Positions 1-64,000 of a stretch of DNA of 64,000 nucleotides are shown piece by piece; the stretch's first letter is position 1, and each line of letters starts with the position of its first letter. This stretch comes from Herbiconiux sp. VKM Ac-1786. Lineage in GTDB: Bacteria; Actinomycetota; Actinomycetes; Actinomycetales; Microbacteriaceae. A program made the position numbers and the translations under genes. The notes below the pieces were generated by a model. That model was not told the DNA's origin, searched no databases, and was given only the letters and a program-made list of their open reading frames with translations. The DNA lies in the NCBI RefSeq assembly GCF_015350805.1, contig NZ_JADKSG010000001.1:682001-746000 (forward strand), read 5' to 3'.

Positions 1-238
1 GGCCCACGAAGGCGGGGTCGGTGACGAAGTTCGTCTGCTGCACGCTCATCACGATCCCGCGCACGATCGGGAACCAGGCGAAGAAGCCGAAGCTGAACAG
101 CAGCGGCAGGAAGAACAGCAGGGTGGTGAGCCCGCCCCGTCTGACCCAGGTCACGGGGCTGCGGCGCTTCGCCGGGCTCGCGGAGCGAGCGTCGGGCGGA
201 GTCGCCGCGGTGGTGGGGCCGTCGAGCAGTGATGTCAT
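1..238 (-). CDS. ABC sugar transporter permease, MalF-like, N-terminal part only
   Basis: The gene starts at ATG 238 and runs off the left edge after about 79 residues. A hydrophilic leader of about 35 residues (MTSLLDGPTT...) precedes a first membrane segment rich in L, F and G (about residues 37-60). This matches the amino end of inner permeases of CUT1 carbohydrate ABC importers. It lies directly downstream of a sugar-binding lipoprotein on the same strand (59-base gap), the usual order for such importers. The EAA loop and remaining helices are outside the window, so the family call rests on the N-terminus and the neighbour. Confidence 0.75.
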   Translation of the reverse strand, partial: MTSLLDGPTTAATPPDARSASPAKRRSPVTWVRRGGLTTLLFFLPLLFSFGFFAWFPIVRGIVMSVQQTNFVTDPAFVG

Positions 239-297
239 CGGACGCCTTCCGGAGGAGTGCGTCCCGGCCGGGCGGCCGGGACGCACCGGGAGATGGG

Positions 298-1665
298 TCA
301 GGGCGCGGTGAGCGCCTCTGCGGACTTCTGGGCCTGGGCGAGGAGGTCGTCGATCGAGGCGTCCTCCTGCGTCAGGACCGCCTGCACGACGCTGTCGAGG
401 ATCGCATAGAGCTCCTGCGCCTTGACCGAGGGCTCCGGCACGATCGGCAGCGTGGTCGTCGAGTCGATGTAGGCGGTGAAGTGCTCACGGGGCACGTTGA
501 TCTCGGCGTCGACCCACGACAGGTACTGGTCGTAGGTGTCGGTGTCCACCACCGGCACGACCGGCATCCCGACGGACGCACCGTCGGCGACCGTCGCCTT
601 GGCGTCGTCCACGGCCACGGTCTCGTCGGTGTACTTCGAGAAGTCGAGGAACTCGACCCAGTCCAGGCCCGCGGCGACCTGCTCCGGCGTGGCCTTGGGG
701 TTGATCACCCGCACCGTCCCGCCGCCGAGGGTTCCGAGCCCGTCGGGCGACTGCGGCAGCGGGGCGATGCCGACCGCGTCCGCGGACATCCCGAGGTTGG
801 TGACGACCTCGTCCCACACGTCGGCGCCCTGCACGTACATGCCCACGGTGCCGGCGGCGAACGCGTTGTTCACGTCGCCCCAGTTGAGCAGGAAGTTGGA
901 GCCCAGGGTGTCGTCGTCCCAGCGGAGCGTGCGGTAGAACTCGAGAGCCTGCTTGGTCGCGTCGTTGTCGACGGTCGCGGTCACGGTGTCGCCGTCCAGG
1001 GCCTGCAGCTCCGATCCGCGGGAGTAGCTCTGAGTCGTCAGGATCCAGCCACCGGTGCTGTCCTTCGTCATGGTCTGGAAGCCCTGGGCGTCGGTCTTGT
1101 CCTCGATCGTCTTCGCCGCCTCCCGCACCTCGTCCCAGGTGGTCGGCGGGTCGTCGGGATCGAGTCCGGCGGCGGTGAACAGCTCGCGGTTGTAGAGCAG
1201 GCTCATCGAGTAGGCCGCGACGGGCACTCCGAAGGTCTGGCCCTCGGCGTTCTGGGCCACCGCCTGGACGTTCTCGTTCAGCCCGCCGAGCACGGAGTCC
1301 TGATCGATGGCGTCGGAGATGTCGGCGACCTGGCCCCGTTCGATCAGTCCGCTCATCTCGGTGAACGGCACGCCCATCACCGTGGGCATGGTGCCGCCCG
1401 CGAGCATCGCCTGGAAGGTGTCGGCCGCCCAGATCGTCTCGGACGGCTCGACGGTGATGTCGGGGTGCTGCTTCTCGAACGCGGCGACGCGGTCGAGGAA
1501 GATCTTGCGCGCCTCGGGTGCGTCCGAGCCGGGGAGGTCGGAGACGGTGATCGTGGTCGTCCCGTCGGCGGAGTCCTGCCCGCCGGCCGAGCAGGCGGAC
1601 AGCGTCAGGAGCGTGGCTCCGGCGGCGATCCCCGCGATGAGGCGGGTACCGAACTGTTTCTTCAT
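298..1665 (-). CDS. ABC sugar-binding lipoprotein (CUT1 family)
   Basis: A 455-residue extracytoplasmic solute-binding lipoprotein. The signal peptide ends in a lipobox (LSAC, Cys25), so the mature protein should be tethered to the outer face of the membrane. The body resembles family-1 (MalE/UgpB-type) binding proteins, for example the PTTWDEVREAAK segment and the aromatic-rich C-terminal lobe. The start is ATG 1665, with GAGGAG about 6 bases upstream. It is followed by the permease and preceded by sugar-acid catabolic genes on the same strand. The likely cargo is therefore a uronate-containing oligosaccharide, but that is inferred from context. Confidence 0.9.
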   Translation of the reverse strand: MKKQFGTRLIAGIAAGATLLTLSACSAGGQDSADGTTTITVSDLPGSDAPEARKIFLDRVAAFEKQHPDITVEPSETIWAADTFQAMLAGGTMPTVMGVPFTEMSGLIERGQVADISDAIDQDSVLGGLNENVQAVAQNAEGQTFGVPVAAYSMSLLYNRELFTAAGLDPDDPPTTWDEVREAAKTIEDKTDAQGFQTMTKDSTGGWILTTQSYSRGSELQALDGDTVTATVDNDATKQALEFYRTLRWDDDTLGSNFLLNWGDVNNAFAAGTVGMYVQGADVWDEVVTNLGMSADAVGIAPLPQSPDGLGTLGGGTVRVINPKATPEQVAAGLDWVEFLDFSKYTDETVAVDDAKATVADGASVGMPVVPVVDTDTYDQYLSWVDAEINVPREHFTAYIDSTTTLPIVPEPSVKAQELYAILDSVVQAVLTQEDASIDDLLAQAQKSAEALTAP

Positions 1666-1700
1666 TGAAACTCCTCGAATTCTGTGATGGATGCTGGTGG

Positions 1701-1730
1701 TGCTGTCTCTGGTGATGCTGTCTCTGATGG
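1701..1730. repeat. two-copy 15-base imperfect tandem repeat between binding protein and dehydratase genes
   Basis: TGCTGTCTCTGGTGA is followed immediately by TGCTGTCTCTGATGG in the 107-base gap between the dehydratase stop and the binding-protein start. No LacI-type box is visible in this gap, so transcription of the transporter genes may continue from the dehydratase operon. Whether the repeat has a role is unknown. Confidence 0.5.
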
Positions 1731-1772
1731 CGCTTCTGGTGCTGCGCCCGGGGGGACGTCGGAGGGTGGCGC

Positions 1773-3080
1773 TCAGGGGGCGATGAGACCCCCGTCCGGT
1801 CCGCGGACCGATGCGGCCCAGACGTCGTGCAGGGAGAGCGACGGCGGGAATCTCGCCGCCGCCGCCTCGTCGAACCCGATCCCCCACCCCGGAGCGTCGC
1901 TGGGAGTGATCCAGCCACCCTCGATGGTGAGGGTACCCGGGAACACCTCCCGAGCCGCATCCGAGAAGACGTGCGCCTCCTGGATGCCGAACGCCGGAGA
2001 GGTGACGTCGAGCGTGGCGTTCGCGGCGGCCGCGATGGGCGAGGCGTCGCCGGGCGAGTGCCACGCGGTCTGCACCCCGTGCGCCTCGGCGACGGCGGCG
2101 AGCTTGCGAGCGGGCGTGAGGCCGCCGATGGTCGAGATGTGGCAGCGGATGAAGTCGACCCCGCCCTGCGTGACCATCCTCGTGGCCGCCGTCGCCGAGG
2201 TGGCCAGCTCGCCGACCGCGATCGGGACGGGTGACGCCGCGCGCACCTCCGGCAGGCGGTCCCAGTGCTCGGGCGCGAGGACGTCCTCGAGGAAGTAGGG
2301 GGCGAACTCCTCGACCGAGCGGGCCAGCATCACGGCCTGCTTGGGGGTCAGCCGGGAGTGGACGTCGTGCAGCAGTTCGACGGAGTCGCCCAGGACGTCC
2401 CGGACGGCCCGGAAGAGCTGGGGCGTCTGGCGGAGGTAGTGCGCGACGTCCCACCCGTGCGGATTCGGGGCACCGGCGCGGGTGCCGAGCGGGGACTCGA
2501 GGGCGGCGGCGCCGTACCCCCCGCGCCCGGGCTGCGACACCTGGATCCGGATGTTGCGCCAGCCGGCCTCCCGGAGCTCCTCCGCGTGAGCGGCGGTCTC
2601 GGCGAAGGTGCGGCCCGAGGCGTGGAGGTAGGTGTCGGCGGCGGCACGGACGCGCCCGCCGAGCAGTTCGGCGACGGGCATCCCGGCCCGTTTGCCGGCG
2701 ATGTCCCAGAGAGCGAGGTCGATGCCCGAGAGCGCGTTGTTGTCGACCGCACCGTCGCGCCAGTACCCGCTGAACCGGCACAGGCGGATGAGGTCCTCGA
2801 TGTCGCCGGGGTATCGGCCGATCAGGAGGCGGGCGAGGTGCTCGTCGACGTAGGCGGCGACGGCGTGCCAGCGCTGGGTGAAGGTCGCGCAGCCCAGTCC
2901 GAACAGCCCCGGCTCCGAGGTGTCCACGCGCACCACGACGAGGGGGATCCCCTCCGGGGCCGTCACGATGCTGCGCACGCCGGTGATGCGCAGACCGTCG
3001 CGCGCCGGCCACGGGGCGGCGAACCCGGGCGTCGTGTCCGGCTCGGCCGGCGACCCGGCCGCGAGTCGGGCGGGGCTCAT
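1773..3080 (-). CDS. enolase-superfamily sugar-acid dehydratase, ManD/RspA type
   Basis: A 435-residue member of the mandelate racemase/enolase superfamily. It carries hallmarks of the D-mannonate dehydratase/RspA branch: HDVHSRLTP with the first metal Asp, the later ED and GE metal acids (FLEDVLAPEHW, AVGELATS), RCHISTIGGLTP, and the barrel-end motif WHSPGDASP. D-mannonate dehydratases convert mannonate to 2-keto-3-deoxygluconate (KDG), and related low-activity enzymes act on gluconate. The nearby KDG kinase and KDPG aldolase fit a KDG-producing role. The start is ATG 3080, overlapping the upstream SDR stop by four bases (ATGA), which implies coupled translation. Exact substrate cannot be read from sequence. 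Confidence 0.85.
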   Translation of the reverse strand: MSPARLAAGSPAEPDTTPGFAAPWPARDGLRITGVRSIVTAPEGIPLVVVRVDTSEPGLFGLGCATFTQRWHAVAAYVDEHLARLLIGRYPGDIEDLIRLCRFSGYWRDGAVDNNALSGIDLALWDIAGKRAGMPVAELLGGRVRAAADTYLHASGRTFAETAAHAEELREAGWRNIRIQVSQPGRGGYGAAALESPLGTRAGAPNPHGWDVAHYLRQTPQLFRAVRDVLGDSVELLHDVHSRLTPKQAVMLARSVEEFAPYFLEDVLAPEHWDRLPEVRAASPVPIAVGELATSATAATRMVTQGGVDFIRCHISTIGGLTPARKLAAVAEAHGVQTAWHSPGDASPIAAAANATLDVTSPAFGIQEAHVFSDAAREVFPGTLTIEGGWITPSDAPGWGIGFDEAAAARFPPSLSLHDVWAASVRGPDGGLIAP

Positions 3081-4006
3081 CGGGCGCTCGTCCCGGTGAG
3101 GCGTGCCGGCTGCGCCGCGTCGCCGATGGGCCCGTCCGGTGCCCAGATGGAGTACCGGGCGGTGAAGCCGAGGAGCTCCCGGGCGACGCTCGAGTCGATC
3201 AGCGGAGCCCGGCCCGTCACCGCCTTGTTGACGGGCACCGCCGGGGCGTACTCGTCGAGGAGCTCCTGGGTGTCCCGCGAGACGAGGGTGTCCGGCGCAC
3301 TGACGTGCAGCACGTGGCTGCCGCCGAACGGGGTGCGCACCGCGCGCCGCACGACGTCGACGGCGTCGCGGAGATCGAGGTACGACCAGCCCTCGCGCAT
3401 CGAGGCCGCCGGGTCGTCGAGCACGGACTGGGCGGTGGCGAGCAGACGGTCGCGCGAGTCGGTGTGCGGGAACCGGATGGCCGCCGTCGCCATGCCCGTC
3501 GACCGGGTGATCATGGCCGCACTCAGTTCGTCGCACTGCTTCGACAGGGAGTACCAGTCGCTGATGTCGGTGGGGATGCGCTCGTCGATCGGGAAGTACG
3601 CGGGGGCGCCGGCGGCCGCGTTCATGGGCACGCCGAACGCGTTGATGCTGCTGGCGAGGACGACCCGGCGAACCCCGTGCCGGGCGGACCGGGTGAGCAC
3701 GTTGAACGTCGCCGAGACGTTCGACCGGAAACCGGTGAAGGGCTCGGCGAGGGTCGGATGCGGGATCGCGGCGAGGTGGACGACCACGTCGACGTCGCGC
3801 AGTGCTTCGGAGACCGCCTCGGGGTCGGCCGCATCGGCGGTGAGCACTCGATCGGCCGGGCTCGGGCGGTCGAAGGCCAGCGAGAGTGCGGTCACGGCGA
3901 TGCCGTCGTCGAGCAGCGCGTCGACGACCGCCCGGCCGATCTTGCCGTCGGCGCCGGTCACGAGAACGCGTCGCACGTCGCCGTCGAGAGCCTCGCTGCG
4001 TGTCAC
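3077..4006 (-). CDS. NAD(P)-dependent SDR epimerase/dehydrogenase, uronate-dehydrogenase-like
   Basis: An extended short-chain dehydrogenase of about 309 residues with an N-terminal Rossmann motif (VTGADGKIG), the catalytic Tyr/Lys pair in YSLSK, and an upstream Ser in VVLASSINAFG. Size and the sugar-acid neighbourhood suggest it oxidises a uronate or reduces a keto-uronate to feed the dehydratase downstream. GTG 4006 is preferred over the ATG at 4054 because GGAGAGGA lies at the right distance before it and the Rossmann fold starts soon after. A LacI-type box lies 35 bases upstream. Confidence 0.8.
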   Translation of the reverse strand: MTRSEALDGDVRRVLVTGADGKIGRAVVDALLDDGIAVTALSLAFDRPSPADRVLTADAADPEAVSEALRDVDVVVHLAAIPHPTLAEPFTGFRSNVSATFNVLTRSARHGVRRVVLASSINAFGVPMNAAAGAPAYFPIDERIPTDISDWYSLSKQCDELSAAMITRSTGMATAAIRFPHTDSRDRLLATAQSVLDDPAASMREGWSYLDLRDAVDVVRRAVRTPFGGSHVLHVSAPDTLVSRDTQELLDEYAPAVPVNKAVTGRAPLIDSSVARELLGFTARYSIWAPDGPIGDAAQPARLTGTSAR

Positions 4007-4040
4007 TCTGTGTCCTCTCCGCGGCTTCGCTACGATGCAG

Positions 4041-4052
4041 AAGCGCTTGCGC
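4041..4052. promoter_or_regulatory. LacI-type operator box in divergent promoter of SDR and lyase-like genes
   Basis: AAGCGCTTGCGC contains the 8-base palindrome AAGCGCTT typical of LacI/GalR-family sites. It sits in the 157-base divergent region between the SDR (minus) and the lyase-like gene (plus). It shares the pattern [AG]A[AG]CG[CG]TTGCGC with boxes at 6977 and 7033, so one repressor probably controls both promoter regions. That regulator is not identified here. Confidence 0.6.
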
Positions 4053-4163
4053 ACTCTCAGTGTGCGACGAGCGGGCCGTCCTTGTCAACCATTGATTCAG
4101 CGCGTCAATCCGCCGAATTGACAGGACCGTTGTACGCGAGATGTGGTGAGGTATCGTTTGCGC

Positions 4164-5309
4164 ATGATTGACATCGTCGACAGCCGTCACGGCGCCCGCC
4201 TCCTGCTCGAGGACAGCTACGCCACCTATCCGCACAGCAACGGGTTCGTCGGGGGCGGTTCGGGCCTCGTGCTCGGCATCGCCGGCGGCCGTCCCCGACT
4301 CGTGCGGGTGGATCCGGCGGGTCCGGCCGCCGATCCCGTCGAGGTCGTGAGTGCCGAGGAGTTCCGGCGCGCGAGCGACGGCGTCGATGCGCCGTCCTGG
4401 TCGCCGACCGCCCCGACGACTCCGGTGCCGTGGTTCGACGTCGCACTGGAGACCGACGTGCTCGTGACGTGCTGGGGGAATCAGCTGCTCCTGACCGACG
4501 ACCTCGAGCGGGCGGGAGGGCTGCGGCCCCTCTACCGGCCCGAGACCGGGTGGGTCCTGCACGAGCTGATGAGCATCAGCGCGGACGGCTCCGCGGCCTA
4601 CGTCTCGGAGTCCGACGGCGTCGAGTGGACCCTGCGCCGGGTCGACGTGGGCGGCGGCGGTTCGGAGCCGATCGTGCGGCTGCCCTGGCACGCCAACCAC
4701 GTGCATCCGGTGCCCGCCGACGAGTCATGGCTGCTGTTCTCTCACGAGGGCCCCGCTGCGACCGTGCCCGACCGGATGTGGGCGATCGACGAGCGGCACG
4801 CCTCTGCGGCCGGGCCCGTGTTCGACCAGCTGGCGTTCTCGGACACCGCCGGGACGCCGGTCTCCGTCGGTCACGAACGCGGGATGTTCCACGAGCCCGG
4901 CGCCGTCGTGGTCGCCTACGGGGAGAGCCCCACGGGCCCCCGAGGACTCGTGCAGACCTTCCTCGACGGACGGCCGCCCCGGCTGGTCAGCGCGGGGGAT
5001 CGGGACTGGCACTGCGGGATCAGCCGCGACGGCCGGCAGATGGTGGTCGACACCTCGGGCCCGTGGGAGGCTCCCGGACGCGGGTGGGCCGACGCCGGGC
5101 GGGCGAGCTCGATCGTTCTGGTCGACGCGGAGAGCGGCGCGCGGCGCGAGCTCGCGCGCACGGGGTTCATCGGGCATCCGTACCACCCGCACCCCTCGTT
5201 CACCCCCGACGGCACGGCGGTGCTGTTCAACCACGTCGAGTTCGACGAGCTCGGTGAGCCCGTCGCGCGGGGTGCCGCGCTGGTGCCCGTCTCGCCTTCG
5301 CACGAGTGA
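4164..5309 (+). CDS. oligogalacturonate-lyase-like beta-propeller protein
   Basis: A cytoplasmic protein of 381 residues with no signal peptide. Repeated blade-like segments end in motifs resembling oligogalacturonide lyase (Pectate_lyase22): HANHVHPVPADESWLLFSH, DWHCGISRDGRQMVVDTS and a His-rich HPYHPHPSFTPDG. Oligogalacturonide lyases of this size (about 388 residues) cleave short galacturonate oligomers to 5-keto-4-deoxyuronate using a His and metal-binding His residues. The divergent SDR/dehydratase operon and the KDG kinase/aldolase pair support uronate breakdown. It could be a non-catalytic propeller relative. ATG 4164 has GGTGAGG about 12 bases upstream. Confidence 0.65.
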   Translation: MIDIVDSRHGARLLLEDSYATYPHSNGFVGGGSGLVLGIAGGRPRLVRVDPAGPAADPVEVVSAEEFRRASDGVDAPSWSPTAPTTPVPWFDVALETDVLVTCWGNQLLLTDDLERAGGLRPLYRPETGWVLHELMSISADGSAAYVSESDGVEWTLRRVDVGGGGSEPIVRLPWHANHVHPVPADESWLLFSHEGPAATVPDRMWAIDERHASAAGPVFDQLAFSDTAGTPVSVGHERGMFHEPGAVVVAYGESPTGPRGLVQTFLDGRPPRLVSAGDRDWHCGISRDGRQMVVDTSGPWEAPGRGWADAGRASSIVLVDAESGARRELARTGFIGHPYHPHPSFTPDGTAVLFNHVEFDELGEPVARGAALVPVSPSHE

Positions 5310-5336
5310 CGGGGAGGCGAGCAGCCCTGCGACGGG

Positions 5337-6311
5337 TCAGCGGAGCACGGGGTCGGCCGCCGCGAGGACCTCGAGGCTCCGCCTGGTCGGGGCGCCTTCC
5401 CAGTCGCCGGGGGCGAGGCAGGCCAGGGCGCCGGCCCGCACGGCGGTGAGAAGGCGCTGCTCGACGGGCACCCCGGCGAGCCGCTCGGCCAGGTAGCCGG
5501 CGACGAAGGCGTCACCGGCGCCGACCGAGTCGAGCGGAGTGATCGGCACCGCCTCCTGACGGCGGAGCGCGCCGTCGACGAGGGCGAGGCAGCCATGCTC
5601 CCCGAGCTTGAGCACCACCTCGGCCGGCCCGAGCTCGGCGAGGCCGAGCACGGTCTCCCGCCAGGACGACTCGCGTCCCGGCGGCCCGGCAGCGGTGCGC
5701 CCGAGGAGCACCGCCGCCTCGTCCTCACCCGCGAACAGCACGTCGGCCCGAGCAGCCAGGCGCCGATGGTGACCGGCGGCCTCCTCCGCCGACCACAGCG
5801 TCGACCGGTGGTTCACGTCGAACGACACGGCCACGGAGGCGGCGCGCGCGATCTCGACGGCGCGATCGAGCGCGTCCCGCGCCGTGCCCGACAGGGCGAG
5901 GGTGACGCCCGAGAGATGGAGCAGCGCCGCGCCGGCGATCCGCTCCGTCTCGATGTCCTCGGGGCGGATGCGGCTCCCGGCGCTTCCCCGTCGGCGGTAC
6001 GTCACCCGGGTGTGCTGCGAGGTCAACCGCTCCTTGATCATCAGCCCAGTGTCGGCCTCCTCGTCGACGACGGCGTGCACGTGGACCCCCTCGGCCCGCA
6101 GGTCACGCAGGATGCGCGCACCGAACTCGTCGCCGCCCACCCGCCCGATCCAGTGGGACTCGACACCGAGCCGGCTGAGGCCGATGGCGACGTTCGACTC
6201 CGCTCCGCCCGTCCCGAGCTCGAAGTCGCGCACCCGACGCACCGACCCGACCTCCGCCGAACGGAACAGCGCCATCGTCTCGCCGACGGTGACGGCGTAG
6301 CCCGGGGTCAC
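5337..6311 (-). CDS. kdgK: 2-keto-3-deoxygluconate kinase, PfkB family
   Basis: A ribokinase/PfkB-family sugar kinase of 324 residues. The N-terminal signature region GTGGAESNVAIGLSRLG and the C-terminal ATP/anion-hole motif DSVGAGDAFVAGYLAERL, with its catalytic Asp, are both present. KDG kinase phosphorylates KDG to KDPG. The assignment over fructokinase rests on the coupled KDPG aldolase: the GTG start at 6311 overlaps the aldolase stop as GTGA. The order aldolase then kinase gives a two-gene operon running away from the esterase gene. The gene symbol is by context. Confidence 0.82.
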   Translation of the reverse strand: MTPGYAVTVGETMALFRSAEVGSVRRVRDFELGTGGAESNVAIGLSRLGVESHWIGRVGGDEFGARILRDLRAEGVHVHAVVDEEADTGLMIKERLTSQHTRVTYRRRGSAGSRIRPEDIETERIAGAALLHLSGVTLALSGTARDALDRAVEIARAASVAVSFDVNHRSTLWSAEEAAGHHRRLAARADVLFAGEDEAAVLLGRTAAGPPGRESSWRETVLGLAELGPAEVVLKLGEHGCLALVDGALRRQEAVPITPLDSVGAGDAFVAGYLAERLAGVPVEQRLLTAVRAGALACLAPGDWEGAPTRRSLEVLAAADPVLR

Positions 6312-6949
6312 CGACGTTCCAGGGAGGCGAGGGCTGCGGCGCTCGCCCGGGTGATCTCGTCGAAGCCCCGAGCGGCGATGAGTGCTCGCGGCGCCATCCA
6401 GCTCCCGCTGACGGCGAAGACGCTGTCGAGGGCGGCATACTCCGGCGCGTTCTGCTCTGTGACGCCCCCGCTCGGCATGAACCGGATCTCCGGGAACGGC
6501 GCGGCGAGGAGGGAGATCAGTGCGGGCCCGCCCAGGGCTGCGGCCGGGAAGAGCTTGACGTGCCGGATCCCGAGCTCGAGCGCCGCCATCAGATCGGTCG
6601 CCGTCGAGGTGCCGGGAACGGCCAGGACCCCGCGCTCACGGCTGCGCGCGAGCACGCTCGGCGAGAAGCCCGGCGTGACGACGAAGCGCGCACCGGCCTC
6701 GACGACGACGTCGACGTCGGCCGCCGACCGGACGGTGCCCGCGCCGACGAGGAATCCGGGCACGCCCGCCATCGCCCGGATGGCCGACGGCGCGGCCGGG
6801 GTGCGGAGCGTGACCTCGGCGCAGCGGATCCCTCCTGCCAGGAGCGCGCGGGCGAGGTCGGCGGCGTGGGCGGCGGCGTCGATGACGATCACGGGGACGA
6901 TGGCGCCGAGCGCGCCGGCATCGATCTTGATCGGGGGCGGTTTCGGCAT
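6308..6949 (-). CDS. eda: KDPG/KHG aldolase
   Basis: A class I aldolase of 213 residues that splits 2-keto-3-deoxy-6-phosphogluconate into pyruvate and glyceraldehyde 3-phosphate. The Schiff-base Lys is K132 in HVKLFPA, the general acid/base Glu is E45 in AEVTLRT, and phosphate-loop motifs GAGTV and MPSGGV are present. ATG 6949 is chosen over the codon at 6976 because AAGAAGG lies 6 bases before it. It is the first gene of the aldolase-kinase pair, and a LacI-type box at 6977-6988 lies just upstream of its start, well placed to block transcription. Confidence 0.9.
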   Translation of the reverse strand: MPKPPPIKIDAGALGAIVPVIVIDAAAHAADLARALLAGGIRCAEVTLRTPAAPSAIRAMAGVPGFLVGAGTVRSAADVDVVVEAGARFVVTPGFSPSVLARSRERGVLAVPGTSTATDLMAALELGIRHVKLFPAAALGGPALISLLAAPFPEIRFMPSGGVTEQNAPEYAALDSVFAVSGSWMAPRALIAARGFDEITRASAAALASLERR

Positions 6950-6976
6950 GGCGACCTTCTTCGTCGAGAACTGCAC

Positions 6977-6988
6977 AAGCGGTTGCGC
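6977..6988. promoter_or_regulatory. LacI-type operator box before aldolase-kinase operon
   Basis: AAGCGGTTGCGC matches the shared pattern [AG]A[AG]CG[CG]TTGCGC seen at 4041 and 7033. It lies 28 bases upstream of the aldolase start, within the divergent region shared with the acetyl esterase. Confidence 0.55.
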
Positions 6989-7032
6989 TTTGGCTCGGAG
7001 GCTAGCACAATCACTGCAGCGGGCAAGCGAGA

Positions 7033-7044
7033 GAACGCTTGCGC
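7033..7044. promoter_or_regulatory. LacI-type operator box before acetyl esterase gene
   Basis: GAACGCTTGCGC is a third member of the same box family, 56 bases from the one at 6977 and 32 bases before the esterase start. Two boxes in one divergent promoter would allow cooperative binding or looping. Confidence 0.55.
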
Positions 7045-7075
7045 GCTCGCTTGCCCGATCTCGAAAGGCGTCAGG

Positions 7076-8047
7076 ATGCTCGTCGACCTGCCCCTCGCCC
7101 GGCTGCGCGAGTACGAGAGCAGCCAGACCGAACCCGACGACTTCGACGAGTTCTGGTCGGCCACCCTCGCGGGAGCTCGCGCCGTCCCCGTGGAGCTGGA
7201 GGCGACCCGGCTCGATCTGCCGTTCTCGACGATCGACGTCTTCGACGTGTCGTTCCGGGGTTGGGCCGGGGAACGGGTCAGGGGGTGGCTGCGTCTCCCC
7301 CGGTCATCCGACGGGCCGCTGCCGGCGGTCGTGCAGTACGTCGGCTACTCCGGCGGCCGTGGTGCACCCGTCGACGAGCTGTTCTGGGCCTCGAGCGGAT
7401 ACGCCCACCTGGTCATGGACACCCGCGGCCAGGGCGGCAGCCCGATGGCGGAGGGCACCGGCGACTCGGGCATCCCGGGCGCGACGGTCGGCGGTGTGAT
7501 GACCCGCGGCATCGAGCATCGCGACGACTACTACTTCCGCCGGGTCTTCACCGACGCGGTGCGTGCGGTCGACGCCGTGCGCACCCATCCCGCGGTCGAT
7601 CCGCGACGGGTCTCCGTGCTCGGCACCAGCCAAGGCGGCGGGATCGCCCTCGCCGTCGCCGGCCTCGTGCCCGAGCTGCAGGCCGTGTCGGCATCCGTCC
7701 CCTTCCTCTGCGACTTCCCCCGTGCGATCCGGGTGACGGACAGCGACCCCTACCGGGAGATCGGGCGCTACCTCGCCGCGCACCGCGGCGCGACGGCGGC
7801 GGTCACCCGCACCCTCGCCTACTTCGACGCGGTGAACTTCTCGCGACGGGCCTCGGCGCCGGCGCTGTTCTCGACCGCCCTGATGGACAGCACCTGCCCA
7901 CCGTCGACGGTGTTCGGCGCCTACAACGCCTACTCGGGGCCGAAGGACATCACGGTCTGGGAGTTCAACGGGCACGAGGGCGGCGGGCCCCTCGACCTGC
8001 TCGCCTCCTGGCGGCACGTCGATCGCGCGGGTCGCGCGCCTCGCTGA
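7076..8047 (+). CDS. acetyl xylan esterase / cephalosporin-C deacetylase family (AXE1)
   Basis: An alpha/beta-hydrolase of 323 residues, the usual AXE1 length, without a signal peptide. The catalytic triad is visible as Ser185 in GTSQGGG, Asp271 in ALMDSTCPPST and His300 in FNGHEGG. The family removes acetyl groups from xylo-oligosaccharides and other acetylated sugars in the cytoplasm. Here it would deacetylate imported hemicellulose or pectin fragments. It is divergent from the aldolase-kinase operon and has a LacI-type box in its promoter. AAAGG lies upstream of ATG 7076. Confidence 0.9.
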   Translation: MLVDLPLARLREYESSQTEPDDFDEFWSATLAGARAVPVELEATRLDLPFSTIDVFDVSFRGWAGERVRGWLRLPRSSDGPLPAVVQYVGYSGGRGAPVDELFWASSGYAHLVMDTRGQGGSPMAEGTGDSGIPGATVGGVMTRGIEHRDDYYFRRVFTDAVRAVDAVRTHPAVDPRRVSVLGTSQGGGIALAVAGLVPELQAVSASVPFLCDFPRAIRVTDSDPYREIGRYLAAHRGATAAVTRTLAYFDAVNFSRRASAPALFSTALMDSTCPPSTVFGAYNAYSGPKDITVWEFNGHEGGGPLDLLASWRHVDRAGRAPR

Positions 8048-8117
8048 CCGGGCGGAATGCACCGCTTGCGATTCACCGGAGGCGGGATGAGGGTGGAGGG
8101 GAACGAAGGAGACGATC

Positions 8118-8510
8118 ATGCCCGCCTCGGAGGAACTACCCTCGACCCTCGCCCGTTCGGAGAAGCACGCGCAGGCGCTGTGGAGCAAGGCGCACGACTC
8201 GGCCGTCGACAGCTACGGCGAGGGCGAGCGCGCGCACCGCACGGCGTTCGCCGCGCTGAAGCACGAGTACGAGAAGGTCGGCGACCACTGGGAGCGGAAG
8301 GACGTGTCGGGGCCGTCGGACGAGAAGGCCGCGGGCGGGCGGTCGTCGTCGGGGTCGACTCAGGAGGGTGTCGACGCCAATGCCTCGAAGGCGCACCTGA
8401 TGGAGCTGGCGAAGCGGCTCGACATCTCGGGGCGCTCGAGGATGAAGAAGGACGAGCTCGTCGAGGCGATCAAGAAGGCGAACCGGCGCGAGACGGCGCG
8501 GAGCCGCTGA
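8118..8510 (+). CDS. ChaB-family protein with C-terminal Rho_N/SAP-like segment
   Basis: A small acidic/basic protein of 130 residues. The first about 60 residues match the ChaB fold (LPSTLARSEKHAQALWSKAHDSA, then AFAALKHEYEKVGDHWE). After a Ser/Gly-rich linker, the end (SKAHLMELAKRLDISGRSRMKKDELVEAIKKANRR) resembles the Rho N-terminal/SAP-like helical module that binds nucleic acid. Such ChaB-Rho_N proteins are common in actinobacteria; their role is not settled. GGAGACG precedes ATG 8118. It probably forms a single-gene unit. Confidence 0.8.
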   Translation: MPASEELPSTLARSEKHAQALWSKAHDSAVDSYGEGERAHRTAFAALKHEYEKVGDHWERKDVSGPSDEKAAGGRSSSGSTQEGVDANASKAHLMELAKRLDISGRSRMKKDELVEAIKKANRRETARSR

Positions 8511-8522
8511 GGCGGTGCGGCG

Positions 8523-8963
8523 CTACTCGGCCTTCCGTGCGCTCAGGCGGAGCGAGGACGATAGGTACGCTACCGCCGCGATCGCGCAGGCGACCGTCAC
8601 GACGGTGATCGACGCGACGCCACCGTCGTCGCCGGCTCCGGCACCCGCACGGCCGCGGTCGCTCAGCACCAGGGTGAGCTGATTCGTGATCGCCTGCAGC
8701 GCGAACAGCGCCGCGAGCACGAAGCCGGCGGTCGGCCGCCCGGTGAGCCTCCACCACGGCCGCGGCGGCTCGATCGGCTCCTCGGGCACCCGGAAGATGC
8801 GCGCGCCGACGAGGATCCAGCCGAACAGCACCACCACGTACAGCACCGGACCGACGACCGGCCCGACCAGAGCGACGACGAGCAGGTTGATCAGCAAGAC
8901 GGCGATCCAGCCGACCAGCACGTAGAGGAACTTGCCGTAGGGGTTCAGGATGCGGAGCCTCAT
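8523..8963 (-). CDS. hypothetical membrane protein
   Basis: An unrecognised protein of about 146 residues. Hydrophobic stretches predict two helices near the N-terminus (about 13-50), a third after GWRLTGRPTAGF (about 80-95), and a last one near the C-terminus (about 118-138). A charged tail ends in RLSARKAE. ATG 8963 is used; a GTG at 8972 would add three residues. It lies downstream of a TetR regulator on the same strand with a 33-base gap, so the two could be co-transcribed. Confidence 0.6.
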   Translation of the reverse strand: MRLRILNPYGKFLYVLVGWIAVLLINLLVVALVGPVVGPVLYVVVLFGWILVGARIFRVPEEPIEPPRPWWRLTGRPTAGFVLAALFALQAITNQLTLVLSDRGRAGAGAGDDGGVASITVVTVACAIAAVAYLSSSLRLSARKAE

Positions 8964-8996
8964 CCCAGCCACCCTGCCACGAGCACCGGCCGAGCG

Positions 8997-9755
8997 TCAG
9001 TCCCTCACGGCGTCCTGATCCTCGACGGCGCGGGAGAGCCACTCGGCGAGCAGCCGGCGTTCGGCGGACGAGAGCGCCGGGAACGCGTCGAGCTGGGCCG
9101 CGAGCGCGATGGCGGCGGCTCGCGGGCCGTCGAGCGCCGCGCCCGCAGCGTCGCCCGTCCCGTCGGCTCCGGGGACGAGGATGCGGCCGAGGACGGCCTC
9201 GAGCATCGCCTCGGCGAGGCCGGGGTCGCGGTCGGCGGGCGGACTGTCGAGCAGCTGCTGCACGGCGCCGGTGGCCGCCGCGCGGATAATGCCCAGCGCG
9301 CGCTGCTCGTCGACCCGCAGCAGTCCGGCCGCGGCGAGGCCGTGGATGCGCGACCGCAGCACCGCGAGCCCGGCGTCCAGTGCCGGGGAGCGGCGGCTGC
9401 GGCCGGCCTCGCCGAGCAGCCGGTGCAGCTCGGGATTCGTCAGCGCGTAGTCGAGCTGCTGCCGCCAGCCGTCGCGCAGCGCCTCGACCGGGTCGGTGCC
9501 GGTGGGCAGGGCCGCCTTGCGGGCGACGAACTCCCCCAGCACGTGCTCGGCGACGGCGTCGACGAGGCCATCCTTGTCGCCGAACAGACGGTAGATCGTG
9601 GGGGCCTGCACTCCGGCGGCATCGGCCACGCGGCGGGTGGTGAGCGCCGCCGCCCCGCTCTCGCGGAGCATCTCGGCCGCGACCTCGACGATGCGCGAGC
9701 GCACCGCGCTGCGCTGCGTCGGGGCGGCCGCGGGAGAGGATTCGTCGATGCTCAC
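8997..9755 (-). CDS. TetR-family transcriptional regulator
   Basis: A repressor of 252 residues. The N-terminal helix-turn-helix is clear (residues about 16-62: IVEVAAEMLRESGAAALTTRR, then VADAAGVQAPTIYRLFGDKD), followed by an all-helical ligand-binding domain. The gene is divergent from an NmrA-type oxidoreductase, with a duplicated motif between them, so it likely represses that gene and itself in response to an unknown small molecule. The start is GTG 9755 without a clear ribosome site. Confidence 0.87.
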   Translation of the reverse strand: MSIDESSPAAAPTQRSAVRSRIVEVAAEMLRESGAAALTTRRVADAAGVQAPTIYRLFGDKDGLVDAVAEHVLGEFVARKAALPTGTDPVEALRDGWRQQLDYALTNPELHRLLGEAGRSRRSPALDAGLAVLRSRIHGLAAAGLLRVDEQRALGIIRAAATGAVQQLLDSPPADRDPGLAEAMLEAVLGRILVPGADGTGDAAGAALDGPRAAAIALAAQLDAFPALSSAERRLLAEWLSRAVEDQDAVRD

Positions 9756-9780
9756 GGATCAACGATAACAGTGACTTGCG

Positions 9781-9825
9781 ACCACCGGAAACACCCTGCT
9801 ACGGTCGTGTTACCACTGGAAACAC
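9781..9825. promoter_or_regulatory. duplicated TetR-operator-like motif between TetR and NmrA-type genes
   Basis: ACCACCGGAAACAC (9781-9794) and ACCACTGGAAACAC (9812-9825) are 14-base direct repeats with one mismatch, 31 bases apart (about three helical turns). The second copy lies inside a short inverted repeat with GTGTT and AACAC arms. Position in the 83-base divergent gap fits operators for the adjacent TetR protein. Confidence 0.55.
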
Positions 9826-9838
9826 GATTGGACTACCA

Positions 9839-10696
9839 ATGATCATCATTACCGGAGCGACCGGGGAACTCGGCTCGCGGATCGTCGACCGGCTCCTCGA
9901 GCGGGTGCCGCCCGAGACGGTCGGCGTGAGCGTCCGCGACCCCGCCCGAGCGCAGGCCCTCGCCGACCGCGGGGTCCGGGTGCGGGCCGGCGACTTCACC
10001 GAGCCCGGATCGCTCACGCACGCCTTCGAGGGCGCCGACCGGGTGCTCGTCGTCTCGGCGGCCATCCGCGGGGACGCCGCCCTCGGGGCGAATCTCGCCG
10101 CCGTCGACGCGGCGGTCGCGGCCGGTGCCGGGCGCATCCTGTACACGAGCCATCAGGCCTCGGCACCCGACTCGCTGTTCGCGCCCCAGGCCGTGCACTT
10201 CGCGACCGAGCAGCAGCTCGCCGCCCTGGCCGTGCCCACCACCGCGCTGCGCAACGGCTTCTACGCGTCGACCCTCGCGATGCACCTCGACAGCGCCCTG
10301 GCGACGGGGACGATCGCGGCTCCGGCCGACGGCCCCGTGTCTTGGACCGCGCACGACGACCTCGCCGAGGCCGCCGCCGTGCTGCTGGCCTCCGAGCAGC
10401 CGGGCGACGGCGTGACGGCTCCGCTCACCGCCTCGGCGGCGCTCGACCTGGAGCAGGTGGCCGCCGAGCTCAGCGCCCTCACCGGCCGCACGATCACCCG
10501 CACGGTGCTGGGCGACGAGGAGTGGCGGGACTCGGCCATCGAGCACGGCCTGCCGGCCCCGGCCGCCGACTTCACGCTCGGGCTGTACCGCGCCGCACGC
10601 CGCGGCGAGTTCGACGTGGTCGACCCCGCGCTCGGCGAGCTGCTCGGGCGCCCGCCCCTCCCGGTCGCGGCCACCCTGCGGTGCCTCCTCCCCTGA
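9839..10696 (+). CDS. NmrA/QorB-like NAD(P)-binding oxidoreductase
   Basis: An atypical SDR of 285 residues, similar in length and layout to the NADPH quinone oxidoreductase QorB/YtfG group. The Rossmann motif ITGATGELGSRI is at the extreme N-terminus. The SDR Tyr-x3-Lys pair is absent and the mid-region shows YTSHQAS and LRNGFYAS, as in NmrA-like proteins. It is probably a redox-stress or quinone-handling enzyme controlled by the divergent TetR. ATG 9839 is at the first residue of the fold. Confidence 0.8.
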   Translation: MIIITGATGELGSRIVDRLLERVPPETVGVSVRDPARAQALADRGVRVRAGDFTEPGSLTHAFEGADRVLVVSAAIRGDAALGANLAAVDAAVAAGAGRILYTSHQASAPDSLFAPQAVHFATEQQLAALAVPTTALRNGFYASTLAMHLDSALATGTIAAPADGPVSWTAHDDLAEAAAVLLASEQPGDGVTAPLTASAALDLEQVAAELSALTGRTITRTVLGDEEWRDSAIEHGLPAPAADFTLGLYRAARRGEFDVVDPALGELLGRPPLPVAATLRCLLP

Positions 10697-10718
10697 GCGC
10701 GCCGCAGCAGAGCGCCCG

Positions 10719-10768
10719 GGTCGCGCAAAGGGCCCTTCCCGGGTGAGGGAAGGGCCCTTTGCGCGACC
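10719..10768. terminator. very strong bidirectional hairpin between convergent genes
   Basis: Two perfectly complementary 22-base arms (10719-10740 and 10747-10768) enclose a 6-base loop, GGGTGA. Each arm itself contains the palindrome AAGGGCCCTT. It lies between the ends of the NmrA-type gene and the GH3 gene, so it can stop transcription from both sides. There is no long U-tract, as often seen in high-GC actinobacteria. Confidence 0.8.
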
Positions 10769-10801
10769 GCAGCGGCGCCGCGCGCGGGCGCGGGCGCGGC
10801 G

Positions 10802-13732
10802 CTAGGTGGTGGTGCGGCGGCGCAGGAGCGCGGCGGCGGCGCCACCCGCCACGAGCAGCAGCGCCAGGGCCGCGAGGCCGCCGGCCGCGAGGCCCGTGGA
10901 GGCGAGCCCGCCCGCGGGCGACGAGTCCGCGCCCGGCGCCGGCGAGGCGGAGGGCGACGAGGACGGGGCGGGCGACGGCGACGGCCCGGCCGCCGCGTAG
11001 TCGAACGCGCCCACCGCACTCACGAGCCCCGCCACATCGGTGGCGCGGAAGACGATCCGCTCCCCCGCCGCCGCGACCGGCACCGGCCCGGTGTACGCCT
11101 GCCACGAGGGCGAGTCGGCCGCGACGGCCCATTCGACCGAGGCGACGCCGGAGGCGGCGTCCGTGGCCGCCAGCACGATCGCACCCGCCGAGCGGTCGGC
11201 CGACGCCGAGACGGTGGGCGCGGTGCGGTCGATCGGCAGCGAGACGCTCGTGACGGGCGAGACGGTGCCCGCCGCATCCGTCGCCCGCACCTCGAGGGTG
11301 TGCGCGCCGTCGGCCGAGACCGTGACCGCGCCGCCCGGAACCCAGCCGGCCCCGTCGAGGTTCGTCGAGACGACCGGAGCCGGGTCGACGTCGTCGACCG
11401 CGCTGGCCGTGACCGTGACGGGCGAGACGAACCAGCCCGCCGCCCCGTCGGGCACCGAGGGCGAGGTCGCCACCGAGACGACCGGCGCGGTGCCCGCGGT
11501 GTCGACCACGACCGGGCCGGTGAGGGGCAGCTCGCGCGACGACGACCCGACCGACACGGTGAAGCCGCCGTCGACGACCTCCCACGCGTCCGCGTTCACG
11601 TCCCAGATCGAGAACGGGTGGTCGGCCGACTCCGACGAGATCGTCGTCGTGACCCGCTGGGAGGCGCCGGGCTCGAGGGCGACCCGCTCGTAGCCGACCA
11701 GCCGCTTGCCCGGCGCTTCCGCCGAAGACGGCAGCGTGAGGTACACCTGCGGCACCTCGGTGCCCGCCACCGACCCGGTGTTCGTGACGGTGAACGACGC
11801 GGTGGTCGAGACGGTGCCGTCCGACACCGCGGTCGACAGCTCGAGGTCGGAGTAGCCGAACGAGGTGTACGACAGCCCGTGCCCGAACTCGAACAGCGGG
11901 TCGATGCCCTGCTCGTCGTACCACTTGTGCCCGATCGCGAGCCCCTCGCTGTAGTCGACCTGCGTGATTCCGGAGGCATCGACGACGCCCGGGTACTGAG
12001 CAGGGGTCGAGGTCGGGGTGTCGGCGAGCGACTTCGGGAAGGTCATGGGCAGCTTGCCCGAGGGGTTCGTGTCACCCCAGAGCAGCGACGCGAGCGCAGG
12101 GCCCTGCTGCTCACCGGGGTACCAGGCCTGCAGCACCGAGTCGACCTGGTCGAGCCAGGGCATGTCGGTGGCGCTGCCGGTCTCGAGCACGACGACCGTG
12201 TTCGGGTTCGCGGCGGCGACGGCCGCGATGAGGTCGTCCCCGCCGTCGGCGAGACCGAGGCCCGGGATGTCGCTGAACTCGCCCGAACGGTAGTAGCCGA
12301 ACACGATCGCCACGTCGGCCGAGGCCGCGGTCGCCGCAGCGGCCGCCGGGTCGGCTCCGTTCGACACGACGACGGATGCTCCCGCCTCAGCGGCACGGGA
12401 AGCGAACGCCGTGTCGGGCGCGACCACGTCCTCGCAGGCCAGCGTGTTGGGGCTGCCGAAGCGCCACGACATGCTGCAGACCGACGAGGCGCTGATGCCG
12501 TTCGTCGGGGTGTTCGACACCGTCGGGCCGATCAGCGCGATGGTGGAGCCGTCGGAGGCGTCGAGCGGCAGCAGGCCGTCGTTCTTCAGCAGCACCGAGC
12601 CCTCCTCGGCGATGCTCCGCGCGAGCGCCTTGTGCTCGGGCGTCGACGCGTCGTCGACCGGGGTCGCCGGTGCCGGCCGGTCGAACAGGCCGGCGCGAAT
12701 GTACGACTTCACGACGTTGTGGGCGGCGGTGTCGACGGTCGCCTCGGCGAGGGAGCCGTCGGCGAGCGCCGCGTCGAGCAGCGCCGGCGTGTAGTGGATG
12801 GGACGGTTCAGTTCCTGGTCGAGACCGGCGTTCAGCGCATCCGCTGTGCTGTGCACGGCCCCGAAGTCGGAGACGACGTAGCCGTCGAACCCGAGTTGAG
12901 CCCGCAGATCGGTGTTCAACAGCGGGTTCTCGCAGCCGTACACGCCGTTGATCTGGTTGTACGAGCACATCACGCCGGCCGGCGCCCCGCCGTCGACGAG
13001 GATCTCGAAGGGCAGGTCGTAGGCCTCTTTCAGCGTGCGCTCGTCGAGGTTCGACGAGCTCGTCTGGCGGGCCTCCTCCTGCTCGTTGCCCACGTAGTGC
13101 TTCAGCACGGCGAGCGTCGGCTTCTCGGGGTCGCCCTCCTCGAGCCCGCGGGTGTTCGCGGCGCCGAGGGTGCCGCTGAGCAGCGGGTCCTCGCCGAGGT
13201 ACTCGGCGGTGCGGCCCGAGAGCGGGGTACGGCCACTGGCGATGCCCGGGCCGAGCACTCCGGCCTTGCCCTTGTCCCAGGCCTCGGCGGCCTGCGCCGC
13301 GCCCTTGTCGAAGGCGAGGTCGGCGTTCCAGCTGGAGGCCAGCGCGATCTGGGCCGGGAACGCGGTGACGCCCTCGGTGAACCGCACCCCGTCGGGGCCG
13401 TCGGTGTAGACGATCGTCGGGGTGCAGCCCACCTGCTCGGGGTACGAGACCCCGCTGAACTCGGTCTGCTCGGGCGCGTTCGCCGCCTGCTCGTTGAGCC
13501 AGCGGTACTTCTGGGCGAGCGAACTCGCATCCAGCAGCAGCCGGGCGCGATCGTCGGCGCTCAGGGCCGTGTCCATCCAGGGGCACTCGGCCAGGTCGAC
13601 GGATGCTCGCGCCGACATCACTCCGGGGGCCGCCGTCGCGGGCCCCGCCGCCAGGGCCGAACCGCCCGCGGCGAGAGCCAGAGCCAGCCCCCCGGCCAGC
13701 AGTCCACGCCTCGATCTCTTCGTTGAATTCAT
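10802..13732 (-). CDS. secreted, wall-anchored GH3 beta-glucosidase-type glycosidase
   Basis: A multidomain enzyme of 976 residues. Signal peptide (about 1-35, ATAAPG), GH3 N-domain with KHYVGNEQE and nucleophile Asp289 in VVSDFGA, GH3 C-domain, a fibronectin-III-like domain after GHGLSYTSFGYSDLELS (about 610-720), and two Ig-like segments (about 735-905). A Pro/Ser-rich linker follows. The C-terminus has LASTG (943-947), a hydrophobic helix and RRR, the pattern for class E sortase anchoring. It should release beta-linked glucose or similar from plant glycosides at the cell surface. Its promoter holds a 16-base operator also found before the binding-protein gene at 20778. Confidence 0.9.
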   Translation of the reverse strand: MNSTKRSRRGLLAGGLALALAAGGSALAAGPATAAPGVMSARASVDLAECPWMDTALSADDRARLLLDASSLAQKYRWLNEQAANAPEQTEFSGVSYPEQVGCTPTIVYTDGPDGVRFTEGVTAFPAQIALASSWNADLAFDKGAAQAAEAWDKGKAGVLGPGIASGRTPLSGRTAEYLGEDPLLSGTLGAANTRGLEEGDPEKPTLAVLKHYVGNEQEEARQTSSSNLDERTLKEAYDLPFEILVDGGAPAGVMCSYNQINGVYGCENPLLNTDLRAQLGFDGYVVSDFGAVHSTADALNAGLDQELNRPIHYTPALLDAALADGSLAEATVDTAAHNVVKSYIRAGLFDRPAPATPVDDASTPEHKALARSIAEEGSVLLKNDGLLPLDASDGSTIALIGPTVSNTPTNGISASSVCSMSWRFGSPNTLACEDVVAPDTAFASRAAEAGASVVVSNGADPAAAAATAASADVAIVFGYYRSGEFSDIPGLGLADGGDDLIAAVAAANPNTVVVLETGSATDMPWLDQVDSVLQAWYPGEQQGPALASLLWGDTNPSGKLPMTFPKSLADTPTSTPAQYPGVVDASGITQVDYSEGLAIGHKWYDEQGIDPLFEFGHGLSYTSFGYSDLELSTAVSDGTVSTTASFTVTNTGSVAGTEVPQVYLTLPSSAEAPGKRLVGYERVALEPGASQRVTTTISSESADHPFSIWDVNADAWEVVDGGFTVSVGSSSRELPLTGPVVVDTAGTAPVVSVATSPSVPDGAAGWFVSPVTVTASAVDDVDPAPVVSTNLDGAGWVPGGAVTVSADGAHTLEVRATDAAGTVSPVTSVSLPIDRTAPTVSASADRSAGAIVLAATDAASGVASVEWAVAADSPSWQAYTGPVPVAAAGERIVFRATDVAGLVSAVGAFDYAAAGPSPSPAPSSSPSASPAPGADSSPAGGLASTGLAAGGLAALALLLVAGGAAAALLRRRTTT

Positions 13733-13769
13733 GCCACTCCAATGTGACTAGAGGTGTCGTGAGCGCGGA

Positions 13770-13785
13770 TTGAAGCGCTTCAAGT
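13770..13785. promoter_or_regulatory. LacI operator, copy 1 (GH3/LacI intergenic region)
   Basis: TTGAAGCGCTTCAAGT holds a perfect 14-base palindrome (13770-13783) with the CG centre typical of LacI-family sites. An identical 16-mer lies at 20809. It sits between the divergent GH3 and LacI genes, so it can serve both, including autoregulation. Confidence 0.8.
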
Positions 13786-13898
13786 TAAAGTAGGTGGCGG
13801 GTCAGCGTGTGTCAACAGGAGTCGACGGGAAATTCCCTAAGCTGGCTGGAGCCCGGAGCGGAGCTCCGGCTGGAGCCCGAACCGGAGCCGCGAGGACG

Positions 13899-14921
13899 AT
13901 GTCGACGAGCAAGAGCATGCCGAGCATGAGCGACGTCGCCGCGCGCGCCGGCGTCGCCCTCGGCACCGTGTCGAACGTGCTCAATCACCCCGATAAGGTG
14001 GCCGAGGCGACCCTGAAGCGGGTGCACGCCGCGATCGACGAGCTCGGCTTCGTGCGCAACAACCAGGCCCGCTCGCTCGCGATGGGCCGCAGCACCACCC
14101 TCGGCCTCGTCGTGACCGACATCGGCAACTCGTTCTTCGTCGACATCGCCCGGGGCGCCGAGGAGGGCGCGGCCGCGAACGGCATGACCCTGCTGCTCGC
14201 GAACAGCGACAACGACTACGCCAAGCAGGAGACCTACCTCGACCTCTTCGACCAGGCGCGCTTCGCAGGCATCCTGCTGGCCCCGTTCGAGGCGGCGCCC
14301 GAGAGCGCGCACCGGCTGCGCGGCCACGGGCGGCCCGTGCTGCTGCTCAACGTCGCCGTTCCGGTCGACGAGGGCTGCTCGATCGTGGTCGACAACGAGC
14401 AGGGCGGCTATCTCGCCGCGCGTCACCTGATCGACGAGGGCCGCCGGCGCCTCGCCTTCGTGGGCGGGCCCGACCGCCTCGAACCGCTGCTCGAGCGCCG
14501 ACTCGGCGCCGAGCGCGCGGTGGCCGAGACGAACGGCTCCGTCACGCTGGAGGAGATCATCGTGGGCGCGGTCAACGCTCCCGAGGGCCGGGCGGCCGGC
14601 TCGATCATCCTGGACCGCCCGCCGGCCGAGCGGCCCGACGGCGTCTTCGCCGCGTCCGACCTGCTCGCGCTGGGGCTGGTGCAGACCCTGTCGGCCGCCC
14701 TGCGCATCCCCGACGACCTGGCCGTGATCGGCTACGACAACAACAGCGCGGTGCGCGAGAGCGCCATCCCCATCTCGACCATCGCGCAGCCCGGGCGCGA
14801 GATGGGCGAGATCGGCGCCCGCCTGCTCTGGAGCGAGGTCGCCGACGAGCAGGCGCACGAGCACGAGCACGTCGTGCTCGCGCCGACCCTGATCGCTCGC
14901 GCGAGCTCGATCCGCCGCTGA
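13899..14921 (+). CDS. LacI-family transcriptional repressor of the glycoside cluster
   Basis: A regulator of 340 residues. The N-terminal LacI helix-turn-helix and hinge are textbook (SMSDVAARAGVALGTVSNVLN, then the hinge region near NNQARSLAMG). A periplasmic-binding-protein-like effector domain follows, ending in VIGYDNNS and a GARLLW helix. ATG 13899 is chosen because GAGG stands just before it and upstream codons encode low-complexity sequence. Neighbouring GH3, GH78 and ABC importer genes and two identical palindromes suggest it represses them until a plant-glycoside-derived sugar binds. Confidence 0.9.
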   Translation: MSTSKSMPSMSDVAARAGVALGTVSNVLNHPDKVAEATLKRVHAAIDELGFVRNNQARSLAMGRSTTLGLVVTDIGNSFFVDIARGAEEGAAANGMTLLLANSDNDYAKQETYLDLFDQARFAGILLAPFEAAPESAHRLRGHGRPVLLLNVAVPVDEGCSIVVDNEQGGYLAARHLIDEGRRRLAFVGGPDRLEPLLERRLGAERAVAETNGSVTLEEIIVGAVNAPEGRAAGSIILDRPPAERPDGVFAASDLLALGLVQTLSAALRIPDDLAVIGYDNNSAVRESAIPISTIAQPGREMGEIGARLLWSEVADEQAHEHEHVVLAPTLIARASSIRR

Positions 14922-14943
14922 CCGAACCCGTGCCGGCCCGTCG

Positions 14944-17574
14944 TCAGCGCCGCCAGCGGAAGGCGTGGTCGCCCGACCCCACCGCGGTGGTCGTGCCGTC
15001 GGGGAGCTCCACCGTGCCGCTCACGCCCGTGGGCAGGTGCACGAGCAGCGAGTGCTCCTCCCCCTGCACCGACCACTCGGTCGTGATCGGTCCGTAGCCC
15101 GACTCGAAACGGGCGGATGCGCGCTCGAGCGGCCCCGGACGCGGAGCGATCCGCACCGTGCGATACCCGGGCGACGTCGGCTCGATGCCCCCGATCACCC
15201 GGTGCATCCAGTCGGCGACCGAGCCGAGGGCGTAGTGGTTGAACGACGTCATGCTGCCGGGATTCACCGTCAGGTCGTCGAGCAGGCTGTCCCAGCGCTC
15301 CCAGATCGTGGTGGCCCCCTTGTCGACCATCGACAGCCACGAGGGGCTGCGGTGCTCGAGCAGCAGTGCGAACGCGGTGTCGGTGTGACCGGTGTCGGTG
15401 AGGGCATCGCTCAGCAGGTTGACGCCGGCGAAGCCCGCCCCGACCCGGTGTCCGCCGTCCCGCACCAGCCGCGCGAGAGCGTCCCCGGCTTCCTGACGGC
15501 GGGCCGGGTCGCGCAGCAGCCCGAAGCGGATGGCCAGCGCCAGCGCGGTCTGCGTCTGCTGGTCGAGCGGCCGGTCGGCGCCGCCCCACTCCGCCGTGAA
15601 GGCGTCGGCGATCTCGAGGTGCAGCCGGTGGTACCGCTCGGCGTCGGCGGTCAGCCCCAGCGCGGCGGCCGTCTGCGACAACGACTCGGCCGACCGCGCG
15701 AAGTACGCCGTGGCCACGAGGTACGGATCGGTGACGGCGAGCGCCGGATCGTCCGGCGGCGCGTTCGGGTCGAGCCAGTCACCGAGCTGCATGCCGGTGT
15801 TCCAGAGCCGCGACGGGCCGGCCAGCCGGGTCACCTGGTCGACCCAGGCCGAGGCGCTCGGGTACTGGCGGGCGATCAGCTCGCGGTCGGCGAACGCCTG
15901 CCAGAGCGCCCAGGGCGTGAGCACGGCGGCGTCGCCCCAGACGGCGGCCGGCTGGATGGGCGTCCACATGGGCGCCCCGGGGATGACCGGCACGTACCAG
16001 GGCACGGTGCCGAACCGCTCCTGCTCGGCCGAGAGATCGCGCAGCCAGCTGCTGAGCAGTCCCGAGCAGTCGTAGAGGTAGCTCGCGGTGGGCGTGAAGA
16101 CCTGGATGTCGCCGGTCCAGCCGAGCCGCTCGTCGCGCTGCGGGCAGTCCATCGGGATGTCGACGAAGTTGCTGCGCATGCTCCAGCGGATGTTCTCGTG
16201 CAGCCGGTTCAGCCCCGCGTGCGAGGTGTCCAGCCAGCCGGTGCGCCGCATGTCGGAGTGGTACACGCGGCCCACGACGTCGAGCCCGTCGAGCGGGCCG
16301 TCGTAGCCCTCGATCTCGGCGTAGCGGAACCCGTGGATGGTGAACCGCGGCTCCCAGTCGATCGAGCCGGTCGAGCCGCGGTACTCGTCGACCGAGGTCG
16401 CGTCGCGCAGGGTGCGCGTGTAGAGCTCGCCGTCCTGCAGCACCTCGGCGTGCCGCAGCACGAGTCGCTCCCCCACCCCGGTGGCGGCGCGGACGCGCAG
16501 CCGCCCCGAGAAGTTCTGGCCGAAGTCGAGCACGACCGAGCCGCGCTCCGTGCGCCGTGCGGAGACCGGCACGAGCTCCTCGGTGCAGCGCACCGGTGGA
16601 CCCTCGGCCGCCACGAACGTGCCGGGTGCGAACTCGGCGACCTTCGCCGGCTGCCAGTCGGTGTCGTCGAAGCTCGGCCGCGTCCACCCCTCGGGCACGA
16701 GCCTCGCGTCGAACGTCTCGCCCGTGTAGAGGCTCGATTTCACGATGGGCGACGGATGCGCGACCCAGTCGGTTCCCGTGCCGATCACCTCGACCGTCCC
16801 GTCGGCCTGCTCGATCTCGAGCTGGGCGAGCAGGGCGATGTCGGTGCCATAGATGTTCAGCGTGCCGCCGTCGAAGCCGTACCGTCCGCGCCACCAGCCG
16901 TCGGCCATCCAGGCGCCGATCGCGTTCGGGCCGGCGACCAGGTAATCGGTGACGTCGTAGACGAGGGTGCGGAGGCGGTCCTGGTAGACGGTCCAGCCGG
17001 GGGCCAGGATGTCGTCGCCGACCCGGCGCCCGTTGATCTCCAGCCCCGTCAGGCCGTGGGCCGTGACGTGGAGGCGCGCGCGACGGGGCGTCCCCGCGAG
17101 CCCGAACTCGCGGCGGAACAGCGGCGGGCGCCGGTCGTCGTCGGAGTGATCCTCGGGCCAGGGTGGCTGGATGCCGGTCGCGACCCAGTCGAGCGGATCG
17201 AGGAGACCCGCCTCGATGGTCAGCGGTGCCGACCAGTCGGAGGCGGTGCCGTCGGCGCCGGTCACGCGCACCGCCACGGTGAGGATCTCGCGCGAGAGCA
17301 GAGGGGCAGCCGGCCAGGGCACGAGCAGCTGCTCGGCGGAGTCCACGGCGAACCGCTCCTCGCCCACACCCTCGCGCCGCACGCTCAACTCGTAGCCGTG
17401 CTGGCTCCAGGCGGGCGCCGCCTCGGTCTGCCAGCTCAGGCGGGGAACGGCCGTGCCGAGGCCGACCGGCACGTCGAGGTGCTCGGCCGAGAGGCGGATG
17501 ACCACGGGTGCGGTCGGCGGGTGGGCGCGGTCGAGCATCCGGGCCCCCGCGGGGGAATCGTCGAGGCGGGTCAC
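14944..17574 (-). CDS. alpha-L-rhamnosidase, GH78
   Basis: An enzyme of 876 residues without a signal peptide, so it is likely cytoplasmic. The order is typical for bacterial GH78: N-terminal beta domains (about 25-130), the rhamnosidase N domain with LHVTAHGLTGLEINGRRVGD, a concanavalin-like domain, the (alpha/alpha)6 barrel with the acidic catalytic stretch CPQRDERLGWTGD (about 476-490), and a C-terminal beta domain. It hydrolyses terminal rhamnose from plant glycosides or rhamnogalacturonan fragments. GTG 17574 begins one base after the permease stop, with GAAGGG upstream, so it is the last gene of the importer operon. Confidence 0.92.
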   Translation of the reverse strand: MTRLDDSPAGARMLDRAHPPTAPVVIRLSAEHLDVPVGLGTAVPRLSWQTEAAPAWSQHGYELSVRREGVGEERFAVDSAEQLLVPWPAAPLLSREILTVAVRVTGADGTASDWSAPLTIEAGLLDPLDWVATGIQPPWPEDHSDDDRRPPLFRREFGLAGTPRRARLHVTAHGLTGLEINGRRVGDDILAPGWTVYQDRLRTLVYDVTDYLVAGPNAIGAWMADGWWRGRYGFDGGTLNIYGTDIALLAQLEIEQADGTVEVIGTGTDWVAHPSPIVKSSLYTGETFDARLVPEGWTRPSFDDTDWQPAKVAEFAPGTFVAAEGPPVRCTEELVPVSARRTERGSVVLDFGQNFSGRLRVRAATGVGERLVLRHAEVLQDGELYTRTLRDATSVDEYRGSTGSIDWEPRFTIHGFRYAEIEGYDGPLDGLDVVGRVYHSDMRRTGWLDTSHAGLNRLHENIRWSMRSNFVDIPMDCPQRDERLGWTGDIQVFTPTASYLYDCSGLLSSWLRDLSAEQERFGTVPWYVPVIPGAPMWTPIQPAAVWGDAAVLTPWALWQAFADRELIARQYPSASAWVDQVTRLAGPSRLWNTGMQLGDWLDPNAPPDDPALAVTDPYLVATAYFARSAESLSQTAAALGLTADAERYHRLHLEIADAFTAEWGGADRPLDQQTQTALALAIRFGLLRDPARRQEAGDALARLVRDGGHRVGAGFAGVNLLSDALTDTGHTDTAFALLLEHRSPSWLSMVDKGATTIWERWDSLLDDLTVNPGSMTSFNHYALGSVADWMHRVIGGIEPTSPGYRTVRIAPRPGPLERASARFESGYGPITTEWSVQGEEHSLLVHLPTGVSGTVELPDGTTTAVGSGDHAFRWRR

Positions 17575-17575
17575 G

Positions 17576-18490
17576 TCAGCCCTTCACGGAGCCGGCGGTC
17601 AGGCCGCGCATGACCCGCTGGTTCAGGAACAGGTAGAGCACGAGGATGCCGACCACGTTGATGCAGATCGCCGCGAAGGTCGGGCCGTACTGCACCTGGC
17701 CGAACTGGCCGGTGAAGTTGAGCAGGCCCACCTGGATGGTCTGGAAGTCGCCGACGCTCGTGAAGGTCAGCGCGATCAGCAGGTCGTTCCAGATGAAGAA
17801 GAACTGCACGAGGGCGACCGTGAACACGGCGTTCCGCACCATCGGGAAGGCGATGGAGAGGAACGAGCGGTAGATGCTCGCCCCGTCGATCGCGGCGGCC
17901 TCGAAGATCTCGCGCGGCACGGCGCGGAAGTAGGTGGCCATCATGAACACGGTCAGGGGCAGACCCGTGGCCGTGTAGGTCAGGATGAGCGGCCAGATCG
18001 TTCCCGTGAGGTGGGTCTGGAAGTAGGCCGAGAACAGCGGCAGCAGGATCATCTGGCCGGGCACCATGATGCCGGCGAGGAAGAGCAGCAGCACCCCGCC
18101 ACGCCCCTTCCAGACCAGCACCTCGAGGGCGAAGCCGGCGGCGACTCCTAGCACGACGATCAGCGCGAGCGACGGGAAGGTGGCCAGCGCGCTGTTCAGG
18201 ATGTACCGGCCGATGTCGCCGTCGACCCAGGCGACCTGGTAGTTCTCGAAGTTGAGGAAGTTCTCGGGCAGGGCCCACGAGGGGCTGTTCAGCCACTCGG
18301 TCTGGGTCTTCAGCGACCCCAGCAGCAGCCAGATCAGGGGCAGCACGGTGATGGCGAGGAGGAACCCGATGACGAGAGTCTTCAGGGCGATGCTGCCGGC
18401 TCGGCGGGGGGTCATCCGGCGACGGATGCGCAGCGGACGTCCCGGCTTCACGGGCGCCGGACGGCCGGGGGCGGATGCGGTGGTGGTCAT
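17576..18490 (-). CDS. ABC sugar permease, MalG-like
   Basis: An inner-membrane permease of 304 residues with six predicted helices after a basic N-terminus. The EAA loop that contacts the ATPase is EAAAIDGASIYRSFLSIAFP. It pairs with the MalF-like permease four bases upstream. There is no ATPase gene in the cluster, so the importer probably uses a shared MsiK-type ATPase encoded elsewhere, as is common in actinobacterial CUT1 systems. Confidence 0.93.
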   Translation of the reverse strand: MTTTASAPGRPAPVKPGRPLRIRRRMTPRRAGSIALKTLVIGFLLAITVLPLIWLLLGSLKTQTEWLNSPSWALPENFLNFENYQVAWVDGDIGRYILNSALATFPSLALIVVLGVAAGFALEVLVWKGRGGVLLLFLAGIMVPGQMILLPLFSAYFQTHLTGTIWPLILTYTATGLPLTVFMMATYFRAVPREIFEAAAIDGASIYRSFLSIAFPMVRNAVFTVALVQFFFIWNDLLIALTFTSVGDFQTIQVGLLNFTGQFGQVQYGPTFAAICINVVGILVLYLFLNQRVMRGLTAGSVKG

Positions 18491-18494
18491 GGGA

Positions 18495-19379
18495 TCAGCC
18501 CTTGGTCAGGTCACGTCGTGACGAGCGGAAGATGAAGACCGTGACGAGCAGGCAGATCACGGTGAGCAGCAGCGCGATGGTGCTGCCGTAGCCGTAGTCG
18601 CCGTAGCTGAAGGCCGTGCGGAACATCAGCAGGGTCAACGGGGTGGTCGAGGATCCGGGCCCGCCGTTCGTCAGGGCGAGCACCGAGTCGAAGACCTTGA
18701 GCGTGCCGTTGATGCTGAAGATGATCGAGGACAGCAGCACGGGCAGCGACATGGGGATGACGATGCGGCGGATCAGCGTCCAGCCGCCGGCCCCGTCGAG
18801 GCGAGCGGACTCCATCACCTCCTCGGGGATGTCGAGGAGACCGGCGTACAGGAGCACCGCGTAGAAGCCCATCGAGCGCCAGATGTCCATGATCACGAGC
18901 ACCAGGAACGCGGTGTCGGGCGAGCCGAACCAGTCGACCGAGGGCAGCCCGAAGAAGTTGATGAACTCGTTGACGATGCCGTTCTGCGGGGCGACCTCGA
19001 ACATCTTCTGGAACAGGAGCGAGACCGCGACCGTGGGCAGCACGATGGGGAAGAAGACCAGCGTGCGCACGAGGCTCGAGGCCTTGCGCAGCCAGAAGAC
19101 GTAGAGCAGTGAGAGGGCGTAGCCCACCAGCACCTGGCCGACGGTGAGGATCACGGCGTACTTCAGCGTGAACAGCAGCGCCTCGCCGACCTTGGGGTCG
19201 CTGAAGAGCTTCGCGAAGTTGTCGAAGCCGGAGAACTCGAAGCCGGTGATCACACTGCCGGTGAACAGCGTGTAACCGAGCGACCAGAGCACCGGCACGA
19301 GCATGATCACGGTGTAGATCAGCAGTGCCGGGCCGACGAAGACGAGCACGGCGCGCTTGTTGCCGAAGACGTTGTTCAT
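18495..19379 (-). CDS. ABC sugar permease, MalF-like
   Basis: A permease of 294 residues with six predicted helices and the EAA motif ESARLDGAGGWTLIRRIVIP. It sits between the binding-lipoprotein gene (82-base gap) and the MalG-like permease. Together they form the membrane channel of a CUT1-type importer. The start is ATG 19379, with AGAAGG a few bases upstream. Confidence 0.93.
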   Translation of the reverse strand: MNNVFGNKRAVLVFVGPALLIYTVIMLVPVLWSLGYTLFTGSVITGFEFSGFDNFAKLFSDPKVGEALLFTLKYAVILTVGQVLVGYALSLLYVFWLRKASSLVRTLVFFPIVLPTVAVSLLFQKMFEVAPQNGIVNEFINFFGLPSVDWFGSPDTAFLVLVIMDIWRSMGFYAVLLYAGLLDIPEEVMESARLDGAGGWTLIRRIVIPMSLPVLLSSIIFSINGTLKVFDSVLALTNGGPGSSTTPLTLLMFRTAFSYGDYGYGSTIALLLTVICLLVTVFIFRSSRRDLTKG

Positions 19380-19461
19380 GGTGGGCCTTCTGGGTGAGGG
19401 CGGCGGAGCAGGGCTCGCTCCGCCGCCGGGTGGAACGACCGGGCAGGGCCCGGTCAGCGGG

Positions 19462-20778
19462 TCAGTTGCCGAGGTCGGCCTGCACCAGCTCCATGAACTG
19501 CTCGGGGGTGATGGCGCCCGTGACGAGCTGCGCCGCGTTGGTCTGGCTGGTCGTGGTGGCCTGCGCGTCGAACAGCGCCTCGAACCAGAGCACGCTGTCG
19601 CTGGACTGGTCGATGGTGGTCTGCAGCTCGGCGGTCAGCGGCGGCACCTCGACGGCGTCGTCGTTCACGGTGAAGCCGCTCAGCACACCCTGGTCGCCCA
19701 GGGAGGCGGCGCCGTAGTTGTCGGCGATGCAGCTGAGCCACGCCCCGACCTTGTCGTTGTAGGCCTTCTTCGACACCGCGATCGGCACACCGACGTTCGC
19801 GGCGAGCTGGGCGTTCGAGCCCTCGCCGCCGGCGACGTCGGGGAACGCCACGAAGCCGATGTTCTCGGCGCCGATCTCGTTCGTGTCGGCGTTGAAGGCG
19901 CTGAGCGCCCAGCTGCCCATGTAGAGGAAGGCGGCCTTGCCGGTGGTGAAGGTGTTCAGCGAGGTGTCGTAGTCGATCGATCCGACGCCCTCGCCGAAGT
20001 AGCCCTCGGAGCCGAGCTCGGCCACGGCGGCGGCGGCCTCGACGTACTCGGGGTCGGTGAGCTTCGCGTCGCCGTCGGCGACCTTCTGCAGAGCATCCGG
20101 CCCGATCGTGCGGAACAGGTAGTTGCCGACGAGGCGGGTGAGGGGCCAGCCCTGCTCGCCCGAGGCCGAGAACGGCTGCACGCCGGCGGACTTCAGGGTC
20201 GCAGCGGCGTCGGTCAGCTCGTCCCACGTGGTGGGCGGGGTGATGCCGTTCTGCTCGAGGATCTGCTTGTTGTACCAGAGGCCCTCGACGTTGAACTCGG
20301 TCGGCAGCGCGATCACCGAGCCGTAGAGGCTCTCGATGGTCGAGGTGGCAGCGGGGAGGAGGTCGTCGGAGACACCCAGGTCGTCGAAGGTGCTCTGGAT
20401 GTCGAGCAGCTGGCCGTTGTCGTTCAGGTCCTTCGCGAGCTGCGGGGTGTTGCCGGCCGCGAAGATCGTGGGCAGGGCGTCCTGACCGGCGAGCAGCTGG
20501 AGCTGCTGGTCGAAGCTCGCCTGCGGCTGGTTGGTGATCTTCAGCGGCAGGGCGTCGTTCTCGGCCTTGCAGGCGCCGGTGCTGAGCGAGGTGAGGATGT
20601 CGGCCACCGCGGTGTTCTCGGTGAGGGACAGGTAGGTGAACTCCGAGGCTCCGTCGCCGGAACCCTCCGAGCCTCCGCCTCCCGCCGAGCATCCCGTCAG
20701 GACCAGGGCGCCGGCACCGGCCAGCGCGACCATGGGGACGAGGGAGCGGCGGAGACGAGCGGTGCGTGCTGTGGTCAC
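19462..20778 (-). CDS. ABC sugar-binding lipoprotein (CUT1 family)
   Basis: A 438-residue solute-binding lipoprotein. The lipobox LTGC places the lipid anchor at Cys30, followed by a Gly/Ser-rich spacer. PTTWDELTDAAATLKSAG and the C-terminal lobe match family-1 sugar-binding proteins. The start is GTG 20778, with GGAGG at good distance. It opens the importer-rhamnosidase operon, and a perfect LacI palindrome lies 31 bases upstream. The cargo is probably a rhamnose-bearing plant glycoside, inferred from GH78 and GH3. Confidence 0.92.
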   Translation of the reverse strand: MTTARTARLRRSLVPMVALAGAGALVLTGCSAGGGGSEGSGDGASEFTYLSLTENTAVADILTSLSTGACKAENDALPLKITNQPQASFDQQLQLLAGQDALPTIFAAGNTPQLAKDLNDNGQLLDIQSTFDDLGVSDDLLPAATSTIESLYGSVIALPTEFNVEGLWYNKQILEQNGITPPTTWDELTDAAATLKSAGVQPFSASGEQGWPLTRLVGNYLFRTIGPDALQKVADGDAKLTDPEYVEAAAAVAELGSEGYFGEGVGSIDYDTSLNTFTTGKAAFLYMGSWALSAFNADTNEIGAENIGFVAFPDVAGGEGSNAQLAANVGVPIAVSKKAYNDKVGAWLSCIADNYGAASLGDQGVLSGFTVNDDAVEVPPLTAELQTTIDQSSDSVLWFEALFDAQATTTSQTNAAQLVTGAITPEQFMELVQADLGN

Positions 20779-20808
20779 AATTCCTCCTTGAAGTGCGAGC
20801 CTTCGTTA

Positions 20809-20824
20809 TTGAAGCGCTTCAAGT
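20809..20824. promoter_or_regulatory. LacI operator, copy 2 (importer-rhamnosidase operon)
   Basis: TTGAAGCGCTTCAAGT is identical to the site at 13770, including the two bases outside the palindrome. It lies 31 bases before the binding-protein start, in or beside the promoter. Confidence 0.8.
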
Positions 20825-20897
20825 GACCACCATAAGAACGCGGGAGGTCGCTGTCAAGCGTGATCTGTTCGCGGTGTAACGATTCAACCCGGCCGGG

Positions 20898-21191
20898 TCA
20901 GTAGCCCTCGGGCTTCGTCGCGACGCCGTCGAGCCAGAGGCGGTCGTTCGGGTCGCTGTGGGCGGTGCCCGTGCCGACGTGCCTCGAGGAGATGCGGTCG
21001 CCCTTGGTGATGACGTGCACCATCGCCATGCCGTGGCCGCGCCCGAGACCGTAGTCGTCGGCGAGCCAGGCGAGGATCGGGCCGGCCTTGGTGTCGGGGC
21101 CGAAGCCGCGGTCGGTCGCGAGGGCGACGAGCTGGCGCGGGGTGAGGCCGGTCTTCTTCTCGACGGTGTCGAGGTAGGCCTGGAACGACAT
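20898..21191 (-). CDS. DUF4287 domain protein
   Basis: A protein of 97 residues that is almost entirely the DUF4287 module: SFQAYLDTVEKKTGLTPRQL, then AGPILAWLADDYGLGRGHGMA and MVHVI. Function is unknown. GGAGG precedes ATG 21191. The longer reading frame extending upstream overlaps the divergent dehydrogenase gene and lacks support. It does not share a strand with that gene. Confidence 0.85.
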   Translation of the reverse strand: MSFQAYLDTVEKKTGLTPRQLVALATDRGFGPDTKAGPILAWLADDYGLGRGHGMAMVHVITKGDRISSRHVGTGTAHSDPNDRLWLDGVATKPEGY

Positions 21192-21294
21192 GGGTCCTCC
21201 TTGGTGGTCGCCCCCAGTGTGCCGCACGCCGCTCGGTCCCGGGTAGGGTCGCGCTCGGGGCGGCTGCACGAGCCGCGTCAGCGAGGAGACAGCC

Positions 21295-22695
21295 ATGTCG
21301 GACCAGCCCGGAATCCCCGACGCCGAGTCGCTCGGCCGCGAGCCGAGGAGCATCGCCATCCTCGGTGCCGGTGGCGACCTCACCGAGCGGCTGCTGCTGC
21401 CCGGGCTGGGGAAGGTCGCCGAGCTGGCCGGCGGGCTCGAGCTCACCCTGATCGGCGCCGCCCGCACCCCGCAGAGCGACGAGGAGTGGCAGGGCCTCGT
21501 GCGCCGCAGTCTCGAGGCGGCGGAGATCGCGCCGGCCACCGTCGACGCACTCGCGAAGGCGGCGCGCTTCGTCGCCACCGACGCCTCCGACCCCGCCGAG
21601 CTGAAGACCCTGCTCGACGCCTGCCCGTCCTCCCCCGTGCTCTACGTGGCCCTGCCGCCCGCGATGGGGCACGCCGTCGCCGAGTCGCTGGGTCAGATCG
21701 AGCTGCCCGACGACCTCGTCGTGGCGATCGAGAAGCCGTTCGGCGAGAACCTCGACGACGCCCGCGCACTGAACGAGGCGCTGGCCGCCGTCATCTCCGA
21801 GGACCGGCTCTGGCGCATCGACCACTTCCTCGGCAACGCGACCGTGCTCGGCATGCTGGGCCTGCGCTTCGGCAACCGGCTGCTCGAGTCGGGCTGGAGC
21901 GCCGACGAGATCGAGAAGGTCGAGATCGTCTTCGACGAGGAGCTCGGGCTCGAGGGCCGGGCCGCGTTCTACGACTCCACCGGCGCCCTGCGCGACATGC
22001 TGCAGAGCCACCTGCTGATGGTGCTGGCGCTGACCACGCTCGAGCGGCCCGACCGCATCACGGCCGACGACGTGCACGACCGGATGGCCGAGGTGCTCGG
22101 CGCCGTGCGGCTCTGGCGCGACGACCCGCACACCGCCCGCCGCGCCCGCTACACCGAGGGACGCGTCGACGGCCGGTTCTTCCCCTCGTACGTCGACGAG
22201 GACGACGTCGATCCCGCCAACGGCATCGAGACCCTCGCACAGCTGCTGCTGCAGGTCGACACCCCGCGCTGGGAGGGCGTGCCGTTCGTGCTGCGCTCGG
22301 GCAAGGCGATCGGCTCGCCGCGCGCCGAGGTCGCGGTGCACTTCCGGCCGTCCTCGCCGCCCGAGGGGCTCGGCGGCGCCGATGCCGGTGCGGGAACGGT
22401 GCTGCGGATGTCCCTGCTGAACGGCGACGTCGACCTCGACCTGTTCGTGAACAGCGCCGACGACACCGATCGGCTCGAACGCGTGCAGCTCGAGGCGCGG
22501 CCCGGGGAGGCCGAGCTCGATGCCTACGGGCAGGTGCTGGCGGGCATCCTGGCGCACGACCGGCTGCTGTCGGTGCGGGGCGACATCGCCGAGCAGTGCT
22601 GGCGCATCGTCACGCCGGTGCTGAACGCGTGGGCAGCGGGCGAGACGCCGCTCGAGGAGTACGAGGCGGGGAGCGCGGGGCCGGCCGACTGGTGA
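21295..22695 (+). CDS. glucose-6-phosphate dehydrogenase family, divergent paralogue
   Basis: A protein of 466 residues similar in length to G6PD, with the Rossmann start ILGAGGDLTERLLLPG, the EKPFGENL motif, RIDHFLGN at about 174-181, and SHLL with the catalytic-type His in the C-terminal domain. G6PD oxidises glucose 6-phosphate with NADP. The canonical RIDHYLGKE motif is altered: the conserved Lys is Asn181, and the glycine-rich loop is GAGGDL instead of GxSGDL. It also lacks the usual tkt-tal-zwf-opcA context. It may therefore act on another sugar phosphate or have reduced activity. Confidence 0.8.
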   Translation: MSDQPGIPDAESLGREPRSIAILGAGGDLTERLLLPGLGKVAELAGGLELTLIGAARTPQSDEEWQGLVRRSLEAAEIAPATVDALAKAARFVATDASDPAELKTLLDACPSSPVLYVALPPAMGHAVAESLGQIELPDDLVVAIEKPFGENLDDARALNEALAAVISEDRLWRIDHFLGNATVLGMLGLRFGNRLLESGWSADEIEKVEIVFDEELGLEGRAAFYDSTGALRDMLQSHLLMVLALTTLERPDRITADDVHDRMAEVLGAVRLWRDDPHTARRARYTEGRVDGRFFPSYVDEDDVDPANGIETLAQLLLQVDTPRWEGVPFVLRSGKAIGSPRAEVAVHFRPSSPPEGLGGADAGAGTVLRMSLLNGDVDLDLFVNSADDTDRLERVQLEARPGEAELDAYGQVLAGILAHDRLLSVRGDIAEQCWRIVTPVLNAWAAGETPLEEYEAGSAGPADW

Positions 22696-22730
22696 GCGCC
22701 CCGGCTCGGTGAGCTCGGCGGCCGCACCGC

Positions 22731-23477
22731 TCAGCGCGGGGGCAGCCCCGCGATGAAGTCGGCCAGCACGGCGAGCGACCCCTCGACGGTGGCCGCGAGG
22801 ATGTGCTCGCCCTTGGCCGCGGTCGCGTGCGACGGGTCGCCGAAGACGCCCGAGGGCGAGAACGGGTGCAGCTGCATCGGTCGCGTGCCGAAGTCGCTCG
22901 GGAAGCTCGGGTACTCGGCCGCGTAGCGCTCCGGATGCACGTGCCCCGGTTCGAGGGCCAGCATGATCGACGTCTCGACCTCCTCGGCGTGATTCAGGCC
23001 CGGGGCGGCACCGCGGCTCGTGCGCACCTCGGCGACGGCCTCGTCCATGCCCGGGTAGTCGAGCGCGAGAGCGGGCAGGATGCGCTCGGCGTTCAACCGG
23101 CGCACGGCCGCGTAGAGCGGCTGCCGGTTGCCCCAGTCCCCGTTCACGACGATCAATGCTCGGGCGCCCGACGCCGCGAGCGAGCGTCCGATGTCGATGG
23201 CGATCGCCGTGACAGTCTCGGGCGAGAGGGACACGGTGCCGGGGTAGCCGGCGTTGTTCCAGGTGTCGCCGTAGTGGATCGGCGGCAGCAGCAGGGCGTC
23301 GAGCCGGTCGGCGAGGCGCTCGGCGACCGCGACGGCGGTGGCCGTGTCGGTGCCGAGCGGGAGGTGCGGGCCGTGCTGCTCGAGCGCGCCGAAGGGCAGC
23401 AGCGCGAGCCCGTCGCCGTGGGCGAGGTGGCTCGCCACGTCGGTCCAGGGCGTGGAGTAGGCATCGACGCGGGTCAC
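22731..23477 (-). CDS. creatininase-family amidohydrolase
   Basis: A protein of 248 residues matching the creatininase fold (also creatinine amidohydrolase, FAPy deformylase ArfB and MftE peptidase). Metal-ligand motifs are LLPFGALEQHGPHLPLGTD, with the Glu-x-His pair, and NHAEEVETS. The IVVNGDWGNR segment corresponds to the family's NGHGGN motif with His and Gly changed. The GTG start at 23477 overlaps the upstream amidohydrolase stop as GTGA. It ends the minus-strand arm of the LacI-controlled cluster. Substrate unknown. Confidence 0.85.
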   Translation of the reverse strand: MTRVDAYSTPWTDVASHLAHGDGLALLPFGALEQHGPHLPLGTDTATAVAVAERLADRLDALLLPPIHYGDTWNNAGYPGTVSLSPETVTAIAIDIGRSLAASGARALIVVNGDWGNRQPLYAAVRRLNAERILPALALDYPGMDEAVAEVRTSRGAAPGLNHAEEVETSIMLALEPGHVHPERYAAEYPSFPSDFGTRPMQLHPFSPSGVFGDPSHATAAKGEHILAATVEGSLAVLADFIAGLPPR

Positions 23478-24916
23478 GGCGCGTAGTCCTGGATCGTGCC
23501 GCGCGAGCGGTCGGTCAGCTCGGGCAGGCGGCGGTTGAGCTCGGCGATGGTGTCGGCGAGGTCCATCGTCACGAGCCGGCCATGCTCGACCACGATCCGG
23601 CCGTCGACGAGCACGGTCGTGACGTCGCTCGACTTGACGCTGAGCACCAGGGTCGCCGCCAGGTCGTGCATCGGCTGCAGGTGCGGCTTCTGCAGGTCGA
23701 TCAGCACCACGTCGGCCTTGAAGCCCGGCGCGAGAACCCCGAGCGAGTCCTGCAGGCCGAAGGCGGCCGCGCTCTGCCGGGTGGCGAGGTCGAGCGCGTG
23801 CGCCGAGGTCAGCCAGGTGGCGTCGAGGTGGTCGTCCTTCTGCTTCAGCGACATCATCCGCATGCTCTCCAGCACGTCGAGCGTGTTGTGCGAGGCCGGA
23901 CCGTCGGTGCCGATCCCCACGGTGACTCCGGCGTCGTGCAGCATCCGCACCGGTGTCGTCGTGTGCGCGTGCTTCATGTAGACCTTGGTGCAGGACGCGA
24001 CGGCGACGCGGTCGGCGTACGGCACCAGCCACTCGAGGTCGCTCTCGACGATGCCCGCGCCGTGCGCGATGATCGCACCCGTCTCGAGGATGCCGGTGTC
24101 GTGCAGCACCTGAACCGGCGTGCGGCCGTGCCGCTCGAGGCTCGATTCGGTCTGGTTCATGCTCTCGGCGGCATGGATGTGCGTGCGCACCCCGAGGCGC
24201 CGGGCCTGCTCGGCCGTGGCCTCCAGGTCGGCGTCGGCCACCGTGTAGGTGGCGTGCGGCCCGAGGGCGGTCGTGATCCGCCCGCCGGCCGCGCCGTTCC
24301 AGCGTTCGGCGAAGGCCGCCGAGCGCTCCAGCCCCTCGGCTCCCTGCGACGAGAAGAAGGTCGACGCGAGGTGCCCGCGGGCGCCGCTCTCGGCCACGAC
24401 CTCGGCGATGCGGTCGGTGAAGAAGTAGTGGTCGGCGAAGTTCGTCACCCCGGCGAGCAGCATCTCGCCCACGGCGAGCCGGGCGCCGAGCGTCACGTCG
24501 CGCTCGGTGAGGTTCACCTCCATCGGCCAGATGTGCTTGTTGAACCAGTCCTTGATCGGCACGTCCTCGGCCGAACCGCGGAACATGGTCATCGGCGAGT
24601 GCGTGTGCGAGTTCAGCAGGCCCGGAATCGCGACCTGCCCGGTGCCGTCGATGACGGTCGCCTGGGCGAGCAGGGCGGCGTCGACCTCGGCGGCCGGCCG
24701 GATCCAGGCGATCACCCCGGAGCGGATGCCGATCGCATGCCCCTCGAGGAATGTGGCGACTCCGCGGGCGGCCGTGTCCTCGCGCGGGAGCTCGGGGTAG
24801 CCGGGCGCGGGGCGGGTCGTGCCCGCCAGCACCGTCACCGGCGTGATGATCGTGTCGACGGTGTCGGAGCCGTCGGCCAGCGTGACCGAGTCGGCGTGCA
24901 TCCGCTCGTCGCTCAT
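23474..24916 (-). CDS. amidohydrolase, SAH/MTA-deaminase-like (TRZ/ATZ group)
   Basis: A metal-dependent hydrolase of 480 residues. The zinc-binding motifs are NSHTHSPM, the barrel His in THIHAAES, IAHGAG and GTDGPASH. The family deaminates adenine-type nucleosides, S-adenosylhomocysteine or methylthioadenosine, or dechlorinates triazines. The N-terminal and C-terminal beta-sandwich segments are present. ATG 24916 overlaps the upstream GATase-like stop (ATGA). With a nucleoside-type importer divergent from it, deamination of an imported purine-like compound is a plausible role. Confidence 0.85.
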   Translation of the reverse strand: MSDERMHADSVTLADGSDTVDTIITPVTVLAGTTRPAPGYPELPREDTAARGVATFLEGHAIGIRSGVIAWIRPAAEVDAALLAQATVIDGTGQVAIPGLLNSHTHSPMTMFRGSAEDVPIKDWFNKHIWPMEVNLTERDVTLGARLAVGEMLLAGVTNFADHYFFTDRIAEVVAESGARGHLASTFFSSQGAEGLERSAAFAERWNGAAGGRITTALGPHATYTVADADLEATAEQARRLGVRTHIHAAESMNQTESSLERHGRTPVQVLHDTGILETGAIIAHGAGIVESDLEWLVPYADRVAVASCTKVYMKHAHTTTPVRMLHDAGVTVGIGTDGPASHNTLDVLESMRMMSLKQKDDHLDATWLTSAHALDLATRQSAAAFGLQDSLGVLAPGFKADVVLIDLQKPHLQPMHDLAATLVLSVKSSDVTTVLVDGRIVVEHGRLVTMDLADTIAELNRRLPELTDRSRGTIQDYAP

Positions 24917-25668
24917 GCCGCCGCCTCCCCGGCGAGCCAGCGCGTCAGCTGGTCGAACAGCGTGGTGTAGCCCGGCCACTGCACGAAGCCGGGCGGCGCC
25001 CAGTGCGGCGCGATGTCCGAGGTGAACGCGGCGGTGCGGCCCTTGCCGTACTCCCCGACGACGAGCAGCGGATGCCCGGCGCAGCGTGCGAGCTCGATCG
25101 ACCCCTCGCGCACCGTCACCTCGTTCAGCCCGAGCAGCGCCGGCCACTCGCCCTCGAGGCCCGCCGTCACCGGATGGGCGACCACCGTCGACGGCGCTGC
25201 CCCCGACGGCAGCTCGACCCGGTCGTCGCGATCGAGCACGCCGACCGGCAGCACCTCGGCGAGCGCGGTGCGCCCCCATCGGGCCTTGGCGTCGATGCCC
25301 GAGAAAGTCATGTAGCCGCCCGCCATCAGCAGTCCGCCACCGAGCTCGGCGAAGCGCCGCAACACCTCGATCAGGTCGACCGCCGTCTCGGAGCGGCCGA
25401 ACGTGGCGGGAGGCAGCTGGAAGGTGTTCGCCCCGACGTCGGAGAGCACGACAACATCGGCGATCGACCACAGCTCCTCGGCCGTCGTCGGCAGGGCATC
25501 CGTGATCTCGTGGCACGGCAGGTGCGTCACCTCGTGGCCCGCCTCGCGCAGGGCGGCGGTGAACTCGGCGCCGCCGAGCGTGAACTCGGAGGTGGTGAAG
25601 GAGTCGAAGCCCTTCTGGTGGATCGAGTGCACGAACCACGATTCGCCGAGCAGCAGGATGCGGGTCAC
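24913..25668 (-). CDS. glutamine-amidotransferase-like (GATase1_like, DUF1355-type) protein
   Basis: A cytoplasmic protein of 251 residues with a class I glutamine-amidotransferase-like flavodoxin fold: VTRILLLGESW at the start, DVVVLSDVGA, GGGLLMAGGYMTFSG, and VVGEYGKGRTAAFTSD near the end. The usual catalytic Cys nucleophile elbow appears as MAGGY, without Cys, so it may not be an amidotransferase. The start is GTG 25668 with GAAGGAG upstream, and it overlaps the LacI stop as GTGA. It is the second gene of a four-gene operon. Confidence 0.75.
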   Translation of the reverse strand: MTRILLLGESWFVHSIHQKGFDSFTTSEFTLGGAEFTAALREAGHEVTHLPCHEITDALPTTAEELWSIADVVVLSDVGANTFQLPPATFGRSETAVDLIEVLRRFAELGGGLLMAGGYMTFSGIDAKARWGRTALAEVLPVGVLDRDDRVELPSGAAPSTVVAHPVTAGLEGEWPALLGLNEVTVREGSIELARCAGHPLLVVGEYGKGRTAAFTSDIAPHWAPPGFVQWPGYTTLFDQLTRWLAGEAAA

Positions 25669-26756
25669 GGGGTCTCCTTCGGGTCGGGGATGACGGCGGG
25701 GGCGGCGGCGGCCGCGGCGGGCGCGGGAGCCGGACCGGGGTGCTCGCGGGTCGAATGACCCGGCACCAGCTGAGGGGCCAGGCTGACCCGGCGCGCGATG
25801 CGCTCGCCGACGGGCTCCCGCCGGCGCTGCTGGGCGTCGAGCAGCAGGCGCACGGCCTCCCGCCCCATCTCGGGCCACGGATGCCGCAGGGTCGTGACCG
25901 TCAGGTCTTCGCGACCGGGCGCGAGATCGAGCAGGCTGACGACCTGCACCCGGCCGGGAACCGTGATGCCGCGCATCCGGAGCACGGCCAGCACGCCGGC
26001 GGCCACGTCGTCGTTGGCGCAGATGATCGCGTCGGGCAGGGCACCCGGTCCGGCCGCGACCAGGCGCTCGGCCGCGCGGATGCCGCCGTCGAGCACCGCC
26101 GGGGTGAAGGGGGCGACGTCCACGGCCGCCGCGCCCTCGGCGGCGCCGCGCAGGGCCCGGATGCGGCGGGCGTCGGCGGGAGCATCCGGATCCAGGCCGA
26201 CGACGAGCAGGCGCCGGGCCTCCCGCTCGACGAGGTGGGCGATGAGCATGGCGGTCGCGCGGTCCTCGTCGAGGCCGACCGAGTCGGAGCGGTCGGTGAT
26301 GACGAAGCGGCCGACCTGCACGATCGGCACCGGACCGGCGGCCTCGATCGACTCCTGGCTCGCCTCGAGCGAGGAGGGGCAGATGATGATGCCGTCGACG
26401 CGGCGGGCCATCAGCGACTCGACGTTGCCGACGTCGTGCAGCGCGTCGGGCTCGGAGTAGCGCAGCACGAGCGAGAGGTCGTTGCGCTCGAGGCCGTCGC
26501 TGACCGACTCGATCAGGGCTGAGAGGAAGCCGGTCGTGTAGCGGGGCAGCACCAGTCCGACGGTCTCGGTGCGCTGCAAGCGCAGGGCGCTGGCGACGGC
26601 GTTGCGGCGGTACCCGAGCTCGCGGCTGGCGTCGCGCACCTTGCGGTGGAGGGTATCGCTCACGGGCCGCGCCCCGGTGAGCGCCCGCGAGGCCGTAGCC
26701 ACGCTGACGCCGGCGCGGGCGGCCACGTCGGCGAGCGTCGGCTCAGGGGTCTGCAT
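25665..26756 (-). CDS. LacI-family transcriptional regulator of the nucleoside-like uptake cluster
   Basis: A regulator of 363 residues with the LacI HTH (TLADVAARAGVSVATASRAL) and hinge (NAVASALRLQRTETVG), then a periplasmic-binding-like effector domain. A low-complexity Pro/Ala-rich tail follows STREHPG. ATG 26756 is used; an upstream frame adds residues with no ribosome site. It heads the minus-strand operon and is divergent from the BMP importer. Two boxes in the intergenic region resemble its expected target and suggest control of both arms. Confidence 0.88.
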   Translation of the reverse strand: MQTPEPTLADVAARAGVSVATASRALTGARPVSDTLHRKVRDASRELGYRRNAVASALRLQRTETVGLVLPRYTTGFLSALIESVSDGLERNDLSLVLRYSEPDALHDVGNVESLMARRVDGIIICPSSLEASQESIEAAGPVPIVQVGRFVITDRSDSVGLDEDRATAMLIAHLVEREARRLLVVGLDPDAPADARRIRALRGAAEGAAAVDVAPFTPAVLDGGIRAAERLVAAGPGALPDAIICANDDVAAGVLAVLRMRGITVPGRVQVVSLLDLAPGREDLTVTTLRHPWPEMGREAVRLLLDAQQRRREPVGERIARRVSLAPQLVPGHSTREHPGPAPAPAAAAAAPAVIPDPKETP

Positions 26757-26800
26757 GCCGACAGCATAGGCTCTCCCGGGCACCGGGGCAGGCAAATTCT

Positions 26801-26814
26801 GGCAAACGATTACA
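26801..26814. promoter_or_regulatory. LacI-type operator box A (LacI/BMP intergenic region)
   Basis: GGCAAACGATTACA has the CG-centred LacI pattern and shares GCAAACGATT with the box at 26923. It lies 45 bases upstream of the LacI start, consistent with autoregulation of the minus-strand operon. Confidence 0.65.
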
Positions 26815-26922
26815 GCACCTTGCCGACGTTAAACATGCTAGAAACATTCGAGAAATGCGGTCGCAACGGCGCGGGCGAACACTGAGTCTCGCACCGGTTT
26901 CCCGTCCCCCACCCGACATTTC

Positions 26923-26937
26923 TGCAAACGATTTCCA
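26923..26937. promoter_or_regulatory. LacI-type operator box B (before BMP lipoprotein gene)
   Basis: TGCAAACGATTTCCA resembles the LacI consensus TGnAAnCGnTTnCA. It lies immediately before the ribosome site of the BMP lipoprotein (AAGGAG at 26937-26942), so a bound repressor would block leader transcription. Confidence 0.7.
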
Positions 26938-26946
26938 AGGAGCCCC

Positions 26947-27987
26947 ATGACGATCTCGCGCAAGGCCGCCGCCCTCGGCGCCACCGCCCTCACCGCCGCG
27001 CTGCTGCTCTCGGCCTGCTCGGGCAAGACCGCCACGGTGCAGCCGAGCGCCGACGCCGACCAGCCGAAGATCGCGATGCTCTACGGCACGACCGGCGACT
27101 TCTCGTTCATGGACAGCGCCTACAAGGGCTTCACCGACGCCCAGTCGGAGTTCTCGTTCACCCCGCTGGACTTCTCGAGCCCGAACACCGACGACTACCA
27201 GGACCGCCTCGACCTCGCGATCTCGCAGGGCGCCGGTCTCGCGATCGGCATCGGCTTCCAGTACGCGACGCCGATGGAGCAGACCACCGAGCACCCCGAC
27301 ACGCAGTTCGTGGCCGTCGACATCGACAAGGGCACCTCGATCCCCGACGTGACCACCATCTCGTTCGCGGCCGAGCAGTCCTCCTACCTCGTCGGCGTGG
27401 CCGCGGCGCTCACCTCGAAGACCGGGCACATCGGCTTCATCGGCGGGGTCGACCAGCCGAGCATCCAGAACTTCTTCGTGGGCTACGAGGCCGGTGCGAA
27501 GTCGGTGAACCCGTCGATCACGGTCGACACCACGTACCTCTCGCCGCTCGGCGACTTCACCGGCTTCTCCGACCCCACCAAGGGCAAGGAGGCCGCCGCC
27601 TCGATGTACTCCGGCGGCGCCGACGTCATCTACGCCGCCGCGGGCGGGTCGGGCCAGGGCGTCTACGAGCAGGCCGCGGCCTCGTCGACGGATGCGCAGA
27701 AGAACTGGGCCATCGGTGTCGACGGCGACGTCTACAACCAGGTGGACGAGTCGATCAAGCCGTTCATCCTCACCTCGGCGATCAAGAACGTGAACGTCGC
27801 GGTCGAGGACTCGATCAAGTCGTTCCTCGACGGCAGCCTCGAGGCCGGCGAGCAGGACTTCGACCTCTCGAACGACGGCGTCGGTTACTCCACAAGCGGC
27901 GATTTCCTCGATGCCTACACAGATCAGCTCGAGAAGGCCAAGCAGGACATCATCGACGGCACCATCGAGGTGCCGAGCGCGGTCTGA
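26947..27987 (+). CDS. BMP-family lipoprotein, nucleoside-type ABC substrate-binding protein
   Basis: A lipoprotein of 346 residues of the Bmp/PnrA family, which binds purine nucleosides and related compounds. The lipobox LLSAC places the anchor at Cys24. PKIAMLYGTTGDFSFMDSAYKGF and HIGFIGGVDQPSIQNFFVGYEAGAK are the usual family motifs. It is the first gene of a four-gene importer operon under LacI box B. AAGGAG lies before ATG 26947. The ligand is not predictable beyond the family; a purine or nucleoside analogue is likely. Confidence 0.92.
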   Translation: MTISRKAAALGATALTAALLLSACSGKTATVQPSADADQPKIAMLYGTTGDFSFMDSAYKGFTDAQSEFSFTPLDFSSPNTDDYQDRLDLAISQGAGLAIGIGFQYATPMEQTTEHPDTQFVAVDIDKGTSIPDVTTISFAAEQSSYLVGVAAALTSKTGHIGFIGGVDQPSIQNFFVGYEAGAKSVNPSITVDTTYLSPLGDFTGFSDPTKGKEAAASMYSGGADVIYAAAGGSGQGVYEQAAASSTDAQKNWAIGVDGDVYNQVDESIKPFILTSAIKNVNVAVEDSIKSFLDGSLEAGEQDFDLSNDGVGYSTSGDFLDAYTDQLEKAKQDIIDGTIEVPSAV

Positions 27988-28003
27988 TCCGCGCCCCCAC
28001 ACG

Positions 28004-28046
28004 GCGCCCGGTCGCCGGCGGCCCCACACCGCCGGCGGTCGGGCGC
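28004..28046 (+). terminator. intercistronic hairpin after BMP gene, possible attenuator
   Basis: GCCGGCGG (28014-28021) pairs with CCGCCGGC (28029-28036), and GCGCCC (28004-28009) with GGGCGC (28041-28046), separated by an internal mismatch of four bases. Such hairpins after binding-protein genes commonly lower expression of the downstream ATPase and permeases relative to the binding protein. Confidence 0.6.
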
Positions 28047-28093
28047 TTCCACTCCCCTCCCCGACCCGTTCCCTCCCCCGACAGGAGCACCCG

Positions 28094-29650
28094 ATGAGCG
28101 AGACAGCCGAGACCGACGTGCTGGTGCGCTTGACGGGCATCGTCAAGCGCTTCGGCGCCTTCGTGGCGAACGACCGCATCGACCTCACGGTTCGGGCGGG
28201 CACCGTGCACGCGATCGTCGGCGAGAACGGGGCCGGCAAGTCGACGCTGATGAAGATCCTCGCCGGCGAGGAGCGGCCCGACGAGGGCACGATCGAGATC
28301 GCCGGGTCGCCCCGCACGTTCTCCTCGCCGCGGGATGCGCAGCAGGCCGGCATCGGCATGGTGCACCAGCACTTCCTGCTCGCCTCGGCGCTGCGAGTGT
28401 GGGAGAACGTGGTGCTGGCCGACGAACCCGGATCGGCCTTCCGACTCGACAGCGCCGCCGCCCGCTCACGGGTGGCCGACCTCGCCTCACGCAACGGCTT
28501 CGAGGTCGACGTCGACGCGGTCGTGCGCGACGTCGGTGTCGGCGGCCGCCAGCGGGTCGAGATCCTCAAGGTGCTCTACCGCGACGCGCGCATCATCATC
28601 CTCGACGAGCCCACCGCCGTGCTCGTGCCGAGCGAGGCCGCGTCGCTGTTCGCCGCCATGCGACGCTTCACCGAGGCGGGCGCCGCCGTCATCTTCATCT
28701 CGCACAAGCTCGACGAGGTGCTCGACTTCGCCGATGAGATCACCGTCATCCGGGCCGGGGCCGTCGTCGGCCGCACGACCCCTCAGGAATCGTCCGCCTC
28801 CGACCTCGCCGCCCTGATGGTCAAGGTCGCGATGCCGGCCGTCGCCCCGCGGGAGGTCCCGCCGGGCACCGAGGTCGTGCTCGCCGCGCACGGCGTCACC
28901 GTGGGCGAGGCCGGCGAGGTGCCGGCGCTCGACGACGTCTCGCTCGAGGTGCACTCCGGCGAGATCGTCGGCATCGCCGGGGTCGAGGGCAACGGCCAGT
29001 CGGAGCTGCTGATGGCCCTGCTCGGCCGCGTCGCCCACACCGGGCGCATCAGCATGGGCGGGGAGGACATCGACGGCCTGCCCACCGAGACCCGGCGCGC
29101 CCGTGGTCTCGCCTACATCCCCGAAGACCGGCATCGCGACGGCGTCGTGCTGTCGATGGCGCTGCGCGAGAACGCCGCGCTCGGCTACCACGGCCGGCCG
29201 CCGGTGAAGCGCGGGCCGTGGTTCAGCCGGTCGGGCGCCGCCGCCCAGGCCCGCGCCATCATCAGCCGCTTCGACGTGCGGGGCGGCGACCCGTCCACGC
29301 CCGCGTCGGCGCTCTCGGGCGGCAACCAGCAGAAGTTCATCGTGGGGCGCGAGCTCGGCAGCGATCCGCGCGTGCTGATCGCCGCGCATCCGACCCGCGG
29401 TGTCGACATCGGCGCCCAGTCGGCGGTCTGGAGCGAGCTCACCGCCGCGCGCGACCGGGGGCTCGGCACGCTGCTCATCTCGGCCGACCTCGACGAGCTG
29501 CTGGCGCTCAGCGACCGGCTGCTCGTGTTCTACCGCGGGCGCATCGTGGGGGCGCTCGACCCGCGGCGGGTGGATGCGCAGGAGCTCGGGGAGTACATGA
29601 CGGGCGTGCGAGGTCACACCACGAACACCCCCGAAGGAGGTGCCGCATGA
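28094..29650 (+). CDS. ABC transporter ATPase, tandem nucleotide-binding domains (nucleoside/BMP type)
   Basis: A protein of 518 residues with two fused ATPase domains, as in RbsA/NupO-like proteins. Domain 1 has Walker A GENGAGKST (about 43-51), the degenerate signature VGVGGRQRVE and Walker B RIIILDEPTAVL. Domain 2 has GVEGNGQSEL in place of a perfect Walker A and LSGGNQQK as signature, the standard asymmetry of the family. The ATG at 28094 has ACAGGAG upstream. It energises the two permeases that follow by ATGA overlap. Confidence 0.94.
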   Translation: MSETAETDVLVRLTGIVKRFGAFVANDRIDLTVRAGTVHAIVGENGAGKSTLMKILAGEERPDEGTIEIAGSPRTFSSPRDAQQAGIGMVHQHFLLASALRVWENVVLADEPGSAFRLDSAAARSRVADLASRNGFEVDVDAVVRDVGVGGRQRVEILKVLYRDARIIILDEPTAVLVPSEAASLFAAMRRFTEAGAAVIFISHKLDEVLDFADEITVIRAGAVVGRTTPQESSASDLAALMVKVAMPAVAPREVPPGTEVVLAAHGVTVGEAGEVPALDDVSLEVHSGEIVGIAGVEGNGQSELLMALLGRVAHTGRISMGGEDIDGLPTETRRARGLAYIPEDRHRDGVVLSMALRENAALGYHGRPPVKRGPWFSRSGAAAQARAIISRFDVRGGDPSTPASALSGGNQQKFIVGRELGSDPRVLIAAHPTRGVDIGAQSAVWSELTAARDRGLGTLLISADLDELLALSDRLLVFYRGRIVGALDPRRVDAQELGEYMTGVRGHTTNTPEGGAA

Positions 29651-30765
29651 TCCGGCGCATCACGGTCACCCTGGCTGGCCCCGTCGTCTCGGTGCTGCTC
29701 GCCCTGCTCGTCACCACGCTCTTCCTCACCATCGGCGGCTACTCGGCCACGAGCGCCTACGAGGTGATGTGGAACTACGGCATCGAGCCCGCCTCGCTCG
29801 TCTCGGCGCTGAACAACGCGGTGCCGCTCTACCTCGCCGGGGTCGCCGCGGCCTTCGCGCTGCGCATGGGCCTGTTCAACATCGGCGTCGACGGCCAGTA
29901 CCGCGTCGCCGCCCTGGCCGGAGCGGTCGTGGCCGCGAACCTGCCGCTGCCGCTGTACCTGCGACTGCCGATCACGCTGATCGTCTGCTGCGTCACCGGC
30001 GCGCTCTGGGCCCTCGTGCCCGCGCTGCTGAAGGTCTACCGGGGCGTCAGCGAGGTGATCACCTCGATCCTGATGAACGCGATCGCCACCACGGTCGTCG
30101 CGATCCTGCTGGCCGACGTGTTCCGCTCCGGCGGCGGCCAGAACACCGGCACCGCGATCATCGGCGACGAGGGCGCGATGCCCGTGCTGATCGATCTCGG
30201 CATCGGCAACCGCACCTCGATCACGGGCTTCCTCGTCGTGGCGATCGTGGTGGGCATCCTGTTCTACCTGATCCAGTACCGCACGGTCTTCGGCTTCACC
30301 CTGCAGGTCGCCTCGCGCTCGCCCGAGGCGGCCGAGTCGGCGGGCATCAAGGTCAACCGGCGCATCATCTGGGCGATGCTCGGCTCCGGCGCGATCGCCG
30401 GGCTCGTCGGCATGCCGCACGTGCTGAGCACCGCCTTCCGCTTCGACGGCACCCTGCCCACCGACCTCATGTTCACCGGGCTGGCGGCCGCGCTGCTCGG
30501 CCGCTCGCACCCCATCGGCATCGCGGTCGGCGCGTTCATTCTCGCCTTCGTCGAGCGCAGCTCGCAGGTGCTCGGGCTCGTGCAGCTGCCGACCGAGGTC
30601 GGCTCGGTGTTCATGGCCGTGATCCTGCTCAGCTCGGCGGTCGGCTACTGGCTCACCGAGCGTGCCGACCAGCGCGTCGCCCTCTGGAACGCGATCCGCC
30701 GCCGACGCCGCGAGAACCCGCCGCCCGCCGCTCCCCTGCCGACCGGAATGGAGGCCTCGCGATGA
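29647..30765 (+). CDS. ABC permease, nucleoside/BMP type, subunit 1
   Basis: A permease of 372 residues with multiple hydrophobic segments beginning at ITVTLAGPVVSVLLALLVTT. The FNIGVDGQYRVAALAG motif is characteristic of BPD_transp_2 permeases of the RbsC/YufP type. ATG 29647 overlaps the ATPase stop by four bases. It pairs with the next gene, as is usual for two-permease nucleoside importers. Confidence 0.93.
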   Translation: MIRRITVTLAGPVVSVLLALLVTTLFLTIGGYSATSAYEVMWNYGIEPASLVSALNNAVPLYLAGVAAAFALRMGLFNIGVDGQYRVAALAGAVVAANLPLPLYLRLPITLIVCCVTGALWALVPALLKVYRGVSEVITSILMNAIATTVVAILLADVFRSGGGQNTGTAIIGDEGAMPVLIDLGIGNRTSITGFLVVAIVVGILFYLIQYRTVFGFTLQVASRSPEAAESAGIKVNRRIIWAMLGSGAIAGLVGMPHVLSTAFRFDGTLPTDLMFTGLAAALLGRSHPIGIAVGAFILAFVERSSQVLGLVQLPTEVGSVFMAVILLSSAVGYWLTERADQRVALWNAIRRRRRENPPPAAPLPTGMEASR

Positions 30766-32051
30766 CCGACACCGTCGAGCCCACCGCCCCCACCGCTCCG
30801 GCGGCGTCCCCGCGCTCGCTCGCCCCGAGCCGCCGCCGGCTGCGCGCCGGACTCCGCTGGGGCCTGCTCGGCCTCGGCCTGATCATCGTCGCCCAGTACG
30901 TCGCAGACGCCCCGGGCATCGCGGCCTCGTCGACCTGGGGCTCGGCACTGCGGCTCACCGTGCCGATCGCCGTCGTCGCGATCGGCGGCCTCTACTCCGA
31001 GCGCGCGGGCGTCATCAACGTCGGCCTCGAGGGCATGATGATCGGCGGCACCTGGATGGCCGGGGTCTTCGGCTGGCTCTGGGGCCCCTGGGCCGCACTC
31101 GGCGGCGGCATCGTGGGCGGGCTCGTGTTCGGGCTGCTGATGGCGGTGCTCTGCATCGAGCTCGGGCTGAACCAGCTCGTCGTCGGTGTCGCCATCAACG
31201 TCGTCGCCGGCGCCTCCGCCCGGTTCGCCAGCGACATCGTGTTCAACGGCGTCGACGGCGGCACCATCGCCCGCTCGCCGCGCATCGACGGCTCGCTGCC
31301 GGTGCTCAGCGTGCCGTTCCTCTCGGGCGGCCTCGGCACGCCCGACCTCACCGCCGACATGGAGCGGTCGGGCATCCCGGTCGTCTCGCAGCTCGGCGGC
31401 ATCGTGGGCGGGCTCACGCACGACGTGTCGCTCGCCGCCGTGATCGGGCTGCTGCTCATCCCGGCCACCGCCTACGTGCTCTGGCGCACCAAGTTCGGCC
31501 TGCGCTGGCGGGCCGCCGGTGAGGAGCCCGCCGCCCTGCAGGCCCTCGGCGGCAAGGTGCACCGCACCCGCTACATCGCCGTGCTCGTCGGCAGCGGCCT
31601 GGCCGGCTTCGCGGGCGGCTACCTGGCGCTCATCTCGCAGGCCTACGTCGAGAACCAGACCGCGGGGCGCGGCTTCATCGGCCTCGCGACCCTGATCTTC
31701 GGCAACTGGATGCCCTCGGGCGTCTTCCTCGGATCGTCGCTGTTCGGCTTCTCCGACGCCGTCGGGCTCGGGCGGCCCGAGACGTTCCGGGCGCTGCTGT
31801 TCATCCTCGCCGTGATCTTCCTGGTCGTCGGAGCCCTGCGGTTCTGGCGCGGGGCCCGCCGCTCGGGCATCGCACCGCTCGCGCTCGGGGCCGTGCTCGT
31901 GCTGGTGTTCCTGTTCGTGCCGCTGCCGCCCGAGCTCGCCACCGCCGCTCCCTACCTCGTCACCCTCGCGGTGCTCGTGGTGGCGGGCACGACGATGCGC
32001 CCGCCCGCCGCCCTCGGGCACCTCTTCCCCCGCCGCACCTCGCGCAGCTGA
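30762..32051 (+). CDS. ABC permease, nucleoside/BMP type, subunit 2
   Basis: A permease of 429 residues. It has a Pro/Ala-rich cytoplasmic leader (1-35), then hydrophobic segments with GLYSERAGVINVGLEGMMIGG, the conserved BPD_transp_2 motif. It is longer than the usual about 310-residue partner, with extra hydrophobic helices near the C-terminus (LVLVFLFVPLPPEL). ATG 30762 overlaps the preceding stop (ATGA), and the gene ends 35 bases before an amidohydrolase. Confidence 0.9.
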   Translation: MTDTVEPTAPTAPAASPRSLAPSRRRLRAGLRWGLLGLGLIIVAQYVADAPGIAASSTWGSALRLTVPIAVVAIGGLYSERAGVINVGLEGMMIGGTWMAGVFGWLWGPWAALGGGIVGGLVFGLLMAVLCIELGLNQLVVGVAINVVAGASARFASDIVFNGVDGGTIARSPRIDGSLPVLSVPFLSGGLGTPDLTADMERSGIPVVSQLGGIVGGLTHDVSLAAVIGLLLIPATAYVLWRTKFGLRWRAAGEEPAALQALGGKVHRTRYIAVLVGSGLAGFAGGYLALISQAYVENQTAGRGFIGLATLIFGNWMPSGVFLGSSLFGFSDAVGLGRPETFRALLFILAVIFLVVGALRFWRGARRSGIAPLALGAVLVLVFLFVPLPPELATAAPYLVTLAVLVVAGTTMRPPAALGHLFPRRTSRS

Positions 32052-32086
32052 CCCGCCGTTCCGCCCTCACCACCCGTCAGGACCCC

Positions 32087-33340
32087 ATGAACCACTCCCT
32101 CACCGCCGAGCTCTGGGACGGCACCGCCGCCCGCGGCACCGTCACCCTCGACTGGACGGTCGACGGCACCGACGGCACCATCTCGGGGCTGCGGCCCCTC
32201 GGCGACGGAGGCACCGCATCCGCTCGGCCCGAACCGGGCGGGGTCGACGGGTCGCTTCCCGCCGGGTACAGCATCATCCCGGGGCTCGTCGACACCCATG
32301 TGCACCTCGTCGGGCACGCCGGGCCCGGCACGGCCGACTTCCTCACCTGGCCGCTCACCACGCGGCCCGAGGAGCAGACCCTGCACGGCCTCGCCAACGC
32401 CCGTGCCGCGCTCCGCGGCGGGGTCACGACGCTGCGCGACCTCTCGGCCGACGACATCCAGTTCTCACTGCGGCGGGCGCTCGAGCAGGGGGTCGTCGAG
32501 GGCCCGCGGCTGCAGGCGCACGGCATGGTCAGCATGACCGCGGGGCACGGCGACCTCTTCACCCCGCCCGCCTTCCCGCTGCGGAAGCCGGTGGCCGACG
32601 GCCCCGACGAGTGCCGCAAGCTGGTGCGGCACTGGGCCCGCGCCGGCGCCGACGGCATCAAGATCGCCACCAGCGGCGGCGTGCTCTCGGTGGGCGACAA
32701 GAGCGCCTGGCGCAACTACACCGACGCCGAGATCGACGCGATCGTCGACGAGGCGCACGCACTCGGCCTCCGCGTGGCCGCCCACGCGCACACCGAGGCG
32801 GGAATCGACGCTGCCGTCTCGCACGGGGTCGATTCGATCGAGCACGGCACACTGCTGAACGCCGGCCAGTCCGGCCGCATCGCCGCCCTCGGCATCACGG
32901 TCGCGCCGACCCTGCTGATCAACGACCGCATCGCGGCCGGCCGCAACGGCGTCTCGCCCGAGCAGGCCGACAAGGCCGCGGCCCTCGTCGTCGAACGCGA
33001 CTCGCGGATGCGCGAGGCCGCCGAGCTGGGCGTCGACTTCGTGCTGGGCACCGACGCGAACGGTCACCACGTCGACTTCGGCGACCAGATGGAGGAGGTA
33101 CGGCTGATGGCGGCCACCTTCGGCTGGACGCCGGCGCGGGCCCTGGAGGCGGCGACCTCCCGCGCCGCGCGCGCCATCGGCGAGGAGGGGCGGCTCGGAG
33201 TGCTCGCGCCGGGTGCCGCGGCCGACTTCCTCGTGATGGAGGGGCGGCCGTGGGAGGAGCTGGAAGAGCTCGACACGTCCCGGATCGTGGCGGTCGTCTC
33301 GCGGGGACGGGTCGTGGCCGGAGCGCTGCCCGGCGCCTGA
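32087..33340 (+). CDS. amidohydrolase, prolidase/imidazolonepropionase-like
   Basis: An amidohydrolase-superfamily enzyme of 417 residues without a signal peptide. The first metal motif is VDTHVHLVGH, a Lys likely carboxylated is in GADGIKIATSGGV, followed by AHAH, SIEHGT and VLGTDANG. This residue set matches the carboxy-Lys prolidase-like branch rather than cytosine deaminases. ATG 32087 lies 35 bases after the permease, so it is the last gene of the importer operon and probably attacks the imported compound or its product. Substrate not predictable. Confidence 0.85.
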   Translation: MNHSLTAELWDGTAARGTVTLDWTVDGTDGTISGLRPLGDGGTASARPEPGGVDGSLPAGYSIIPGLVDTHVHLVGHAGPGTADFLTWPLTTRPEEQTLHGLANARAALRGGVTTLRDLSADDIQFSLRRALEQGVVEGPRLQAHGMVSMTAGHGDLFTPPAFPLRKPVADGPDECRKLVRHWARAGADGIKIATSGGVLSVGDKSAWRNYTDAEIDAIVDEAHALGLRVAAHAHTEAGIDAAVSHGVDSIEHGTLLNAGQSGRIAALGITVAPTLLINDRIAAGRNGVSPEQADKAAALVVERDSRMREAAELGVDFVLGTDANGHHVDFGDQMEEVRLMAATFGWTPARALEAATSRAARAIGEEGRLGVLAPGAAADFLVMEGRPWEELEELDTSRIVAVVSRGRVVAGALPGA

Positions 33341-33388
33341 GGGGCGGACTGCCGTTGGTCTGCCCGGCTTGCGCGGCGGGCGCCGGGG

Positions 33389-33835
33389 TCAGCCCTCGGC
33401 GAGCGCTCCGATGCTGCGGCGGAGCTGGTCGGCGAAGGCCGCCTGCTCGGCGGGGCTCAGGCCTGACTTCATGCGGTCCTCGACGCCTCTCACCGCCGCG
33501 CTGGCCTGCGCCAGGAGCGCCCGGCCCTCCGCGGTGAGCTCCGTCGGCAGCACGCGCCCCGACGACGGCTGCTCGGGTCGCGTCACCTGACCGGCCCGCT
33601 CGAGCGACTGCAGCAGCACGTTCATCGACTGCCGGGTCACGAAGGCCCCGCGGGCCAGCTCCGAGTTGGACAGCCCGGGACGCTGCGCCAGGAGCTCCAG
33701 GCAGGAGTAGTGCGTCACCGTCATGCCGAGCGGCTTCAGCACGGCCTCCATCGCGAGCCGCAGCGCCGTCGCGGCCTCCTTCAGCAGATAGCCGACCGAG
33801 GTCGGCAGCTCGATCCCGTTCGACTCGACATCCAT
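33389..33835 (-). CDS. MarR-family transcriptional regulator
   Basis: A winged-helix regulator of 148 residues with core LKPLGMTVTHYSCLELLAQRPG, SNSELARGAFVTRQSMNVLLQSLE and the wing GRVLPTELTAEG. It is divergent from a glyoxalase-fold gene, and its own ATG lies inside the first of two TGTCA palindromes. It likely represses itself and that gene. Confidence 0.88.
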   Translation of the reverse strand: MDVESNGIELPTSVGYLLKEAATALRLAMEAVLKPLGMTVTHYSCLELLAQRPGLSNSELARGAFVTRQSMNVLLQSLERAGQVTRPEQPSSGRVLPTELTAEGRALLAQASAAVRGVEDRMKSGLSPAEQAAFADQLRRSIGALAEG

Positions 33836-33876
33836 GTCAGTATTCTGACATACTCATCTATGTCAACGAACTGACA
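33835..33876. promoter_or_regulatory. paired MarR operator palindromes
   Basis: TGTCAGTATTCTGACA (33835-33850) and TGTCAACGAACTGACA (33861-33876) are two 16-base inverted repeats with TGTCA/TGACA ends, starting 26 bases apart. They fill the divergent region between the MarR and glyoxalase-fold genes. Confidence 0.75.
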
Positions 33877-33896
33877 TCGAACGAAAGCGAGTCCCC

Positions 33897-34262
33897 ATGA
33901 CCTCCTCCGGCCCCGGCTTCATCTCCCTCCAGGTGCGCGACATCGAGGCGTCCGCCGCGTTCTACGAGCAGCACCTCGGCCTCACCCGTCAGGCCGGCCC
34001 GCCCCACGCGGTCGTCTTCGACACGACCCCGGCCGCCTTCGCCGTGCGCAGCGTGCTGCCGGGCGTCGACCTCGACGCCGTGCCGCAGCCGGGCATCGGA
34101 GTCGCCATCTGGCTGCACACCCCCGACGCCCAGGACGTGCACGACGCGATGGTCGCCGCCGGCGTGCCGATCACGGCCGAACCCGTCGACGGACCGTTCG
34201 GGCGCACCTTCACCTTCGCCGACCCCGACGGATATCAGATCACCCTGCACGACCGCGCCTGA
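33897..34262 (+). CDS. VOC/glyoxalase-fold protein
   Basis: A protein of 121 residues with the paired beta-alpha-beta-beta-beta modules of the vicinal-oxygen-chelate fold: FISLQVRDIEASAAFYEQHLGL at the start and TFADPDGYQITLHD at the end. The family includes antibiotic-binding, ring-cleavage and isomerase activities. The divergent MarR suggests a detoxification role. ATG 33897 follows GAAAGCGAG. Confidence 0.88.
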   Translation: MTSSGPGFISLQVRDIEASAAFYEQHLGLTRQAGPPHAVVFDTTPAAFAVRSVLPGVDLDAVPQPGIGVAIWLHTPDAQDVHDAMVAAGVPITAEPVDGPFGRTFTFADPDGYQITLHDRA

Positions 34263-34383
34263 GGGGATGCCGACACACTCGGCGCTCCCCTCGCACGGCG
34301 CCGACGGAGATGGCATGATTTGGGGACCGGGACCTTCGACGGTTCCGGCCCCCGCACTGCCACCGACTCAAAGGCGAGACACC

Positions 34384-34539
34384 ATGGCGATCGACATCAC
34401 CTCCGCATACCCCGACATCGCGCGTCAGCACGAGCGCGAGCGCCGCTGGGCGGCCCTCAAGGCCGTGGCCGTCTCGGGTTCGGCCCTCGCGGCCGTCGTT
34501 CTGAGCATCCTGGCCCTCTGGGGCCGCCCCGGCATCTGA
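34384..34539 (+). CDS. small single-helix membrane protein
   Basis: A 51-residue product. An Arg/Glu-rich N-terminal half (ARQHERERRWAALK) is followed by one hydrophobic helix (AVAVSGSALAAVVLSILALW) and a short GRPGI tail. AAAGGCGAG lies before ATG 34384. No family is recognised. It stands alone between a glyoxalase-fold gene and the end of an APC permease gene. Confidence 0.5.
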   Translation: MAIDITSAYPDIARQHERERRWAALKAVAVSGSALAAVVLSILALWGRPGI

Positions 34540-34592
34540 GCTGCCCCGGCATCTGAGCCCACTGGGCATCTGAGCCCACTCGGCCCCGGCGG

Positions 34593-36098
34593 CTAGGCCG
34601 GCTCGTCGGCGTGCTCGGGGAGGGTGCCGATCCGGTGCCGGCCGCGCAGCAGGTACCAGCCGAGGCCGACCGCCACGACCGCGCCGATGACGATGAGTGC
34701 GATGTACTGCAGCGGCCCGTCCGCGCCGTAGACCTCCACCCGCGGCCACGCCAGATTCACCGCCATGCCCGCGCCCCACAGCACCGCGACGATGTTGATG
34801 GGCAGACCGAGGCGGCCCAGCGAGAAGGTGCCCGGGCGAGCATCCGTCGACCTGAACTCGCCGCGCAGGCGTCGCACCAGGAGCGGCAGCGTGACGAGCA
34901 GGTACGCCAGATAGATCAGGATGACCGCGACGCTCGTGACCGCGGTGAAGATCTGCGGGGTGCCGATGTTGACGGCGAGGATCAGCACCGCGAGCATCCC
35001 GATCACCACCGCGGGCACGACCGGGGTGCGGCGGCGGGCGTCGATGCGGGCGAGGGCCGAGGCACCCGGCAGGGCGTTGTCGCGGGCCATCGCGAACACC
35101 AGCCGGATGCCCGCCGTGTGCACCGCGAGCGCGCAGACCGTGATCGCCACCACGATGCAGCCGAGGAACACCGAGCCGAGCGGGCCGCCGAGCACCTGCA
35201 GCAGGATGCGCTGCAGCCCGCCCGATGGCTCGCCCAGCGCCGGATCGCCGAGGTCGGGCGCGGCGAGGACAGCGGTCAGCAGGATGAGCCCGCCGAGCAC
35301 GAACGACGCGACGATCGCGCGGAGGATCGCGGTGGGGGCGGTGCGGCGGGGGTCGATCGTCTCCTCGCCGAGCGAGCTCGCGGTGTCGAAGCCGTACATG
35401 ACGTAGGCCGAGGCGATCGCCGCGATCAGGAACGCCCCCGCGTAGCCGCCCGGCAGACCCTCGCCGAGCCCGGCCGTGTCGAGGAGCACCGTCGGCGGGT
35501 TCACCGCGTTCACCCCGAGCGCGACGATCAGCAGCACGGCCGCGACCAGCTCGATCATCACGCCGATGCTGTTGATGCGGGCCATCAGCTTCACGCCGAC
35601 CGCGTTGACGACCGTGGTGAAGACGATCAGGATCGTGCCCCAGATCACCGCGCTCACCCCGAAGCTCGCGCCCGTGCCGTCGCCGACGAGCTGGAATCCG
35701 CTCCACAGTTGCGGCAGCGTCGCCTGGTAGGCGAGCACGACCGCGGCGAGCGAGACGATCGAGGCGATCACCATCAGCCAGCCGGCGAGCCAGCTGACCG
35801 TGGGGCCGGCGACGCGCTTGCTCCAGTTGTAGACGGATCCTGCCACCGGATAGCGGGCGGCCAGTTCGGCGAAGCAGAGCGCGACCATGAGCTGGCCGCC
35901 GAACACCAGCGGCCACGACCACCAGTAGGCCGGGCCTCCGTTCAGGAAGCCGAAGTAGAACAGCTGGAACGTTCCGGTCAGGATCGAGATGTAGCTGACA
36001 CCGGCGGCGAAGCTGGCGAACCGGCCGATGCTGCGGGCGAGCGTGGGGCGGTACCCGAACTCAGCCATCCCGTCGTCGCTCTGCCCGCCCACCCGCAC
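34593..36098 (-). CDS. APC-family amino acid permease
   Basis: A 12-helix transporter of about 500 residues. FASFAAGVSYISILTGTFQLF and YPVAGSVYNWSK match the amino acid/polyamine/GABA permease superfamily. Start is uncertain: GTG 36098 is used because relatives carry an acidic leader before the first helix; ATG 36068 (MAEFGYRP) and GTG 36134 are alternatives. No regulator adjoins it. Its likely cargo is an amino acid or amine. Confidence 0.85.
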   Translation of the reverse strand: MRVGGQSDDGMAEFGYRPTLARSIGRFASFAAGVSYISILTGTFQLFYFGFLNGGPAYWWSWPLVFGGQLMVALCFAELAARYPVAGSVYNWSKRVAGPTVSWLAGWLMVIASIVSLAAVVLAYQATLPQLWSGFQLVGDGTGASFGVSAVIWGTILIVFTTVVNAVGVKLMARINSIGVMIELVAAVLLIVALGVNAVNPPTVLLDTAGLGEGLPGGYAGAFLIAAIASAYVMYGFDTASSLGEETIDPRRTAPTAILRAIVASFVLGGLILLTAVLAAPDLGDPALGEPSGGLQRILLQVLGGPLGSVFLGCIVVAITVCALAVHTAGIRLVFAMARDNALPGASALARIDARRRTPVVPAVVIGMLAVLILAVNIGTPQIFTAVTSVAVILIYLAYLLVTLPLLVRRLRGEFRSTDARPGTFSLGRLGLPINIVAVLWGAGMAVNLAWPRVEVYGADGPLQYIALIVIGAVVAVGLGWYLLRGRHRIGTLPEHADEPA

Positions 36099-36170
36099 CC
36101 CGTCCCGGCCGCCCGCCCGGCCACCCCAGTCCACACAGTAGGGGAACTAGGCGCGGCCCGTGGCCGTCGG

Positions 36171-39100
36171 TCAGCGGCGGCCGGACATGGGGGCGGCGCG
36201 GGGGCCGCGGGTGGCGACGAGGGCGAGGGTGGTGCCCGCGGCGGCCGCGAGGGCCGAGAGGGCGAGGGGGGCGAACTCGGGGCGGTCGTCGGGCATGTCG
36301 ATCGTCATCCAGATGAAGAGGATGATCGCCGCGACCCCGAGGGCCGGTGCGAGCCAGCGCACCAGGTCGCGGCCGGCGCCCGGGGTCGCGAGCGACTCGC
36401 GGTGGCGGCGACGCAGCAGCAGGCCGCCGAGGCCGAGGAGGAGCGCCAGGCCGCCGAGCGCGACGACGACCGCGACCGGCAGCACGGCCGCGGTGCGGGT
36501 CGCGGCGAGGGCGGACGGGTCGGGGCCCGCGAAGGTCCCGGCCGGGAAGTCCAGGCGCGCGCCGAGGTCGTCGACGGTCAGCTCGAAGGGCCAGCCGGCG
36601 TCGCCGTCCTGACGGAGGTCGAGCACCCAGGAGCGCACGCCGTCCGCGACCGAGGTCGAGTCGCCCGAGGGCTCGAGCTCGGACGCCACCGCACCGAAGG
36701 GCACGACGTCCTCGGCCCACTGGTTCGGCTCCTCGGCCGAGTCGGTGTCCCGGGTGATCCAGCCGCCGGCCACCGCCTCGCCGGCGAGGGCCTCGGGCAC
36801 CCGCAGCTCGAGCCGAAGCGGGTCGAGCCCGGGGTCGTCGCCCCAGTTCGAGTCGTACTCCCAGCCCTCGAGCAGGGCGGCCCAGCGCACCGAGTCGACG
36901 ACGGCATCCGGGTCGGACGCGCCGGAACCCGAGCCGCCCGACACCGGGGCCTGCGCCACCGCCGCCGAACCCAGCACGTAGTCGACCTCCACCTCGTGCG
37001 ACCCGCTGAGCACCTCCGTCAGCCGCGTCACGAGCAGCAGCGTGTCGCCGTCGGGCCGGGTCTCGAACCGCGCCGAGGAGCCGTCGACGCGCACGTCCTC
37101 CACGCTCAGCCCGAGGTCCTGCCCGTCGATCTCGCGGGGCCACTGCTGGGCGAACTGCGGCACCCGCGAGCCCTCGTCGTCGAAGGTGACGTCCAGCCGC
37201 TCGGTGACGGCGAGTCGGGCGGTGCCGTCGTCGGAGCGCGTGAGCTCCGCGACCGCGTCGAGCGATTCCACCTTCGTGAACGTTGCGCCGGGCACGTCGG
37301 CCGAGTAGGTGGCGTAGTCGAACGAGCGCGGGAAGGGAGTGGGCAGCAGCGCCACGGAGGCGATGGCTCCGGCCACGACGAGCAGGGCGAGCATCCGGAG
37401 CCCGATGCGGCCGCCGCCGAGGAACGACCTCGACCGCCAGCCCCGGCTGGAGTCCTCGCCGAGCTCCTGGTCGATCAGGGCGACGACGCCGCGACCGGCA
37501 TCGCGGGGCGGCGACATCAGAACGGCGTAGGCCAGGGCGTCTTCGCGGAGGGGGCCGCGGGCGAGCATGCGGGTGCGCTCGGCGTAGACGCCGACGCCGC
37601 GCAGGTGCTGCTTGAGCAGGGCGCCCTTGCGGGTCAGCGGGCGCGAGGTGAGCGCGATCGCGAGCACCACGACGGCGACGACCGACGACAGCAGCACGAA
37701 CGCGACCGGCCACCACACCACCGCGAGCACGGTCTGGTGCGAGAGCTGCCGCACGAGCCCCCACTGCACCACGGTCAGCGCGAGCGGGGCGGCGATGAAC
37801 AGGTCGCGCACGAAGCCGCGGGGTATGCGACGGATGCCCTCCCGCACCTGCCCCGCCCGCTCCGACGCCGTGAGGTACCGGCCGAGGGCGCGGGGCCGGT
37901 CGCCGAGCCGACCCGTGCGCGCGGCGACGCGGGACGCCTCGCGCAGCAGACGCTGGCGGGCGGCACTGGGCGCCGGCGGAGCGGTCGTGCCGGTCTTCTT
38001 CCGGCGGCCCCAGCGGCGCTTCGACGTGGCCGCGCGCGGAGCCGATCGGGCCCGCGCGAGCGCCTCGGCGAGCTCGAGCGCGGCCGGCTCGCGGAGGATC
38101 TGCGCGGCCATCCGCACCGAGACCCCCGCCGGCGGGTCGTACTGGGCGATGAACCAGGGGCGCCCGCGGGCGTCGCTCCAGGCCACGGCGCGGGCGGCCA
38201 GCGCGAGCAGGAGGGTGGCGATCAGGATGGCGAGCGGCGCCAGCGGGCCGTACGTCTGCAACCAGAACAGGGCCGTCGGTGCGGGCATCGTGAAGGTGCC
38301 GGGCTCGAAGACCATCCGGAAGCGGGCCTGGGCGTACGGCGGGATGTTCTGGTCGTTGGTGAAGCCGTAGCGGGTGGTGCCCGGGTCGGGGCCGGGCTCG
38401 GGGGCGAGCCACTCGCCGCCGCCGATCAGGAGCCAGGCCAGGGTGCCGCGGGGCTGCTGCAGCAGCTGGGCGTCGACGTCGTCGGGCAGCGTGACCGAGA
38501 CGTCGAGGCCGGCGAGGGCCTGGCGCCAGTCGGGGCCGAAGACGTCCCACTCGAGCAGGTCGACGGGGGCGGTGTCGGGGTTCTCGTCGTCGTCGGTGTT
38601 CGAGGCGTCGGCCTGGGTGGTGAGATAGGCGAGGTCGTGGAGGTCGTAGGCGATGACGAAGACGTGGTCGCCCTGGAGCACGGCGCTGCCGCCGGGGACC
38701 GGGGCGGAGGTGCCGGGGGCATCGGGGCCCAGCGCGTCGGGGCCGGAAACGGCGGAGCCGCCGGCGGCCGGCTCGAGGTCGAGGGTCAGCTGGTCGGTCG
38801 TCTCGCTGCGGCGCGGCTCGACGGCCACCCCGTCGACGGTCGCGGTGATGTCCGACGGGTCGAGGGCGTGGCCCTGGTACTGCGTCGCCAGCACCCGGCG
38901 GATGCCGGTCACCTCGACGTCGTCGGGGAAGAACGCGGTGATCGTCTCCTCGACGTGGGCGGTCAGGCGGCCGTCGTCGCCCCGCTCGACGGTGTAGTCG
39001 ACGTCGAAGTCGCGGGCGATCCAGGTGTCGGTGGCGGTGTCGGCGGATCCGGTGATGTCCTCGAGGCTCAGCGGTTCGTTGATCACCGGGCCGAACAGCA

Positions 39101-39371
39101 GCACGAGGCCGCCGACGGCGACCAGCGCCCAGAACGCGCGGATCCCGTTCCGCAGCCGCGTTCCGCCGTGCGACCGCAGCCAGGCCTCGGCGCCGAGCAG
39201 CCACCGCGAGAGCACGACCCAGAGCGCGGTGTGCTGCGGCGGAGCATCCACCACCCGCTCGCCGCCTGCACCTGTGCCCGCGCCTGCACCGCTGTCGCCG
39301 CTGATGTCGTCTCCCCCGTCGCCGTCACCCACCGCGCTGGCCGGCCCACCCGCCGAGCAGCCGCGGCTCAC
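36171..39371 (-). CDS. large membrane protein with two DUF2207-type extracytoplasmic domains
   Basis: A membrane protein of 1066 residues. A Gly/Asp/Ser-rich leader precedes TM1 (about 78-96) and a first outer domain (about 115-360; LTAHVEETITAFFPDDVEVTG). TM2 is about 370-395, then a basic cytoplasmic region, a TM pair (about 525-575), and a short cytoplasmic stretch. TM near 664 leads to a second outer domain (about 685-950; LAVTERLDVTFDDEG) and three terminal helices. Both outer domains have the DUF2207 'vTErldv.f' pattern. Usual DUF2207 proteins have one such domain at about 600 residues, so this looks like a fusion or duplication. GTG 39371 is used as start; function unknown. Confidence 0.75.
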   Translation of the reverse strand: MSRGCSAGGPASAVGDGDGGDDISGDSGAGAGTGAGGERVVDAPPQHTALWVVLSRWLLGAEAWLRSHGGTRLRNGIRAFWALVAVGGLVLLFGPVINEPLSLEDITGSADTATDTWIARDFDVDYTVERGDDGRLTAHVEETITAFFPDDVEVTGIRRVLATQYQGHALDPSDITATVDGVAVEPRRSETTDQLTLDLEPAAGGSAVSGPDALGPDAPGTSAPVPGGSAVLQGDHVFVIAYDLHDLAYLTTQADASNTDDDENPDTAPVDLLEWDVFGPDWRQALAGLDVSVTLPDDVDAQLLQQPRGTLAWLLIGGGEWLAPEPGPDPGTTRYGFTNDQNIPPYAQARFRMVFEPGTFTMPAPTALFWLQTYGPLAPLAILIATLLLALAARAVAWSDARGRPWFIAQYDPPAGVSVRMAAQILREPAALELAEALARARSAPRAATSKRRWGRRKKTGTTAPPAPSAARQRLLREASRVAARTGRLGDRPRALGRYLTASERAGQVREGIRRIPRGFVRDLFIAAPLALTVVQWGLVRQLSHQTVLAVVWWPVAFVLLSSVVAVVVLAIALTSRPLTRKGALLKQHLRGVGVYAERTRMLARGPLREDALAYAVLMSPPRDAGRGVVALIDQELGEDSSRGWRSRSFLGGGRIGLRMLALLVVAGAIASVALLPTPFPRSFDYATYSADVPGATFTKVESLDAVAELTRSDDGTARLAVTERLDVTFDDEGSRVPQFAQQWPREIDGQDLGLSVEDVRVDGSSARFETRPDGDTLLLVTRLTEVLSGSHEVEVDYVLGSAAVAQAPVSGGSGSGASDPDAVVDSVRWAALLEGWEYDSNWGDDPGLDPLRLELRVPEALAGEAVAGGWITRDTDSAEEPNQWAEDVVPFGAVASELEPSGDSTSVADGVRSWVLDLRQDGDAGWPFELTVDDLGARLDFPAGTFAGPDPSALAATRTAAVLPVAVVVALGGLALLLGLGGLLLRRRHRESLATPGAGRDLVRWLAPALGVAAIILFIWMTIDMPDDRPEFAPLALSALAAAAGTTLALVATRGPRAAPMSGRR

Positions 39372-39432
39372 GGGTCGAGCCTACGAGAACCGGGGCCGAT
39401 CCGCCCCATCGCCGGCTCGCTACAGTGGGCGC

Positions 39433-39723
39433 ATGACCGACGTGCACCTGGTGGGCCGCCTGATCTGCGCGGATGCTCGGCAGGCGTCCATCGTCGCCGA
39501 GCACCTCCCGGCGCATCTCGCCCTGACCCGCGCGGAGCCCGGCTGCCTCTCGTTCGAGGTGACCCCCACCTCGGGCCCCCTGATCTGGAGCGTCGAGGAG
39601 CACTTCGACGGCGAACCCTCCTTCCGCGCCCACCAATCCCGCGCCGCCTCGAGCCCCTGGGGCCGCGCCACGGCGCACCTGACCCGCGACTACACGATCA
39701 CGGGCCTCCCCGCCGACGACTGA
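39433..39723 (+). CDS. ABM-domain monooxygenase-like protein
   Basis: A protein of 96 residues with the antibiotic-biosynthesis-monooxygenase (dimeric alpha-beta barrel) layout: hLVGRLICADARQA, AEPGCLSFEVTPT and VEEHFDGEPSFRAHQ. Such proteins oxidise or merely bind aromatic ligands without cofactor. ATG 39433 is used. It is divergent from the DUF2207-type gene with a 61-base gap. Confidence 0.85.
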   Translation: MTDVHLVGRLICADARQASIVAEHLPAHLALTRAEPGCLSFEVTPTSGPLIWSVEEHFDGEPSFRAHQSRAASSPWGRATAHLTRDYTITGLPADD

Positions 39724-39749
39724 CCACTCGCGGAGGGCGCTTGCAATGG

Positions 39750-41504
39750 CTAGCGGACGGTGACCGTGAGGGTGGGGGACGTCGGGGCCTTGGGGGCCGT
39801 GACCTGGAGGCCGACGCGGACCGACTGGCCGGGGGTGAGGGCGGCCGCCCAGTCGGCTCCGGTGCAGGTGATCGAGGTCTTCGGGACCGCCGTGCAGCTC
39901 ATGCCCCAGGAGTTCGCGATCGAGGTGACCGTGGGGTCGGGCCAGGTGACGGTCCAGCCGGAGAGCTTCGTGGTGGCCGTGACCGTGACGTCGGCGACAT
40001 AGCCCTCGCCCCAGGCGCTCTGCAGGGCCCAGGCCGCCGTCGCCGCCGGGGCGGTGGGGGCGGGTGGCGCCGGGGTGGTCGTCGGCTTCGGCGTGGGCGC
40101 CGGAGTGGCGGTGGAGGTCGGCTTCGGGGTCGGAGCGGGAGTGGACGTCGGCTTCGGGGTGGGCGAGGCGGTCATCGTCGGCTTCGGCGTCGGAGCGGGC
40201 GTCGCCGTCGGCTTCGGAGTCGGCGCCGGGGTGGAGGTCGGCTTGGGCGTCGGCGCCGGGGTGGACGTCGGCTTCGGGGTCGGCGCCGGGGTGGAGGTGG
40301 GCTTCGGGGTCGCCGGGGTCGTGGGCGCCGGGGTCGGCGTGGGGACGGGGGTGCCCGCGCCGAGGAGGGGGCGGAGGGCGGTGAGCTTGGCCGACTGCGG
40401 GGTCGTCCAGTCGTCTTTCACGAGGCCGCCGGTGTCGCCGCTGTTGGGGTTGAACGACCAGTAGGCGAAGCTCAGCTTCTTCGTGGCGAGGTAGTCGACC
40501 AGCTTCGCCAGCCACTGCTGGTCGCTGCGGGTCTCGAGTTTCGTGCCGAACTCGCCGAGCAGCACCGGCGCGATCTTCTTCGTGGCGATGAAGCCCCAGT
40601 TCTTCTCCCACACCGCCGGCAGGTTCGCCGGGTAGTCGGGCGCCTGGAACCAGCTCTGCGCGAAGACCGTCGACGGATAGTCGTGCGGCGAGTAGACGAC
40701 GCGGTTCGCCACCGACAGCGTGACGGGCTTGCTCGCGACGCCGGCGAGGCCGCCGCCCCACCAGGTGGAGCTGCCGTCGGGCTGCCGCTCGACGCCCTCG
40801 ACCACGATCAGCAGCTTCGGGTTGACCGCCAGCACCGCGTTGCCCGCCCGGGTCGCCGCCGCCTGCCAGTCGCGGGACGCGTCACCGCAGCCCCAGCACG
40901 CGCTGCCGTGCGGCTCGTTGTGCAGGTCGACGCCGATCACCGCCGGGTTCGTCTTGTAGCGGGTGGCGAGGGCCTTCCAGTCGGCGATCCACTTCGCCTC
41001 GCTGTACCGCCCCGTGTACCAGAGCTCGGACTGCCCGCCCGAGTCGGGCCGGTGCCGGTCGAGGATCACGTTCAGCCCGTAGGCGTTCGCCCGCGCGATC
41101 ACGCGGTCGAGCAGCTGCAGCACGGTGAGCTTCGAGAGCCCGGGATTGACCTGCTCGTTGATCGAGTTCGGCGCCGCCTGCGCGAGGCACTCGTTCGAGA
41201 ACGGCAGCCGGATCGTGTTGAACCCCATCGACGCGATCTGCCCCATGCCGGCATCGAGCGAGATCGACCAGAGGCCGTGGGGCGCGCAGTTCGAGGTCTC
41301 CATGCCGAACCAGGCCGCGGCCTTGACCACGTAGGGCGTGTTCGACGCGGTGACGATCTGGGCGCCGCTCGTGTGCAGCCAGCCGGGCAGCCCGGCCGCC
41401 TGCGCCGACGGGGCGACGCTCGGCGAGACCAGCCCCACGACGACCAGCGCTGCGGCGGCGAGCGACGCGGCGAGCCTGCGCCCGATGCGTGTGCGTGCGC
41501 TCAT
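39750..41504 (-). CDS. secreted GH5 endoglucanase with CBM2-like domain
   Basis: A secreted enzyme of 584 residues. Signal peptide (about 1-37, AQAAG), GH5 barrel with acid/base Glu197 in DLHNEPHG and nucleophile Glu318 in LLGEFGTK, a Pro/Thr linker of ten-residue repeats (about 385-485), then a carbohydrate-binding module 2-like domain (about 488-584; [25 protein letters not shown]). It should cut beta-1,4-glucan (cellulose) or related chains outside the cell. ATG 41504 carries the signal peptide. No regulator adjoins it. Confidence 0.93.
40095..40304 (-). repeat. 30-base tandem repeats encoding PT-rich linker of GH5 enzyme
   Basis: About seven copies encode a ten-residue unit like [10 protein letters not shown], with variants PTAT, PTMTAS and an insert near the end. 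The unit keeps the reading frame, so copy number can change linker length without breaking the enzyme. It is not a CRISPR. Confidence 0.85.
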
Positions 41505-41601
41505 CTCGCCCCTTCCCCGGCACCCCCTGAGGCCGGGAGTGGGTTCATGGTAGCCGACCCCCGCATCCGCTGTGGGGGCTGTGGAGAAAAAGCGGTCGCG
41601 G

Positions 41602-41889
41602 TCAGGTTGTGATGAAGAAGAACATCAGGATGAACGGGACCGCCGACACCACGATGCCGACGGTGCTCACCCACCGCGCGGCCGAGGGGCGCGAGCGCAG
41701 CACCGAGATCATGCCGATGAACAGCCCGAGCGACGCGAGGATGAGCGGCAGCCACGTCGGGATGCCGGCCACGAGCAGCACGATGGCCGCCACCCCGCCG
41801 ACGATCGAGACGATGGCGGTGGCGTCGATGCCGCCGCGCGGGGCCTGCAGGGTCTGGGGGCGCTGGGTGGGGTCGTCGAGATCCGACAT
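41602..41889 (-). CDS. small membrane protein
   Basis: A 95-residue protein with a short polar leader ([14 protein letters not shown]) and three predicted helices: [33 protein letters not shown] and [25 protein letters not shown] lies before ATG 41889. Function not recognised. It runs toward the GH5 gene with the same orientation and a 97-base gap, and is divergent from the next gene. Confidence 0.7.
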
Positions 41890-42015
41890 GCGGCTCCTCC
41901 TTCTGTGGTGGGCGGTCTGTGGTGGGCGGTGCTTCCAGTGAACGAGGGGGCGACGGATGCGGCAAGGGGTCGCCGCGAAGCCGGGCGGTCTGAGCGACAG
42001 GCGTAGCGTGGGGGG

Positions 42016-42957
42016 ATGCTGATCGAGGTCGTGGTTCCGGGGTGGGAGCACGCGTGCTGCGGCGAGGCGTTCGCCGTGGGGGACGCGGTGGCGTTCCGGC
42101 TGCACGCCGCTCCGCCCGCCGACGCCGGCACGGTCGGGCCGGGCGGTCCGCACACCGGGCTGCCGCGGTTCGTCGAGGAGCACCACGGCCAGACCCCCGA
42201 GGACGTTCCGCAGTGGGAGGTTCCGGGCCGGGTCGTCGCGATCGAGGCCGTCGAGTACGGGCGACGGGAGAGGCCCGGTCAGCCCCGAGTGTTCGAGTGG
42301 GACGAGCAGGAGCGCAGCGCGCATCCGCTCGACACCGTCGCCGCCCGGGCCCAGGGGCCCGACGAGTACCTCGTCACCGTACAGGTCGACGACGGCGCCG
42401 CCCTGCCCGAGTACCGGCGCAGCGTCGAGGACGTGACGCACGAGCGGCTGCGGCTCGAGGCCATCGCCCGCGCCGATCGGCGGGCGGCCGACCCCGTCGG
42501 ACTGCGCCTGGGCGCGCTCGCCGACCTGCTCGAGGAGCACTGGGGCGAGGCCGGCGTGATCGGGCGTTCCTCGACGGGGGCGAACCTCAGCTTCACGCCG
42601 CATCGTCCCGGCGCCGCCCTGTCGTGGTCGAGGAGCGACGCCGCCGACGACGCGATCGGCGTCGCGCTCGGTGGCGGGCGCTTCGGTCTCGGCGCCGACG
42701 ACGACGGGGTGCGGATGCTCGAGGCCTTCGTCGAGGCCGCCGCCACCGGTCGCGTGCAGGAGCGGGTGCGCGAGACCCCCGAGGGGGTCGAGTTCACGAC
42801 CGAGGTGCTGGGCGATCACGGGGTGCTCGACCGCGCGATCCGCACGGCGAACGTCTTCCGCTCGGGCGGCTTCATGGCGATCGGCGGCCCGGTGCGGGAG
42901 CGGCTGGAGCGGGGCGATCACCGCTGGGCACCGTGGGGCGGCGGAGAACCCCGGTAG
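42016..42957 (+). CDS. protein with a DUF6578-like N-terminus, unknown function
   Basis: A cytoplasmic protein of 313 residues. The start LIEVVVPGWEHACCGEAF, with two adjacent Cys, followed by AFAVGD, resembles the DUF6578 module; I am only moderately sure. The rest is Asp/Glu/Arg-rich with no motif I recognise. It ends 9 bases before the next gene, so they form a small operon. Confidence 0.6.
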   Translation: MLIEVVVPGWEHACCGEAFAVGDAVAFRLHAAPPADAGTVGPGGPHTGLPRFVEEHHGQTPEDVPQWEVPGRVVAIEAVEYGRRERPGQPRVFEWDEQERSAHPLDTVAARAQGPDEYLVTVQVDDGAALPEYRRSVEDVTHERLRLEAIARADRRAADPVGLRLGALADLLEEHWGEAGVIGRSSTGANLSFTPHRPGAALSWSRSDAADDAIGVALGGGRFGLGADDDGVRMLEAFVEAAATGRVQERVRETPEGVEFTTEVLGDHGVLDRAIRTANVFRSGGFMAIGGPVRERLERGDHRWAPWGGGEPR

Positions 42958-42966
42958 CCTGGGGGC

Positions 42967-43302
42967 GTGGACATCAGCGCGCTCCGTCACTTCCTCGCCG
43001 TCGCCGACGAGGGTGACTGGTCGCGCGCCGCGAACGCCGAGCACGTCTCGCGGGCGACGATCCAGGCGTCCGTCGCGGCGCTCGAGGCCGATCGGCAGGA
43101 GCAGCTGGTCGTGGCCGACGATGACGGCGTGCGGTTGACGGATGCGGGGCTCGCCTTCCGCCCCGAGGCCCGCGGTCGCGTGGCGAAGGCCCCGGCTCCG
43201 GCACCCAAGGCCGGCGGCAAGGCGAAGGCCTCGAAGGGCAAGGGCCGCGCGCCCATCGTCAAGGGCCAGCCCAAGCCCTACCCCAAGCGCCAGGGCCGCT
43301 AG
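42967..43302 (+). CDS. HTH-only LysR-like protein with basic Lys/Ala/Pro tail
   Basis: A 111-residue protein. Residues 1-60 match a LysR-type N-terminal helix-turn-helix (MDISALRHFLAVADEGDWSR, RAANAEHVSRATIQASVAAL), but there is no effector domain. Instead a tail rich in Lys, Ala, Gly and Pro (from about 75 to the end) carries many positive charges. This combination suggests DNA binding of a nucleoid-associated or silencing sort rather than inducer-responsive control. GTG 42967 is the start. It lies 9 bases after the preceding unknown gene. Confidence 0.7.
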   Translation: MDISALRHFLAVADEGDWSRAANAEHVSRATIQASVAALEADRQEQLVVADDDGVRLTDAGLAFRPEARGRVAKAPAPAPKAGGKAKASKGKGRAPIVKGQPKPYPKRQGR

Positions 43303-43360
43303 CACCCGCCTGTCCGGCGCGACCCGGTGGCGTCCACGGGCGCGGGCAGCCGACCGGTCG

Positions 43361-43783
43361 CTAGGGGCGGCGTCGACGGATGCGGATCGGGCCCTTCGCG
43401 GTGGACGGATCCACGACCGAGCCGCCCTGGGTGATCTCCACCTCGCCCGCCGCGACCAGCCGCCGCGCGGCCTGCCGGGCGGGCTCCATCAGGTCTCGCC
43501 AGGTGTCCTCCTCGCCCACCGCCCGGGCCGCGTCGGAGGGGCAGATCGTCGACGTCGCCGCACGCGCCGCGAGCAGCTCGAGGATCGTGCTCTCGAGCCG
43601 CCGATCGACGTCGCCGAGGCCGCGCTTCCGGCACGCATCCGAGCAGTAGCGCACCTCGGCCCAGTTCGCGGCCCACTTGGCCCGCCATTGCATGCGCCGC
43701 CCGCAGACGGCGCAGGTCTTCTCGTCGCCCGGACCGCCCTGCCCGGCCGTCTCCCCCGACTTCACCCGCTGCCGATGCGCCAT
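43361..43783 (-). CDS. DUF2256/DUF3253 fusion protein
   Basis: A protein of 140 residues. A zinc-ribbon-like DUF2256 segment ([28 protein letters not shown]) is followed by a DUF3253 helix region ([31 protein letters not shown]) and a basic tail RIRRRRP. Both domains often co-occur in one protein in actinobacteria. Function unknown; a nucleic-acid contact role is plausible. ATG 43783 is used. Confidence 0.85.
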
Positions 43784-43824
43784 CCCTCCAGTCTCCCCCT
43801 CGGGCAGCCCTTCGGGGCCGCCGC

Positions 43825-44196
43825 TCAGCTCGACTGGAGGACGGCCCAGGCGATCAGGCTGTCGAGGCGACGCACGTCGGCACCCTTGGCGAGCTTCACC
43901 TTGATGTGCCCGGCGCGGGTCCACAGCTCGATCTCCGAGTTGAAGTCGAGCTTGCCGGCGTTCTCCGACGACCACATGTTGATGGCGCTGTAGGGCAGGG
44001 AGTAGATCTCGACCTTCTTGCCGGTGATGCCCTGGGCGTCCCGCACGATCAGCCGCTTCGTCGTGAAGACCGCCGAATCCCGGAAGGTGCGGAACGCGGC
44101 GATCGCCTGTTCTCCCTGCAGCAGCAGAGCACTGACGTCGTCGGGGATCGGGATCTCGTTCTGAAGGGTCCACGTCAGCAGCGGCGCGGTGTCCAT
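43825..44196 (-). CDS. PH-domain protein (bPH_1-like)
   Basis: A protein of 123 residues dominated by a bacterial pleckstrin-homology-like beta-barrel: [42 protein letters not shown] and a terminal helix. It has no membrane segment. Such proteins are common but of unclear function. It is divergent from the TspO-like gene with an AT-rich region between. Confidence 0.82.
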
Positions 44197-44228
44197 GCGG
44201 CAATGCTCGCACAGGTGGCGCTCAAAGC

Positions 44229-44260
44229 ATTTAGGTAATAAAGTTACTAAGGTAGTTAGC
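44229..44260. promoter_or_regulatory. AT-rich candidate operator between PH-domain and TspO-like genes
   Basis: A markedly AT-rich stretch in otherwise GC-rich DNA. GTAA (44235-44238) pairs with TTAC (44244-44247), and an overlapping ACTAAGGTAGT (44246-44256) has ACTA/TAGT arms. The 88-base divergent gap makes this the likely promoter and operator of the TspO-MFS operon. No regulator gene adjoins it. Confidence 0.45.
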
Positions 44261-44284
44261 GAAAAACATAGCGAGGAGAGAGAC

Positions 44285-45118
44285 ATGACTGAGCCGACGA
44301 GAGCGGACCGGGTGCGGCAGATCGTCGTCATCTCCAGCGCCGTGTTCGCCGTCATCGGGTCGTTCGTCGGCTCGGGCGCCGCTGGAGGAACGCCCATTCA
44401 GAGCGCGGCCGGCGGTGCGCTGAGCGCCGACTCCACCCTGATCGCTCCGGCCGGGCCCGCCTTCTCGATCTGGTCGGTGATCTACACGGGGCTGATCGCC
44501 TACGCGATCTGGCAGGCCCTGCCGAAGCAGGCCGCGCGCGAGCGCAACCGCCGGCTGGGCTACCCGATCGCGGTCACGCTCGTGCTGAACGCCGCCTGGA
44601 TCCTCAGCGTGCAGGCCGGCCTGCTCTGGCTCAGCTGCGTCGTGATCGTGGCGCTCCTCGTCGCACTGCTCGTCACCTTCGTGCTCGTGCTGCGCACCCG
44701 CCGCCGCCCGCAGGGGATCGTCGAGTCGATCGTGCTCGACGGCACCGTCGGCCTCTACCTCGGCTGGGTGTCGATCGCCACCGCGGCCAACCTCACCGCC
44801 GGCTTCCAGACCGCCGGCTTCGACGGCTTCGGCTGGGCCCCGGACGCCTGGGGCATCCTGATCGTCATCGTCGCCGGGCTCGCCGGGCTGGCCCTCGCGC
44901 TGTACGGCCGCGGCCGGCTCTCGCCCACGGCGTCGCTCGCCTGGGGTCTCGTCTGGGTGGCGGTCTCGCGCACCACCGGCGAGCTCGTCTCGGCGCCCGT
45001 CGCCACCACCGCCGCGATCGTCGCGATCTCGCTCGTGGTCGCGACCGTCGTCATCCGCCTCGCCCTCGGCCGCACCGGCACGACCCGCACCTCCGACGAC
45101 GCCGCCGCCCGCGCATGA
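44285..45118 (+). CDS. TspO/MBR-like membrane protein
   Basis: A multi-helix membrane protein of 277 residues. An N-terminal helix (QIVVISSAVFAVIGSFVG), GPAFSIWSVIYTGLIAYAIWQALP and later IATAANLTAGFQ resemble TspO/MBR tryptophan-rich sensory proteins, but it is longer than the usual about 160 residues and has extra C-terminal helices. TspO proteins bind porphyrins or aromatic ligands. GAGGAGAGAG precedes ATG 44285. It overlaps the DHA2 transporter by ATGA, so the two are made together. Confidence 0.7.
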   Translation: MTEPTRADRVRQIVVISSAVFAVIGSFVGSGAAGGTPIQSAAGGALSADSTLIAPAGPAFSIWSVIYTGLIAYAIWQALPKQAARERNRRLGYPIAVTLVLNAAWILSVQAGLLWLSCVVIVALLVALLVTFVLVLRTRRRPQGIVESIVLDGTVGLYLGWVSIATAANLTAGFQTAGFDGFGWAPDAWGILIVIVAGLAGLALALYGRGRLSPTASLAWGLVWVAVSRTTGELVSAPVATTAAIVAISLVVATVVIRLALGRTGTTRTSDDAAARA

Positions 45119-46821
45119 CGACCGCGCGCCCTACACCCGGAGCCTCGCCCACACCCGGAGCACCCACCGCACCCTCCTCCCGCGCCCGCTGGGCGGGCCT
45201 CGTCTTCATCAGCGTCGCCGTCGCGCTGATCATCGTCGATTCCACCATCGTCAACGTCGCGATCCCCTCGATCATCGACGACCTGGGGATAACTTCCACC
45301 CAGGTGCAATGGGTGCAGGAGTCGTACACCCTCGTCTTCGCCGCCCTGCTGCTCGTCTTCGGCACCCTCGCCGACCGCTTCGGCCGCCGCCGCATGCTGA
45401 TCATCGGCGTCGCCGTGTTCGCGGCGTCGAGCATCCTGGCCGCCACCGCCCCGACCGGCGACCTGCTGATCGCCGCCCGCGTGGCCCAGGGCGTCGGCGG
45501 CGCGATGGTGCTGCCGACCACGCTCTCCCTGATCAACGCCACCTTCCGCGGCCGCGAGCGCGCCCTCGCATTCGCCGTCTGGGGCTCCACGATCGGCGGC
45601 ATGACGGCCGTCGGCCCGCTCCTCGGCGGCTGGCTGACCACCTACTTCTCCTGGCGCTGGGCCTTCGGCATCAACATCCCGCTCGGCGTGGTGATCATCG
45701 TCGGCGTGCTCGTGTTCGTGCGCGAGTCCAAGGAGCCGCTCACCGCATCCGGAACCCCGCGCCGTGTCGACGTCGTCGGCGCCCTGCTCTCGGTGCTCGC
45801 GAGCGCGACCCTCGTGTTCGGCCTGATCGAGGGCCGCACCTACGGCTGGTGGCTCACCGAGACGGCCCCGCAGCTCGGCGGCTGGACGTGGCCGTTCGCC
45901 CTCTCCCCCGTGCCCGTCGCCTTCGCGGTGGCCGTCGCGAGCGGCGTCGGCTTCGTGGTGTGGGGCCGCTCCCGCGAGAAGCAGGGCAAGAGCGCGATGC
46001 TAGCGTTCGACCTGTTCCGCATCCCGAGCTTCCGCAACGGCAACCTGGCGGCGATGATCGTGTCGCTCGGCGAGTTCGGCATCATCCTCTCGCTGCCCCT
46101 CTGGCTGCAGAACGTGCTCGGCTTCGACGCGCTGCAGACGGGGTTCATCCTCGTCGCGCTCGCGGTGGGGTCGTTCGTGGCGTCGGGGTTCGCGGGGGCG
46201 TTCGGCAACCGCATCCGGGCCGTGGTGATCGTGCGCGTCGGTCTCGCCGCCGAGATCGTGGGCGTCGCGGGGCTCGGGGTCGTGATCGGGCCCGACACCG
46301 CGTGGGGCCTGCTCATCCCGTTCCTGTTCGTCTACGGCTTCGGTGTCGGTCTCGCGACCGCGCAGCTGACAGGCGTGGTGCTTCGCGACGTGCCGGTCGA
46401 GCAGAGCGGCCAGGGCTCGGGCACGCAGAGCACTGCCCGGCAGATCGGCTCGGCCCTCGGCATCGCCGTGCTGGGCACCGTGCTGTTCACCACGGCGTCG
46501 CTGCAGCTCGACGCGCGCCTCGCCGACAGCGGGGTTCCGGATGCGCAGCGGCAGCAGATCGTCAGCCAGGTCGTCGACAGCTCGGGGGCCGCGATCGCGG
46601 GGCTCGAGAACGACCCGGCGCTGGCCGATGCGGTGACGGATGCGAAAGCCGCCTTCTCGGAAGGCACCCGCTACTCGGCCTTCGCCGCCGCGGGATTCCT
46701 CGCGATCGGCTTCCTCGCCACCCTGCGCCTCGGCGCCGGCCCCGCCGCACTCGGACGCCGCGACCGCGACGAGCAGCCCGAGCACGAGCAGCCCGAGACC
46801 GCCCCCGATCAGAGCCGGTAG
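45115..46821 (+). CDS. DHA2-type MFS multidrug transporter
   Basis: An efflux pump of 568 residues with 14 predicted helices (EmrB/QacA group). Motif A is FGTLADRFGRRRM, and motif D1-like DSTIVNVAIPSI is in the first helix. The extracellular insert near VDSSGAAIAGLENDP and a charged cytoplasmic tail (DRDEQPEHEQPE) complete it. It pumps toxic compounds out using the proton gradient. Cotranslated with the TspO-like gene. Its end overlaps by 13 bases the end of a convergent gene. Confidence 0.92.
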   Translation: MTTARPTPGASPTPGAPTAPSSRARWAGLVFISVAVALIIVDSTIVNVAIPSIIDDLGITSTQVQWVQESYTLVFAALLLVFGTLADRFGRRRMLIIGVAVFAASSILAATAPTGDLLIAARVAQGVGGAMVLPTTLSLINATFRGRERALAFAVWGSTIGGMTAVGPLLGGWLTTYFSWRWAFGINIPLGVVIIVGVLVFVRESKEPLTASGTPRRVDVVGALLSVLASATLVFGLIEGRTYGWWLTETAPQLGGWTWPFALSPVPVAFAVAVASGVGFVVWGRSREKQGKSAMLAFDLFRIPSFRNGNLAAMIVSLGEFGIILSLPLWLQNVLGFDALQTGFILVALAVGSFVASGFAGAFGNRIRAVVIVRVGLAAEIVGVAGLGVVIGPDTAWGLLIPFLFVYGFGVGLATAQLTGVVLRDVPVEQSGQGSGTQSTARQIGSALGIAVLGTVLFTTASLQLDARLADSGVPDAQRQQIVSQVVDSSGAAIAGLENDPALADAVTDAKAAFSEGTRYSAFAAAGFLAIGFLATLRLGAGPAALGRRDRDEQPEHEQPETAPDQSR

Positions 46822-47210
46822 AAGTCCCCCACCAGCGCCACGACGCAGAGCGCCGGCGCCAGCACGACGAGCAGCAGCCCGGCGCGCAGAAGCCAGGTGA
46901 TCCGCAGGACACTGCGCCGAGCATCCGCCCCACCCGGCATGGCGGCGGCCGCGAACACCGCCACCATCAGCCCACCGAGCAGCGCCCCCACCCAGAACAG
47001 CCGCTCCCAGCTGTCGACGAGCACCCCGGCGAACCAGCCCGAGAAGATCACCGACCCGCAGACGACCGCCATGACCAGCGCCGAGGCGGCGAAGAGCACG
47101 GCGGCGTGACGCTCCAGCTCGGCCCGACGGAGATCGAGCCGAGCAGACGCCGGAGAAGAAGAAGAGGAAGAAGAGGAAGAAGAAGAGGAGCCGCCGGCGG
47201 CCGGACTCAC
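46809..47210 (-). CDS. hypothetical membrane protein with poly-serine leader
   Basis: A protein of 133 residues. The N-terminus carries 12 consecutive Ser residues encoded by a purine/pyrimidine-skewed triplet tract. Three hydrophobic helices follow (HAAVLFAASALVMAVVC, LFWVGALLGGLMVAVFA, AGLLLVVLAPALCVVALV). GTG 47210 overlaps the upstream gene's stop as GTGA, so it is translationally coupled. No family recognised. Confidence 0.6.
   Translation of the reverse strand: MSPAAGGSSSSSSSSSSSSPASARLDLRRAELERHAAVLFAASALVMAVVCGSVIFSGWFAGVLVDSWERLFWVGALLGGLMVAVFAAAAMPGGADARRSVLRITWLLRAGLLLVVLAPALCVVALVGDFYRL
47152..47190. repeat. 39-base uninterrupted polypurine tract (poly-Ser codons)
   Basis: Only A and G occur from 47152 to 47190 on the plus strand, largely as GAA/GAG triplets. 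On the minus strand it encodes the 12-Ser run of the protein above. Copy-number changes by triplets would keep the frame. Confidence 0.8.
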
Positions 47211-47467
47211 GTCAGCGACGGAAGCTTCGCCAGAGCCTCGTCGGCCTTCTCCTCGCTCACCCCGAGCTTCTCGACGAGCAGCGACCGCGCCGGCCCCTGA
47301 TCGCCCTGACGCAGCGACTGGTAGGCCGCGTCGGCCTCGCGCCCGAGCTCGGGCGTCGGGCGCTTGGTGACGCCGAGCTGGTCGGCGAGTTCCTGCGCGG
47401 TGGTGACGCCGTAGGCCTTCTGCAGGGCCGAGGGGAGGCGGTAGCCGCCGAGGGTTCCGAGATCCAT
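47207..47467 (-). CDS. small unknown protein
   Basis: An 86-residue cytoplasmic protein (MDLGTLGGYRLPSALQ... ADQLGVTKRPTPELG) with helical, Ala/Leu-rich and charged content. No family recognised. ATG 47467 is chosen because AAAGGA precedes it; the longer frame to 47557 is not supported. It sits between the poly-Ser protein (coupled by GTGA) and an unknown protein upstream (32-base gap), forming a three-gene group after the alcohol dehydrogenase. Confidence 0.6.
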   Translation of the reverse strand: MDLGTLGGYRLPSALQKAYGVTTAQELADQLGVTKRPTPELGREADAAYQSLRQGDQGPARSLLVEKLGVSEEKADEALAKLPSLT

Positions 47468-47499
47468 GGGGTGATTCCTTTCGAGAGGGGCGATGAGGG

Positions 47500-48060
47500 T
47501 CAGCGACGGAGCAGGCGCCGGGCGAGCATCCACGCCACCCCGCCGGCGAGGAGCCACGGCCCCGCGACGATCACGGGGTCGAGCACCTGGTGGCGCACGT
47601 CGACGCGGCCGCGGCGCGAGGCGATCGGATGCCGATGCAGCTCCGAGAGCACCCCCGTCTCGGTGACGGGGTTGTCGGGGCGGAGGGTGAGGAGCGAGCG
47701 CAGGTGCGCGCCGGTCGACTCGACGCGGTCGCCGGCGACCAGCAGCAGCCAGTGCGCGGCCCGGCCCTCGCTGAAGCGGTCGTAGGCGAAGCGGCGGATG
47801 GCGCCCGAGAGCCCGTGCAGCGGCTGCGCCGTGCCGAACACCGGCGTGAGCTGCAGGTGCTCGATGCTCCTCTCGCGGCCCTCGCGGGGCTGCTGCTCGT
47901 CGGGGTAGTCCCAGTGGGCTCCGCTGACGCCGGGAGCAAAGCGCTCCTTCGGCCAGGCCGGGCGGTCGGCGGGGTCGAGGTCGGCGCCCCAGCCGGGCAC
48001 GCGGGCGCGCAGCTCCTCCGCGGTCGGCGGCGGGACGGGCTTGTCAGCGGTGTACGGCAT
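47500..48060 (-). CDS. unknown protein with C-terminal membrane anchor
   Basis: A protein of 186 residues. A Pro-rich N-terminal half (TAEELRARVPGWGADLDPADRPAWPKE) is followed by a central region (LLLVAGDRVESTGAHLRSL) and one C-terminal helix (VIVAGPWLLAGGVAWMLAR) with an RRLLRR end. No family recognised. ATG 48060 lies 9 bases after the alcohol dehydrogenase stop, so they are co-transcribed. Confidence 0.65.
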   Translation of the reverse strand: MPYTADKPVPPPTAEELRARVPGWGADLDPADRPAWPKERFAPGVSGAHWDYPDEQQPREGRERSIEHLQLTPVFGTAQPLHGLSGAIRRFAYDRFSEGRAAHWLLLVAGDRVESTGAHLRSLLTLRPDNPVTETGVLSELHRHPIASRRGRVDVRHQVLDPVIVAGPWLLAGGVAWMLARRLLRR

Positions 48061-48069
48061 CAGGACTCC

Positions 48070-49215
48070 TTACGAACCCGGTACGACGACGGTCTTGATG
48101 CAGCCGTCGAGCTTCGACGAGAACAGGTGGTACCCCTCGGCGATGTGCTCGAGCGGGATGCGGTGGGTGATCATCTCGGACGGCTTGAGGTACCCGGCCT
48201 CGATGTGCTCGAGCAGCCGCGGCCACTGGCGCTTCACGGGCGCCTGGTTCATCCGGAGCGTCAGCCCCTTGTTCATGGCGTCGCCGAACTTCACGGCGCT
48301 GAACAGCGGGCCGTAGGCGCCCATCACCGAGACGGTGCCGCCCTTGCGCACGCCGTCGATCGCCCAGTTGAGCGCGACGGGCGAGCCGCCCTGCAGCTTG
48401 AGCTTCGCCGAGGTGACGTGCTGCACGAGGTTGCCGTCGGCCTCCGCGCCGACCGCGTCGATCACGACGTCGGCGCCGAGGCCGCCCGTGGTCTTCTTCA
48501 TCTCGACGACGATGTCGTCGTAGTGGGTGTAGTTGCGGGTCTCGGCGAAGGCGAACGAGGCCGCCTTCTCGAGCCGGTAGTCGAGCTGATCGATCGCGAT
48601 CACGCGGCCGGCGCCCATCAGCCAGGCCGAGCGGGCGGCCGCGAGACCCACGGGGCCGGCGCCCAGCACCACGACGGTGTCGCCCTCGACGATGTCGCCG
48701 AGCTGGGCGCCGAAGTAGCCGGTCGAGAACGCGTCGGTGAGCATGAGCGCGTCCTCGTCGGCCAGCCACTCGGGGATGACCATCGGGCCCACGTCGGCGA
48801 ACGGCACCCGCACGTACTCGGCCTGTCCGCCGTCGTAACCGCCGGTGGAGTGCGAGTAGCCGTAGATGCCGCCGATCGCGGTGGCGTTGGGGTTCACGTT
48901 GTGGCAGTTGGAGTAGAGGCCGCGGGCGCAGAACCAGCAGGAGCCGCAGTAGATGTTGAACGGCACCATCACCCGGTCGCCGACCTCGAGGCCCTCGACC
49001 GACGACCCGACCTCGTCGACGACCCCGATGAACTCGTGGCCGAAGGTGTGCCCGATCCTCGTGTCGGGCATGAGCCCGTGATAGAGGTGCAGGTCGGAGC
49101 CGCAGATCGCGGCCAGCGTCACCCGCACGATCGCATCGTTCGGATGCTCGATCCGCGGCCTGTCCTTCTCCTCGACCCGCACCTTGTACGGGCCCCGGTA
49201 CGTCATCGCTTGCAT
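48070..49215 (-). CDS. zinc-dependent alcohol dehydrogenase (formaldehyde-dehydrogenase-like)
   Basis: A medium-chain dehydrogenase of 381 residues. Catalytic-zinc motifs are CGSDLHLYHG and GHEFIG; the structural-zinc Cys cluster is CGSCWFCARGLYSNC; the nucleotide-binding site is VVLGAGPVGLAAARSAW. Length and the inserted NWAIDGVRKGG region fit glutathione-independent formaldehyde dehydrogenase relatives. ATG 49215 (MQAMTYRGPY) is preferred over 49206 because relatives begin MKAxTY. It leads an operon into three unknown proteins. Confidence 0.88.
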   Translation of the reverse strand: MQAMTYRGPYKVRVEEKDRPRIEHPNDAIVRVTLAAICGSDLHLYHGLMPDTRIGHTFGHEFIGVVDEVGSSVEGLEVGDRVMVPFNIYCGSCWFCARGLYSNCHNVNPNATAIGGIYGYSHSTGGYDGGQAEYVRVPFADVGPMVIPEWLADEDALMLTDAFSTGYFGAQLGDIVEGDTVVVLGAGPVGLAAARSAWLMGAGRVIAIDQLDYRLEKAASFAFAETRNYTHYDDIVVEMKKTTGGLGADVVIDAVGAEADGNLVQHVTSAKLKLQGGSPVALNWAIDGVRKGGTVSVMGAYGPLFSAVKFGDAMNKGLTLRMNQAPVKRQWPRLLEHIEAGYLKPSEMITHRIPLEHIAEGYHLFSSKLDGCIKTVVVPGS

Positions 49216-49273
49216 TCCCCCAGCCCACACCCCTGGCCTCGACCCGCCAGGGGGTTGACAGGGCGGGCGCGGG

Positions 49274-50821
49274 CTACGACGCCGCGTCGGCCAGCGCGCC
49301 CCGAATCGGCACCACGGGCGCCAGACGCACGGTGAACGTCGTGCCCTCGGGTGACGAGTCGACCTCGATCGACCCCTCGTGCGCCTCCACGATCGACGAC
49401 ACGATGGCGAGGCCGAGCCCGGTGCTGCCCGAGCGCCGCGAGCGCGAGGAGTCGCCGCGGGCGAAGCGCTCGAACAGCTCGGGCACCAGCTCGGCCGAGA
49501 TGCCGGGGCCGTCGTCGGTGACGGTGAGCTCGATCGACGGATGCCCGTCGGCACCGTCGACGACCGAGACCGCCGTGGCGACCCGCGTTCCGCCCGGCGT
49601 GTGCACCGCCGCGTTCGAGAGCAGGTTGAGCACCAGCTGATGCAGCCGCTCCCGGTCGCCCAGCATGGGCACCGGCTCATCCGGAACCGACAGCGACCAG
49701 GAGTGGCCGGGCCAGGAGGCGCCCGCGTCGCTGACCGCGTTGATCACGATCTCGCCGAGGTCGACGCGGTCGAGGTGCAGGTCCTGCCCCTCGTCGAGCC
49801 GGGCGAGCAGCAGCAGGTCGCTGACGAGCGAGTTCATGCGCTTCGCCTCCGACTCGATGCGCGCGAGGGAGTACTCGGTCATCTCGGGCAGCGACGCGGC
49901 GTCCTGCCGGGTGAGCTCGGCGTAGCCCTGGATGGCGGCCAGCGGCGTGCGCAGCTCGTGGCTGGCGTCGGTGACGAAGCGGCGCATCCGCTTGTCGGTC
50001 TCGGCGCGCACGGCGAGCGCGTCGTCGACGTGTGCGAGCAGGTGGTTCAGCGCCTCGCCGACCTTGCCGACCTCGGTGCGCGGATCGGTGTCGGCCGCGT
50101 CGACACGGGGCGTGATGGCGACCTCGCCGCGGTCCAGCGGCATCGAGGCGACCTCCGCGGCGGTCGCGACCACCCGGCCGAGCGGGCGCAGCGCGAGCCG
50201 CACCACCACCACGACGCCCACGATGATGATGGCGAGGCCGACGAGCGAGAGCACGCCGATGGTGATCGCCTCCTGCATCACGGCCGACTGCACGGTGGCG
50301 AGCGAGACGCCCGCGACGAGCAGATTGCCGCGGCTGTCGAGCTCGGTGGCCACCCGGTACGAGCCGAGACCGTCGAGATCGACGTTCTGGTGCTCGCCCA
50401 CGTCGAAGGTCGCCGACTCGAGCTGCTGCACCACGGCGGCGTCGAGCGGCGCCGCATCGGAGTCGGAGAAGATCGCGGAGTCCTCGACCGTTCCGTCCGA
50501 GATCAGGGCGATGAACCCGCCCGGCCCGTGGCCGACGTAGTCGACGAAGGGCTTCACCGGCTTCTGGTCTCCGGATGCGCTCTGGTACGCATTGGGATAG
50601 CGCACCCGCTCGACCGTGTGGTCGAGGGCCGACATCGATCCCGTGAGCTGGGAGTCGACGACGGTGGTCACCGATGCGGTGAGGGTGATGACCCCGAGGA
50701 TGCCGACGGCCGCCAGCACGGTGGCGACGACCGCGGCCGTGCCGACCACGAGACGCCGGCTGATGCTCCAGGGGCGCCGGCCGCGGGCGGGCGGGCCGCC
50801 CGCGGTGGTCGCCCCGCTCAC
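49274..50821 (-). CDS. sensor histidine kinase (HisKA/HATPase, TcrY/MprB-like)
   Basis: A membrane kinase of 515 residues. TM1 (about 23-48), an extracytoplasmic sensor domain (about 50-185), TM2 (about 187-209), HAMP, phosphoacceptor His288 in VTDASHELRTPL, and the ATPase domain with N-box LLSNAAVHTPGG, DDGPGIS and STGLGLAIV. GTG 50821 overlaps the regulator stop as GTGA, so the pair is coupled. Signal unknown. Confidence 0.93.
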   Translation of the reverse strand: MSGATTAGGPPARGRRPWSISRRLVVGTAAVVATVLAAVGILGVITLTASVTTVVDSQLTGSMSALDHTVERVRYPNAYQSASGDQKPVKPFVDYVGHGPGGFIALISDGTVEDSAIFSDSDAAPLDAAVVQQLESATFDVGEHQNVDLDGLGSYRVATELDSRGNLLVAGVSLATVQSAVMQEAITIGVLSLVGLAIIIVGVVVVVRLALRPLGRVVATAAEVASMPLDRGEVAITPRVDAADTDPRTEVGKVGEALNHLLAHVDDALAVRAETDKRMRRFVTDASHELRTPLAAIQGYAELTRQDAASLPEMTEYSLARIESEAKRMNSLVSDLLLLARLDEGQDLHLDRVDLGEIVINAVSDAGASWPGHSWSLSVPDEPVPMLGDRERLHQLVLNLLSNAAVHTPGGTRVATAVSVVDGADGHPSIELTVTDDGPGISAELVPELFERFARGDSSRSRRSGSTGLGLAIVSSIVEAHEGSIEVDSSPEGTTFTVRLAPVVPIRGALADAAS

Positions 50822-51597
50822 TCGACGGGCCTGAGCACGTAGCCCACGCCGCGCACGGTGTGGATCATCGACGGCCGGTCGGCGTCGATCTTCTTGCGCA
50901 GGTACGACACGTACAGGTCGACGATCGACGCCTTGCCCGCGAAGTCGTAGTTCCACACCCGGTCGAGGATCTGCGCCCGCGAGAGCACCCGGCGGGGGTT
51001 CCGCATGAAGTAGCGCAGCAACTCGAACTCGGTCGTGGTCAGCGCGATGCTGTCGCCGCCGCGGGTGACCTCGTAGCTCGACTCGTCGAGGGTGAGGTCG
51101 CCGACGGCGATGTGCGAGTCATCCTCCGACGTCGTCGTGATGGAGCGGCGGAGGAGCCCGCGCAACCGGGCCACCAGCTCCTCGAGGCTGAACGGCTTGG
51201 TCATGTAGTCGTCGCCACCGGCGGTGAGGCCGACGATGCGGTCGTCGACCGAGTCGCGCGCCGTGAGGAAGAGGGTGGGGGCGCCGCCCTCGAGCTCGCG
51301 CAGCTGGCGCAGCAGCGAGATGCCGTCGGTGTCGGGCAGCATGATGTCGAGCACCACGATGTCGGGCCGGGCGTCGCGATAGGCCTGCAGTGCGGTGGCG
51401 CCGTCGTGGGCGATGTCGACCGTCCAGCCCTCGTAGCCGAGGGCGAGGCTGACGAGACTGGTCAGCACGGCCTCGTCGTCGACGAGCAGCACGCGAATGG
51501 GCGATCCGTCGGCGCGGTACATCCGCGGCAGCTTGGCGAGCACCGCGCGACGGCGCCCTGAGGAGAGCAGGTCGTCGGGGGCAGGGGTCGTCGTCAC
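50818..51597 (-). CDS. OmpR-family response regulator
   Basis: A regulator of 259 residues. The receiver domain has phosphoacceptor Asp84 in VVLDIMLPDTDG, acidic pocket VDDE and Lys in MTKPFS. The winged-helix DNA-binding domain includes LTTTEFELLRYFMRNPRRVLS and the RGVGYVLR end. The start GTG 51597 keeps the AKLPRMYRADGSPIRVLLVDDE leader seen in related regulators. Divergent from a GNAT gene; coupled to the sensor kinase downstream. Confidence 0.93.
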   Translation of the reverse strand: MTTTPAPDDLLSSGRRRAVLAKLPRMYRADGSPIRVLLVDDEAVLTSLVSLALGYEGWTVDIAHDGATALQAYRDARPDIVVLDIMLPDTDGISLLRQLRELEGGAPTLFLTARDSVDDRIVGLTAGGDDYMTKPFSLEELVARLRGLLRRSITTTSEDDSHIAVGDLTLDESSYEVTRGGDSIALTTTEFELLRYFMRNPRRVLSRAQILDRVWNYDFAGKASIVDLYVSYLRKKIDADRPSMIHTVRGVGYVLRPVE

Positions 51598-51707
51598 CCA
51601 CCCATTGTTCGCCCTGCCCACGCCGGTCTCCAGCCGAGCGGCACTTTTCATAGCGAGCTCAAATGATCTCATGACCCCCTCATGCGGGGGGCGTCTACGG
51701 TCTCCGC

Positions 51708-52415
51708 ATGACCCAGCTCACGGCCCGACACCCGGCACGGCCCCGCACCCCGGCCTGGTCGAACCCGCTGCCCGCCCTGAAGGAGACCCTCGCCTCGGCC
51801 GGCCTGCGCCGGCCCCGGTTCGTGCGCGGCGAGCGCATCGAGCATCCGGTCGACGCCCCCGTGCTCCGCACCGAGCGGCTCCTGCTGCGACCGCACCGCG
51901 TCACCGAGGCGGATGCCGCCGACTGGCACGACCTCCAGTCCGAGCCTGCGGTGCGCGAGTTCCTGCCGTGGCCCGAGCACGACCGCCGCCGCTCCGAGCG
52001 CCATCTCCGCGACCGCACCCGGCACACCCGGCTGTGGCAGGCCGACGACTTCCTGGCCCTCGCGGTCGAGCTCGACGGCCACGTCATCGGCGACGTCTCG
52101 CTGCACCTGCGCCGGGTGGCCGCCTCGGGGCGCACGGTCGAGATGGGCTGGGTCGTGCATCCGTCGCTCGGGGGCCGCGGCTACGCCACGGAGGCCGCTG
52201 CGGCACTGCTCGGGTTCGCGCTCACGACCGTCGGGGCGCAGCGGGTGACGGCGGTGACGGATGCGCGGAACACGCGCTCGGTCGCCCTGGCCAAGCGGCT
52301 CGGGCTGGTCGCCCAGACGGCCCGGGCGTCCGGCGATCCCGAGGTCGCCCCCGGCGAGACGCTGCTCGCCCTCAGCGCCGCGCCGGCTGCGGCCCCGAGC
52401 GCCGCGCGGGCCTGA
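51708..52415 (+). CDS. GNAT N-acetyltransferase
   Basis: A protein of 235 residues. After a Pro/Arg-rich leader of about 45 residues the RimJ/RimL-type GNAT fold begins (LRTERLLLRPHRVTEADA) and shows the acetyl-CoA-binding stretch VVHPSLGGRGYATEAAAALL and VTAVTDARNTRSVALAKRLG. It likely acetylates an amine on a protein or small molecule. Its last 44 bases overlap the end of the convergent FAD oxidase gene. Confidence 0.9.
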   Translation: MTQLTARHPARPRTPAWSNPLPALKETLASAGLRRPRFVRGERIEHPVDAPVLRTERLLLRPHRVTEADAADWHDLQSEPAVREFLPWPEHDRRRSERHLRDRTRHTRLWQADDFLALAVELDGHVIGDVSLHLRRVAASGRTVEMGWVVHPSLGGRGYATEAAAALLGFALTTVGAQRVTAVTDARNTRSVALAKRLGLVAQTARASGDPEVAPGETLLALSAAPAAAPSAARA

Positions 52416-53547
52416 GCGAGAAGATCGAGGGGGCGCGGATGCCCTCGGTGAGGTCGGCGAGCATCCGCCCCACCACCGGCACGAACTTGAAGCCGTGGCC
52501 CGAGAAGCCGGCGCCCACCGCCACCGGGCCGACCCGGTCGATGACGAACGCGGAGTCGCGGGTGGAGGTGTAGGTGCAGCTGATCTCGGTGAAGTCGGTG
52601 GGATCGGCGCCGGGCAGCCACTCGCGCACGTAGTGCTGCAGCGGGGCGAAGCGGCGTCGGTCGGTGCGGGCGGCCGGTGCGTCGGGATCGGTGATCGGGC
52701 CGGCGCCGTGCCAGCCCACCTTGATGCCCTCCCCCGGGGTCTGCACGCCGTAGATCGGCGCCGGCCAGTAGCCGTACCGGCCGTCGCCGAGGTCGGGGAG
52801 GTGGTTGAAGCCGGGCCAGCTCGCGGTCTCGTCGACGGGACGGAAGTGCGCCGGCTCCTCTCGGGTGACGGTCAGCCGGGGCAGCACGAGCACGGGGCCG
52901 AGCAGGCGCGTGGTCCAGCCGCCGAGGGTCACGACGAGGCGGCGGCACTCGAACAGCTCGGCGTCGCCCGCGGGGTCGCCCTGGGCATCCTGAGGCGTCA
53001 CCTCGACGGCGGCGCGGTCGTCGCCGAGCACCCGGATGCGCGTGACCCGCGCCCGGTGCGTCACGACCGCGCCCCGGCCGGCCGCCGCCTGCTGCAGCGC
53101 CGCGACCGCACCGTCGGCGTCGAGCCGCCCGGCCTGGGGCACCACGAGCGCGCGCTGGTCGAAGCGGATGCCCGGCCACCGCGCCTCCGCCTCGGCAGGC
53201 GGCACGATCTCGGCGTCGAAGCCGAAGTTCGGCAGCACCCGGGCCATCTCGTCGAACCCCGGGTGGTGCCCGTGGCTGACCACCCCGGTCTCGGTCAGCA
53301 GCGCGCGGCCCGTCTCGGCCTCGAGCTCGCGCCAGAGCCGGGCGGAGTCGCTCAGCATCCGGAGGTGCACCGGGTCGGAGTAGGCGAGGTTGAAGTTGCG
53401 GGAGCGGCCGTGGGAGGCCCCGTGGGTGTGGCCCGGCTCGAAGCGCTCGAACAGGGCGACCTCGGTGCCGCGGCCGGCGAGCTGCCAGGCGGCCGCCGAG
53501 CCCATGGCTCCGCCGCCGACGACGATCGTGTCGATGAAGGTGGCCAT
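52372..53547 (-). CDS. FAD-dependent N-methyltryptophan/sarcosine-oxidase-like amine oxidase
   Basis: A flavoprotein of 391 residues of the DAO superfamily. FAD motif [19 protein letters not shown] starts at residue 9; the [11 protein letters not shown] region matches SolA/monomeric sarcosine oxidase-type enzymes, and the C-terminal [19 protein letters not shown] loop is the usual FAD attachment area. There is Ser rather than Cys near it, so covalent FAD is uncertain. Oxidises an N-methyl amino acid, releasing formaldehyde. ATG 53547 is used. Confidence 0.85.
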
Positions 53548-53669
53548 GGGGCGACAGTAGGCAGACGCCTCGGTGCCGCGCACGCCGGGCGACACAGTGT
53601 GTCGCCGCGTTCCGCCGTGTTACGTGGCGGTTGCGACCCCCGTTCGGGGTGCATCCGCTCTCTATCGCC

Positions 53670-53713
53670 GCTTCACCGTCGAGTCGGCCCCTGTTCACCC
53701 CGTGTTGGCCGGG
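53670..53713. promoter_or_regulatory. PHO-box-like array before alkaline phosphatase
   Basis: Four direct repeats with an 11-base period: cttcacc (53671), agtcggc (53682), gttcacc (53693), gttggcc (53704). Units 1 and 3 match the actinobacterial PhoP box core GTTCACC, and the 11-base spacing is diagnostic. It lies 65 bases before the phosphatase start, so phosphate starvation likely induces the gene. Confidence 0.65.
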
Positions 53714-53777
53714 CGACGATGAGCTTGGGCCTCGACGCCCGCTCGGGCGCCTTCGGGACAGAACACTGGGGAACACC

Positions 53778-55700
53778 ATGTCTTTCATCACACCCACCCG
53801 CCGGAAGGCGCTCGTCGCCGCGGCGGCGCTGCTCACGGCGGCGAGCATCAGCCTGCCGGCCGCAGCGTTCGCGGCCTCGGCCGACGGCGACCTCTCGGTC
53901 AACGGCGGAGCGCAGCGCAACAGCGGCGACAAGACCGCCGACCTGCGCGCCTCGATCGTCGACGGCCCCGCGAAGAACGTCATCCTGCTGATCGGCGACG
54001 GCATGGGCGACTCCGAGATCACCATCGCCCGCAACTACGCCTACGGCGCCGCGGGCGAGCTGCCCGGCATCGACGCGCTGCCCCTGACCGGTCAGTACAC
54101 CACCTACTCGCTGCACAACGAAGGCGACGAGAAGGGCCTGCCCGACTACGTGCCCGACTCGGCCGCCACCGGCTCGGCCTGGTCGACCGGCACCAAGACC
54201 TACGACGGCGCCATCTCGGTCGACATCGACGGCACCCCGCAGCAGACCCTGATCGAGATCGCCAAGGCCAACGGCCTGAAGACGGGCAACGTCTCGACCG
54301 CCGAGATCCAGGATGCGACTCCCGCGGTCGAGGTCGCCCACGTCGACGCCCGCAAGTGCTACGGCCCCGACAGCGCCGTGTGCGGCGACGACGCACTGAT
54401 CAACGGCGGCCTCGGCTCGATCAGCGAGCAGCTGCTGGACACCCGCGCCGACCTGACCCTCGGCGGCGGCTCGGCCTCGTTCGAGCAGACCGCCAAGGCC
54501 GGCCAGTGGAACGGGCAGACCCTGTTCTCGCAGGCGACCGACCGCGGCTACCAGGTCGTCGGCGACGTCGACGGACTGAAGGGTCTCTCGGTCGCCGACC
54601 AGAACCAGCCCGTGCTCGGCCTGTTCACGCCCGGCAACTTCCCCACCCGCTACGCGCCCACCACGGCGACCGTCGGCGGCGGGGACGAGGCCCCCGTCAC
54701 CTGCCAGCCGAACCCGGCCCGGCTCGACACCGGCCTCTCGCTCGCCTCGCTGACCGAGAAGTCGATCGGCCTGCTGAACACCGGCGACGAGGGCTTCTTC
54801 CTGCAGGTCGAGGGCGCCTCGATCGACAAGCAGGACCACGCGGCCGACGCCTGCGGCCAGATCGGTGAGACCATCGACCTCGACGAGGCCGTGCAGAAGG
54901 CCCTCGAGTTCGCCCGCGCCGACGGCAACACGCTGGTCATCGTGACCGCCGACCACGCCCACTCGAGCCAGATCGTCGACGACGCCCCGCCCGCGACCCT
55001 GAGCACCGCGCTCACCACGGCCGACGGCTCCACCATGAAGGTCGCCTACGGCACGGCCGAGGCCGGCGGGTCGCAGCAGCACACCGGAACCCAGCTCCGC
55101 ATCGCGGCGTTCGGACCGGGTGCGGCGCAGGTCGTCGGACTCACCGACCAGACGGACAACTTCTTCACCATGGCGAACGCGCTCACCCTGAACCGCGACA
55201 CCGCGAGCTTCAGCGCCGGCGCGACCGCCACGCTGAACGCGACGACCGTCGCCCCCGGCGACTCGCTGGTGCTCGACGCGAGCGGTTTCCGCGGCGACCG
55301 TCAGCTCGACCCGACGTCGTCGGCGGTGCAGCTCGCCTCCGAGGACTCGGTGAACGGCGCGGCGCGCTTCTCCTTCGAGGCTCCGACCGCCGAGGGCTCC
55401 TACTCCCTGACGGTCACCGGCCGTCAGAGCGGCGTGACGGCGACGGTCGACTTCACGGTCGCCGCGGGTGCCGAGCCGGCTCCGAGCCCCACCCCGGCGC
55501 CGACCGCTCCGGCGGGCGCCCCGGGTGCTGACGGCTCGGGCTCGGGTTCGGCCGGTTCGGGCTCGGGCGCCGGGTCCGGCTCGTCGGCCCTCGGCTCGAC
55601 GGGCGCGGTGGTCGCTCCGATCCTCACGCTCGGCGCACTGCTCCTCGCCGCCGGCGGGCTGCTCCTGGTTCGCCAGCGCCGCCGCCAGCACGCCGCCTGA
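53778..55700 (+). CDS. secreted, wall-anchored alkaline phosphatase (PhoA family)
   Basis: A phosphatase of 640 residues. Signal peptide (about 1-32), metal site [11 protein letters not shown] (Asp74), nucleophile Ser128 in [10 protein letters not shown], and TADHAHSSQ and QHTGTQ at the second metal cluster. An Ig-like domain (about 490-580) and a Gly/Ser-rich linker are followed by LGSTG (605-609), a hydrophobic helix and a basic end, a class E sortase-like wall signal. It should release phosphate from organic esters at the surface. PHO-box-like repeats lie upstream. Confidence 0.93.
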
Positions 55701-55734
55701 CCCGCGGTTCTGCCGCTGCGTTCGGCCGCGGCAC

Positions 55735-55781
55735 CGGATGCGCGGCACCTCTCCCCTCGGGGACGAGGTGCCGCGCATCCG
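55735..55781. terminator. bidirectional terminator hairpin with nested stem
   Basis: Perfect 17-base arms (55735-55751 and 55765-55781) surround an inner stem TCCCC-tc-GGGGA. It lies between the convergent alkaline phosphatase and SDR genes and probably stops transcription from both sides. Confidence 0.78.
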
Positions 55782-55785
55782 CGTT

Positions 55786-56490
55786 TCAGCCCTTCAGTTC
55801 GGGGTAGAGGGCCTCGACGGGAGCGCTCAGGGCGCTCTTGACCGAGGCGGTGAGCTCGTCGGCGATGACCTCGTAGCCGCCCTCCTCGACGGTGTCGAAC
55901 ACCTGGGTCACCAGCTCGGCGGGGAGCAGCTTCGGGCCGTCGGCGTGGGCCGCCATGGCGGTGTCGACGTAGCCGACGTGCACGCCCACCACGTGGGTGC
56001 CCCTGGGCGCGAGCTCGAGGCGCAGCGAGTTCGTGGCCGACCAGAGGGCCGCCTTCGAGGCGCTGTAGACCCCGCCGAACGCGTACCAGCTGGCGACCGA
56101 GTGCATGTCGACGAGCACCGACTCCGGATGCGCGGTCAGCACCGGCGCGAAGGCCGTCGCCAGCAGCACCGGCGCGATGAAGTTCGTCTCCATCGTCGCC
56201 CGCAGGTCGGCGGCCGAGAGCTCGAGGAAGCTCGCGGTGGGCGGCAGCATCCCGGCGTTGTTGATCAGCACGGTGACGTCGTTCGCCGCGTGCACCGCGG
56301 CCGCCACCGAGGCGGGGTCGGTGATGTCGAGGGCGAGCGGCACGATGCGCTCGTCGTCCCAGGCGCGCGGGGTGCGGGCGGTGGCGTAGACCTTGGCGGC
56401 GCCGCGGGCGAGGGCCTCGGCGACGAAGGCCGAGCCGATTCCGCCGTTGGCTCCGGTGACGAGCACGACGGCTCCGGTGAGGGTGGGCAT
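55786..56490 (-). CDS. classical short-chain dehydrogenase/reductase
   Basis: A Rossmann oxidoreductase of 234 residues. Cofactor motif VTGANGGIGSAF (12-23), NNAGMLPP, the catalytic Ser in MHSVASW and YSASKAAL give the classical triad. No substrate prediction is possible. AAGGAG lies before ATG 56490. It follows the quinone-oxidoreductase-like gene on the same strand (51-base gap), making a redox operon. Confidence 0.9.
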   Translation of the reverse strand: MPTLTGAVVLVTGANGGIGSAFVAEALARGAAKVYATARTPRAWDDERIVPLALDITDPASVAAAVHAANDVTVLINNAGMLPPTASFLELSAADLRATMETNFIAPVLLATAFAPVLTAHPESVLVDMHSVASWYAFGGVYSASKAALWSATNSLRLELAPRGTHVVGVHVGYVDTAMAAHADGPKLLPAELVTQVFDTVEEGGYEVIADELTASVKSALSAPVEALYPELKG

Positions 56491-56541
56491 GGGGTCTCCT
56501 TGGGGTGGGGTGGGGGGTGGGTCGGGTCGGTCGGTGGTGGT

Positions 56542-57540
56542 CTAGGCGTCGAGGTCGACGACGATCTTGCCGCGGAGGCCACCGCGGCCCAGCGCGGCGA
56601 GCGCCGCCGGGGTCTCGGCGAACGGGAAGACCCGGCCGACCACCGGACGCAGCGCACCCGCGTCGACGAGCGCCGCGATCTCGGCGAGCTGACCGCCATC
56701 CGCGCGCATCCAGAGGAAGGAGTAGCGCACGCCCAGCCGCCTCGCCTGCCGGCGCACCGTCGCACTGATGCCGCGGATGGCCAGGCGGAGCACCGCGTTC
56801 AACCCGATCTGCCGGGCGAAGTCGGGGTCGGGCGGGCCCGCGAGGCCGATCGCGATCCCGCCGGGCTTCAGGATGCGCAGCGAGCGTTCGAGGTTCTCGC
56901 CGCCCTGGCTGTCGACCACCACGTCGTAGCCGCTGAGCAGCTCGTCGAAGCGCTGGGTGCGGTAGTCGATCACCTCGTCGGCGCCGAGCTCGCGCAGCCA
57001 CTCGGCGTTCGAGGCACCGGCGGTCGTGGCGACGTGCGCCCCGAGGTGCTTCGCGAGCTGCACGGCGATCGAGCCGAGGCCGCCGGCGCCGCCGTGGATC
57101 AGCACCTTCTGGCCCGGCTGCACGCGCGCCTTCTCGACCAGGGCCTGCCACGCGGTCAGCGCCACCAGCGGCAGTGACGCCGCCTCGACCATGTCGAGCG
57201 TCGCGGGCTTCAGCGCCACGTCGGCCTCGTCGACGGCGATGCGCTCGGCGAAGGTGCCGATGCGGAAGTCGGCCGGGCGGGCGAAGACCTCGTCGCCGAC
57301 GGCGAAGCGGGTCACCGCGGGCCCGACGGCCTCGACGGTTCCGGCGAGGTCGTGACCGAGGGTGAGGGGCAGCCGGTACTTCAGCAGGGCCTTGAACTCG
57401 CCCTCCGCCAGCTTCACGTCGAGCTGGTTGGTGCCCGCGGCGCGCACTCGCACCAGGACGTCGCGGTCGCCCAGGACGGGCTCACGCGCATCCGTCGCTC
57501 TGATCTCGCCCTGGTACCGCTCGATGCTGAAGGTCTTCAT
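56542..57540 (-). CDS. NADP-dependent medium-chain oxidoreductase (quinone-oxidoreductase-like, zinc-free)
   Basis: An enzyme of 332 residues. The GroES-like domain (about 1-125) lacks zinc ligands; the NADPH-binding motif VLIHGGAGGLGSIAVQLAKHLGA is conserved, and SQGGENLERSLRILKPGG follows. This fits quinone oxidoreductase/zeta-crystallin-like enzymes. ATG 57540 is used, with AGAGAGCAGG upstream. Divergent TetR and a palindrome in between suggest regulation. Confidence 0.88.
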   Translation of the reverse strand: MKTFSIERYQGEIRATDAREPVLGDRDVLVRVRAAGTNQLDVKLAEGEFKALLKYRLPLTLGHDLAGTVEAVGPAVTRFAVGDEVFARPADFRIGTFAERIAVDEADVALKPATLDMVEAASLPLVALTAWQALVEKARVQPGQKVLIHGGAGGLGSIAVQLAKHLGAHVATTAGASNAEWLRELGADEVIDYRTQRFDELLSGYDVVVDSQGGENLERSLRILKPGGIAIGLAGPPDPDFARQIGLNAVLRLAIRGISATVRRQARRLGVRYSFLWMRADGGQLAEIAALVDAGALRPVVGRVFPFAETPAALAALGRGGLRGKIVVDLDA

Positions 57541-57565
57541 GTCCTGCTCTCTTCTCGTGTCATTA

Positions 57566-57579
57566 CTGAGCGTACTCAG
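57566..57579. promoter_or_regulatory. palindromic candidate TetR operator
   Basis: CTGAGCGTACTCAG has perfect five-base arms around CGTA. It lies 26 bases before the oxidoreductase start and 47 before the TetR start; a partial copy (gctgagtta) occurs near 57605. Confidence 0.55.
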
Positions 57580-57625
57580 ATTCGAGTGCAGTCGCAAATG
57601 AGCGCTGAGTTAGGATGGAACCCTG

Positions 57626-58225
57626 ATGAGCACCCCCGCCACCGCCCCCGGCCGCCGCGAGCGCAACAAGCAGCAGAAGCTCGAGCGCATCACCGCCGCC
57701 GCCACCGAGCTCTTCGACCGCCACGGCATCGACGAGGTCACGACGCAGCAGATCGCCGACGCGGCCGACATCGGCACGGGCACACTCTTCCTCTACGCGA
57801 AGACGAAGGCCGAGCTGCTGCTGCTCGTGCAGAACGTGCACTACGCCGAGGCGATCGAGGCCGGGCTGGCCGCCGCCCCCCGCGCCGGGTCGCCCCTCGA
57901 CGCGATCATGGCGCTGATCGAACCGGTGGTCGCCTGCAACCGCCGCCAGGTCGAGAACGGCCGCACCTACCTGCGCGAGCTCGTCTTCGGCGACCCCGAG
58001 GAGCCGCACCATCGGGTCGGGCTCGAGCTGATCGCGCGGGTCGACGAGGCGTTCGTCGAGATCCTCGAGCGTGACGCGGGCGTCTCGCCGCACGACGCGG
58101 CGGTGCTCGCCCGCACGATCTCGGCGGCGATGTTCGTGACGCTGTCGTCGCCGCTGAACGTGGCGGCGAGCGAGGCGGCGCTCGGCGCCGACATCCGCGA
58201 GCAGGTCGCGCTCGTGCTGCGCTAG
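57626..58225 (+). CDS. TetR-family transcriptional regulator
   Basis: A repressor of 199 residues. HTH residues about 16-62 (ITAAATELFDRHGIDEVTTQQIADAADIGTGTLFLYAKTK) are typical, followed by a helical effector domain. It is divergent from the oxidoreductase/SDR operon, so it probably represses it and itself. ATG 57626 is used. DUF1697 follows after 9 bases, possibly co-transcribed. Confidence 0.9.
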   Translation: MSTPATAPGRRERNKQQKLERITAAATELFDRHGIDEVTTQQIADAADIGTGTLFLYAKTKAELLLLVQNVHYAEAIEAGLAAAPRAGSPLDAIMALIEPVVACNRRQVENGRTYLRELVFGDPEEPHHRVGLELIARVDEAFVEILERDAGVSPHDAAVLARTISAAMFVTLSSPLNVAASEAALGADIREQVALVLR

Positions 58226-58234
58226 CGTCGGGGC

Positions 58235-58816
58235 ATGACTCGGTTCGTGGCGCTGCTGCGCGGGGTGAACGTCAACGGCATCACGGTGAAGAGCGCCGAG
58301 CTCGCCGAGCTCTTCCGCTCGCTCGGCTTCGCTGAGGTGCGAACGGTGCTCGCCTCCGGCAACGTCGTGTTCGAGACGACGGATGCCCGCGACCCCGCCG
58401 CCCTGAAGACCACCATCGAGGCGGCCCTCGCCACCCGCTTCGGCTACGACGCGTGGATCGTCCTCCTCCCCCACGCCCGCCTCGCGGCGGCCGTCGCGGC
58501 CTACCCCTTCGCCGAGGACGAGGCCACCCACCCCTACGTCGTCTTCACCTCCTCCCCCGACGTCCTCGCCGACCTCACGTCCTTCGCCTCCACCCTCGCG
58601 CAGCCGCCCGCCGCCGGCGCACCGTCGCCCCCCGCCGCCTCGATCACCGGCGCCGCCCCCGCCGGCGAGCGGGCAGAGCCCGGCGACGGCGTCCTCTACT
58701 GGCAGTGCCCCCGCGGCTCGAGCACCGACACCCCGCTCGCCAAGCACCTCGCCCGCGCCACCTACCGCGCCACGACCACCACCCGCAACCTCCGCACCCT
58801 CCGCAAGCTCCTCTGA
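58235..58816 (+). CDS. DUF1697 protein
   Basis: A protein of 193 residues. The DUF1697 hallmarks are FVALLRGVNVNGITVKSAELAELF, VRTVLASGNVVF and the C-terminal TRNLRTLRKLL. Function unknown; the family is widespread and small. A Pro/Ala-rich insert (PPAAGAPSPPAAS) occurs in the middle, a likely loop. It follows the TetR gene with a 9-base gap. Confidence 0.9.
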   Translation: MTRFVALLRGVNVNGITVKSAELAELFRSLGFAEVRTVLASGNVVFETTDARDPAALKTTIEAALATRFGYDAWIVLLPHARLAAAVAAYPFAEDEATHPYVVFTSSPDVLADLTSFASTLAQPPAAGAPSPPAASITGAAPAGERAEPGDGVLYWQCPRGSSTDTPLAKHLARATYRATTTTRNLRTLRKLL

Positions 58817-58879
58817 GTTCTCCACAGATCACCCTGAGCGGCCCACCGCCGTGACCGCGCCCCGTAGCGTCGCCCGATC

Positions 58880-59422
58880 ATGACCGTCTCACGCCTGCTC
58901 TACGTCGACGACTCCGGCTCGGTCACCTCGGGCCTGATCGTCTACGGCTGGGTCGAGTGCGATCCCACGCACTGGAAGACCCTCGGCCGAGCCGTCGCCC
59001 TCGACTGCCTGGCCGCCCTCTCGCGGCACGAGCATGTGAGAGTCGGGGCGGTCTTCCGACGCACCGGGGCCAAGGGCGCCGACTTCCATCGCGAGCGTGG
59101 CGCCGTCTACCGGCGGCTGGTCGAACGCTGGGACGCCGACCACCGACGGAGCGGCAGCTTCGCACTGGTCAGCATGGACGGGAACGGCACCGACGGCTCG
59201 TACGCCGAGGCCCATCGGAGCCTCGCGCTCGCCACCCGCCACATCATCGAAGACCCGACGTTCTACGACTCGCGACGGTCCCAGTTCGTGCAGCTGGCCG
59301 ACCTCGTCGCCTACGCCGCGTTCTCGAGCCTCAACCGGCACGAGGGGAATCGCTTCGCCTGGGACTGGTACGCCGATCACCTGAAGCCGGTCGACCCGTC
59401 GGGAGGGCCGCAGCAGATCTGA
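58880..59422 (+). CDS. DUF3800 protein
   Basis: A protein of 180 residues. The N-terminal RLLYVDDSGS with Asp-Asp-Ser, the central FALVSMDGNG, and SQFVQLADLVAYA near the C-terminus match DUF3800, an RNase-H-fold-like family often found near mobile or defence genes but also as a lone chromosomal gene. There is no mobile element here and base composition looks ordinary. A hairpin lies just downstream. Confidence 0.85.
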   Translation: MTVSRLLYVDDSGSVTSGLIVYGWVECDPTHWKTLGRAVALDCLAALSRHEHVRVGAVFRRTGAKGADFHRERGAVYRRLVERWDADHRRSGSFALVSMDGNGTDGSYAEAHRSLALATRHIIEDPTFYDSRRSQFVQLADLVAYAAFSSLNRHEGNRFAWDWYADHLKPVDPSGGPQQI

Positions 59423-59436
59423 CGGGGGAACAGCAA

Positions 59437-59467
59437 GACCCGCCTGTCCACGAGTGTGGGGCGGGTC
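59437..59467 (+). terminator. terminator hairpin after DUF3800 gene
   Basis: GACCCGCC (59437-59444) pairs with GGCGGGTC (59460-59467), and inner CCAC (59448-59451) with GTGG (59456-59459), leaving a three-base bulge. It lies 15 bases after the DUF3800 stop. Confidence 0.65.
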
Positions 59468-59597
59468 CGCCCCATCAGCCTACGAGAATCGTCAGAATTA
59501 AGCAATGTTCATTTAGCGCCGACCCCGACACGGGCGGGTGAGGCCGTTACGGGACAGGGGGCGGGCCCGGGCGGGGGCGGGGGCCTAGAGTTCAGGG

Positions 59598-60635
59598 ATG
59601 AGCGCAGAGAGCGGGCGGCGCACCGTCGCCGTCGTCATCAATCCGAGCAAGTTCGACGACGTCGAGGCCGTCAAGGCGGTCGTGGCCGCCGGCGCGCAGC
59701 GCGCGGGCTGGAACGAGCCGCTCTGGTTCGAGACCAGCGTCGACGACTCGGGCACGGCCGCCGGGAACTCGGCGCTCGAGGCCGAGCCCGACGTGGTGTG
59801 CGCCATGGGCGGCGACGGCACCGTGCGCGCGGTCGCCGCGGTGCTGCGCGGCACCTCCGTGCCCTACGGACTGCTGCCGAGCGGCACGGGCAACCTGCTC
59901 GCCCGGAACCTCGGCATCCCGCTCACCTCGGTCGAGGACGCCGTCGAGATCGCCCTGCTCGGCCAGGACCGCGCCATCGACGTCGGCCTCGCCACCTTCG
60001 ACGACGGCGAGGAGCGCGTGTTCGTCGTGATGGGCGGCGTCGGCCTCGACGCCGAGATCATGGACAAGACCGACGACGACCTGAAGAAGAAGGTCGGCTG
60101 GGGCGCCTACGTCGCCGCCGGCGCACCGGCCCTGCTGAAGGGCGGCTTCGAGGCGACGCTGACGATCGACGGCGAGGCCGAGGAGCCGGCCAAGTGCCTG
60201 ATGGTGCTCGCCTGCAACTGCAGCTCGGTCGTGGCGAACATCGAGATCGCCACCGGCGCCGTGCTCGACGACGGTGACCTCGAGCTCGTCATGCTGCAGC
60301 CCAACATCGTCGCCGGCTGGGTCGGTGTCGCCATCGACGTCGCCACCCGCAACCGCAACGGCCTCGCCTCGCTGAAGCAGTGGCCCGGCCGCGAGTTCGA
60401 GTTCGAGCTCGACGCACCCGTGCTGGCCGAGCTCGACGGCGATCCCGTCGGCGAGACCACCCGTGGCCGCTTCGGCGTCGACCCGGGCTCGCTCATCGTG
60501 CGCCTCCCGGTGCCGGTCGCGCAGGCGCCCGGCCTGTCGCCCCGCACCTCGGTGACGCTCGACAGCCCGACCGCCGACACCGTCGACAGCGGCGAGGCGG
60601 GCAAGCCGGCCCAGCCCACCCAGCCGAGCGAGTAG
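59598..60635 (+). CDS. diacylglycerol-kinase-family lipid kinase
   Basis: A lipid kinase of 345 residues. The nucleotide-binding GGDGT (71-75) and LLPSGTGNLLARNLGIP motif define the DAGK/YegS/BmrU catalytic domain, and the C-terminal beta domain with GDPVGETTRGRF follows. It phosphorylates a lipid such as diacylglycerol or sphingoid analogue. A Pro/Thr-rich tail of about 30 residues is dispensable-looking. Stand-alone gene preceding the convergent CGNR gene. Confidence 0.9.
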   Translation: MSAESGRRTVAVVINPSKFDDVEAVKAVVAAGAQRAGWNEPLWFETSVDDSGTAAGNSALEAEPDVVCAMGGDGTVRAVAAVLRGTSVPYGLLPSGTGNLLARNLGIPLTSVEDAVEIALLGQDRAIDVGLATFDDGEERVFVVMGGVGLDAEIMDKTDDDLKKKVGWGAYVAAGAPALLKGGFEATLTIDGEAEEPAKCLMVLACNCSSVVANIEIATGAVLDDGDLELVMLQPNIVAGWVGVAIDVATRNRNGLASLKQWPGREFEFELDAPVLAELDGDPVGETTRGRFGVDPGSLIVRLPVPVAQAPGLSPRTSVTLDSPTADTVDSGEAGKPAQPTQPSE

Positions 60636-60663
60636 CCCCAGCGAGGAGCCCCGGCGGGCAGAA

Positions 60664-61221
60664 CTACCCCTCCGCCGCCTGCCGCGCCCGATACGCGATC
60701 ACGTTCATCCGGTTTCCGCAGTTCCCGATGTCGCAGTACCGCTTCGACCGGTTGCGCGAGAGATCCACGAGCACCGCCGAGCAGTCGCTCGCCTCGCACA
60801 CCCGCAGCCGGTCGAACTCGTCGGAGCGGATGACGTCGATGAACGCCATGGCGAACTCCACGCGCATCCGGATGGCCAGCGGCGCATCGGCCTCGGTGGC
60901 GTGCAGGTGCCAGTCCCAGTCGTCGTGCCGAACGAGCTGCGGCAGGGCCTTCGCATCGCGCAGGATGCCGTTCACGAGCGCCACCGCCTCGTCGCGCGAG
61001 ACCTCCCAGAACCGCCGGAACTCGGGCCGCAGCGCCCGCACCTCGTCGAGTTCGGCGGCGTCGAGGTCGCGCCGTCCGGAGTAGCCGTGCTCGTCGAGCA
61101 TCCGCTCGAGGTCGCCGACGTCGGCCAGGCCCTCGGGGTTGCCGTTCGAGATGCCGCCGGTCGCGTCGATCAGCGCCGAGGCGAACGCGAGGGTCGCTTC
61201 GGTGTCATAGGCAAAGACCAT
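60664..61221 (-). CDS. CGNR zinc-finger/ABATE-domain regulator
   Basis: A protein of 185 residues. The ABATE-like N-domain is followed by the CGNR zinc finger: CEASDC, then YCDIGNCGNR, with a basic end. Such proteins are thought to sense small molecules and bind DNA. It is divergent from the EamA exporter with three TGACAG-type half-sites between, so it likely controls that gene and its own. ATG 61221 is used. Confidence 0.88.
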   Translation of the reverse strand: MVFAYDTEATLAFASALIDATGGISNGNPEGLADVGDLERMLDEHGYSGRRDLDAAELDEVRALRPEFRRFWEVSRDEAVALVNGILRDAKALPQLVRHDDWDWHLHATEADAPLAIRMRVEFAMAFIDVIRSDEFDRLRVCEASDCSAVLVDLSRNRSKRYCDIGNCGNRMNVIAYRARQAAEG

Positions 61222-61230
61222 GTTGACTCC

Positions 61231-61282
61231 TGACAGCTCGGCGGGTTACTGTCACTAGCGTAAGCCCTGACGCTCCTGACAG
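61231..61282. promoter_or_regulatory. TGACAG half-sites between CGNR and EamA genes
   Basis: TGACAG (61231-61236), its inverse CTGTCA (61249-61254) and a third TGACAG (61277-61282) lie in the divergent gap. The first two form an inverted repeat with a 12-base spacer. These are candidate binding sites of the CGNR protein. Confidence 0.5.
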
Positions 61283-61327
61283 GGCGATGCTCCGAAGACG
61301 ACGAGTTGACGACGAGAGGATGCGCGG

Positions 61328-62488
61328 ATGCCCGCTCCCGCGACACACCGCGCCTCGGGGCTGATCATCGCCCTCGCGGCGGCCGCCGCCTTCGGCACGA
61401 GCGGCCCGTTCGTCAAACCGCTGCTCGACGCGGGCTGGTCCCCGGCCGCGGCGGTGGCCGTGCGCGCCTTCGCCGGAGGCCTCGTGCTGCTGCCCGCCGC
61501 CCTCGTCGCCCTGCGCGGCCGCTGGGGTCTCCTTTTCATGGCGTGGCGCCTCGTGCTGGCCTACGGCCTCGTCGCGGTGATCGGCGCCCAGGTGTTCTAC
61601 TTCGCCGCCATCTCGCGCATGCCGGTGGGCATCGCGCTGCTGATCGAGTACACCGCGCCCATCCTGCTGGTGCTGCTCGCCTGGGGCCGCACGCGCATCC
61701 CCCCGGCGCTGCTGACGATCGTCGGCGCGGTGCTCAGCGTCGCCGGCCTCGCCCTCGTGATCAACCCGTCGGGCGCGGGCGGGCTCGACGTGCTCGGCGT
61801 GGTCTTCGCGCTTTGCGCCGCGCTCTGCCTCGCGGGCTACTACCTGATCGCCGCCCTGCCGACGGGCGATCTGCCCCCGGTGACGCTGGTCAGCGCCGGG
61901 CTCGTGCTCGGCGGGGTCGCGCTGGGCGGCGTCGGCGCCGTGAGCCTCGTGCCGTTCACCTTCTCGTTCGAACCGGTCGTCATGCCGCTCGTCGGCGAGG
62001 TGTCGTGGATGCTGCCGATGGCGGTCGTCGTGCTCGTCGCCACCGCGTTCGCCTACCTGACGGGCATCATCGGGGCGATCCGCCTCGGGTCGCGGGTCGC
62101 GTCGTTCGTGGGGCTCGTCGAGGTGCTGTTCGCGGTGCTCTTCGCCTGGCTGCTGCTCGGCGAGGTGCCGACCTGGCTGCAGCTGATGGGCGGTGCGCTG
62201 ATCGTGGCCGGCGTGGTGTTCGTGAAGCTGGAACGCGAGCGCGACCCGGTCGACGGGAGTACCGTCCAGGCCATGGCGAAGAAACTCTCGAAAGGCGACC
62301 ACGTCGAGTGGTCCACCCACGGCACCACCACGAGCGGCGAGGTCGAGAAGTCGATCACGTCGGACACCGAGGCCGCGGGGCGGACGGTGCGGGCATCCGA
62401 TGACGACCCGCAGTACCTCGTGAAGAGCGAAAAGAGCGGGCGCGAGGCCGTGCACAAGCCCGAGGCGCTGAAGAAGACGAACTCGTGA
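61328..62488 (+). CDS. EamA exporter fused to HVA1/DUF2945 Tudor-like domain
   Basis: A protein of 386 residues. Residues 1-305 form a ten-helix EamA/DMT transporter (ISRMPVGIALLIEYTAPI, LLLGEVPTWLQLMGG). From M316 (codon at 62273) the frame continues without a stop into a hydrophilic HVA1/DUF2945 domain (KKLSKGDHVEWSTHG, VRASDDDPQYLVKSEKSGR), normally a separate 70-residue protein. M316 could also serve as an internal start of a free HVA1 protein. ATG 61328 is used. Divergent from CGNR and overlapping the next gene by four bases. Confidence 0.85.
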   Translation: MPAPATHRASGLIIALAAAAAFGTSGPFVKPLLDAGWSPAAAVAVRAFAGGLVLLPAALVALRGRWGLLFMAWRLVLAYGLVAVIGAQVFYFAAISRMPVGIALLIEYTAPILLVLLAWGRTRIPPALLTIVGAVLSVAGLALVINPSGAGGLDVLGVVFALCAALCLAGYYLIAALPTGDLPPVTLVSAGLVLGGVALGGVGAVSLVPFTFSFEPVVMPLVGEVSWMLPMAVVVLVATAFAYLTGIIGAIRLGSRVASFVGLVEVLFAVLFAWLLLGEVPTWLQLMGGALIVAGVVFVKLERERDPVDGSTVQAMAKKLSKGDHVEWSTHGTTTSGEVEKSITSDTEAAGRTVRASDDDPQYLVKSEKSGREAVHKPEALKKTNS

Positions 62489-62919
62489 CCGGCGAGTACC
62501 CCCATCCCGAGTACCGGCAGCCGCAGGGCGAGCCGCAGGGGCAGCCGCAATCGCAGTCGCAGTCGCACGACGACCGGGTCGCGCGACCCGGCCGCAACCC
62601 GCTCGGCCTCGCGTCGCTGCTGGTCGGCGCCGCGATCTCGCTGCTCGGTCTTCTGTTCCTCGTCATCCAGGCCGCGGTGATCACGACGGCCGACCCGCAG
62701 GCCCTCGGTGCCGTCTCGGCCGTGAACGGCGTGCTGTCGGCGCTGCTGGCGATCGCGGCGATCGTGCTGGGCATCGTCGCGATCACCCGCCGCGGGCTCT
62801 CCAAGACGTTCGCGGCGGCGGGCATCGCGCTCGGCGCCGCCGCGCTCGTCTCGGTGTTCGGCTCGTTCAGCTACGGGCTGCTCGTGCAGGCCCTCTACAG
62901 CTTCTCGTCCGCCTTCTAG
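62485..62919 (+). CDS. small membrane protein, DUF4190-like
   Basis: A protein of 144 residues. A Gln/Ser-rich N-terminal leader is followed by LASLLVGAAISLLGLLFLV, then AVNGVLSALLAIAAIVLGIVAI with ITRRGLSK, and a last helix. The arrangement resembles DUF4190-type small membrane proteins. The GTG start at 62485 overlaps the previous stop (GTGA), so it is coupled to the EamA-HVA1 gene. Confidence 0.75.
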   Translation: MTGEYPHPEYRQPQGEPQGQPQSQSQSHDDRVARPGRNPLGLASLLVGAAISLLGLLFLVIQAAVITTADPQALGAVSAVNGVLSALLAIAAIVLGIVAITRRGLSKTFAAAGIALGAAALVSVFGSFSYGLLVQALYSFSSAF

Positions 62920-62967
62920 ACCGCGACGCTGAGCGCAGCGCCTGGACCGCCGCGCTCAGCCCAGCTC

Positions 62968-64000
62968 CTAGACCGCGACCTTCAGCCCGGGCTTCAGCAC
63001 GACCTTGATGCAGCCGTCCTGCTTGTTCTTGAACAGCTCGTACATCTCGGGCGCCTCCTCGAGCGACACGGTGTGCGTGACGAGGTCGTCGATGCCGAGC
63101 GGGTCGGCCGGGTCCTCGACCAGGGGCAGGATGTCGTCGCGCCAGCGGTGCACGTTGCACTGACCCATCCGCAGCGTCAGGCCCTTGTCGAACATGGTCA
63201 TGAACGGCAGCGGGTCGCCGGCTCCGGCGTAGACGCCCGAGAGCGAGACGGTGCCGCCCCGGCGCACGGCGTCGAGGGCGAGCAGCAGCGCGGCCAGCCG
63301 GTCGCTGCCGAAGGTCTGCATGGCCTTCTTGGCCACCGCATCCGGAAGCAGGCCCACCGCGTATTGCGCGAACGAGGCGGCCGGGTTGCCGTGCGCCTCC
63401 ATGCCCACCGCGTCGACGATCGCGTCGGGGCCGCGGCCGTCGGTCAGCTCGCGCAGCCGGTCGACGACGTCGTCGGTGAGGTCGAGGGTCTCGATGCCGT
63501 GCCGCTCGGCCATGGCGCGCCGCTCGGCGACGGGCTCGACCGCGATCACGCGGTGGCCGCGGTGCCGGGCGATGCGGGCGACGAACTGCCCCACCGGGCC
63601 GAGGCCGATCACGCCCAGGGTGCCGCCCTCGGGCAGTTCGGCGTACTCGACGCCCTGCCACGCGGTCGGCAGGATGTCGGACAGGAACAGGTAGCGCTCG
63701 TCGGGCAGCTCGGTGCCGACCTTCTGCGCGTTGAAGTCGGCGAACGGCACGCGCAGCAGCTCGGCCTGGCCGCCGGGCACCGAGCCGTACAGCTCGGTGT
63801 AGCCGTAGAGCGAGGCGCCGGTTCCGCTGGCGGTGTTCTGCGTGGTCTCGCACTGGGTCGTCAGCCCCTGCTCGCACATGAAGCAGTGGCCGCAGGCGAT
63901 CACGAACGGGATGACCACCCGGTCGCCGACCGCGAGGCGGGAGACCCCCGAGCCGACCTGCTCGACGACGCCCATGGGCTCGTGCCCGAGGATGTCGCCC
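62968..64000 (-). CDS. zinc-dependent alcohol dehydrogenase, 5' end beyond window
   Basis: A medium-chain dehydrogenase missing its N-terminus; about 343 residues are visible. The open frame continues to the window end with GDILGHEP, so the start is outside. Structural-zinc Cys cluster CGHCFMCEQGLTTQC, cofactor motif VIGLGPVGQFVARIA and a C-terminal end close to the first dehydrogenase (KNKQDGCIKVVLKPG) are present. It is a paralogue of the enzyme at 48070. The stop is at 62968. Confidence 0.88.
   Translation of the reverse strand, partial: GDILGHEPMGVVEQVGSGVSRLAVGDRVVIPFVIACGHCFMCEQGLTTQCETTQNTASGTGASLYGYTELYGSVPGGQAELLRVPFADFNAQKVGTELPDERYLFLSDILPTAWQGVEYAELPEGGTLGVIGLGPVGQFVARIARHRGHRVIAVEPVAERRAMAERHGIETLDLTDDVVDRLRELTDGRGPDAIVDAVGMEAHGNPAASFAQYAVGLLPDAVAKKAMQTFGSDRLAALLLALDAVRRGGTVSLSGVYAGAGDPLPFMTMFDKGLTLRMGQCNVHRWRDDILPLVEDPADPLGIDDLVTHTVSLEEAPEMYELFKNKQDGCIKVVLKPGLKVAV

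What the first reader, a model, noticed from the sequence alone, without database searches (positions are those of the whole stretch)
22731..33340. LacI-controlled two-armed system: BMP importer plus two amidohydrolases, creatininase-family hydrolase and GATase1-like protein
Nine genes lie around one divergent region. The minus arm has LacI, a GATase1-like protein without an obvious Cys nucleophile, a deaminase-type amidohydrolase and a creatininase-family hydrolase, all joined by GTGA/ATGA overlaps. The plus arm has a BMP-type nucleoside-like importer and a carboxy-Lys amidohydrolase. Three different C-N hydrolases under one regulator suggest stepwise opening of an imported nitrogenous ring or nucleoside analogue. 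I know of no named pathway with exactly this set.
Basis: partly seen in the sequence, partly recalled or inferred. Interest (0 to 1): 0.7.

Follow-up and report, generated by a model that had tools for sequence, protein, structure and literature searches.

The report
Nucleoside uptake cluster with unexplained hydrolases
A bacterium of the genus Herbiconiux carries a gene cluster that very probably imports nucleosides and takes them apart; the cluster recurs in related bacteria and, in altered form, in unrelated ones, but the job of at least three of its proteins is still unknown.

Summary
The nine genes are real and placed as stated: creatininase-family hydrolase, deaminase-type amidohydrolase, PF07090 protein and LacI on one arm; BMP-type ABC importer and a carboxylated-lysine-type amidohydrolase on the other. 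Two LacI-type operator-like sites lie between the arms. All nine genes lie together in 5 of 16 Herbiconiux genomes held; variants occur in other Microbacteriaceae. The creatininase-family protein belongs to a group apart from the other PF02633 proteins compared, including a context-identified BrbF. Of its 80 best relatives, 58 have a BMP gene within 10 kb and 41 a nucleoside- or base-salvage gene (own-genome chance for a BMP gene about 4%); 16 have neither. Alphaproteobacterial relatives sit with adenine deaminase-like, nucleoside hydrolase and cytidine deaminase-like genes. The window deaminase keeps the residue set of methylthioadenosine/adenosine-type deaminases. Best reading: an inducible nucleoside scavenging module. 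The reactions of the creatininase-like, carboxy-lysine and PF07090 proteins stay open.

The parts
22731..23477 (-). creat: creatininase-family (PF02633) metallohydrolase of a group marked by HA[DE]E-x-ETS and usually GVFGDP; NGD[WFY]GN in most actinobacterial members, NGHFGN in alphaproteobacterial ones
   Evidence: Pfam 212.6 bits; below all NCBIfam equivalog cut-offs; alignments, tree and motif count; AlphaFold model pLDDT 95, best PDB match creatininase
23474..24916 (-). AHdeam: COG0402-type amidohydrolase, deaminase-like, with H104/H106/H221/H248/E251/H285/D338 and the WPxE glutamate E133
   Evidence: Pfam; best solved relatives 4dyk, 4gbd, 4dzh, 3lnp, 4f0r; residues invariant in 10 of 10
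24913..25668 (-). GAT: PF07090 GATase1_like protein, no conserved Cys
   Evidence: Pfam 294 bits; PDB relatives 3soz, 2gk3 named only as cytoplasmic proteins; alignment of 14
25665..26756 (-). LacI-family regulator
   Evidence: Pfam LacI + Peripla_BP_3
26801..26813 (+). operator-like site 1, GGCAAACGATTAC, upstream of the LacI gene
   Evidence: pattern occurs 3 times in the own genome, reversed control 0; kept in 4 of 6 aligned Herbiconiux loci, diverged in 2
26923..26935 (+). operator-like site 2, TGCAAACGATTTC, just upstream of the BMP gene
   Evidence: same core in 6 of 6 aligned Herbiconiux loci
26947..27987 (+). BMP/PnrA-type lipoprotein, solute-binding protein of the importer
   Evidence: Pfam 177.9 bits; best solved relatives 7x0r (Lbp), 6yab/6y9u, 2fqw
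28094..29650 (+). ABC importer ATPase (two ABC domains)
   Evidence: Pfam ABC_tran, two stretches
29647..30765 (+). ABC importer permease 1
   Evidence: Pfam BPD_transp_2
30762..32051 (+). ABC importer permease 2
   Evidence: Pfam BPD_transp_2
32087..33340 (+). AHkcx: amidohydrolase of the arginine-carboxypeptidase / prolidase / ochratoxinase group (carboxylated lysine type)
   Evidence: Pfam; best solved relatives 3mtw, 9kov, 3be7; metal-ligand positions invariant in 10 of 10

Best explanation
The locus is a LacI-controlled nucleoside scavenging module. A BMP/PnrA-type ABC importer takes up purine-type nucleosides or close relatives (inferred from homology and context). LacI sits on two operators between the arms and lets go when substrate or product is present (inferred). 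The COG0402-type enzyme deaminates an adenosine-like nucleoside (inferred from its residues and from the place of its paralogue beside a DeoD-type phosphorylase). The creatininase-family and carboxy-lysine enzymes then hydrolyse C-N bonds that ordinary salvage enzymes cannot handle: an amide, formamide or lactam in modified or partly broken nucleosides. The PF07090 protein is an accessory protein of nucleoside/pentose operons of unknown chemistry. Shown: gene content, operator-like sites, conservation, nucleoside context. Inferred: ligand, order of steps, each enzyme's reaction.
For: Nine-gene set together in 5 of 16 Herbiconiux genomes. Of the 80 best creat relatives 58 have a BMP hit of 60 bits or more within 10 kb (44 of 53 loci of 20 kb or more) and 41 a nucleoside- or base-salvage gene at 100 bits or more; the own genome has 7 BMP genes in 3.89 Mb, so about 4% is expected for a random 20 kb stretch. 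Alphaproteobacterial-type loci: 23 of 29 with adenine deaminase-like, 18 with nucleoside hydrolase, 16 with cytidine deaminase-like genes. L046, L052 and L054 place creat + AHdeam beside adenosine deaminase-like and thymidine phosphorylase genes (AHkcx too, as L071, L082, L096); L046 and L054 also beside PNP, cytidine deaminase and a divergent BMP importer. Example neighbours checked by family models: thymidine phosphorylase, cytidine deaminase, PNP of L054 and DeoD of L035 over cut-off; nucleoside hydrolase of L116, adenosine deaminase and phosphorylase of L039 over Pfam cut-off. AHdeam keeps the WPxE glutamate and the HxxE motif of methylthioadenosine-type deaminases. Its paralogue AHdeam2 follows DeoD in the own genome, L042 and L043, where L041, L050 and G008 have adenosine deaminase. 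A creatininase-family enzyme, S. meliloti BrbF, deformylates a ribosylated formamidopyrimidine (PMC9478397).
Against: No ligand or reaction was measured. 16 of 80 loci have neither a BMP hit nor a nucleoside gene at the strict thresholds, 7 of them 20 kb or longer; creat stands alone in L080, L092, L097 and L137. AHdeam2 and adenosine deaminase stand together beside DeoD in L062 and L065, so AHdeam2 does not simply replace it. AHkcx was found in 0 of 29 alphaproteobacterial-type loci. The alphaproteobacterial and Rathayibacter COG0402 relatives examined (6 of 6) lack the Glu of the HxxE motif, so the enzyme beside creat need not be a deaminase there. Several neighbours score under their NCBIfam cut-offs: adenosine deaminase of L050 394.3/412, cytidine deaminase 143.2/153 and adenine deaminase 281.7/472.5 of L117. 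The nine-gene cluster itself holds no nucleoside hydrolase, phosphorylase or ribokinase.
Confidence: 0.65

Rival explanations
1. Toolbox, not pathway: the three hydrolases act on different compounds that enter through the same broad importer, and are kept together only by common regulation. (This can hold together with the nucleoside module; it denies the stepwise order.)
For: Parts are lost and swapped: creat+AHkcx alone (L040, L045), creat+GAT beside adenosine deaminase and DeoD (L041), AHdeam replaced by the AHdeam2 type (L038), no GAT (L044, L047-L049), no creat (L025).
Against: AHkcx and creat persist side by side without a BMP gene in several genera (L069, L077, L088, L113; within 1 kb), which argues that at least these two belong to one route.
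Confidence: 0.4
2. Ring-opening route: AHkcx and creat open a purine-derived ring and remove the formyl or formimino group (FAPy-like or imidazolone-like intermediate), as creatininase opens creatinine and BrbF deformylates a formamidopyrimidine ribotide.
For: Family precedent BrbF (PMC9478397); purine context; AHkcx-creat pair.
Against: I recognised no decarboxylase, formiminotransferase or other expected partner of the clostridial xanthinase route among the genes listed (by eye, no dedicated search); AHkcx was not found in the alphaproteobacterial-type loci; creat is outside the clade that holds the BrbF identified by its MarR/CobW flanks.
Confidence: 0.15
3. Salvage of amino-acid-carrying nucleosides (such as t6A or aminoacyl/peptidyl nucleosides): AHkcx cleaves the amide or urea bond, AHdeam removes the 6-substituent.
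For: The AHkcx group holds arginine carboxypeptidases, a prolidase, ochratoxinase and, further off, phenylurea and molinate hydrolases; AHdeam keeps nucleoside-type residues.
Against: No direct evidence; creat has no evident step in it.
Confidence: 0.12
4. Creatinine, hydantoin or triazine catabolism.
For: Family names only.
Against: creat scores 122.9 against the creatininase cut-off 235 and does not keep E122, W154 and W174 of creatininase; nucleoside context instead.
Confidence: 0.03

Closest known systems
BMP/PnrA-type nucleoside ABC importers
   Same: BMP lipoprotein, two-domain ATPase, two permeases in one run; that Lbp and PnrA bind nucleosides is recalled
   Different: Ligand not tested; linked to three unusual hydrolases
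Actinobacterial nucleoside salvage clusters (BMP importer, cytidine deaminase, thymidine phosphorylase, adenosine deaminase, PNP; seen here in L046 and L054)
   Same: creat, AHdeam and AHkcx occur inside such clusters
   Different: The Herbiconiux nine-gene set has its own importer and no phosphorylase of its own
BrbF, creatininase-family formamidase of riboflavin biosynthesis (Sinorhizobium meliloti SMc02977, PMC9478397)
   Same: PF02633 family, C-N hydrolase on a ribosylated pyrimidine
   Different: Separate clade and context; the Rhizobium lusitanum gene with MarR and CobW flanks (L155) groups with the other paralogues
COG0402 deaminases of the 5'-methylthioadenosine / S-adenosylhomocysteine kind (4f0r; also 4dyk, 4gbd)
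   Same: Best solved relatives; WPxE and HxxE motifs
   Different: Below the NCBIfam equivalog cut-offs listed; substrate unknown
Zn-dependent arginine carboxypeptidase Cc2672 and prolidase-like amidohydrolases (3mtw, 3be7)
   Same: Among the best solved relatives of AHkcx
   Different: 229.3 bits against the 500-bit cut-off of the Xaa-Pro dipeptidase model; context is nucleosides, not peptides

Membership tests
Creatininase (NCBIfam TIGR04448) | score over the curated cut-off | tested here: not met
   122.9 bits against 235
Creatininase (NCBIfam TIGR04448) | H120, E122, W154, W174 of the Pseudomonas enzyme (numbers from mutant titles and alignments; roles recalled) | tested here: not met
   aligned window residues are D, G and P; W174 falls on P or on a gap, depending on the alignment. 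Alphaproteobacterial relatives keep H at the first position
PF02633 creatininase fold family | Pfam gathering score and fold | tested here: met
   212.6 bits against 31.3; model with TM-score about 0.8 to creatininase
MftE (mycofactocin) | score over cut-off | tested here: not met
   138.5 against 172
IolN (3-dehydro-scyllo-inosose hydrolase) | score over cut-off | tested here: not met
   64.9 against 245
BrbF formamidase | MarR and CobW neighbours, same clade | tested here: not met
   window neighbours differ; L155 with MarR/CobW (Pfam) lies in another clade; context from PMC9478397
BrbF formamidase | deformylation of the ribosylated formamidopyrimidine | not testable with these tools
   no enzyme assay
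BMP-type nucleoside importer | PF02608 lipoprotein with ATPase and two permeases | tested here: met
BMP-type nucleoside importer | binding of nucleosides | not testable with these tools
   no binding assay
COG0402 adenosine-type deaminase | HxH, H, HxxE, H, D and ribose-binding Glu (roles recalled from TM0936) | tested here: met
   invariant in 10 of 10; Glu of WPxE and HxxE aligned in 4dyk and 4f0r
COG0402 adenosine-type deaminase | score over an equivalog cut-off | tested here: not met
   best 334.9 against 609; 25 of 42 families shown
Class I glutamine amidotransferase | catalytic Cys of the triad | tested here: not met
   no invariant or nearly invariant Cys in 14 homologues

The most novel reading that the evidence does not exclude
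The HA[DE]E/GVFGDP group of creatininase-family proteins, with its partners (carboxy-lysine amidohydrolase in Actinobacteria, adenine deaminase-like and cytidine deaminase-like proteins in Alphaproteobacteria, and PF07090), carries out an undescribed hydrolytic route by which imported modified or damaged purine nucleosides are opened or deformylated.
Probability: 0.2. Interest if true: 0.75.

Novelty: new variant of a known kind. Interest (0 to 1): 0.5.

Why it matters
Nucleoside uptake operons are common, but this one carries a creatininase-family group, an amidohydrolase and PF07090 for which I found no assigned function in the papers searched. Their recurring link to nucleoside genes in Actinobacteria and Alphaproteobacteria turns proteins with names such as 'creatinine amidohydrolase' and 'glutamine amidotransferase' into testable candidates for breakdown of modified or damaged nucleosides, whose catabolism recent papers call little known (start of the abstracts of PMC12299217 and PMC12709175, listing).

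Tried and rejected
Xanthinase-type purine breakdown: attractive because creatininase and a 4-imidazolonase would open like rings (recalled chemistry), but I recognised no partner enzyme of that route in the gene lists (by eye). I read only passages of PMC3519856 and PMC12507026; the paper that identified the gene cluster is not held, so its gene families could not be compared. The xanthine-riboswitch paper PMC7373994, on NMT1-linked genes, holds neither 'creatinin' nor 'bmp' in its main text. t6A/ct6A salvage: no evidence beyond family resemblance. A His-to-Asp change at a metal position as the mark of the group: true for 16 of 16 family members in A1, but alphaproteobacterial, Chloroflexi and Spirochaete relatives and Actinophytocola (L138) keep His, so it marks most actinobacterial members only. 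Replacement of adenosine deaminase by AHdeam2: seen in some loci, but both stand together in L062 and L065. Operator search for further regulon members: a single third site, at G000:C1:1952613-1952625, upstream of a gene that by eye encodes an alpha-glucosidase, probably another LacI's site. PF07090 elsewhere: of 192 plasmid records with a match I looked at 6; in 6 of 6 it lies with a LacI gene and a ribokinase/PfkB-type gene, in 3 of 6 a nucleoside hydrolase is also in the stretch; its function stays unknown.

Limits: labels come from similarity to reference proteins or from my reading of the sequence, except those checked; the gene caller was my own, fails on low-GC contigs (for instance L099) and missed the creat gene of L058 that one search reports. 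The 80 loci are the best of 495 relatives, share descent, and several genomes give more than one (for instance L064 and L083, L060 and L085). One search scored at most 6 candidates a genome, so 28 of 398 is a lower bound. One search used looser rules (importer also from ATPase plus permease; weak adenosine deaminase and cytidine deaminase hits; ribokinase) and gave 60 and 46 of 80; I use the stricter recount, 58 and 41 of 80. Groups were assigned by record title. L096 is titled an Acidobacteria MAG, but its contig has the length of G243:C118, drawn from the window's own family; I counted it with the actinobacterial loci. L098 and L106 hold only permease hits and count as without importer. The motif table mistranslated the minus-strand rows and left L142 empty; it was rebuilt.
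Full report
Observation. The minus arm is creat 22731-23477 (PF02633), AHdeam 23474-24916 (Amidohydro_1, COG0402-like), GAT 24913-25668 (PF07090) and LacI 25665-26756, with three 4-base overlaps. The plus arm is BMP 26947-27987 (PF02608), ATPase 28094-29650, permeases 29647-30765 and 30762-32051, and AHkcx 32087-33340 (Amidohydro_1). Next outward are a glucose-6-phosphate dehydrogenase gene at 21295-22695 and a gene at 33389-33835 that matches MarR-type regulators below their cut-offs.

Regulation. The LacI-BMP gap holds two copies of a LacI-type site, at 26801-26813 and 26923-26935. The pattern KGCAAWCGATTNC occurs three times in the 3.89 Mb genome and its reversed control not at all. In an alignment of six Herbiconiux loci the site before BMP keeps its core in 6 of 6, the site before LacI in 4 of 6, with 2 diverged. 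That LacI binds them is inferred.

Conservation in the genus. The locus L060, whose contig has the same length as that of relative G001, names the genus: Herbiconiux gentiana. By tblastn with the window proteins, all nine genes lie together in G010, G001, G003 and G012, besides the own genome; G011 has all but creat; G013 has AHkcx, GAT, AHdeam and creat but no importer hit; G007 has importer, LacI, creat, AHkcx and the second-type deaminase but no GAT there. AHdeam or its paralogue was found at E <= 1e-80 in 9 of 16 genomes of the genus, in G008 only at a contig end. G003, G011 and G013 carry a LacI-family gene beside GAT, in G003 and G011 in addition to the first.

Conservation in the family. 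creat at E <= 1e-45 occurs in 28 of 398 family genomes, 12 of 85 genera, a lower bound. I fetched 20 stretches, 19 around such genes of other genera and one around the own-genome paralogue, and read their genes. Six carry creat, AHdeam, AHkcx and a BMP importer close to the window's: L042, L043, L044, L048, L049, L050. L047 has importer, AHkcx and creat. L040 and L045 have creat and AHkcx with no importer. L041 has GAT and creat beside adenosine deaminase, DeoD and an NMT1/THI5-like ABC transporter. L046, L052 and L054 have creat and AHdeam with adenosine deaminase-like and thymidine phosphorylase genes; AHkcx is labelled in L046 and L054 and in all three (as L071, L082, L096). L053, L055, L056 and L057 have creat by a divergent BMP importer; L058 has such an importer and an AHkcx relative. 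L051 has creat alone. L059, the own-genome paralogue (57%), lies with an AHkcx paralogue (55%), another ABC importer (an ATPase 38% identical to the window's; BMP gene) and genes with adenosine deaminase and adenine deaminase domains.

Checks of neighbour names. NCBIfam: thymidine phosphorylase, cytidine deaminase and PNP of L054 and DeoD of L035 are over a cut-off; adenosine deaminase of L050 (394.3 against 412), cytidine deaminase (143.2 against 153) and adenine deaminase (281.7 against 472.5) of L117 are under; the L117 nucleoside hydrolase call, a partial one, found nothing at E <= 1e-40. Pfam: nucleoside hydrolase of L116, phosphorylase and adenosine deaminase of L039, pyrimidine phosphorylase domains of L046, PfkB of L117 and NMT1 of L035 are over cut-off.

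Beyond the family. A scan of one genome per species found 495 relatives; the best 80 were kept with up to 10 kb on each side. Labels came from phmmer against reference proteins. Strict recount: BMP hit of 60 bits or more 58 of 80 (44 of 53 loci of 20 kb or more); nucleoside- or base-salvage gene of 100 bits or more 41 of 80; neither 16 of 80, of which 7 are 20 kb or longer. In 29 alphaproteobacterial-type loci: BMP 25, adenine deaminase-like 23, nucleoside hydrolase 18, cytidine deaminase-like 16, COG0402 19, LacI 15, GAT 14, AHkcx 0. In 44 actinobacterial-type loci: BMP 31, AHkcx 34, COG0402 27, LacI 24, salvage gene 17, GAT 10. In 7 others (Chloroflexi, Spirochaete): BMP 2, with two more by ATPase and permease only (L131, L133). 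The own genome has 7 PF02608 genes, so a random 20 kb stretch would hold one in about 4% of cases; this estimate is for that genome only.

The creatininase-family protein. It is not an equivalog of creatininase, MftE or IolN by NCBIfam cut-offs. A tree of 57 proteins was built, 13 of them other PF02633 paralogues of Rhizobium, Kaistia, Mesorhizobium, Devosia and Herbiconiux. A fork with support 99/93 holds 12 of these 13; the last, L153, has a very long branch and is unplaced; the Ktedonosporobacter and Actinophytocola relatives (L137, L138) fall on the side of the 12 (94/88). HA[DE]E-x-ETS is present in 44 of 57 rows and in 0 of the 13 paralogues; GVFGDP or a close form is in 43 of 57, L079 lacking it in my translation, and L153 has IFGDP. 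One paralogue, L155 of Rhizobium lusitanum, is flanked by MarR and CobW genes, the context that PMC9478397 reports for BrbF (section 6 read). The Asp at the H120 position is seen in most actinobacterial members only. The model has mean pLDDT 95 and its best solved matches are creatininases, TM-score about 0.8.

The deaminase. Its best solved relatives are 4dyk, 4gbd, 4dzh, 3lnp and 4f0r, the last named 5-methylthioadenosine/S-adenosylhomocysteine deaminase. The WPxE glutamate, by recall the ribose-binding one of TM0936, and the HxxE motif are kept in 10 of 10 homologues aligned and in 4dyk and 4f0r. The paralogue AHdeam2 follows DeoD in the own genome and in L042 and L043; in L041, L050 and G008 adenosine deaminase stands there; in L062 and L065 both do. 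Four alphaproteobacterial and two Rathayibacter-type relatives lack the Glu of HxxE, 6 of 6, against a common deaminase reaction across all loci.

The other proteins. AHkcx belongs with arginine carboxypeptidase, prolidase and ochratoxinase-type enzymes, with weaker matches to phenylurea and molinate hydrolases. GAT has solved relatives named only as cytoplasmic or GATase1-like proteins (3soz, 2gk3, 3rht) and no conserved Cys. In the 6 plasmid regions looked at, GAT lies by LacI and ribokinase/PfkB genes, with BtpA/SgcQ, TenA, phosphotriesterase or nucleoside hydrolase genes in some.

Literature. Searches for GATase1_like and PF07090 gave 0 papers; joint searches on creatininase family/BMP/amidohydrolase/nucleoside and on nucleoside hydrolase/adenine deaminase/creatinin/BMP gave 0. 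Searches (12 of 12 listed; 10 of 29 listed) gave papers of which none, by title and start of abstract, is about such a cluster. I read the abstract, passages and section 6 of PMC9478397, and passages of PMC3519856, PMC12507026 and PMC7373994; other papers were seen in listings only. Most subscription journals are not held.

Verdict. The reactions of creat, AHkcx and GAT are open.

Noticed in passing
L035 5078-10946 (own genome, just upstream of the window): A second operon: NMT1/THI5-like ABC transporter, DeoD-type phosphorylase and a deaminase about 54% identical to AHdeam, with a LacI gene beside it.
   Followed up: partly
L059 (own genome C1:332000-351500): A paralogous locus: creat and AHkcx paralogues (57% and 55%) with another ABC importer and adenosine/adenine-deaminase-type genes.
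   Followed up: partly
L116, L117, L135, L107, L055, L057: COG0402 relatives in creat loci lack the Glu of the HxxE motif, so they may not be deaminases.
   Followed up: partly
L096 (title: Acidobacteria MAG) and L054 (G243:C118): Contigs of equal length, 88,096 bases; the genome was drawn from the window's own family, so the MAG title looks wrong.
   Followed up: no
L030 and L031: PF07090 protein beside genes that by eye are phosphotriesterase-like and a urease operon, in two family genomes.
   Followed up: no
L020, L021 (rhizobial plasmids): PF07090 with BtpA/SgcQ, TenA, ribokinase, phosphotriesterase and an ABC importer: a recurring cluster of unknown substrate.
   Followed up: no
L140, L141, L145, L149: Other PF02633 paralogues of Kaistia, Rhizobium and Devosia lie, by eye, near COG0402-type amidohydrolase or NMT1-like genes.
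   Followed up: no
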